Part shown: positions 1 through 37,603 of the stretch, one piece after another
Layout of the letters: each line of letters opens with the position of its first letter
Numbering within the stretch: the first letter of the stretch is position 1
Notes under the pieces: model-generated
What the model was told of the DNA's origin: nothing
What the model saw: only the letters and a program-made list of their open reading frames with translations
Databases searched by the model: none
Made by a program: the position numbers and the translations under genes
Source: Ectocarpus siliculosus
Lineage: Eukaryota > Sar > Phaeophyceae > Ectocarpales > Ectocarpaceae
DNA length: 37,603 bases
NCBI GenBank assembly: GCA_000310025.1
Contig: FN648779.1
Location: forward strand, 5,828-43,430
Reading direction: 5' to 3'

Positions 1-1343
1 CCCTCCGCTTGGAGGTCCACGTCTACAGGTTAGGGAGGTGGGATCGTTCACTCGTTCCCTCGCGCGTCACGCGTGCATGTGGAGGACACAATTATTCTAT
101 CATTGATTGGACCTTTGCCAATACTGCAGCGTGATGGGGCACATCGTTCCAGCCGGTGTTGCGGGCTACGGGCAGATGGTTTTGTAATCGGGCCCGAGAG
201 GATGTATGCTGGTGTGGTATGCTCGTTGCTTGTTGTGTGCAAGGTTGGAGAAGGCAGTATATGCACTTTCCACTTCACGTGTTTGAGGATGTGCGGAAGG
301 ATTTTGCGATATTGTCCCCCTCTCTTTTTTTTGTGATCGAGTCTTGTAGGCAGAGAGGTCTAGGTGGTGAAAAGAAAGCCATCTACCCCGTCCATGGGGC
401 ACATGCGGCATCTATGCATGGTGCTTGTTAACGGACTAACCCAGTTGCTACAAGAACAAGTATTCCGCTGCCAACGCTTTCCGGGTTCCATGGTTCACTA
501 TGTACGCTCCACTTTCTTAATCTACACAACACCACGATATCTCCTCTTTATGCACCTGTTGGCGATATTCTACGTGCGCCGCTGTCCGCATTTCTCTCGC
601 CCCCCCGTCCGGCAACGGAACCCGCCCCTTCATGGCTTCCCCCTTTCTTGTGTTTTGGTGCTTCCACCCAAATCTCGTCGGTGTGTGTACACGTGTATCG
701 TTCGTCCCCCATGGTACTTCCCGTTGCATTGCTTTGGCCGCGTAAAGAATCAGGCGTGATATCGTGTGGTGTTCGAAGGTCTAACCATGCCACAATCTTT
801 CAACACATGGACCACGGAGACATCGAGTCCTTCTGTGAACCCTGCGCGGACCACGTCCACAGCCCAGCACGTGCATTGCGTCTACGGTAAGCCCTAGCCT
901 TAATTCTCGAATAGAACGACTGACGACAGTGACACTCGTAACTCGACTACCGCAGAAGCATAGTCTGGTCAACATTGACGGACCCCACCCCCAGTGTAAG
1001 CGGCGAAACGATGGGGCCCGGATAGACGTCAACGTAGCTTCGCCGGCCAACAAATTCAACGATAATGTGGGAAACATGATTTGAGGCGGAGATACGTCGA
1101 GGTTCGAAAACCTGCAGGGTATGACGCCCTCGTAGACCATGTACAGCGCAAGCGAGGAAGGGGTGGTCGAGCATGCCTTTGCAGGTGTAACGCAGACGAT
1201 GGGGTGTCTCACCCCACCCGGACAACTTGCGTTTGTCATCCGAAGACGAAAACAAGGATGGAAAAGTACTCATACGTCGCGCTTCACAAGAGCGGTGACA
1301 AAATCTCCCACACGGTACTAACTAATCGCACGGCGACAGACGG
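1..1343. other. No supported gene
   Basis: I see no convincing exon, repeat or RNA gene here. Open frames on both strands lack recognisable motifs, hydrophobic segments or paired splice signals, and overlap each other as expected by chance. It lies 3' of the minus-strand membrane-protein gene and may include its 3' UTR. Confidence 0.4.
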
Positions 1344-2081
1344 TCAAGCACGCCTCGGCCGCCCACGCAGCCAGATCGAGTAGTGCAGAGAAACCGCGAT
1401 TGCTACCGAATCCCCAATCCCGCAGACGAAGTCATCGAAGAATGTCACCACTGCATCGAAGGTGTTCCTTGCTTGCCGATTATGCATGTTCCTCAGAAAT
1501 CCAACGAGCACCAAGAACGCCACCACTGCTGCGGAGTAGCCAAGGTTGTGAAACATCACACGGCTACAGACTTTCAAGAGAGTCGCGACTGCCCAAAGAA
1601 GAAGGCCGCCCAGCACTAAGAAAGTCATGGCTCCTATCGAACCACCAATGAAGCAGACACCAGTTTCCACGAACTCCTCGAAACGAAAATCGATATCGAG
1701 GGAGCCAGTGGAGTTGGACCATCGCAGTGTGTTTCGATAACTCCCCAAAATGCCAATGAGTGCCAAGAAGGGCGCGACTGCTGCTGAACAACCAATGTAA
1801 TACAAAACACTTTTGATGGTGACTACCCACGATTTGGATTCAGTCTCTTCTTGATCGCCAGCGGATTGGGGACCATTCGGCTCCTTCGTGTCCTCCAGAG
1901 ACTCCTCCCTTTCCAAAGGAACATCGTCGGGTATCGTGGTGGAATCACTCACTTGTGTGCCGACAGACCAAGTCGCTGCTTCCGTCTCAAACGGAGCGTG
2001 GTCCGTACCCTTTGCCGCGTCTTCTTCGATTGTCGCGACTTCTGGACCTGGTGGTGTGTCCTGTATATGGATACGAGGCAT
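1344..2081 (-). CDS. Probable terminal exon: multi-pass membrane segment with duplicated hydrophobic unit
   Basis: The open frame is 245 codons from its first Met and is open somewhat further upstream. About 85 polar, acidic residues (rich in E, D, T) come first, followed by at least three hydrophobic stretches. Two halves resemble each other: one contains IGCSAAVAPFLALIGILG then an FEEFVETGVCFIGGSIGA stretch, the other LGYSAAVVAFLVLVGFL then a FDDFVCGIGDSVAIAVSL stretch, so an internal duplication of about 60 residues is visible. An acceptor (ATATACAG) sits at about 2062 and would give phase 0, but the exon just upstream (2175-2404) ends in phase 2 at its best donor. Either another donor is used, a small exon is missing, or this is a separate gene. 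No family recognised. It ends at a TGA at 1344-1346. Confidence 0.55.
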   Translation of the reverse strand: MPRIHIQDTPPGPEVATIEEDAAKGTDHAPFETEAATWSVGTQVSDSTTIPDDVPLEREESLEDTKEPNGPQSAGDQEETESKSWVVTIKSVLYYIGCSAAVAPFLALIGILGSYRNTLRWSNSTGSLDIDFRFEEFVETGVCFIGGSIGAMTFLVLGGLLLWAVATLLKVCSRVMFHNLGYSAAVVAFLVLVGFLRNMHNRQARNTFDAVVTFFDDFVCGIGDSVAIAVSLHYSIWLRGRPRRA

Positions 2082-2174
2082 GTAGACGAAGGAGCAACGG
2101 CGAAGACAGGAATAACGCGGAAATCGCTCGTTTTCGTTCTTGTCGGGAGTATCCGATGAACGTGATCACCGTAC

Positions 2175-3907
2175 CTTCTATCCGCACCCCCCTCTCCACG
2201 TTCCGCAATCACAAAAACCGTGATATTCTGAGAAGAGATGGTCAGACCGACCTGCACCTCGTCGGAAGTTTCCGTCCAAATCTTGCGATCCTCCATCAGC
2301 ACCTCCATAAGGACGTCCAGGTGTCCCCCCCCGGAGTCTGCCGCCGCCAAGATGCGGTCCGATCCTTCGAGCTGTGTCAAATTTGGCACCGACGCGAGCG
2401 ATAACTAAAGACCAACATGGGATCGGAAGCTGTAAAATACGCGGGCCTACGTGAAGCGCTGCTGGGCTTTGCACATTGTGGATGGGAAGACGTTTCTGTC
2501 GTTGGTTCGCGACGTGATCGTTACCACGCGTAAACGATCTCGGGAGGGCATCATACACTGAAGGGTCCCTGTTGCAGCACGCCACTCACTCGTTGAATCG
2601 TGAGCATGACTTCGCTCCAGCCGGCCTCGCCCATGGAGGGCTCGACTCCATCCAGGCAACGTGAGTGCTTCACCCAATAACCCTGACAAAAACGGTATGT
2701 TGGGGTTGCAACGACATCTTCGACCTTCAGGTTCTGTGTCTCTAACCGAGAATGAAGTCGCAATGGAGACGCCAACGCCGCTACATGTACATGATGAAAA
2801 TTTTTATACCACGGACCATAGGTTACCCACATCTAACGAAGCAGCCATCTAGGCTGCACTCAAGGCATGCACCCGCCACACCGGGCGGATCTCTACATAG
2901 CACCCCCTATACCTGAGGGTTTGCCACAATCCCCGCCAGCAACGCGCATATCACCGTCAGCACCACAACGAGAATCGACAACTTGCCGCTGGCAATTGTT
3001 CGACGATACTCTGGCATGTTTTCTCCAATCTTTTTCACCAGAGGCTTCGCCTGCAAGACCATGATGCAGTGTCAGGGGGAGTGAGGAGGATGAGTATAAC
3101 GACACGAACATTCTAGTTGAGACGTAACCAATGTTAGCACCGTAGAAACGTCGACCCCCCTGTTCCCTAGCTGCAGTAGCTCTGTTCGACCGTCGATAAA
3201 CCTATTGATTGAAGTAGTGTCCAACAGTTGTCACCCATTTGGTGGTGATCATTCATGCCGAATTGAATTTACCGATGTTGTGAAACGAAGCCTCCAAAGA
3301 TTGCCCGAAGACAACTACGAGGAACTCGAGTAGCTGCAACTTCTTCAGCAGGCTCAAACCTCTTCCCTCCTGAAGGCTTCATAGCGCTTCCTCATCTCGT
3401 CCTTCATGTCCTGGAACCCCACCTCCAGAAGGAGACACTGAAGGTAAGTATTGTCACTGTGCTCCGGTCTCATGACATGACAGTCACCCCACGGATATCT
3501 GTGAGACCAGAGTCATGGGTGCGAAACGAGACGAGATGAGCCGTTAGACTTTGGTGAGTCACGGGGACTTTGGGTGGAGGTGGTTGGTCCCAGCCCGTGA
3601 CCCACACAACGCAATACGTGCCAAATTTGTGCACTACATAGATTGAACACCAAAAGCCAGTTTTGGTTGCACAGGCCAGACACGCACGGGCTCGACCACA
3701 GCAATACCACCGGCGTACTGGATCGGGGGCATGAGCGTTTTCGTTGGGGTCGTCCACCTGGCTCGAGATCACTGCGTACGGCGGCGGCCGCCTCTCGCCC
3801 AGCCAGATGGGCTCATCGGCGATATTCAGGGCTCCCAGGCATTTTCCCCATGCCCGCTCTGCCCGACATTGTCGTTGAACAACGGAACAGGGATCAACGT
3901 GACTCTG
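2175..3907 (-). CDS. Multi-exon gene, unknown membrane protein (five phase-consistent exons)
   Basis: Reading the minus strand, exons 3907-3758, 3437-3360, 3050-2913, 2682-2590 and 2404-2175 have GT-AG borders and the first four joins are all phase 0 (150, 78, 138, 93 and 230 bases). Donors include CGA|GTGAGT at 2590 and CAG|GTATAG at 2913; acceptors include TTTTTGTCAG and TTGCAG. The product has a Cys-containing start, a basic/acidic helix (MKDEMRKRYEAFRREE), one clear transmembrane helix (LSILVVVLTVICALLAGIVA) in exon 3050-2913, then a soluble part with LAAADSGGGHLDVLMEVLM. An alternative donor at about 3719 would lengthen the first listed exon by 13 codons in the same phase. No family recognised. 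The gene probably continues into 1344-2081, and the 5' end may lie in the candidate exons at 4064-4650. Each exon is short, so the support is splice-phase agreement rather than homology. Confidence 0.55.
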
Positions 3908-3961
3908 CTGTTAATCAGCCACCCAAATAACAGGGTGGCTCTGTTGTTAATCAGTCATAAA
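3899..3961. repeat. Short tandem direct repeat, about 37-base period
   Basis: The pattern GTGACTCTGCTGTTAATCAG is followed 37 bases later by GTGGCTCTGTTGTTAATCAG. Two copies only. It overlaps the proposed acceptor of the exon starting at 3907. Confidence 0.6.
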
Positions 3962-4063
3962 GTGACACGTATTGAAAACAGGAAACCTATAAAAGGTGTA
4001 AGTACCTAACCCCTAGCCTCCGAGGGGGCTGGAGAGCTGGGTCGATGCCCATTGTCACCCCAC

Positions 4064-4190
4064 CAAGCCGGGTTCTTGTTCTTCTACCACGTCGGAACTC
4101 AACTCAGCATGTGTTTTCGTGCCAATTCGTAGATTTGGGTACTTCGAGGCCGCATTTCTTGACTGCGGGCGGTACTGAACTGCTATAGAT
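4064..4190 (-). CDS. Candidate exon, unknown protein
   Basis: The minus strand is open through a stretch containing YPNLRIGTKTHAEL and SSDVVEEQEPGL. It ends at a possible donor TTG|GTGGGG (4064), phase 0, which would join in frame to the exon starting at 3907. Possible acceptors lie at about 4175-4190 (TATAGCAG or GTTCAG). The evidence is weak because neither splice site is close to consensus. If real it is a 5' exon of the membrane-protein gene. Confidence 0.3.
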
Positions 4191-4302
4191 GATATACAAT
4201 GGGACGGAGGACCTTCTTGTCGTGTCTGTAATACAGTACATAGCCTCGTTAACCTGAAATGTTTGACGCCATTATTGTATGCCTACATACCTGGACTCGC
4301 CC

Positions 4303-4650
4303 ATCACCGGTAGGTCGAGCTGGCATCCGAACATAGCACACTCTTCCTCATTCTCCTGCCTGTTATGCCATCGACCACCACGCACTGTATCATGTGCGCT
4401 TCGTCGTCGACCTCTACTTCTTTCCAGCAGTCATCACACAAATGTCGACCCCACGGGCGGTCTTGCCAAAACGTAGACACGAGCTCGTCCATCTCCAGGC
4501 GGAGCCCCGGCCAATGGTTCAATCCACTGAGGTTTCCTGTCATGTCCAATACCCCGACCTCGCAAGGAGAGTTCGCGACTATGGGGTAGTTGTTCGGCGA
4601 AAACCAGAGGAAGGGGGCTTAACGGAGCGTATCAGACAGTAGAAACAGGA
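4303..4650 (-). CDS. Candidate exon with Cys-rich motif
   Basis: The minus strand is open for over 110 codons with a protein-like composition. It contains NYPIVANSPCEVGVLDM and then HLCDDCWKEVEVDDEAHMIQ followed by two more Cys (VLCSD). CxxC plus two downstream Cys could bind zinc, but no named zinc-finger family is recognised. A possible donor is CCG|GTGATG at 4309, just before an in-frame TGA. The upstream acceptor is not certain. It may be a 5' exon of the gene at 1344-3907 or a separate gene. Confidence 0.4.
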
Positions 4651-6529
4651 AGGGACGGAGCGAAAAGTCAGCTGCCAGAGGGAAGAGCATTGGGGAGAGA
4701 GAATGAGACGGCATTCATGACACTCCTGTGAGTTTTAGCTTCAGAAATATTTTGATGCTCAGGCCGTTCTCAACCACGATGACGGGCGCCTGCTTACTAA
4801 AAGCTTGCCGTGAAGCAATACGCGAGGAAGTTGAGGGTAACACAGCGTGTTGCGGATAACTATGCTGTGCTTTGTGTGGCAGCTCGAACTACTACTTGGC
4901 CGTGGGGGGGACAGTGCGTAGCGAGGTGATAGAGAGTAGGGGTGGAATTTGCGCTCTGAATGCGGCGCGACATATTTCGTGCGTGCATCGTAACATATTT
5001 CGTGCGTGCATCGAGTAATGTCAAAACAAATCCGTATCAGAATGAGCAAAGCACGATGATTGGTCAATTCCAATCAATTTAGTATAACTGATGTCGAATG
5101 ACGCCTCTACGACGGCCTTGTGTTGTATTCGGCCATCGACGCGTATTGGAATGAAAAGCTTCTTACCACAGAATTCGGGTTAGGCGCGTGAAAGCGCGTG
5201 AGTGACCAAAATGTATGTCATAAAGTCCGCTGACGTGAGTTGGAGCCGCAGCAGGACAACAGGACGATGTGGTGAGCACAACAGTTGAACACCGTGAAGA
5301 ATGTTCATGCTGCTGCATACGTTGGTCGTTCATGTGAGTATGTTGGATAATATTCCATTCCACAAACCATGGCACGAAGGGCTGTTGGGGTTTCCACAAA
5401 TATATGTAGGCGTTTCATGTGGGCTACGTGCGTTGTCCTCTGAGGACGATTTCCTTCTAAAGGCCCACCGTGCGAGGTATGTCCGATACTAGGTTCGGAA
5501 CGTTTGCCCGTGTGACGTGGAGGTCATATTCGAATGAAATTAGGACGAGAGTTGTACACATCTTCGACAAAGGTGTTTGTATGGCGGGAAAAAGTTGGTC
5601 ACAAAACAGAAGAAGGTGGGTGCATGAATACATTAGTAGATGCCGGTGTGTGCACCCACCGGAATTTCGAGCAGCCTGTTGAGACCTTGTGGGCCGCAGT
5701 TGTGAGCAGGTTGAAGACATGCCCGAAAGTATAAAAATTGAAGATCATGGGCAGGCCCGACATGGTCTCTTCCATGAATCGGAATGAATGATAATTATCT
5801 ATCATGGTTGGTTGTGCCCTGTACCCACTTTCGTCTACATGTATTTCCCAATGGAAAACTTCAGAGTAGAGTATGTGAAAATCGGTCGCTATGAAAAGGC
5901 AATGAAAGAGAGACAAATGACGACAGCACGTGGTCCAGCACCAGCCATATTAGAACCAGAACGAACGGCGTCCCATATCTCAGACAGATTGCCACATATA
6001 TACTTGAACAGCCACACGCACCATACTCAGCGGTTTAGACTTCTCGCGGACCTGTGTATCGTTGTTCCAGCGTGCAGCAAGCGTAGCCTCGGAGTGTGGA
6101 CGCGCGATTTTCGTACGGACTGTTAGAGTGAACCGGTCGCAAGATGCAATGACTGCTTGATGACAGACGAACTGCTCCCCAAACGGTCTCCATTTATTTC
6201 TGAAAACGACACAAACGTCTGTCTGTCAACACAGTGCGATGGAACTAGATTGTTGGAAATATTCGTCGGTCTGGGGCTGGAGATGCATTGTGTATGTACA
6301 AAGTTGTACATACAGTAGTAGTTGGGTGCTTCTCCCGCCCCCCACCGGGGCAACCGGGGTAGGCCCGCTAAATATACAGACTTATGAATCTGGAAGAGAG
6401 TGCTTGAATATATATATGCATAGTGTAGTTTCTTCAGTGTTGTAAATATGTAGGTCTGTTGTAGCATCGAGTAGGTATTTACTGTAGCTACTATCCTGGT
6501 GCACGATGCACATTCATTTCGAGGTGTTG
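4651..6529. other. No supported gene; one short direct repeat
   Basis: No exon-like stretch stands out on either strand. A 21-base sequence beginning ACATATTTCGTGCGTG occurs twice in tandem at 4970-4990 and 4993-5013. Open frames at 5163-5399, 5599-5916 and 6123-6467 have no recognisable features. Confidence 0.4.
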
Positions 6530-6673
6530 CGATCTATTCCGATAAGTGCGTCGTCACCACTTAGTGATGGTGGGGGGTAAAGTTGCATGCCCTGTATTCG
6601 ACGTGATACGATATATTCCGATAAGTGCGTCGTCACCACTTGGTGATGGTGGGGCGTAAATCTGCATGCCCTG
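6530..6673. repeat. Tandem duplication of a 65-base unit containing a small hairpin
   Basis: Copies at 6530-6594 and 6609-6673 (period 79) share TTCCGATAAGTGCGTCGTC and a CACCA...TGGTG hairpin followed by a G run, and both end in GCATGCCCTG. Only a few mismatches separate them. Confidence 0.75.
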
Positions 6674-6848
6674 ATACCTGGCCACACACGGAGTCCGCGC
6701 GTCAGTCATGTAGATAAGGTCTGCACTGCGTAGTAGGCTAGGTTAGGAGGTCGTTCGATTGCGTCCTGGCCACTTAGGCTCACTATCAGAAGAAAAAGTA
6801 AAGGAACAGTCGGTCCTTTAAAAAAATGCACAGAGGCATGTCGACGGG

Positions 6849-6872
6849 TTTTTTCACGTTTCCGTGAAAAAA
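6849..6872. repeat. Perfect 10-bp hairpin
   Basis: TTTTTTCACG, a TTTC loop, then CGTGAAAAAA. It sits 27 bases before another palindrome in an AT/GC-patchy stretch with no gene nearby, so it looks like part of a foldback repeat and not a terminator. Confidence 0.7.
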
Positions 6873-6898
6873 GCAAGCATTTTGTTTTTCGGTACGGC

Positions 6899-6924
6899 TA
6901 AATACCCCACCGGTGGGGTATTTA
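6899..6924. repeat. Perfect 26-bp palindrome of the CCCCACC/GGTGGGG type
   Basis: A stretch reading TAAATACCCCACC is followed directly by its exact reverse complement. Related CCCCAC and GTGGGG blocks recur to 7013, making the 6900-7013 stretch a cluster of overlapping inverted repeats. They lead into the first copy of the dispersed repeat that starts at about 7004. Confidence 0.75.
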
Positions 6925-7003
6925 CGGTGGGGAATTTTTAAACACCCCACCCGTGGGGAAATTTCTCATAGGCCCCAACGGTGGGGCGGTTAACGCTTAA
7001 TAA

Positions 7004-7232
7004 ACACCCCACCACCTGTAGCTCGCTTTGCAATACTCCAACCAGCACAGGACTTCAACGAGCGAGCGTGTTGCGGCGTTGCAGGGGTATCATTGTATCC
7101 ATCGTGAGGCCGAAACAGCACAGTTTTGGTGGTCCCACGGTTGGTGGGGAACATCCGCCGCTACCCCACCGGTGTGTGTGGTAGATAACGTTATGGACCC
7201 CACGTGGAAGGTTGTGTTGTACAACCTGGTGT
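7004..7232 (+). repeat. Dispersed repeat, copy A (about 230 bp)
   Basis: It shares, in order, with copy B at 8919-9157: a CCCACCACCTG-type start, GCGTTGCAGGG, a GTGAGGCCGAA block, a GTTTTGGTGG-type block, a CACCGGTGTG-type block, and a final motif resembling its own start (ACCCCAC...TTGTACAA). The same boundary motif stands alone at 8052-8103. The two ends of a unit are thus related, as in a decayed tandem array. No coding capacity seen. Confidence 0.6.
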
Positions 7233-7315
7233 TTTGTCAGAACGGTTAGAAATATCAAAGGGGGCACCGTAGGTAAGAGAGAATTGATAGATAAGTAGGC
7301 ATGTGTAACGGAAAG

Positions 7316-7512
7316 AAAAGAAAAAGAAAGAGATGCACCTTGCTCACAACAGAAGAAACATCTGAATTAAAGAGCAAGACAACAAACAAACAAGAGGAGG
7401 AGTAGAAGAGAGACAGAGGAGGAAGAAGAAGGAAGCGAGTGTACGGAAGGAAGGGAGGAGACAGACAGAGAAAGAGAACAAGAGCATCGTCGGTTCGTTT
7501 TTTTTTTTTTTT
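7316..7512. repeat. Polypurine tract ending in a T run
   Basis: Almost uninterrupted A/G on the plus strand (GAAAGAAAAG and GAGGAGGAG types) with short breaks, then a T run at 7499-7512. Low-complexity open frames on the minus strand here (F-, L- and S-rich) are artefacts of this composition. Confidence 0.8.
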
Positions 7513-7912
7513 GAAGCCGAGGTAAGCGTGTCTCGGGCGGAAGCTAGACATGGGTAGCGTGTTCTAGGCTGAAGCAGGGCATGGGAACGCAAAAATGATG
7601 GTGGTGGACAAAATTTGTAGGGTCGTCAAGGTAAAAGCGTGTTTCTGGCTGCTGAGCAGCAGGGCACGGAACGACCGGTTGAGCCGAGGTAAGTATGTTG
7701 TTGGCGAGAGCGAGACATGCAAAGACCAGAAGGTTGAGGAAAAGCGCATGTTCTAGGCTTGAGCAGGGCATGGAAAGGTTGAATAATGCGAAGGGTGTGG
7801 TCAAGGTAAGCGTGTCTCTGGCCGGAGGGCAGGACATGGAACGACCGGTAAGCCGAGGTAAGCGTGCTCAGGCAAAAGCGAAGGCTTGAGCAGAGCATGG
7901 AAAGGCATGGAG
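7513..7912. repeat. Imperfect interspersed tandem repeats
   Basis: Two alternating motifs recur. GCCGAGGTAAGCGTG-type occurs at about 7516, 7683, 7800 and 7853; TTCTAGGCTGAAGCAGGGCATGG-like occurs at about 7561, 7750 and 7880. Spacing is irregular, so this is a degraded minisatellite. Open frames on both strands follow the repeat and are not credited as genes. Confidence 0.6.
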
Positions 7913-8431
7913 GTTTGTGTCCAAGCCGGACGACCAGCGGAGTGTGGTCGGCCTGGTTACGTGTGGATTCCTTAGTAGGCTGAAGGGCCGGGAGGGAGGG
8001 AGAGAGTTCTACCTCCAAGACCCGGCCTTTGCGCGGCGACACAATAATAATAAATAACGTTATGGACCCCACCAGCTGGATCCCCCTGTACAAGGCTTCG
8101 ATCGACACACAAGTAAATAAACTGCAGGAGTTTTTTGTGATCGATGCTCGCACAGCGCACAGCAGCAGGCAGCACCTGGGGCCGCGAACAGGTCAGGGAA
8201 TCGCGAGGCATAGCGCCAAACACCTGACGTGGGTAAAAGCGAACACTGCCTTCTATTTTCTTGCAGAAGGCTTTTCGTCAACCCCCTTTTACCACGCACA
8301 GAAAATTCGGCGTTCTTGCGAAATTTCTGAAATGTACGAAAAAGAGCGAACGACGCCTGCTGATTAGATGGTGCAGACAGTTCCATCCCTGGGTGCAAGT
8401 GCAAAACTGCCTTCCCACTTGAGCCGTCTCT

Positions 8432-8493
8432 TGTCTATAATCCCTGTTAATTGTCCCCTCGTATCGAGGGACAATTGATAGGGATTATAGACA
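8432..8493. repeat. 62-base inverted repeat
   Basis: TGTCTATAATCCCT at the left end is matched by AGGGATTATAGACA at the right. Inside, AATTGTCCC pairs with GGGACAATT, and the centre is CTCG TAT CGAG. Nearly the whole sequence can fold into one hairpin. No flanking duplication is evident. Confidence 0.75.
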
Positions 8494-8918
8494 GCAACGG
8501 CGGGAGCGTGGTAAACGGGGCACGGAAAGGAGGTTTTCAATACATTTCTCTAGAGGGAAAGCGAGACCTTCTAACTCAAGCCCTAGGTTGCTCGGTGCCT
8601 CCTTTCAATGGTGGGCTAGGTACTTCTTCCGCGCTTGCCCCTAGTAGCGCACCCAAGGGTAGACAGACGCGGCGCAACTTCGCTGTTGAACCCGCGGCGT
8701 AATCAACTCGCGATTCGACCTGTTCATTACCCTCATACTCCTCCACTCTACAAAGCATCCATACTACATAGCCTAGAGTCGTCCCCGTGTACCCTGGTCA
8801 AGAAGTGGAAAGGAGGAGACAATCATGCCATTCTTCGCAAGGCAAAGCAGGTGAAGAAGATGGGGACAAAAAGTGTCCCCACAAGGCGATCCAGCCCAAA
8901 GGGGTTAAACACCACCAG

Positions 8919-9157
8919 GCACCCACTGCCAGATCTGCCCCCGCAACACTCCAATTGACACAAGACATGTATGTACGAATGTATTGCTGCGTTGCAGGGC
9001 TATCGTGAGACCCATGGTGAGGCCGAACGATGAAGGTTTTGTGGCACCACAGTCTGTGGGGTAAACAACGCATAGTATGTCCCACCCTCCGGTGTGGTGG
9101 AAAATGAGTTCAACACCCTGCCAGCTGTATCTCGTTGTACAAGGCTCCAATCGAAGC
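8919..9157 (+). repeat. Dispersed repeat, copy B (about 240 bp)
   Basis: A diverged copy of the unit at 7004-7232, with shared blocks GCGTTGCAGGG, GTGAGGCCGAA and CCGGTGTGGTGG, and the same terminal motif (CCCTGCCAGCTG, then TTGTACAAGGCTCCAATCGA). The terminal motif matches 8060-8103 closely (CCCACCAGCTG, TGTACAAGGCTTCGATCGA). Confidence 0.6.
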
Positions 9158-9523
9158 AGAAGCGCCATGGTTAGAGCGTGCTGTTCAGTAACACATAGCG
9201 TGCACGACGCAGTACACAGCACACAGCACACACAGAGCACCGCAGTAGCCCTGCGTTGGGCAAGTCAGCTCACTGTGCAACGATTTTGGAGCGCTTCGAT
9301 AGTTGGGTTTTCAAACCGGTTGTAGCGACAGAATATCCCCTCCTTCAACGTTGACTACACACTTCTTGCTGGGTTCCGCCCACGGTTAGCGCGTTCCTGG
9401 CCGGCAGCAGGACCTAAGTCCCCCGCGGTTGACAGTTTAAAACTTGCATTTGTAGAAATGGGTAGTGTCGAGGTGCCCTGTACCCAAGGGTCGTCTGCAG
9501 GCGGTTAAGCCTTTGTGCAGTTC

Positions 9524-9600
9524 CAGATAGAAGTCTGTGTGATGTTCAGACCGAAGTCTGTGCAGACCGAAGTCTGCTGAGGCAGTGACCGAAGTCGACG
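9524..9600. repeat. Tandem short palindromes CAGAC-CGAA-GTCTG
   Basis: The 14-base palindrome CAGACCGAAGTCTG occurs exactly at 9547-9560 and 9562-9575, with degenerate versions at 9524-9537 and near 9583. It directly borders the left end of the copia LTR. Confidence 0.7.
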
Positions 9601-9606
9601 ATGTTG

Positions 9607-9892
9607 CATATGCGGGGATTGCAGTGACGAACTACGGAGGAACAAGAAGTTTCTTTTGTGTTTTCCGTGGGAGTGTAGTAGATTGGTGGAGATTCATGGA
9701 GATTCGTTCTGGGTGTTAAAGCGTTATGCGTGACTTGATGCCGTGTTGGAATGACGAGCTCAAGCACGCCCCCGATGAACACAACACGTTTTTCACCACG
9801 TCTACACGTCTTTACCTACCCTTGCGGCCCGTCATGGCCGAGCTGCTCTACGCTCCCATCACACACAACTGAGCCACCCGAATTATCGATTA
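9607..9892 (+). repeat. 5' LTR of copia element
   Basis: It starts CATATGCGGGGATTGCAG and ends ACCCGAATTATCGATTA. Same length as the 3' LTR, with five differences. An LTR start a few bases to the left (TGTTGC at 9602) is possible, since a similar TATTGC precedes the 3' copy with a six-base gap. Confidence 0.9.
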
Positions 9893-9976
9893 CGCTCGCG
9901 TGTGACACGTCGTCTACGAGATTCGAGTCGAGCTTAATTTGGAGTATCGCTTTGCGGCGATCAGCAGCAGCCACCG

Positions 9977-11670
9977 ATGAGCGACACCGAGCAAGATCGA
10001 GTGAGCGCCCGACTAGCAGAGGAGGACGCCCGGATCAACGACTTGGTCCACCAGAGGGTAGAAGCAAGACTGGCCGAGATTTCGAGGCAACGAGCCGAGG
10101 AGCGGAGGACAGATGACGTCCGGACCGGAAGAGAGCACGAGGATCGCCACCAGCAAGACGCGGGGCGGCCATCGGCCAACCCGACGACCGACGAAATCGC
10201 CCGCACACTCGCCGACGCCCTCACCGGTCGACTTCACGTCTCATCAGGGGACATGGGTAGAGTACCCATTAACTCAGGGACGGTTAGAATGACCGAGACT
10301 AAGCGCCTAGCGCCTTGGGATGGTGTGTTTAAGCAAGGGGAGGATGAGCAGGCTAAGTTTTTTATTTTTCGATCGAACGTGGTAGCTATGTTTGCCCAGG
10401 AAGGAGTGCGTGACGTGGTGCTGACTGAAGAAAAGATTCCAGTCGGAAAAGAAGGCGTGAGCATGGAAGAGATGCGTAGAGTGCATTCGAGTGAAAGAGT
10501 AGAAAAGGCAATAACGGCGTGGAACCTGCTGATTGTGACATACATGCCAATCCTGACCCAGATCATCGCCGATGGTAGTCCAAGTGGAGGTTGGAAGATA
10601 TTCCTTGACTATTACGAGCCGCGTGCAAGGGCCGAAAAAGAAAGGCTGTCATCTCAATATCACGCTCTTGAGATGAAAGAAGGAGAGACCCCGCAAGAAT
10701 ACTTTGGGAGATTTGCTGTTTTGCGCAGTAGGCTAGCCTCGCACGGTGTTGTTTTCTCCGACGATGATGCCAATGCCCACATAGTATACCACCTTTCCGA
10801 TGAGTACACGGTAGAGAAGAAGATTCTGACGATGTCACCGATTCCCCCCTCGCGCGAGACAATTGAAAAGGCTGTGCGAGATGCTCATGCGGACTCGGTT
10901 CGCCGTCGGGAGGGGGAACCGAAGAATGGCGCGGGGCACGCGTTCGTCGCTTCCGGTGGCATCCGGGGCGATGGATGTGTCCAAAATGGGTCGAGTGGAA
11001 ACGGCGGGGGTCAGGACGGAGACGGAGGCGCCCGGAGCCGGAGCAGGAGCAGGGTGAGAGGAAACAAGAAAGGCGGAGGTGAGAGAGGAGCCGACAACGA
11101 CCACTGCTACCTACATCCGCGCTTGTTCCACACAAACGCCCAGTGCTACACTCAGCGCGACCGTCAGAAGGAGCAGGAGCAGCAGCAGCCCCAACAACAG
11201 CAGCCTCGGCAACAGCAGCCTCAGAAACAGCAGCCTCAGTAACAGCAGCCTCAGCAACAGCAGCCTCAGCAACAGCAGCCTCAGCAACGGCAGCCTCAGC
11301 AACAGCAACTTCACGGACCGCCGCCGCAGCAGCCGAGCTACAGTGGGGGGGGCTGGGGCGGTGGGCCTCAGCACGGACCTCACAGCGGCTACGGAGGACA
11401 GCATCAGCACAGGTATTCAGCGCCCCCTCGTCCGCCACAACCGCCTTGGCGGCCTCCGTACGGGCACGCTAATGTGATGCACGCGTATGGTGCTATGCCC
11501 TACGGGGGGCCCGCGAATGGTACCGAGTATGGCGGGTGGGAGCAGCAGCAGCAGCCGCAGCCTTCGCCAGACTACTACCAGCAGCAGCCGTACTACCCGC
11601 CTCCGACACCGTACTACCAGCAGCAGCAGCCACCACCGCAGCCTCCACCACCGCCGTCGTTTCAGCCGCA

Positions 11671-11701
<31 letters not shown>

Positions 11702-11896
11702 CATGCCCCGCCCCAGTCGCCTTCTCCTGGAGCAGCAAGCTATCCGCCTGGGCATCTCCACTCCCTGATGGCACACTTTGTGTCCGCTGACGAGATGAGT
11801 TCGCTTTCGGTTTCGAGTGATGGAAGCAGTGTCGCATGTGGTGATGATCTTGGCTTTGCTTTGTCTGCACCAGAGTTGCGAGTACAGTCCTGGTAG
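9977..11896 (+). pseudogene. gag: Copia gag polyprotein, one premature stop
   Basis: The frame opens with MSDTEQDRVSARLAEEDARI, a charged helical region. A copia Gag-like core follows: KRLAPWDGVFKQGEDEQAKF near residue 110, then DYYEPRARAEKERLSSQYH and EMKEGETPQEYFGRFAVLRS (UBN2/gag-polypeptide type). Near residue 380 is a zinc-knuckle-like CYLHPRLFHTNAQC, in which the second usual Cys is His. A 15-base repeat encoding Q/P follows, and in one unit CAA has become TAA (11240-11242). The same frame stays open after that stop through a Pro/Gln/Tyr-rich tail to 11896, so the stop is probably a recent point mutation. Start chosen as the first Met after the LTR. Confidence 0.85.
11195..11315 (+). 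repeat. 15-base coding minisatellite (CAACAGCAGCCTCAG)
   Basis: About eight units, encoding Gln-Gln-Pro-Gln type repeats in the gag frame. Units differ by single bases; one begins AAA and one begins TAA, the latter making the gag stop. All three forward frames stay open across it, which explains long spurious ORFs on both strands. Confidence 0.85.
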
Positions 11897-12563
11897 GGAG
11901 GTATTTTGGTCTGATAGCGGTGCAAGCAACCATTTTGTGAGTAACAGCTCTAAGATGTACAACATCTCGCCTGTTCCCCCCGGCAAAGAATTCATCAAAG
12001 TAGGCAATGGTGCTCATTTGCGCGTGGAGTGCGTAGGTAGTGTCAATCTGGCATTTCACATGGCAGGAGGTCGATCGGGAGAAGCGGATTTCTGTGTCCA
12101 ATTGACAGACGTGTACGTAGTACCAGGCATTTCGTTCAACTTGTTCTCTCTGCACCACACGCAGAAAAAGCACAGGATAATGTTGGATGAGAGGGGTGTG
12201 CACCTTTTCGGCGGTCGGCTTAGTTTCGCATATTCGGATATCGGATGCTCTCTATCGGCCACCCGCTTGCCTCCCTCGTACCACGACGGTGATGTAATCC
12301 CCTCTACCGTTGCCCCCCCCCCCGTTGTCCGCCAAGCGTCTCCGCCTGGTGTTGGTACTGGCCTTTTTGCGCAAAACCCCCCTCCCCCTTCTCAGATTTC
12401 AGGATCGGGTGCAGGATGCGGTCCGAGTTCCAGCTTCCAGTCCATCGGTCCCGCACGGTGTTGTACCTTCGGCTTCGAGCTTCCAGTCCATCGGTCCCGC
12501 CGGTGTTGTACCTTCGAGTTCGAGCATCCCGTCCACCACTTCCGGTGTAGTACCTCCGAGTGA
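11817..12563 (+). pseudogene. pol: Copia protease region
   Basis: This lies in the +1 frame relative to gag and overlaps its end by about 80 bases. It contains FWSDSGASNHFVSN, with the aspartic protease Asp-Ser-Gly-Ala site, then a beta-rich stretch with FIKVGNGAHLRVECVGSV and VPGISFNLFSLHHTQK, typical of copia protease (retropepsin-like). The frame is lost in a 45-46-base tandem repeat (units at 12432, 12478 and 12523): the first unit has one extra base. Two TGA codons (12561, 12585) follow before the same frame reopens into integrase. Confidence 0.85.
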
Positions 12564-12587
12564 TGCTTCCCCGTCTATCGATGTTGA

Positions 12588-14318
12588 TTTAGTGTCTCTC
12601 CGTCGATCCGAGATTTTCAGCCTGTCCTAGCCGCAGCCATCGCCTCATCCGACGTCCTGTCCCCCTCAGTCGTGAACCCGAATGTGTCGCGAGAGATAGA
12701 GATCATGCCCCTTGAGTCCCAGGATAATTTGCCTTTGATGGACATGAGTATGTTCTTGGATGTAGGCTTGATGAACGGACAAGACTCGGTCCCACCGGGT
12801 GACTTTTATCCCGACCCATTAGGCGTATGTGAGTCGGTGAAGCCCCCCGTTGTGTTCGCTGTGATGCAAGATGAGTTGGACGTGCTCAGAGACTTTGTTG
12901 TCGAGTGCCGTGTGCAGCAAGATGTAGGTCCCCCCTCCCTTTCCCATGCTTTGGCGATTATCGCCCCCGGTGGTCCAGCGTTCACTGTAGGAAAACCCAC
13001 GTCCACCATCGACATTAATTTGTTCCACGCTTCCACCGGCCACGTGAATGAATTCCTGATGAGGGAAACCGCAAAGCAGCAGGGTGTTCAATTGGTGGGG
13101 GAACTGCAGCCATGCGTCGGCTGCATCGAGGCGAAGGGCAGGAGGGCCCCGGTGCCGCGGCGTGGAGTCACCCGCGCGGCGGTACCGTTCGGCAAGGTGC
13201 ACATCGACATCACCGGCCCGTACTCTGAGGCGTTCGACGGTTCCCGTTACCTGATCATGTTCGTGGACAGCGCGTCGCGGTGGCAACGGGCGTACGGCAT
13301 GCGGGCCAAGAGCGACACCCTGACGTACACGCGGCGCTTCCTCGCCGACCCGAACGGCAACGGTACTCCGGGGTGTTTCCGCATGGACAACGGTGGTGAG
13401 TTCACCAGTGCTGCCTTCGTCGCGTTCTGCGACGCCGCTGGCATCCGGCGCGAGTACACCGCGCCCGACACCCCGAAGCAGAATGCGGTCGTCGAGAGCG
13501 CAATCCGGCGCGTGATGAAGGGGGGCCACGCCGCCCGCCGCCACGTCCTCTCCATGGGCCACGTCGACCTCGCCTCTATCCCTGGTATGGACGCCAACGG
13601 ACACCGGCTGTGGCTTGCATCGGCGATCTGGGCCTCCGGCTGCTTCAACCGTTCCGCGACGTCGGCCAACCCGGCCTGGATGTCGCCGTTCGAGGCCTTC
13701 TTCGGACGCAAACCGCCGCTCAACGTCGTCCCTTTTTTCCAGGAGGGGATGATGCGCGTGAAGCGCGCCAGCAAGGCGGACGTCCAATCCGTGCGTTGCT
13801 TCTACCTGCACGGAGCGCGCAACCACTCCGCCGCCACTGCCGTCGTTCTCCGCGCCGACACCGGAAGGATCTGCCTGTCCAACAACGTCGTGTGGATCAA
13901 CCGTCGCACCGCCGTGCCGGCGCCGATACCGGCCAGCGGGGGGGGCTCTTCGGTCACCGCGGCGCCCTCGCCGGCCGCCGCCGTTCCTGCAGCCGCTGCC
14001 GCACCGCCACCGCCATGGACATCGCGGACGTACACCTACACCCCGCCCACAGCGACTACCGCTTCGCCGCCGCCCGCTTCTCCGTCGATCTTCACAGGGT
14101 CCGGGGGCCGCGTCGCCGATCTCCACGGCGTCTTCGAGTGCACCGCCGTCCACTGCAGCCACGCCGCCCCGTCCACCGCCGACACCACCGCCCGCAAGCG
14201 CCGCCGCTCCCGCTCCCCATCACCCGCCGCTTTCACAGCGAGCCGTCAGAGAGTTGGGCGAGAAGGAAACCAGAGTGCATGGCCGTACGCGCGGCGACCG
14301 AGTGCGCTTCATGGATGA
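12588..14318 (+). pseudogene. pol: Copia integrase region
   Basis: Same frame as the protease. The pre-integrase HHCC zinc site is visible as LFHASTGHVNE followed by CVGCIEAKG (about 13020-13135). The DDE catalytic residues are the Asp in VHIDITGP, the Asp in FRMDNGGEF and the Glu in QNAVVESAIRR. A GKP-type C-terminal motif (FEAFFGRKPPLNVVPF) follows. The last 150 codons are Ala/Pro/Ser-rich linker. The frame ends at 14318, while the downstream domain continues in another frame from about 14254, so a frameshift lies at about 14250-14310. This segment is markedly GC-rich compared with gag and RT. Confidence 0.88.
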
Positions 14319-16215
14319 GCAACAGCAACCGCCGTCGCCGTCAGGTGGCGGCACCGCTCTCCAACACCGCCTTGGGCTGCTGTCGATGATGGGCAAGGAT
14401 GCGCTCGTCTCGTCGCTCGCCACCCGGGAGGTCGTCGACCAAGGACGTCGAGACCTGCCACCGTCCGCCAGCATCGCCCCTCCCGCTCCCCCACCGCCGC
14501 AAGATACGAGTTTAGCAGGCCATGGGAGCGGGAGGGCCGCAGGATCTGGGGGGCCGGGGGGGCTGCACATGTTCGCAGCAATGTTCGCCACCCGCGAGGA
14601 CGTGGAAGCCACTCTTCGTGCCAAGCGCCCTCCTGACAAGACGCCGGACCTCCCTCACTGCCTCGCCAGCGACCTCCGAGTGCCGAAAATGTTCAAGGAG
14701 GCCATGCGGTCTCAACATTCAGAGTTGTGGGATGATGCAGTCGGTCGGGAGTTTTTCGGTCTGTTGGATGCAGGTACTTTTAGTCCGGTGTAGCAACCAG
14801 TAGAAAACTTCATCAACGCCAAGTGGGTATTCAACTGTAAGGCAGACGAGTACGGATGGCCGACGAAATTCAAGGCAAGACTTGTAGCGCGGGGGGACAT
14901 GCAGAGGGCTTCGATTGATTTTGGAGAATTGTTTGCACCCACAGTATCCGTGTCTAGTGTGCGTTTGTTGGCAGCTTTGGCATGTGAGCAGAACCTTGAC
15001 TTGTGTCATTTCGATATTCAGCAGGCATTTGTGCAGTCTGAGCTTGAAGAGGATGTTTTCATGCGTCTCCCGCGAGGTTGTGGTAGGTTATCTGGACTGA
15101 TCGTGAAGCTATGTAAGAGTCTGTATGGTTTGAAGCAGGCGTCACGACAATGGCATGCGCACCTGACGAGGTGTTTGTTACTTTTAGGATTTGTGCAATG
15201 TTTGGCGGATGCATGTGTATTTCGATTTATGGAGGATGGATGTGTGATCATGATCATCGTGGTCCACGTGGATGACATTTTTACCGTAGGGCAGAAGGAG
15301 AGATGTGACAAGTTTGGCAGAGACCTCAACGAGATGGTCCCCGTGAAGAACCTTGGGGAGTTGAGGTGGTACTCCGCGTGCTTTTACCAGAGAGATCTAG
15401 AGAGACGCCTTTTGAGGATCTCGCAGCAAAGGTTTGCAGAAGAGTTGGCTGCAGAGTACGGCGTAGAGTGGGGGGAGAGTGTGCCCTTGCCTGTGAGCAT
15501 GGAGCTCACCGACTTTGACGAGAACGAAGCGTGTGCTGATGTCCCTTTTCGCGAGTTGGTAGGATCCCTGATGTGGTTGGCCACTCAAACCAGGCCGGAC
15601 ATCGCGAATGCAGTACGAGCAGTAGCGCGGTATTGCGCGTCTCCCAAGATGGTGCACTGGAAGGCAGCACTTGGTATTTTAGGGTACGTGCGTAGGACGA
15701 GTTGGATGGGGATTACATTTGAGGGGGGTGTGGTGACTGGCATGAGCATGCAGGTGTTTGTGGATGCTAACTATGCGAGCAAGGCAGCAGACCGTAGGTC
15801 GGTTTCAGGAGGACTAGTGATGTGTGGGGGTGGGTGTGTGACTTGGTTTTCGAGGACGCAGAAGTGCGTTACGCTTTCCACAACGGAAGCAGAGTATGTG
15901 GCAGTTGCCGACGTCTTGAAGGAGGTGCTTTTCTTGAGGCAAGTTTGGCGTTTTATGTTGCCAGATGCAGGCATGCCGTGCATTCAGGTCTTCGAGGATA
16001 ATCAGGGAGCGATTCAGATTGCGCACAACCCGATCACGAACTCAAACTCGAAGCACATTGATGTACGGCATCACTTTATCAGGGAACTGGTAGAGAGGAA
16101 GGAGATTTCGATTACTCATGTGGCGTCGGAGTTTCAGCATGCAGATTTCTTGACGAAGGCTATCAGCAAGGAATCTTTTGCGTTGCACAGAGACTTTGTG
16201 ATGAATTTGCAGTGA
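14254..16215 (+). pseudogene. pol: Copia reverse transcriptase and RNase H, one premature stop
   Basis: The copia RT lead-in (VPKMFKEAMRSQHSELWDDA) precedes a TAG at 14791-14793; the same frame continues with NFINAKWVFNCKADEYG, FKARLVARGD and SLYGLKQASRQWH. The catalytic motif is VVHVDDIFTVG, with His where most copia elements have Tyr (YVDD). Next come SLMWLATQTRPDIANAV and RNase H: VFVDANYASKAADRRSVSGG, LSTTEAEYVAVAD and EDNQGAIQIAHNPITNSNSK, then HIDVRHHFIRELV and HADFLTKAI. It ends at a TGA at 16213-16215. The TAG is a likely CAG-to-TAG change. All catalytic Asp/Glu residues of RT and RNase H are present. Confidence 0.92.
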
Positions 16216-16563
16216 ACGAGGTGTTTTGGGATCAAACCGTGCTTTGCCGTTGAGTGGAAGAGAGAGGATATGTACGAGTTTGAACAAGAGATAGAGAGGG
16301 TCAAGTGGAGATGGTAGTGTCTTGGAAGGTTAATGTTTTTGATTTTTCTTGATGATTTGGAAGAGTTGGTATGCGATTGATTGTTTTTGGAGGTATTGTT
16401 TTGGTGTTGGAGTTTTCGATTTTGTCTTGGTTTTGATTTGTTTTGGGATAAACTGGTATGAGAAGGATGACTTTGATATTTTGTCGGAGCATGACGATGC
16501 ATACGAGCAGGGGGGCTATTCGATATACTCGTAGCATAGCATGGGGGTGGTATATTGCGTATA
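16216..16563 (+). other. Copia 3' untranslated region with probable polypurine tract
   Basis: Between the pol stop and the 3' LTR. T/G-rich, no ORF credited. CATGGGGGTGG at 16539-16549 is the best polypurine-tract candidate for plus-strand priming, although it ends some 15 bases before the common LTR border. Confidence 0.5.
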
Positions 16564-16849
16564 CATATGCGGGGATTGCAGTGACGAACTACGGAGGAAC
16601 AAGAAGTTTCTTTTGTGTTTTCCGTGGGAGTGTAGTAGATTGGTGGAGATTCATGGAGATTCGTTCTGGGTGTTAAAGCGTTATGCGTGACTTGATGCCG
16701 TGATGGAATGACGAGCTCAAGCACGCCCCCGATGAACACAACACGTTTTTCAGCACGTCTACACGTCTTTACCTACCCTTACGGCCCGTCATGGCCGAGC
16801 TGTTCTACGCTCCCATCACACACAACTGAGCCACCCGAACTATCGATTA
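16564..16849 (+). repeat. 3' LTR of copia element
   Basis: Same 286-base length as the 5' LTR. The five differences are scattered single substitutions (for example GATGGAATG against GTTGGAATG). The flank after 16849 (GCTAAATGCC) does not repeat the 5' flank. Confidence 0.9.
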
Positions 16850-17408
16850 GCTAAATGCCGCTTCTGGGACTTGTACTTTCTTTCTTCTTCTTCTTCTTCA
16901 TCAGTTTACTTGTAGAGGAGAGATGCTGAGGGATAGTTGGGGAGTGAGCACGGTGGGGCTCGCACACCTCGTGATGTTTCGCTACCATTCATTACAATCA
17001 TCTCATAAACCATCAATTCATTCATGACACCGTGTTATGTTGTACTGTACAAGACGTCATGTATCACACCGCATCTACGTATCATGAAGGTCCCGTCGTT
17101 GACAATCTCGTCCACGGCCACGTAGAGATGGGAAAATTGCTTGTTATTGCTGAGAGACGATCAGCAAGGGTCTGGGATGAAGTCGGGATCCAACTTCATC
17201 TTAGGGGGCACACAGAGTAGATAATTCTAGGGGGGGGGGGGCGTATGGGTACAAGAAGGAATACATACCTGATGACCATCCCACTCCTATGAACAATAGG
17301 ATGTACCCTATTCATGCTAGCAGCCACACTCCTCAACAATCTCCTGCACAAATTCTCTCAGTCTTGGTATGCATCATATACGAATTTGGCGTTCCAGAAT
17401 TGGATTTC
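16850..17408. other. No supported gene
   Basis: Contains a CTT/TTC microsatellite at about 16880-16900 and a 12-G run at about 17231-17242. No exon or RNA gene recognised. Confidence 0.4.
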
Positions 17409-17919
17409 CATGAAATATTCCATGGGCGTTCATGAAACATTTCATGGATGTCCATGGGCTTTCATGAATCTTTTCATGAACGTTCGTTCATGGATGTTCA
17501 TGAAATGTTTCATGAACGTTCATGAAATGTTTCATGAACGTCCATGGTCTTTCATGAAACATTAATTAACATTTCATGAACATCCATGGCCGTTCATGAA
17601 ATATTTCATGAAAGCCCACGAACGTCCGTGAAACATTCCATGGAAGTTCATGGATGTTCATGAAATATTTCATGAAAGACCATGGACGCCCATGAAAATG
17701 CCGTGAAAAGTTTCACGGAATTCCATGAACTTCCATGGAAGGTCATGGAAATTTAATGGAAGTTCCATGGAATTCCATGGAAATCCATGGTCTTCCATGA
17801 AACATTTCATGGTCTTCCATGAAACGACCATGAAATGTTTCATGGAAGACCATGGAAGTCCATGGAACGGTTTTTTGGAAGTCCATGGAAGTCCATGGAC
17901 TTCCATGAAACTTTTCATG
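17409..17919. repeat. CATG-dense quasi-palindromic repeat
   Basis: I count about 41 CATG tetramers in 511 bases, roughly one per 12-13 bases. They occur mostly as TTCATGAA, CCATGG and TTCCATGGAA-like palindromes separated by 6-10 bases, with recurrent TTCATGAAATGTTTCATGAA units. Being near-palindromic, it stays open in frames on both strands and yields Met/His/Phe/Trp-rich pseudo-peptides, which I do not credit as proteins. Function unknown. Confidence 0.85.
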
Positions 17920-17929
17920 AAAAAGTACG

Positions 17930-18296
17930 AAAATGTACAGCGCTGCGATCCTCGCCATCCTGGCTTTAGACAGGTAAAAGGCAGCGTCTGTCTGCGTTCG
18001 TTCCCACACTCCTCCGCAGCCCGCTCCAGGACGCCGAAGTGAGACGACAGTTCAGCATTGGCCGGTGGGGCACCCCCAACGCGCTCCGTACTCACGTCTT
18101 GGTCATCTCCCCCCTTCTCTTTTTCCTCCGAATCGTCATCCAAGTGGGTCCCAGCTAGCCGTGCAGTGACTTCCTCTGCTGCATCCTCTCGCATCGCGGC
18201 TAGCACGTCATCCTCATCCTCCAAGGTTCCCCAAACCCATATCGCGTCCATGGCTTCCTCGCCAGCAGCCTCTCCCGGTGTAACGTCGAGGTATCA
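17930..18296 (-). CDS. Candidate exon/ORF, acidic protein of unknown function
   Basis: The minus strand is open from about 18296, just after a TGA, with a Met at 18251. It contains MDAIWVWGTLEDEDDVLAAM, then AAEEVTARLAGTHLDDDSEE, and a very acidic tail. A consensus donor GAC|GTGAGT lies at 18096, so the coding part may end there. Read straight through, the frame continues with a plausible stretch (SSHFGVLERAAEECGNERR) before running into the CATG repeat. No family recognised and no upstream exon identified. Confidence 0.35.
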
Positions 18297-18519
18297 ATGG
18301 CAACATGTTGTATGAAGAAGCGAGCCTGAATAAAAACAATTTGGCTTGGTGTGGGCGTGGAGGAAAGCCCGTCAGTGTATCCTCACCCAGATCCACGGCG
18401 CTAGCCTAGACGCTGAACGCGTTGTTGTATCTCCCGTGTTTCGTACCGCGCATACACACGCCGAGGCGTTCCGCAGGTCTCTTTCAAAACTGCAGGTGGG
18501 TTTGTTCGTCTTGTCCTTC

Positions 18520-18570
18520 CTATGGAAGATGACAATAAATTGCGAAGCTATTTATTGTCATCTTCCATAG
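18520..18570. repeat. Perfect 21-bp hairpin with 9-base loop
   Basis: CTATGGAAGATGACAATAAA plus T (18520-18540) is exactly complementary to 18550-18570, with loop TGCGAAGCT. No mismatch or bulge. It could be a small foldback element or a small-RNA precursor-like structure; the sequence alone cannot decide. Confidence 0.85.
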
Positions 18571-18681
18571 CTCTAGTCTTCTTTAGTTGGGGACGAAGGG
18601 GACCCGTGCTGATCATCATGATTCCCCATGGGCACCCGTAGGGTGTCACACCACCGATGCCCATGATGGCTACCCACGGCT

Positions 18682-18972
18682 ATGGGTGCCCATGGGTACC
18701 CATGGTCATCGTTGTCACTGAACTTGCTTGTGGGCGCATGTATGCGTATCATCAAACGTTTGCACCGAGACAAAGAAACGAGCGGAAAACCACGCCGCCA
18801 TAAAGAGGGCTACGTGGCGGGAAAGCCTAGGGCATGGTTTGAAACCCTTTGTCACGTGAACGGGCACGCACGAATGGGCGTATTCAACCTAGTGGAGAAA
18901 GAAAGAAAGGATAGAAAGCCATTTCGCGTGCGGGTTTGCTTCGGCGACGATAAGAAACCCTGTATGTCGTGA
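18682..18972 (+). CDS. Small ORF of unknown function
   Basis: 96 codons. The first 20 overlap a CCATGGG/GGGTACCC repeat patch and may not be genuine. The last 70 are basic and protein-like (AGKPRAWFETLCHVNGHARM, then VEKERKDRKPFRVRVCFGDD) and end in TGA. No splice partner, domain or homologue recognised. It could be a gene fragment or chance. Confidence 0.25.
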   Translation: MGAHGYPWSSLSLNLLVGACMRIIKRLHRDKETSGKPRRHKEGYVAGKPRAWFETLCHVNGHARMGVFNLVEKERKDRKPFRVRVCFGDDKKPCMS

Positions 18973-20145
18973 CCATTTCGCGACGACGTGGTTGAAACCC
19001 TCCTACGCGCCATGGGGCCGGGTCGCTTCTGCCACGACTTGAATCCCTTAGGGTCGTTTTCAAAGTAGAAATCAGATCTCGAAAATCACATTTCGATGTA
19101 AGAATAAAAGAGTCGGATCTACCCAAATCCGGACAGAAATGGCCTGTGTGTCTTAACGGGAGATCTGTCAAATGGAAACGAATCTCTGCAGTCCACCACG
19201 AACAACCCGAGAGGTCCGCCGCTTGCCAACTGCCAGATTGCTGTTGTGACGTACTGTTATGACGTGGCCACTCCACATGGGGAGCTATCGCTTCCGAAAA
19301 GCACACACCAAACGCGTTCTGCGGCCAATTCTCTACTCAGCTTTTCATGAACCTGAAGGAAGAGTGGAGAAGAAACACACCTTAAGACGGACGCAAACAA
19401 AAGGAACATCCGGAAAGAAAACACACACGCCCGCAGGGGCCAGAGACAATAAACGAGGCCGCGCTTCTCCATCAGGCACTATCACAGTCAGGCATAAATA
19501 AATAGGAAGAAATGCTTGATAGCAAACGCGGTGACTATCAGCGAGGGTGTCAGGCCCAATGTCCCTACGTGATACGCGTTCGTTCCCAAAACCCCGTTCT
19601 CGACGACAGTGTTCCATGAAATTTCGTCAGCATCCAAACGACAGGTTGCCCCACGCACGTCGAGGGCCAAGCTCGGTTCGTGATGGAATCAATCGCCTTG
19701 AGCCGGTGTATCCACCACTCACTCAAGGTGTCACGAAGATGAGCACCTGTTGTGAAGGTGCGCAGCGGAATACAATACCACACAGAGAGACAAGGACAGA
19801 CGAAAGGGAGAAGGGACGAGCGATTTGTCCGAACAGCGTTCGAAGAACCGTTTTTGTGAGCACTGCGCGACAGACTCGCTCGCGCCGAAAGGCGAACTGG
19901 TTGCGAAATGGATGCTACTGGACAAACAGGAGAAGCCTTGGGAGTCCAACAAATTTTCCATTACTGCCCAAGTATTTGTCCTGCTCGATTGAGTTTGTGT
20001 CCAATATTGACCTGGTGGGTATAAAACTACCTTGCCCTGTCCACGTATGCCTGATGACACCAGAGGCACACCAAATCCCCTCGACACCAACGGTTGGCGA
20101 ATTTCCCAGGCCCTCGCAACAAGCAATCGTGGACACAACGCTCAC
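18973..20145. other. No resolved gene; should hold the 3' end of the LNR gene
   Basis: The last exon(s) and 3' UTR of the minus-strand LNR gene should lie here, since its exon 20292-20146 ends at a donor. Candidates are a short exon after an acceptor at about 20070 (CATCAG, reading AYVDRA) and an open stretch on the minus strand at 19488-19670 (with DADEISWNTVVENGVLG and a hydrophobic end). Neither is convincing. Confidence 0.3.
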
Positions 20146-20960
20146 CTCGATGAGACTGATCCATTCGTCTGAGAGGAGAGCGACGGACTCGAGCATCACA
20201 GTACTGACGTCAGTAGCCGTCACACCGAGCGTGTTGAAGGTGGCATCGGCGTAGGACTCGTGAGTGTGGGTCATCTCGCCGTTGATGTAGACCTGTGTGG
20301 GGAAAAGTTCGCGAGGTATCAAAGATGAAACTTGCTTCGAGCGCCGCCTGTGGAAAACGCCCACGGAAGCCGCTTGGGATGGGAGGGCGTCAGAAGTGTG
20401 GGCACGATAGCGCGCTTCGAGGTGGGTTCCCAGCCCGCGGCGAACGTGCCATCGCCATTCACCTCAATCGCTAGGAGCGGTCAACACCTCCAAGCATTTC
20501 ATGTACACGTTACGAAATGCAGTCCTCATGGTGGCTCACAGTCGCACAAGTGTTGTTGGGGGCTACCAGTAACTAAAATAGAGGGCTTGTTGTTTCGGTG
20601 ATCTTCAGCCTGCTGGGTGTCGCCCTCACCTCTAGGGTACGGGTGCGCTCGTTTCCCTTCCAGAAGGCAACCTGGATGTCCACAATGGTCTGGGGTTCGG
20701 CAAAGGTGAACTCGATCTGGCACGGCCCTTCGTCATCCACGAGCTTCGTGGCGCACGACCACCTCGACTCGATCTCGGAGAAAATTCCATCACGGGTGTT
20801 GGCCGCCGTGCAGCCAAGGCCGCCGACCTCTCCGCACCCGTCGTCGCCGGGCCGCACGTCGTGGGCGGTAGATGATACGCCAACCTCGGTCTTGGTGCCC
20901 ACCTCAACAGCACCGTCGACCGTCGGCAGGGCCTCTGTCTCTTCCCAGGGGACAAATTCG
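20146..20960 (-). other. F5/8-type-C-like (discoidin-like) domain
   Basis: Covers the C-terminal part of exon 21132-20630 and exon 20292-20146. The order of a Ser-Arg-Trp-Ser start, an Ile-Glu-Phe-Thr-Phe strand, an Ile-Val-Asp-Ile-Gln-Val-Ala strand, a Thr-Leu-Glu-Val strand and a closing Trp-Ile-Ser-Leu-Ile-Glu strand resembles F5/8 type C / galactose-binding-like beta-sandwich domains. The assignment is by motif order only; an unrelated beta-sandwich is possible. Confidence 0.6.
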
Positions 20961-23900
20961 TACGACATTGGCTGGTCGTCGGTGCTGAAGTCATCGCTCC
21001 CAGTAGTTTCTTCGCCGAAGCAGGAGGCGTTCGGGTCTTTGCAGTTGAAGGTGCCGTGCTCGCTGCTGCAGGTGTAGTCGTCATTCCAAGCGCTCTCGCA
21101 CGTGCACTCGCAGCAGTCGCCGCCATCGTACGCTGAGGAACAGAAGGATAGTTCAACAGCGAGGGGGAATTACAAGGCAAAGAGGAGAAGGGGAAGCGGT
21201 CGCTGTTGGCTGGTTGAGCCTGATCCCTACGGAAATAGTTTGTTTGCATGCGGCAAATCTCGCATGCCAGTACAACACCGAAATGGGCGAGCGGAAGTAA
21301 TGGCATCGGCACCATCAACTTCAAACAAATAGACGCCCACAGAATCGCTTCCGCGCATTTGTTGCTAACATGCACAGATCAAAGAAAGAAGCAGAGAAAC
21401 ACAGAGGACAGAACGACAGAGGTTGTTTCTTGGCCAGTAGCGCTACATGCATAGCTTGGTCTTGAGACAACCAACGCGGGAAGGATACATGGGGCAGAGC
21501 GCCAACGACACCCCGTATTTTCCATGCATAGGCATTCGCTTGAGACGGCAACGCCTGCGATTTCTGGGAAGTGTCGAACGAGCTACACTACTTAATTCAC
21601 TGAAAACCCATCCGGACGCATCAAACAAGAAGGGATTCAGCCAGTTGGGCGAGCAATGTTGCTTGACAAGGTTGACTGTCGCGGCCTATTCTGCTTGGGA
21701 CAGCGCCTGCTCCAGCACGGTGGTGAACGTTTTCAAGAAGCAGCAAATCACCGCCTTCCGATACTACATAGAACCACGAGGCTTACCGCATAGCTCGTTG
21801 TTGTTCTCTTCGTCACACCAGCCATTCCCCATTACCCGTAGGTAGTCGCAGTTGTCGATCATATCCACGGTGACTGAATCGTCATCGACGCAGGGTGCTC
21901 CAGGGTCGATGCAGGCGAAGCCGCTCCTCCCACCGCACTTGTTGTTTGGCTTGTCGACAGGCACATGCGTAGCAATACGTTAGCCGGAAAAACGCGCGAA
22001 CACGTGCAAGAGATCGAGTAACAAAGCGCCAGGGACAGCGACGTCACCATCACGCCTGGCCGTACTACTGACACCACAAACCATAGCACCGGGATGGAAC
22101 ATCGGACGGGGTTTTGTCGACATGGAAGGCATACTACCACTGGGCGAAACGCCGCGAGGTGTTTGGCGGGCGGCACGAAGGGTACGTGCCACGCATCCAA
22201 GCAACGGAGCGTGAGGCTCGTTTACTCCGTGCTCCATTCCTTGCACTGACTGGTTTTCAAGCGGCTACATTGCTTTGCATGCTCCCGGAGACGGCTGTGA
22301 GGCGCTACCGTTGGCGACACAAGGTATCAGACCTCGCACCCCCTGGCCCGAATTTCAAAGCTCGGATAACTCCACAGCAGTAGCAACAGTGGCGGGGTCG
22401 AAAAACGGCAATGTTGGAACCATCTCGTTGAGAGCAGCCTCATGCCTTTCAAAGCGTTTCGCCTAGAATGGGCAAGGAGAAGAAATCATTCCCATACCTC
22501 GCACGTGCACTCGCAGCAGTCGCCGCCATCGTAAGCTGAGGATAGTTCGGGGCGGGGGGAGCATACGCAACACGAACGGTTGAGGAGAATTATTCTGTAA
22601 ACATCACATTACACCACACCATACCACACCACGCCCTCTCTGTCATTGGACAGCAGTGTTTCACGTACGTTACCGCCCGCGTGTCACAGTCGAATTCGGG
22701 CTTCCACGTTTTCTTGACATGGCTCTCGCCTTTCCATCATTTTCTTTCCGCCATTTGATTCCGCCTGGGTGGCAAAAATGATACAGGGCTTGCACCTTTC
22801 ATGGCCTGCTGGCAATATAGGCAAGACAATCTACCGTACACGAGAGCCATGAGCACGCACCGCAGGCTGCGTTGTTGTTGTCCATGTCACAGTAGCCGTC
22901 GCCCATACCGACAGCGTCGCAGCTCTCGTCGACATCGACAGTGATGTCGTCATCGTTGACGCAAGGGGCGCTGGGGTCGATGCAGGCGAACCCTTCGCCG
23001 CAGGCGACGTACAAGTCGTTGTCCCAGTCATCGTCCGTAGGTACCTGACGAGTGTGTTTCCAAGGCAACGAATGATAAGGGTTGGTGCGAAAAAATACCA
23101 TATCTGACCATTGGGACGGAGAATTAAGGAAGATACGTACCGAAAGAACGCCGATCGAACTCCTTTGGTAGACCTATTGCGGATTCCAAGGGCTTACCAG
23201 AAATATCGCGGCGAAGAAAACAAATGCTCGTGCAGATCCAGAGATGAGGTAATCGGGGCAGCCGATGAAAAGGTGGGGGCAAAGAGATATATGCGCTATC
23301 TACCAAGGACACGAAAAGGTGCTATAAGTTGGGGGCATGCGTAGTGGAAAGGTTGCTCACCTCGCATGTGCACTCGCAGCAGTCACCGCCATCGTAGCCT
23401 GCCGAATCAGGGGGCAGGGGCGAAAAAATGGGCATGAAAAACTTACAGGAGGATGGTGATGCCAAGAGGTTTGGTCGAATGACACCGATTGAGTCCCTGA
23501 CCTCCGAATTATATCTAAAATGCCGACGTGTGGACGGGAAGCCACGTCGGCTTCCGCACAAGTGCTCCACAGCCCAACGCAATCTCACCGCACAGTTCGT
23601 TGTTGTTCTCCTCGTCACACAATCCATCGCCCACACCTGACAACCGCCTGCCGTCAGTGGCGTCAAGCGCGTTATACGTCAAGGCAGCAAAAATGAACTT
23701 CAGGTTTATTCCAGTACTGGAGCGTAGCAACGAGCCGGCAACGCCTTGTTTGTCCGGATCCCAACTAACCACGGCAAATAAACGGCTGGACACGCGCCTG
23801 AACCGGGAAATCCGAAACTCATTCCGCGCGGGCTACATCTGAACATCTCATCATCATGGCGAACATGGGTTTGAGGGCTCAGCAAGGTCGAACAAAAAAA

Positions 23901-26900
23901 CACACACACACTTTTCAACCGCACTGAGACTGACGTATTTTCATTGGTCAGCCAGTCAGCGCGGTCGATGCTAAAAAACCACTCACACACACACATGTGG
24001 GAAACTCCGCAATCATATTGGAGACATATCGATGTCACGGCACGTACACCCATGCCACGCCGAACAACACATCGGCAGGGAAAAGCCATTCCCCAAAAAC
24101 CAGGCGTGTTCGTACAGATTTTCGAAGGTGGGGTGTCAGCGACAACATGTGGCAAAGCAGTAAAACTAGTGGAAGCATCACGCCCTTGGTTGTGCTGCTC
24201 GATGGACGTCTAAACGCAGCACTACATTGGAGACGCTCCTCGACGGCACCAAGAGGAAATTGTGCATAGACTCAATCGCGGTAGTTGCAGATTTGACGTA
24301 CCCGCACTCCTCCACCATCACAGCGGTGATATCGTCGTCAACACAGGGGGCCTCGGGGTCGATACAGGCGTCGAAAATGCTGCAAGTCCAGTCGATGTCG
24401 TCCGATGGGTTCTGGCACATGCGTGAGCAGAAACAGACAAAAGACTTGGTAATGGTTGAAGAAGGCGAACTGGAAGGGAGGGGTCAAGGCTAACATAGGC
24501 AGGACTCGTCCTAGCAATAGCAGCTGGAACTTGTGTTTTCAAATAATTCGCGAGGGCCGGCGGGGAGGGGGGGGGGACGTACTCATGTTTTGCATGCCTT
24601 AATTGTTGACCACGCGTCCTCGAGACGATGGAGCCTTGTTGTCACGGAGCATTAGCGAGGACATTAGGGGGGGGAGGAGTTACAGACGGATTTTCTCGGA
24701 CAACCAACGCCAGTAAGTGCAGAGCGTACAAGCGCTACGACAAAGTTTCAAGCCTCGTCTTGTTCAGCGGCTACTCGAGTATCTGTTTTCTTTCTGCAGA
24801 CCCTACTGCTACTGAAAGTGAAAACCTGTGCCTTCTTTGTGCATCACCACACATGTGCGAAGGCAGAACTGCAAACGTCTCTAGACTGAAGGGTTCTTCA
24901 GAATTGAGACGGCGTATGCCGAGCTGAGAAATGCACATATCTACCAAGGCCACAAAGGGTCCAAACCATACATTCTTCAGACCTCCCACGTGCTTTTCGA
25001 TTAACCTACCACACAAGTGCACTCGCAGCAGTCGCCGTCGTCGTAGCCTGAGGCAAGAAGGCACGCCAACGATCAAGCAGGGATGAGGGAATTTTTTGAT
25101 GTATACGCGTACGTCGAAGAACATCGGAAATGAATCGTATGCATAGGTTTACGGCTTCCTCTGGTTCAAGACCCGCGACCCATCGGAGTACAGCAAACCT
25201 CACACGTCCGGTTAACGGTATGAGACCAACCTGAAACTACATATCCGCTGACGAGATTTCCAACATGCAGTGAATACACAGCGCGCGTGGGGTGAGTGAT
25301 GCCGCCCTTCAAAGGCAAAGGAGGTGGGGGAAATGAAGGGGTCTCTATGCGCAAGGGGGCGCTGGAGCAGCAAGAGGGGCGTGTAGGTGAGGGAGCAAGA
25401 GCGAGAGAGAGGGAGGAAGAGAAAGAGAGAGAGAGCAAAGAGAGAGGGACACAAAGCAGGCCACCACTTCGTTAAAATCTGTCAAGCGGTTGTCTGACAC
25501 GGGTGCGCGTAGGTCGATGTGCTTGCGTACGTTCACGTGTGCAATAGATTTACATCCCATGGCCATATGAAACACTTACCGCATAACTCGTTGTTGTTAA
25601 CCTGGTCACACCAGCCGTCCCCCAAATCCCAAAAGTCGCACTCCTGCGAGGCTTCGACGGTGACACCGTCTTCGGCATAGCAGGGTGCGTCCGGGTCGAC
25701 GCAGGCAAACCCAGAGCCGTTTTTGGAGCAGATCCAGTGGTGGTCGCCGCCCTGTGGGTTCTGGTGTTGGAAGCGCGCGGCAAAGAGAGGACAAGTAAAT
25801 TCTCACAACCGCGGGGATCTCGGAATGAGAGAGAGGCGTGGGAGTGAGAGGTGAAGAGAGGAAATTCAGGGAACCCGCCTAGGACACCTTCCGTGTGCAT
25901 GCGTACCAAAAAGAGAGAAGGTATGTCTAGGAAAAATGGGTGAGAGAGGGGGGGATTGTTCGGCCTGAGAGATGGGAGGGGAAACGCCACATCGAGAGTA
26001 ACTATATTGACTGCCCCTTGTAATGCCTACGGGTAGTTCCAGCGCTTTTGGTGCTTCGGATGTGTACACCCGTGGACACGAAGAGAAAGAATATGGTCGA
26101 GGTCAGATTCAGATTGGTGGTAAAATAGGGGTGTGGAAGAAGGGCGAGGGGAGAGAATTCTACTGAGGATGGAGAAGCCACCTTCTTTAGTAGAATCCTT
26201 TCACGATTCACACTTTTTACAGTTCTCACCACGCATGTGCACTCGCAGCAGTCACCGCCGTCGTAGTCTGGGAGACACGGGACAAACAAGGACAGAATGG
26301 GGGAGAGGGCAGACGATAACTACCAGGGTCACACCTGACCTTGCCGTTGGGATGAGGTCGAGCAGGCTTGCATGCTATCCAAATTCTAGTCAACTTTGCA
26401 AGAGGAAGGGCATGTTTTTTCAACATCTTCACGTCTGGTGTTGAGCCACCACTGCCCACCGACCGCTTCATGAAAGGGCAGCCAACGTGAAAGGAAGGAA
26501 AACGGCGGCATGGACAGGGCAGGTACGGCGAGAGGGATTGCCAAGTACAAGGGGTTATTCGCCATGTTACCTCCAACCTCAATCCGAACCCATCCCTCCC
26601 CCTCACCACCGACTCACCGACTCACGCGTAATCGCTGACATTCTTCGCCCACATCTTTTCCCGCTACAGCCTAAATAGTGCCTGCTCTATATTCGAATTT
26701 TGTGCAACCCTCACGTCACTTTGGAGGGAATGTTGGGGAAACTAATGGGTCTAGTTCTCGTTTTGGTTTGGGGATGTCCTATGCATACAGCCGTCATCGC
26801 ACCCGTGACAGTTTCGTGGGAGATTGAGATTGGATGGGATAACAAAAGGAGATGCAGAAGATTGACTGATGGGTTGCGGACAGATATATAGGTAGGTAGG

Positions 26901-28258
26901 GGGGGGTGAGGGAGGGAGAGAAATAAAGAAAACGGCGAGAGAGACACATCGTAATAAATGCGGTCGTAGGAGAGATGAGCTTCTACACCATCAACGCCAT
27001 GGCCACCTGGCGGGTGCATGCGAACAGTGAGATGAAGGAAGGTGAAATGGAGACCAAGAACAGCAGCATGTATCGAGAGGTCACAAATTGAAAAGGTCAA
27101 GTTGTCGCACGGCTGATTTACTCTTATGGCGTGATCTTGTTGATTCTAACCCGAACGAAACCGTTGAAAAGTGTTTCGGGGGTGTGGTCGTGTCCACGAA
27201 ATCGAGCGAAACCTCCTTTCTTCACTGGATACTTTTTCCCGTTGGGTGTACTCGTTTCCAGGGCCAACGTACCGCACTCTGGATTGTTGTTCCCTTTTTC
27301 GCAGATACCGTCTCCGATAGCGCCAGCATGGGAACAGTTCGCCACCAATTCAATGGTAACGTCGTCATCGTCGACGCAAGAGGCGTCCGGGTCGATGCAG
27401 GCCATGTACTCTTTGTCGCATCTCCCAGAGTAGTAGTCGTCATCGCTTTGAGTCTGGAAAGGGTAGGGGCAGCAGAGTTTGAGCGGGCAGTCCATTTCTC
27501 AGCAAGGGCACTTCGAGTCGGGGGGGAAGGGTAGAGAGAGAGAGAAAACTATGGCCATGCTACATGGAACCCTCTGTCATGAGTATTTGAAACGTGGAAA
27601 CGCATCGGGCTTGCATCCGCCATGCAGTATGCCAGTACGAACGGGTGCGCTCGATTGGAAAATCAGACCGTGTCGAGGGCGGATGGGGCACACAAAACAT
27701 CACAGTCAACATCTCGAAAGAGAACAACGGGTGAAACCGATCTTACCTGGCAAGTGCACTCGCAGCAGTCACCGCCGTCGTAGCCTGCGAAAGCGGGGGC
27801 CAATGGGGGGACGACATCGAATGGCAACAGGAAACAAGAGGGAACGGACCTCAGGAAGATAGTGACGAGTCAGCTCGAACCCGATGCAACGAGGGTATTG
27901 TAGGAACGGTTCAGACTGTAGCTGGATGCTCGGGTCGTTGCGCCTTCAGCACGTACTAATCTAACCTAAGGGCGATTGCTCATCGCACAGCAGGGTTTGC
28001 AGCTATGACTACTACTCGCAGGAATGTGCGACAGGAGCTTTTATCACTCTTGAACAATATTTCCAAAGATGGGCACGTCACACCACCAGGAGGTACAGTA
28101 CACATACCGCATTCTGCGTTGTTGTTTGGCGGCGTGCAGTACCCGTCTCCGTAGAGAGCATCCCAGCAGCCCGAACTGCTCAACGAGTTGGCGGCGACAC
28201 TGGACAGGACGACCGCTGCACCGAGGACGCCCAGCAGGCGGCTGGAATGTTTTGTCAT
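20146..28258 (-). CDS. Secreted protein with six Lin-12/Notch repeats and an F5/8-type-C-like domain (14 exons, 3' end open)
   Basis: Exons on the minus strand: 28258-28108, 27784-27747, 27453-27273, 26267-26230, 25760-25580, 25047-25010, 24411-24302, 23647-23589, 23398-23361, 23044-22861, 22535-22498, 21949-21787, 21132-20630 and 20292-20146. All borders are GT-AG and all joins agree in phase, giving 1869 bases or 623 codons. The start Met opens a signal peptide (SRLLGVLGAAVVLSSVAANS). Six LNR modules follow, of the GDGxCDxxNNNxxCG plus YDGGDCCECTC type, each preceded by a spacer with CIDPxAPCVDDD. The last long exon reads ESRWSCATKLVDDEGPCQIE, then IVDIQVAFWKGNERTRTLE, and continues in exon 20292-20146 as VYINGEMTHTHESYADATFN, a discoidin/F5/8C-like fold. 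LNRs bind calcium, and F5/8C-like domains often bind glycans; an extracellular or matrix role is inference. The terminal exon is unresolved. No other gene sits within it; a decayed MITE lies in the intron between exons 11 and 12. Confidence 0.88.
22315..22440 (-). mobile_element. Decayed MITE copy related to the element at 34099-34316
   Basis: It shares CACCCCCTGG, a TTTCAAAGCTCGG-like block and GTTGGAACCATCTCGTTGAGAGC with the other element, in the opposite orientation (the latter matches the reverse complement of GACGAGACGGTTCCAAC there). It lies in an intron of the LNR gene. Right terminus not recognisable. Confidence 0.6.
25385..25452. repeat. GA-rich microsatellite in an intron
   Basis: GAGAGAGA-type stretch with few interruptions, in the intron between exons 5 and 6 of the LNR gene. 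On the coding (minus) strand it is pyrimidine-rich. Similar purine-rich patches occur at about 25820-25990 and 27525-27545. Confidence 0.7.
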
Positions 28259-29055
28259 GGCTACTACGCCACACCTCTCCAGGGAGTGTGGCCTGCTTGA
28301 CGAAAGCATCGCAGAGCGATTGAACTACACGGTCAGTTAACCTCGCAACCTTGTGAGGTGTGAGACCAGGCTTGGAATCTCAGCGTAGTCGCACGAACAG
28401 GAATATTAGGTGTTGTTGTCTCAGCGAAAGAAACCGTCCAATCTACAAATATTTGATCGCGCGTGTTGGGTAGCTGAACGATTACGCCATCCGTGGTCGC
28501 AAGCTAACTGCTGCACCTACAAAGGATGGTGCATACGACGAAAATAAATGAAACGCAGGACCAAGACGAATCAACACAAACGCGCTATCATCCTACAGAG
28601 GAAAGATACTTCATCAACAGTCAGACTACGCAAGAGTGATATGCCCGACAAAGGATCGAAGCGCAGAGCTTTGTCGACCCTCGAGCGACAGGCGAGGCCA
28701 AGCAAACTCGTCATCATGAGCGGACGTCCATGGAACGAACAGGGGACGACACCCCGTACGCCGCCGGCGTCGTGTCTGCGGTTTTCGACGGAAACGGTCA
28801 ACCGTAAAGCGAGAATCCCCAAAGGCTGGCACGAGGCGTTAGGCCTTGGTTTCACCGCCCTTGGATGTGGGGCGATCTGTAGACGGTTTGGAGACCTCAA
28901 CCCGTCGTAACTCTTAGTTGACTTTGTGAAGGGGATCTCCACCACGCCCTCTTCCAAGTGTTGGTTGATAGGAAAGCTGGAGGGCTTCAGGGATAACAAG
29001 GAATCCGACAACATCGAAATTCCACGCCCAGGATAGATCAGATTGTACAGATCGA
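28259..29055. other. Upstream region of the LNR gene; no supported gene
   Basis: It should hold the promoter and 5' UTR of the minus-strand LNR gene. Overlapping open frames on both strands at 28548-28910 (plus) and 28571-29104 (minus) have no motif or splice support. No clear TATA box is seen at the expected distance. Confidence 0.4.
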
Positions 29056-29084
29056 ACTGTGCATTGCTCTTTCGAAGGGTATGT

Positions 29085-29350
29085 CCCTCGTGATCGGTAT
29101 GCATACAACGCCCTGTACGTTGGCCTGTGTATGTTTGCCCGAGGTGATCTGGAAGACATGGGTGATCGAGTATGTTTCGCTTAATTGTGGTCTGAAGGAC
29201 AGTGATCGGGGTGTGCTCTTTCCCAGGTCATCTGAACGTCGTCGGTGATCGGGGTGAGTTCGGCCGAGGCGACCTGAAAGGCGTGTAGGTGATCGGGGTA
29301 CATGTTTGACCAAGGTAGTCTCAAGGACATCGGTGGGTGATCGGTGCACC
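29085..29350. repeat. GTGATCGGGG minisatellite, block 1
   Basis: Units of about 43-47 bases starting GTGATCGGGGT and continuing with a GCCCGAGGTGATCTGAAGGAC-like segment. Starts are near 29089, 29161, 29203, 29248, 29290 and 29338. Units are about 70-80% alike by eye. Confidence 0.75.
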
Positions 29351-30103
29351 GCATACAGAACGCCACAAAATAACATACCCACCACAGAATACCACACCCG
29401 GTTTTTGTAGTTTTAGTTTTCGATCTCAATCGAGGAGCCAAAACACCGCCCGGGTTACGCAAGATAGCACCCCCCTGAGGTCCCGTGTAATCAGAGAGCC
29501 CAAAAACTTTATTTCCACCTCGGTCAATATGACAGCGGTGGCCGCCGATCACAGCAAGGATGGTCACTGGTGTACTCCGAAGGACACCCTCTGAGCGCGG
29601 GGGAACCGCCCCGTACGGACACCTCTCCAACAGAACATGAACGTGCAGGGAGAACATAATACCGCTGCAACTTGTGCTGCCTCGGTAGCTGTTTCGACAG
29701 CAGCGGAGGGCAGGCTCGACCGATCAACCCGAGCAAGGTTTACCGTACGACTCGGGCGGTTTTATCGCCTCCACTGGCTGCCCCCCGCTTTACTACCAGC
29801 AGACTGCAACTTACGCTCGGCAGGAACTTCATTGTAGGCAAAAAGGTATCCGTGTTATCACCCCCGCTCAATACCACACACCCTGCAAGTGCCACAGCAG
29901 TTCTTGCAGGCAGTGGTATCACGTCCCCTGGGTATCGCACACCCGTCACGCTCCCGCGAGCTGCACTAAATACTATCACCCGGGGCCACACGAGATAACA
30001 CCCCACACAGAATACAACAACCGGCTGCTTCCGGTGATATTTTTTCCACGGAGTGTGTTTGATGGTGGTGTCGTACACGGTACGGCGGTGTCTCTGCCCA
30101 GGC
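29351..30103. other. No supported gene; two related short segments
   Basis: Segments at 29369-29405 and 29995-30030 share an AATACCAC/ACAGAATAC and ACCCGG or ACCGG pattern, so this stretch may be an insertion or duplication that split the minisatellite. No exon recognised. Confidence 0.35.
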
Positions 30104-30215
30104 TTGATCCGAAGGACAGACAGAGGTGACCGGGGTAACAAGTTGGCCCGAGACGATCTGAAGGACACATTCGGAGGTGATCGGGGCGTGTTTTTCCCGA
30201 GATGATCTACTGCGT
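30104..30215. repeat. GTGATCGGGG minisatellite, block 2
   Basis: Two or three more units of the family at 29085-29350 (GTGACCGGGGTAACAAG and GTGATCGGGGCGTG starts, with CCCGAGACGATCTGAAGGAC). The same orientation as block 1 suggests a single array interrupted by about 750 bases. Confidence 0.7.
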
Positions 30216-31165
30216 ACGGCAGGTGAGCTATAAATAGCCCATGATCTATCCCGGTGTAAAATTTTTCAAGAGGCCCCGTGTGAAGCATTGTCGCATAGAC
30301 TAAAAGTAGAGACCTCGCCACCGCTTACGAACCTCTTACTGTTGGCCGAGGCTCGTTTCATGTTACCACGGCCACTATATATAGGGTGTAGGGCTTCTTG
30401 ACTGAGCACCTACCTGTGGTTTCATGGCCAGGTTTTTTAGGCTTTTGAGTTCTTGAGGCTCATGTTCTTTAGGGCGCAACACGCCGATCGGATCGGGGGG
30501 TGTGCGCCTTTTTATGCATAGAAAGCAAACAAATCTACTCGTTCTTTATTATTACTACCGCTAACCGGCTGACCAATGAAAAGACGTCAGTCTCAGTGCG
30601 GGTGAAAACACAAAACACGTGTAAATGCCATGGACGGGAACCCCTTGAGCGGTAGGATGGGGGAGGCTAAGCTATTCTCCGGATCGAAGACAGGAACGGT
30701 AGCAACAGAAGGCTGTCACCTTGCACTCTAGTTCGTTCTGGAGTGCTTTCGCCTTCATATGCCTTCCTTCCACCGCCATTGTTCTCACTGACCGTCAAAC
30801 GGGTGTGTTGTGTGTTTTCGTCCTACAAGTATCGGCTCGGGGTTTGTTGCCAGTATTTGATGCTTTGCGTTGGTAAAAAAACAAGCCGACCAATCTGGCG
30901 TTGAAGCATGTACAGAGTGTACAGCACTCCCACGCTGCGTATGATTCAGGTTTTGAGAGGGAGTGACCCAACCATCTACAGAGTCTAGATGACCCACCAA
31001 GGACGGGAGGGCACGACAGTAGTCAGTGTCATTTTGAAGCAGGGGCATGAAGAATAATTGCCTAGCGGAAAATGGGAACATGCGCCACCCTGTACGGCTG
31101 TTGTTGTCGTCGCGGAACACTTTCTCACACGCTAAATTCTGCTGGTCTGCTGCTGATGTACGCTG
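30216..31165. other. No supported gene
   Basis: A TATATATAG stretch occurs at about 30373-30382, and a GGGCGCAACAC/GTGTGCGCC imperfect hairpin at about 30473-30511. Neither is tied to a gene. Open frame 30785-31279 on the minus strand has no recognisable content. Confidence 0.35.
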
Positions 31166-31540
31166 TACAGTAGTCGACCCCGCTTTAAGGACGCTCGTAG
31201 TAAGGAGAAACACCCCGACGACTTTTTTCCAGAACCGAGGGGGCCGACAGACAGTACAAATAAAGGGGGGTATATACAATTTCTATTCTGCGAACCTGTG
31301 GAGTGCTATGTTTGGTTCATCACACGCGCAACGATATAGAGCGTGGTCTGCTGCTGCTGCTGTTGGTACACATGAAGAGATTCCTACAGCCTACCGGAGG
31401 TTCCTCTGATACAAGCACCGGCAAGAAAACATGTATGTGGGGAACCAACGTGCAAGCACAAGTCTCTGCTGATCACAGCAGCAATCCACGAGTGCCCTTG
31501 CGGGCGGCCGATGCATGCCTTCTGCGGGCGAGGCATCGGG

Positions 31541-32820
31541 GATGAAGGCTACGGGCAGCAGCGAATGTGCACGGATTGTCAGAAGAGAACGGATGAGGAC
31601 GGGATCGGCACCAGTCAGGAGCAAGACGGCGAAAAAGGTGGCCCTCCTGTGGGACAACTGCCCCGGCCACAAGATTAATTAAGAACAGCGACCCGCAAAT
31701 AATCATCATCATCTGCTTGCCTCCGAACGTCACCTCCGTCTACCAGCCCATGGACATGGGCATCCTCTTCGTACTCAAGTGCCAGTACAAGACGGAGATG
31801 GTGACCAGGCTGGCGGACCTCATCGAAGACTGGGACACCGTCCGTGCACGAAAGATCCGAAGGTGGGCAAACAACTGTAGAAGAGGCGCTCTGTAATTAA
31901 TTCCGTTGGGGCAGATTTTGGCGAAGGTGCTGAATATATACAAGTAAGTATTATTAATTGGTGTGGCGTCTACAACTTGACACATCGCTTATGCTTGAAA
32001 CTAAACTTATTCTCTGTCCCCGATTTTGACCGCCTCGTCCCCCGTTTTGTCCCCGGTTTTGCCTCTCCCCACGTTTTCGTTTGACAGGGGTTGCCGGGGC
32101 CTCAGTGATGCAGGGCAGGCAACAATGCTGGACGTCACCGAGATCCTCTCTGAGAAGTGGAGTAGGCTCTTTGCCCAGACGGTCATCAGGTGCTGGCTGA
32201 AGGCTGACATCCTCCCCAGTAAGCACTGCAATCTGCTCAAGAGCATGGACACGCGACTGGACCGCGAGAACAAGGACGAGCAGGGTGTCATCGACGACCT
32301 TTGCGACTTGGTCAAAAATATGTCGATGCCGACCAGCGTTGCGCGATCTGCGAACTCTAGGTCCATGCCGCGAGTGTTGATGGAAAACTTGTGTGTCGAG
32401 AAGGGTGCAGGGCTCTCTGAGCAGGACATCCGACAGGCATTTCAGACGTGGCTTACTGTAGAGGACGACCCCAACGTGAAGGAAGATGAGGTCGCGTTGG
32501 AACTGCAGGAAGTAGAGAAGGACATAGCTGGCTTACAAATTGACGATGACGTATCGAGTGACGAGGAGGACGGCGACAGTAGGCCGGAGTCGTGTATTAC
32601 CTCGTCCCTCTCAGAGGCCGAGGTCCACTCTCGTTTCGAGGAGCTTCGCTTGTACCTGTATGCGAATGGAACGGGGGGCGAGTACAGCGAGACGCAGCAT
32701 CTTCTTTCGAAGACCGTGCATTCGTTCACTCATGAGACTCAGGTTAAGCGTAGAGCGAAGCCGAGGGGAGAGGTGCAGGGAACTCTTCGCGATATGTGGA
32801 GGGAAAAGCCGTCAGGGTAG
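31541..32820 (+). pseudogene. Tigger/pogo-type DDE transposase, C-terminal part, frameshifted
   Basis: KKVALLWDNCPGHK carries the second catalytic Asp (DN.PGH). A one-base frame change and an in-frame TAA follow at about 31672-31680, then the frame resumes as ICLPPNVTSVYQPMDMGILF, the typical DDE_1 motif with the third acidic residue. A 225-base GT-AG intron (31863-32087) joins KIR to GCRGLSDAGQATMLDVTEIL in phase 2, followed by EKWSRLFAQTVIRCWLKADI, characteristic of Tigger C-termini. The rest is acidic (SSDEEDGDSR) and ends at TAG 32818-32820. I could not find the N-terminal CENP-B-like DNA-binding domains or the first catalytic Asp upstream, so the gene is truncated as well as frameshifted. 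Confidence 0.82.
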
Positions 32821-32958
32821 CTTGCTCTCTTTGAAACAATAACTTGAAGTGTCTCTCACTACATCTTTGTTGGCAGTACACTTCAGGCGGCGCCAGCATG
32901 CAACAATATAGTGTACTACAATACTGCTGTGTACTGCTGCACGTGCTCGGTTTTCAAA

Positions 32959-32996
32959 CCATCTCAATATAAAAATACTAATTTTAGTTGAGATGG
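32959..32996. repeat. 38-base inverted repeat
   Basis: CCATCTCAA pairs with TTGAGATGG, with an AT-rich centre that also pairs partly (AAAAT / ATTTT). It lies in the 3' part of the Tigger element. Confidence 0.6.
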
Positions 32997-33130
32997 ATCG
33001 ACGAACAATAAGGTGCTGAAATTTCGTACTGTCCTTCCCTATCAATAGCCGAGTCGTTTAAGCTACAGCATGCCTCGATCGGCCCCGGGGTTGGCGGGTT
33101 ATCGTCCCCGGAAAATTAAGGACAAAACCC

Positions 33131-33178
33131 GCTTTAAGGACGCTTTTTTTGAAGAAAAACCATGTGCGTCCTTAAAGC
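33131..33178. repeat. Hairpin of Tigger terminal sequence
   Basis: GCTTTAAGGACGC at 33131-33143 and its exact reverse complement at 33166-33178 enclose 22 bases. The same 13-mer is the inner part of the left terminus (31182-31194). The right end therefore carries both orientations of the terminal sequence. Confidence 0.75.
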
Positions 33179-33190
33179 TGATGTACGCTG

Positions 33191-33969
33191 TACTAAAAAC
33201 GTGTGGTATTTGCTTGCGCGGTAGAAAAAACACACACATATTGTAACAATGTGATGTATGTGTGAATATCGCCTTCAGAAAGGGGGCAATCTCCCCCTCG
33301 TCAGCCGAGGATGATCCTCCCTCTTTACACGGTGGCGGCCGACGAAAGAGATCACGTTGTCTGCTTTTGGTGGAAGAAAAGACGACTTCAAACCCCGCAA
33401 CTCGCCGTGTGGTTGAGACCAGTTAGTTGTGCTTTCAAATTCATACACATGGATGGGTACAATAAAAAAAAAGGGAGCAAGAGGAACCCGCGGACGCGGG
33501 CGACTGCAGTTATGTTGCCGAACTTCAAGTGGGGGTCTTGCACAAATATGGAGCGCTGTCTAACTTCAGGCACTATTCTGCCCAGTGGGCTGTTGGGGTG
33601 CGATGATGCTCTGGTATCATCCCGGCAACAAGTATCCATCGAGCGACGAACGAACAGCAGTTTGGTTTTGGTAGAGTTCGGAGTTAGTTGCGATGGTGCG
33701 CCTGCTTCCAAACTTCCAAATCAGCTCAAATAATGAAGAAATGGTTGTCGATTGAGCAGCTCCGCCCTTTACATCGCTACCTCGCTACGCTTGTTCTCGC
33801 CGGGACCGCCGTAAGCAGCGTAAGCACGCGAGCAATCCTCGCCCCATCTACTGGGTTGCCCTCTCCACAGGGCATGTCATGCCATCGTGCGGCGGGGGGA
33901 CATCCGCACTCCAAAATGTTTGTGTAGAAGCGAGAAGATGCGAGAGGCAAAAAATACTCCCTTGTGAGG
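33191..33969. other. No supported gene
   Basis: An open frame at 33311-33733 (140 codons, plus) has no motif, no hydrophobic segment and includes an AAAAAAAA-derived Lys run; I do not credit it. No other structure seen. Confidence 0.35.
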
Positions 33970-34709
33970 CCCATGTTTGTTTATGGTTTCCAAATCTTTA
34001 TCTTCCTTTCTTCGGACAAATGTTGATTTTTTCGACCTTTTGGGCAGTCTGCCTCCCGAACGAATGCGAATCAGCTGTTCGACCTTTCTTTGAGAATACC
34101 GTATATGACACAAGATAACACACCCCCTGGACCGATTTTCAAAGCTCGATTACTCCACGACGAAGAGGATGCATAAATGAAACAATACGTTTTCGAACAG
34201 CTCTCGACGAGACGGTTCCAACGCCGCCGTTTTCGGCGCTGTGACTCTTCCTGCTGTTGAGAAATCGAGCTTTGAAAATCGGTCAAGGGGGGTGTGTTAT
34301 CTTGTGTCATATACGGTAGTCACAGCTTTGTTTGGCTGAGATGTCTACAGATCGCCTAGCTAGTTGTTTCGCCAGGGCCCACGTTTGAATTTATTTTTCA
34401 AGATGCACAATTTTCACGCAAGATTTTTCCAACACCAGCTTTTGGACACAGATCTTGGCCCAAGATTTGCTCCGAGGTGGTCTTTGGGCCGAATCTTGCA
34501 CATCTTGAACTGCTGGAAAAAAATCAAACGTGGACCCTGGCAAAACAAATAGGCGGCCTGTATACATCTCAGGCAAAGCTGTGACTATTCTCAAAGGTCG
34601 AACAGCTGATTCGCATTCATTCGGGAGGCAGACTGCCCAAAAGGTCGAAAAAGTCAGCATTTGTCCAAAGAAATGAAGATAAAGATTTGGAAACCATAAT
34701 AAACATGGG
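33970..34709. mobile_element. Long foldback (inverted-repeat) element, about 520 bp without its insertion
   Basis: The left arm, 33970 to about 34412, and the right arm, about 34492-34709, are reverse complements with modest divergence: CCCATGTTTGTTTATGGTTT against AAACCATAATAAACATGGG, and GAATCAGCTGTTCGACCTTT against AAAGGTCGAACAGCTGATTC. The centre is the palindrome ATCTTGG-C-CCAAGAT (34452-34466). The left arm is interrupted by the 218-bp MITE at 34099-34316. No coding capacity. No clear flanking duplication. Confidence 0.85.
34099..34316. mobile_element. MITE with about 54-bp terminal inverted repeats, TA target duplication
   Basis: Both ends read CCGTATATGACACAAGATAA from outside, then a C run and ACCGATTTTCAAAGCTCGAT; the termini differ only at a few bases beside the C run. 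It is flanked by TA at 34097-34098 and 34317-34318. The opposite arm of the host foldback has the uninterrupted sequence with a single TA (34586-34587), proving insertion. TA duplication and short size fit a Tc1/mariner-mobilised MITE (Stowaway-like). Its termini differ from the Tigger element at 31168. Confidence 0.9.
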
Positions 34710-35380
34710 TCTGACAGCAGCAGGGCTCCCAAATGTAAATCGCAGATGCCATAATAGGTAGGTCTGTAGCAGTTCTTCTGCTGTAGTTCATCCACGACTG
34801 CGCTCACACACGGCCTACCACCTACCTACATAGATAGATAGACAAAAGTACCTCTCTCTGTACCTGGAGGAAGAAGAGCTCTTGTCCCTTCGCTGCTGTG
34901 GTTGTGTAGGGAGCTTCTGAGAAGAGTGGGGGTGTGAGAGGAAAAGAGCAGCTGGAAAAGAGGAAGGCAACTGCGGTAGTTTGCCGTCTGTGTGTGACAG
35001 AAGGCGAAATACCCCGTCAACATTCAACAGTCAGCAGCAAGCGACGCAACTCACCGCGGGGGACCAAAAGTCCACCTGCGGGCTATCAATATTGTAGCAC
35101 CAAGATATACGGTAAGAGTGCTTCTAAACGATCCGCGTCCATTACGCAAGCAAGCGACAATCCGATTCTTCTGTGTCGAAGACACGTACGTCTTGTCGCT
35201 GTCTTCGTGGCAACGGTAATAGATATACGATATGCAAACTCTCTTTGCAGGCGGGTGACGCAGCAGTGGTCCCGGGGCCAGAGTCCTCGAACACTTTACT
35301 TTTTTTTTCGGGGAGATTAGAGTACCGGTAGTTTCCCCGATGAATTTTTCGAAAGGGCTACGGTACTACTAGAGTTATTT
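34710..35380. other. No supported gene
   Basis: TAGATAGATAG and CTACCTACCTAC microsatellite patches occur at about 34810-34845. Open frames at 34815-35027 and 34934-35320 have no recognisable content. Confidence 0.35.
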
Positions 35381-35577
35381 AAAACTCGAAAAAATGCAAG
35401 GAACCACCAGTGGAAGAGCCCGAAAAGTGGATGAATCGAGTTTTATATCGGAGGGGACTTTTGGGCAAAAATGCTCCACTCACTGAATGAAAAGACTCCA
35501 CCACATCCCGTTCGACTGGCTGTGGGTATATCTCGAATGGGTAGTCTTTCTGTGTGTGTGTTTTTTTATTATTCCTT

Positions 35578-36153
35578 AATGACGGGAGATAGGTTGGACG
35601 GAGGGGACGGAAGGGTAATAGGAATGTACGGGCGTGATGAGCTCAACGACAATGGCATGCTATATATACTGCTGTTGAATTTCGCAACGGAAAACAGGCT
35701 AAATAGCTCTCACGAACGAACACGTTCGTTCTTCGAGACACGCAAGGGCGGAATATGGCACACACACATACAACGAACGGTGTGTCGGGAAACGATTGCA
35801 AGCGCCTTGACTACATCCTGACAAGGCAGGCACATCACGGCCGAGTATCTAACGTGGTTGTCACCCCCCAGCCGGTTCGCCCAGTCAAAGCAGACTCAGA
35901 CCACAACATGGTAGTAGCCACCGTCATCAACGTCGGTGGCAGGCTTGCTTGCCCACAACCGTGCAGTCCGGACTAAACCGAAACAGCAGCAATTCAACCG
36001 ACGGGAATTGCAGTTCGAAGAAAGCACGAGGTGCGGTGACTATTGTAATCGGTTCCTCCTCAACCTCGACACACGACTGGACGAACGAACAACCACCGCC
36101 GCGGAATTGGCGACCGACTTTACCAATGCTCTCCTCGAAGCAGCGCATATTTA
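35578..36153 (+). pseudogene. LINE apurinic-type endonuclease fragment, unit 1
   Basis: The frame contains GDRLDGGDGRVIGMYGRDEL and NDNGML, then (after a frame change) a Thr-Asn-Gly region, RLDYILTRQAHHGRVSNVVV and ADSDHNMVVATV. The RLDYIL and SDHNMV blocks are the C-terminal part of the endonuclease/exonuclease/phosphatase domain of non-LTR retrotransposons; the Asp-His pair is catalytic. A linker-like stretch (LDTRLDERTTTAAELATDFT) follows in another frame. The N-terminal GDFN motif and the reverse transcriptase are missing, so it is a dead fragment. Confidence 0.75.
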
Positions 36154-36348
36154 AAACTCGAAAAAATGCATGAAACCAGTGGAAGAGCCCGAAAAGTGGA
36201 TGAATCGAGTTTTATATCGGAGGGGACTTTTGGGCAAAAATGCTCCACTCACTGAATGAAAGACTTCACCACATCCCGTTCGACTGTGGGTATATCTCGA
36301 ATGGGTAGTCTTTCTGTGTGTGTGTGTTTTTATTATTCCTTAATGACG

Positions 36349-36900
36349 GGAGATAGGTTGGACGGAGGGGACGGAAGGGTAGTAGGAATGTACGGGCGTG
36401 ATGAGCTCAACGACAATGGCATGCTATACCGTTGAATTTCGCAACGGAAAACAGGCTAAATAGCTCTCACGAACACGTTCTTCGAGACACGCAAGGAAGG
36501 GCGGAATATGGCACACATACAACGAACGGTGTGTCGGGAAACGATTGCGAGCGCCTTGACTATATCCTGACAAGGCAGGCACATCACGGCCGAGTATCTA
36601 ACGTGGTTGTCACCCCCCAGCCGGTTCGCCCAGTCAAAGCAGACTCAGACCACAACATGGTAGTAGCCACCGTCATCAACGTCGGTGGCAGGCTTGCCCA
36701 CAACCAACCGTGCAGTCCGGACTAAACCGAAACAGCAGCAATTCAACCGACGGGAATTGCAGTTCGAAGCAGCACGAGGTGCGGTGACTATTGTAATCGG
36801 TTCCTCCTCAACCTCGACACACGACTGGACGAACGAACAACCACCGCCGCGGAATTGGCGACCGACTTTACCAATGCTCTCCTCGAAGCAGCGCATATTT
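36349..36900 (+). pseudogene. LINE endonuclease fragment, unit 2
   Basis: Same blocks as unit 1: RLDYILTRQAHHGRVSNVVV, ADSDHNMVVATV and then NVGGRLAHNQPCSPD before a stop. It has an extra AAGG before the GGCGGAATATGG stretch, and lacks eight bases of the ACGAACGAACACG repeat and part of the TATATATACTG insert, so the frame relations differ from unit 1. Confidence 0.72.
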
Positions 36901-37096
36901 AAAACTCGAAAAAATGCATGAAACCAGTGGAAGAGCCCGAAAAGTGGATGAATCGAGTTTTATATCGGAGGGGACTTTTGGGCAAAAATGCTCCACTCAC
37001 TCAATGGAAAGACTCCACCACATCCCGTTCGACTGGCTGTGGGTATATCTCGAATGGGTAGTCTTTCTGTGTGTGTGTGTTTTTATTATTCCTTAA

Positions 37097-37603
37097 TGAC
37101 GGGAGATAGGTTGGACGGAGGGGACGGAAGGGTAATAGGGATGTACGGGCGTGATGAGCTCAACGACAATGGCATGCTATACTGTTGAATTTCGCAACGG
37201 AAAACAGGCTAAATAGCTCTCACGAACACGTTCTTCGAGACACGCAAGGGCGGAATATGGCACACATACAAACAACGGTGTGTCGGGAAACGATTGCGAG
37301 CGCCTTGACTATATCCTGACAAGGCAGGCACATCACGGCCGAGTATCTAACGTGGTTGTCACCCCCCAGCCGGTTCGCCCAGTCAAAGCAGACTCAGACC
37401 ACAACATGGTAGTAGCCACCGTCATCAACGTCGGTGGCAGGCTTGCCCACAACCAACCGTGCAGTCCGGACTAAACCGAAACAGCAGCAATTCAACCGAC
37501 GGGAATTGCAGTTCGAAGCAGCACGAGGTGCGGTGACTATTGTAATCGGTTCCTCCTCAACCTCCACACACGACTGGACGAACGAACAACCACCGCCGCG
37601 GAA
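37097..37603 (+). pseudogene. LINE endonuclease fragment, unit 3 (cut by window end)
   Basis: Same content as unit 2, with RLDYILTRQ and SDHNMVVATV intact to the CSPD stop at 37472-37474. The downstream linker part runs to the end of the window. Confidence 0.72.

Follow-up and report, generated by a model that had tools for sequence, protein, structure and literature searches.

Background

The LNR of Notch carries six cysteines that pair in three disulfides. As described in PMC9579167, the LNRs of the pappalysin PAPP-A contain two disulfides or one, i.e., fewer than three, and bind Ca2+, and the PAPP-A 'C domain' has IGFBP-4 and STC2 as ligands, with weaker binding when Ca2+ is absent. In brown algae, LNR proteins are represented by the Notch-domain genes of Ectocarpus (Esi0061_0098 and others, PMC3879662), with which the gene studied here has the LNR in common, as compared by description only. 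Concerning carbohydrate binding, the account of the alginate lyase AlyQ in PMC5651945 proposes R248 of its CBM32 as a carboxylate binder, places D209 at a Ca site and reports that this module bound cleaved alginate and not intact alginate, while the CBM32 of another alginate lyase, VxAly7B, is described as binding alginate gel beads (PMC8776709). The ROCO-LRR and NB-TPR genes of brown algae are described as exon-shuffled families, with repeat-coding exons of matching phase and variable number (PMC11378527).

To our knowledge, the proteins linking brown-algal cells with the alginate wall are poorly characterised. Arabinogalactan proteins and WSC-domain proteins are named in this wall context in a figure legend of PMC8307928.

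Gene structure

The window analysed here is a stretch of 37,603 nucleotides from Ectocarpus siliculosus (contig FN648779.1), and its minus strand contains a genuine gene, one exon longer than first modelled. The EsV-1-7 motif, which is linked to brown algae, gave 150 matches in this genome (150 of 880 candidates scored) and matched in 0 of 14 control genomes. The open frame from 28258 to 20146, given in the first-pass annotation as 14 exons and 623 codons, was confirmed with all internal junctions GT-AG and consistent phases, but the model had omitted exon 15, which contributes VLIFVTP-stop and brings the gene to 15 exons and 630 codons (28258-19723; Table 1). Equivalents of this exon were sought at the 12 close C-terminal-domain places of the genome, 7 of which share one contig. 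VLIFVTP-stop follows an AG in the window (C236), in its near-identical copy (C310) and in C24a, C39_355, C138 and C39_147; C39_235 reads VLIFVKV-stop after an AG, C39_167 has VLVFVTP without the stop, and the scan found no equivalent in C39_340, C39_410, C39_378 and C24b (4 of the 12 places).

Two exons with matching phases, a long one and a 38-nt micro-exon, together encode each LNR-tail unit. The paralogues repeat the exon phases and junctions of the window gene, including the extra intron that divides unit 4 between exons 7 and 8, and thus the unit pattern exceeds chance. Homologues of exon 1 were identified in C24a, C138, C39_355, C39_378, C39_410, C39_147, C39_430 and C419. Note that single-frame LNR searches undercount such units because the micro-exon splits the LNR: PF00066 gave 2 matches in the genome at E≤0.001, and a two-unit query gave 142 unit matches (E≤0.01).

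Table 1. Exons of the window gene and features within exon 13 (window positions; sub-coordinates of exon 13 from a hand count on the exon sequence)
Feature	Position	Strand	Content	Remark
Exon 1	28108..28258	-	Met, hydrophobic signal-like segment, LNR1 first half; phase out 1	exon-1 homologues
Exon 2 (38 nt micro-exon)	27747..27784	-	LNR1 second half, YDGGDCCECTC	conserved in paralogues
Exon 3	27273..27453	-	unit 1 tail (C..CIDPDASCVDDDD) and LNR2 first half	
Exon 4 (38 nt)	26230..26267	-	LNR2 second half	
Exon 5	25580..25760	-	unit 2 tail and LNR3 first half	
Exon 6 (38 nt)	25010..25047	-	LNR3 second half, YDDGDCC variant	
Exon 7	24302..24411	-	unit 3 tail and LNR4 start	extra intron, paralogues too
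Exon 8	23589..23647	-	LNR4 middle	
Exon 9 (38 nt)	23361..23398	-	LNR4 end	
Exon 10	22861..23044	-	unit 4 tail and LNR5 first half	
Exon 11 (38 nt)	22498..22535	-	LNR5 second half	
Exon 12	21787..21949	-	unit 5 tail and LNR6 first half	
Exon 13	20630..21132	-	LNR6 second half, unit 6 tail, acidic linker, CBM32-like domain start	
Unit 6 tail, within exon 13	~21097-21020	-		
CBM32-like domain, within exon 13	from ~20911	-		
Exon 14	20146..20292	-	CBM32-like domain, later part, incl. DEWISLIE	
Exon 15	19723..19746	-	VLIFVTP-stop, CBM32-like domain end	same exon in paralogues

The LNR-plus-tail unit

The six-fold module announced in the first-pass annotation was recovered as six DGGDCC/DDGDCC motifs, starting at residues 53, 126, 199, 268, 342 and 409, and the Pfam LNR model (PF00066) picks up 5 stretches of the protein (52.1 bits against a cut-off of 21.2). 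The repeat is composite, as proposed, with a length of ~73 residues (~70 in that annotation), but its register had to be changed, since the tail (the former 'spacer') comes after the LNR in all six units. The claim that each LNR is preceded by a spacer holds for five of six and is false for LNR1, which directly follows the signal-like start, while LNR6 is followed by a variant tail copy, TCSSEHGTFNCKDPNASC. Conservation of the spacer, with its CIDPxAPCVDDD and Thr-Val-...-Cys segments, was borne out: the pattern C...CIDPxAPCVDDD...TV...C is kept across 47 aligned long exons from 8 genes of the E. siliculosus genome, an alignment that leaves aside the intron-split unit 4 and partial-match units (e.g., unit 7 of C39_147 and C39_340).

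In all six units, C4 of the LNR is replaced by Asn and C2 has no clear equivalent, a departure from the six-cysteine, three-disulfide pattern; judged by their residues, the window LNRs belong to a PAPP-A-like reduced form. Their Asp and Asn residues (CD..NN..C.YDGGD) occupy what we take to be the typical Ca-ligand places.

Among described domains, the unit appears to resemble most the PAPP-A C domain. Indeed, a profile of the LNR followed by its tail (A3) aligns with pappalysin LNR3 and its C-terminal tail over model positions 9-63 of 67 (40.0 bits; E=3.2e-9 for the stretch and 2e-10 for the chain, best chain 7y5n), whereas seven of the 10 other LNR chains found at E≤0.01 end by model position 35 and three extend to 48-52. 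With the first register, in which the tail stood before the LNR (profile A2), the pappalysin match was essentially the LNR alone, and the rotated register gained the tail. The stretch of PAPP-A LNR2 reaches a C-x-D-P too (16.8 bits), and the match of the tail alone to the PAPP-A tail is weak, with 312 of 20,000 shuffles scoring equally high. The profile comparison thus establishes homology with the C domain for the LNR part and is suggestive for the tail. The spacer, which had been viewed as an unnamed Cys-rich domain, would then have a precedent in the tail after pappalysin LNR3, with the weak significance of the tail alone to be kept in mind.

The unit shares with the C domain of PAPP-A and PAPP-A2 an LNR without the usual C4 (NNxxC), a YDGGDCC core and a C...C-x-C-x-D-P-x-A tail. 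In contrast, pappalysins have one copy that ends a metzincin protease, and in the present family the module is repeated in tandem six to nine times with no protease attached; Pfam detected no metzincin catalytic domain in the window protein (PF00066 alone at E≤1). The LNR core and the typical Ca-ligand positions are also those of the Notch LNR and its negative regulatory region, from which the window protein differs by its missing C4 and clear C2 and by the lack of EGF or ankyrin repeats, neither of which was found by Pfam, where the LNR was the only match.

The C-terminal domain and probable secretion

The Pfam search of the full product suggested by the first-pass annotation returned the PF00066 LNR alone, i.e., no CBM or F5/8C match at E≤1, and in a C33 relative the Pfam CBM/F5-8C score (18.7 bits) stays under the cut-off of 27.8. 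The F5/8C-like domain of that annotation is nevertheless supported by profile comparison, since the C-terminal-domain profile matches the CBM32 of AlyQ (PDB 7d29 and 5xnr, E=2.5e-9 and 2.3e-8); the next chain, 5zu6 at E=0.51, stands on a level with an unrelated chain (0.72). On this similarity, we assign the domain to a discoidin-like fold, narrowed to CBM32-like. NCBIfam gave nothing useful for the full window protein, and in IMG/VR neither the 3 pattern stretches of a one-unit query nor the 138 of a C-terminal alignment query were confirmed, leaving no relatives there.

Most of the domain aligns with the AlyQ CBM32. The equivalents of R248 and D209 are kept in all 12 C-terminal-domain places and that of the ligand-site W303 in the 11 places covering the position, with Phe instead of Trp in a C19 relative. 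In the window protein, whose C-terminal domain spans about residues 480-630, the Arg is the first one of KGNERTR and the Trp that of DEWIS. However, CBM32s commonly carry the Arg, which is therefore no proof of uronate specificity, and since the broken copy C39_167 retains both Arg and Asp, their presence across close paralogues is not a strong argument that they are used. Unlike the AlyQ module, the domain has extra cysteines (GCGEVGGLGC, SRWSC...C) and no catalytic partner, is eukaryotic and lies beneath Pfam detection.

The protein is probably secreted, given its N-terminal signal-like segment. Beyond this segment, hydrophobicity is confined to the last strand of the C-terminal domain: past residue 30, the top 19-residue hydropathy is 1.69 at 611-629, marginally above the usual membrane-span value of 1.6, and this peak lies inside the CBM-like domain at the extreme C-terminus. 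Of the secreted matrix or wall adhesion protein proposed in the first-pass annotation, secretion thus probably stands, and adhesion is narrowed by an alginate-lyase CBM32 as the nearest solved relative. The LNR and F5/8C combination that had seemed unfamiliar was likewise absent, as LNR with CBM32-like domain, among the matches listed in open-licence literature.

Module number and constraint in the family

The paralogues differ in module number, in steps of entire exon pairs of matching phase. Four relatives have nine LNRs, of which the window gene lacks three, in-frame and with a junction within the 38-nt micro-exon; the unit 6/unit 9 junction falls within the first bases of exon 13. Two more in-frame unit absences were found in C39_147, and C39_167 and C39_430 contain broken units. 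An assembly artefact is unlikely for the three-unit absence, as contig C310 carries the same junction and is not identical to C236 (5 mismatches and one gap opening over 3,604 bases). We infer that recombination between like exons changed the module number. Like the ROCO-LRR and NB-TPR families, this one has phase-matched repeat exons in variable number, but its unit is an exon pair with a 38-nt micro-exon, and it encodes extracellular-type Cys modules, not LRR or TPR. A candidate exon-shuffled extracellular family is thereby added to brown algae, with the junction visible in the sequence.

Position by position, the units of different paralogues resemble one another, and the units are under purifying selection across the family, with a pooled omega of 0.29-0.39 (pairs pooled and non-independent) that leaves family-wide positive selection unsupported.

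Proposed role and alternatives

We propose, with a probability of about 0.5, that the product is secreted into the wall or matrix as a probably soluble protein, in which an LNR-tail array of variable length is combined with a uronate-docking CBM32-like anchor. The protein would enter the secretory path through its signal-like segment, and its six modules, disulfide-fixed and probably with one Ca2+ each, would form a stiff acidic array. Each module may act as the PAPP-A C domain does, i.e., as a Ca2+-dependent protein-binding surface. The CBM32-like domain, for which homology is clearer than the ligand, would dock on a uronate-containing wall polymer, likeliest alginate and perhaps its chain ends; the preference of the AlyQ module for cleaved alginate weakens a simple anchoring role. 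The composition of the whole protein (137 Asp+Glu, 19 Lys+Arg) does not obviously fit a polyanionic wall unless Ca2+ bridges the two. The gene family would thus present arrays of differing length on one anchor type. As partners of the array, we favour wall-located protein ligands, with a role in adhesion or wall sensing. As a defined candidate for tying cells to the wall, the family offers an anchor domain open to testing, together with a module that corresponds to an established protein-binding exosite of animals.

Alternatively, the protein could be a structural or calcium-handling wall component: Ca2+ bound by its acidic LNR array would tune the gelling of Ca-alginate, and no specific protein partner would be involved. 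The array is indeed highly acidic (101 Asp+Glu against 9 Lys+Arg in 416 residues), its DDDW stretch varies in length, and Ca2+ binding is known for LNRs (e.g., PAPP-A, PMC9579167). However, the resemblance of same-position units among paralogues exceeds the apparent needs of a generic Ca buffer, and we regard this alternative as unlikely.

A role in sensing wall damage or oligo-alginate, with the CBM32-like domain recognising the new ends of cut alginate and the LNR array of a secreted co-receptor signalling to a membrane partner, is quite unlikely, since the window protein has neither a signalling domain nor a clear membrane span and the units are constrained family-wide. It would agree with the cleaved-alginate binding of AlyQ (PMC5651945), with the description of CBM32 as a likely type C uronate binder (PMC9971899), with oligoguluronates as elicitors in Laminaria (a title cited in PMC8307928), with the phase-matched repeat exons of proposed brown-algal immune receptors (PMC11378527) and with the fast replacement change within units 2-4 of the window gene. 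That the cluster as a whole is a secreted set for cut-alginate recognition, its head reading new uronate ends and its exon-shuffled, Ca2+-dependent LNR array recruiting varied partners, is a long shot; if true, it would mean a wall-integrity and pathogen-sensing repertoire whose parts do not resemble those of plant or animal receptors.

Gamete or cell-cell recognition, or developmental cell communication like that of the etoile-repressed LNR proteins, seems improbable, as those proteins are reportedly transmembrane. In its favour, the transcripts of Ectocarpus gametes are described as including 16 Notch-domain genes, of which one is reported as down in etoile (PMC3879662; compared by description only).

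Divergence of the window copy

The window copy could also be a decaying, functionless duplicate, a reading made attractive by its three absent units, by the broken units of C39_167 and C39_430, and by its divergence from C24a: among 51 differences, 24 were polarisable and all 24 are derived on the window side. In units 2-4 of the window gene, dN is ~3 times the intron divergence, with silent change likewise elevated (p=0.003), and conversion from an unsampled donor paralogue is a possible source of these fast changes. Omega between the window gene and C24a is 1.19 in units 2-4, and among the five pairs listed it reaches 1.43 (tail core) and 1.77 (LNR part) for window/C24a and 1.33 for the variable part of C39_378/C39_410, the latter resting on 2 silent changes. 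We nonetheless consider decay improbable, because the 15 exons of the window gene contain no stop or frameshift and keep canonical junctions, no conserved Cys column is lost in units 2, 3, 5 and 6, and exons 13-15 remain constrained (omega 0.41).

Gene structure and repeat unit

Our analysis establishes the structure of the window gene, its family, its module number and the homologies of its domains. The 14 exons (623 codons) proposed in the first-pass annotation were borne out, with all internal junctions GT-AG and stop-free phases; that model is right as far as it goes, but the frame continues into a 15th exon, which translates as VLIFVTP-stop and supplies the end of the C-terminal domain. 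In the resulting 630-residue product, a signal-like start precedes six LNRs, which an acidic linker connects to the C-terminal domain. Among the 12 family places examined (named by contig; C236 is the window), VLIFVTP-stop follows an AG in C236, C310, C24a, C39_355, C138 and C39_147, the ending is VLIFVKV-stop in C39_235 and VLVFVTP without a stop in C39_167, and our scan found no such ending in C39_340, C39_378, C39_410 and C24b.

A spacer had been placed before each LNR, which is true of LNRs 2-6; however, LNR1 has none in front, and all six LNRs, the sixth included, have one behind, so that the natural unit is an LNR plus the following tail. A tail shares a long exon (phase 0 in, 1 out) with the first half of the LNR after it, and that LNR is completed on a 38-nt micro-exon (phase 1 in, 0 out), the exceptions in the window gene being LNR1, which begins on exon 1, and LNR6, which finishes on the large exon 13; unit 4 has one additional intron. 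Brown-algal ROCO genes are reported to have one LRR per exon in a single phase (PMC11378527). An alignment of 47 long exons, taken from eight genes without unit 4 or partial hits, shows F-A-C-I-D-P-x-A-x-C-V-x-D-D, a T, the cysteines of the LNR and N-x-x-C to be mostly conserved, and the distance between CIDP and the first of these cysteines is constant in nearly all rows; the tail is therefore not a loose linker. It is preceded by a variable stretch that includes DDDW micro-repeats. Ahead of the unit 5 tail, the copy number of this acidic repeat differs between the paralogues C39_355 (locus L008) and C24a (L003).

Elsewhere in this genome, other genes have long open frames in which GG-A repeats accompany an LNR with a similar C...C-x-D-P tail, a second architecture built on the LNR-tail unit. 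The repeats of the C351 frame match Chlamydia Pmp (PF02415, 56.9 bits), those of the C17, C14 and C24:3.5 Mb frames being judged by eye, and they probably form a right-handed beta-helix.

Features of the window and related open frames in the same genome
Feature	Location	Strand	Remarks
Exons 1-14	window 28258-20146	-	623 codons
Exon 15	window 19746-19723	-	
Copia-type retrotransposon pieces	window 9977-16215	+	gag (PF14223), integrase (PF00665), reverse transcriptase (PF07727), separate open frames
Short-period satellite-like DNA	window about 17400-17930		rich in TTCATGGAA-like motifs; by eye
Long open frame L051	C17		at least one LNR-tail unit, then Pmp-like GG-A repeats
Long open frame L052	C351		as L051
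Long open frame L053	C14		as L051
Long open frame L054	C24:3.5 Mb		as L051

Gene family, number of units and rate of change

Searching the genome from which the window comes (189 Mb, 492 contigs) with two units as query gave at least 142 matches at E<=0.01 (150 of 198 candidates scored, the window's own exons included), while PF00066 as query found two places at E<=0.001 because the micro-exon splits the LNR. With the C-terminal domain as query there were 35 matches. Of these, 12 are 69-97% identical to it in the part encoded by exon 13: seven on C39 (147 to 411 kb, both strands), two on C24, and the others on C138, C236 and C310. A more distant query revealed further relatives on C3, C9, C11, C14, C21, C33 and C472, those on C11 being grouped at 595-655 kb. 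Two contigs that end inside the window gene, C310 and C419, are near-identical to parts of it (99.75% over 3,604 and 99.98% over 4,493 bases compared, respectively) and are perhaps the other haplotype of C236 or duplicate contigs. C39_167 and C39_430 are probably decaying family copies. Stop codons were seen inside units in C39_167 (L029, L048) and C39_430 (L020, L045).

Counted by micro-exons, C24a, C138, C39_378 and C39_410 have nine LNRs, C39_147 has seven and the window gene six, and eight were detected in C39_355. C39_340 shows six, with no exon 1 in the stretch covered; C39_167, C39_430, C39_235, C24b and C45 were covered in part or look broken. The window gene aligns with C24a in three blocks of 92.6-94.5% identity, introns included. 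Since the match breaks off where the unit 6 micro-exon ends and picks up again where that of unit 9 begins, the window gene lacks units 7-9, an in-frame difference of about 5.0 kb. A single stretch of 36 bases in the window gene matches both micro-exons of C24a, and recombination between these two like micro-exons is the simplest cause of the absence. In C39_147, an exon pair is missing at two other points, with breaks in introns and in frame by phase.

Purifying selection acts on the units across the family, with omega values (pooled, non-independent pairs) of 0.29 for the tail core, 0.37 for the LNR part and 0.39 for the variable part. Between the window gene and C24a, intron divergence is 0.049 (295 of 6,204 sites); units 2-4 show dN 0.155 and omega 1.19, units 5-6 dN 0.053 and omega 0.63, exon 1 dN 0.103 and omega 3.56 (on one silent change), and exons 13-15 dN 0.030 and omega 0.41, exons 2-12 together giving omega 0.85. 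Using three outgroups, 24 of the 51 amino-acid differences in units 2, 3, 5 and 6 are derived in the window gene and none in C24a, 27 being unpolarised, and no conserved Cys column is lost in these window-gene units. This pattern is consistent with relaxed constraint on the shortened copy or with its diversification; positive selection is not proven, since silent sites in units 2-4 also outpace introns (p=0.003).

Relationship of the unit to pappalysins

With the first-pass register (profile A2, tail before LNR), pappalysin, Notch and GNPTAB were matched essentially over their LNRs alone. For the corrected register, profile A3 was built on 13 rows, of which the window supplied six and further loci seven; its top six hits are all chains of pappalysin-1 or -2, with chain E values between 2e-10 and 3e-9. 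In the pappalysin chain 7y5n, the stretch of LNR3 and its following tail (CDAINNRAFCNYDGGDCC...SCDLQGDCACRDPQA) covers A3 positions 9-63 of 67 (40.0 bits, E=3.2e-9 alone), and the LNR2 stretch (16.8 bits) likewise extends to a C-x-D-P. Ten rows from Notch, GNPTAB and FI02838p fall at E<=0.01; seven of them end by position 35, and three extend to 48-52. A tail-only control gave 6.1 bits on the PAPP-A tail, a score reached by 312 of 20,000 shuffles of that tail; homology of the LNRs is thus firm and that of the tails (about 0.016 by shuffles) suggestive. PAPP-A LNRs are reported to bind Ca2+, and its C domain, LNR3 plus tail, to bind IGFBP-4 and STC2, more weakly after Ca2+ removal (PMC9579167).

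C-terminal domain and proposed working

The C-terminus had been called F5/8C-like. Pfam gives no direct match (the full protein has none in this domain at E<=1, and the isolated domain matches no F5/8C family at E<=5), but a profile of six related domains (A1) matches the CBM32 of AlyQ, an alginate lyase, with E=2.5e-9 for 7d29 and 2.3e-8 for 5xnr, the next matches being another alginate-lyase CBM32 (5zu6, 0.51) and an unrelated chain (0.72). As a single query the domain finds AlyQ at 0.016, and its C33 relative matches F5_F8_type_C_2 at E=0.0027, below the cut-off. Counted along the A1/AlyQ alignment (chain index equal to AlyQ number minus 180), R248 corresponds to the first Arg of KGNERTR and W303 to the Trp in DEWIS, and D209 of the Ca site aligns with the Asp of NTRDG. 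This Arg and Asp are kept in 12/12 family places (near copy C310 and broken C39_167 included), the neighbouring Lys in 8/12, and the Trp in all 11 places covering it; a more distant domain on C19 has Phe instead of Trp. AlyQ R248 may bind the uronate carboxyl, and its CBM32 bound cleaved but not intact alginate (PMC5651945); another alginate-lyase CBM32 bound alginate gel beads (PMC8776709), and CBM32 is described as a likely type C uronate binder (PMC9971899). Together with the AlyQ homology, these reports suggest by analogy that the C-terminal domain may bind uronate, with chain ends as a likely target. The CBM32-like domains of L055 (C19) and L058 (C9) adjoin Pro/Thr-rich, mucin-like linkers.

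The signal-like start (hydropathy 1.91) points to secretion of the window protein; apart from it, the protein is hydrophobic only in the final strand of the C-terminal domain, whose value of 1.69 slightly exceeds the usual 1.6. LNR proteins are reportedly described as transmembrane in the etoile paper. Of the 416 residues of the array, 101 are acidic and 9 are basic; it would form a calcium-loaded, disulfide-stiff rod displaying PAPP-A-like surfaces, which may meet protein partners, while the C-terminal domain would anchor it on a uronate polymer.

Among the matches listed, the LNR plus CBM32-like architecture was not found in open-licence literature on brown-algal LNR/Notch, CBM32 or alginate-binding wall proteins, and we take the combination as new, its component domains being of known kinds. 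The gamete transcripts of Ectocarpus are reported to include 16 Notch-domain genes, of which one is reduced in the etoile mutant (PMC3879662), and Notch-domain expansions are mentioned for the diatom Chaetoceros (PMC8613185) and for Saprolegnia (PMC3681718).
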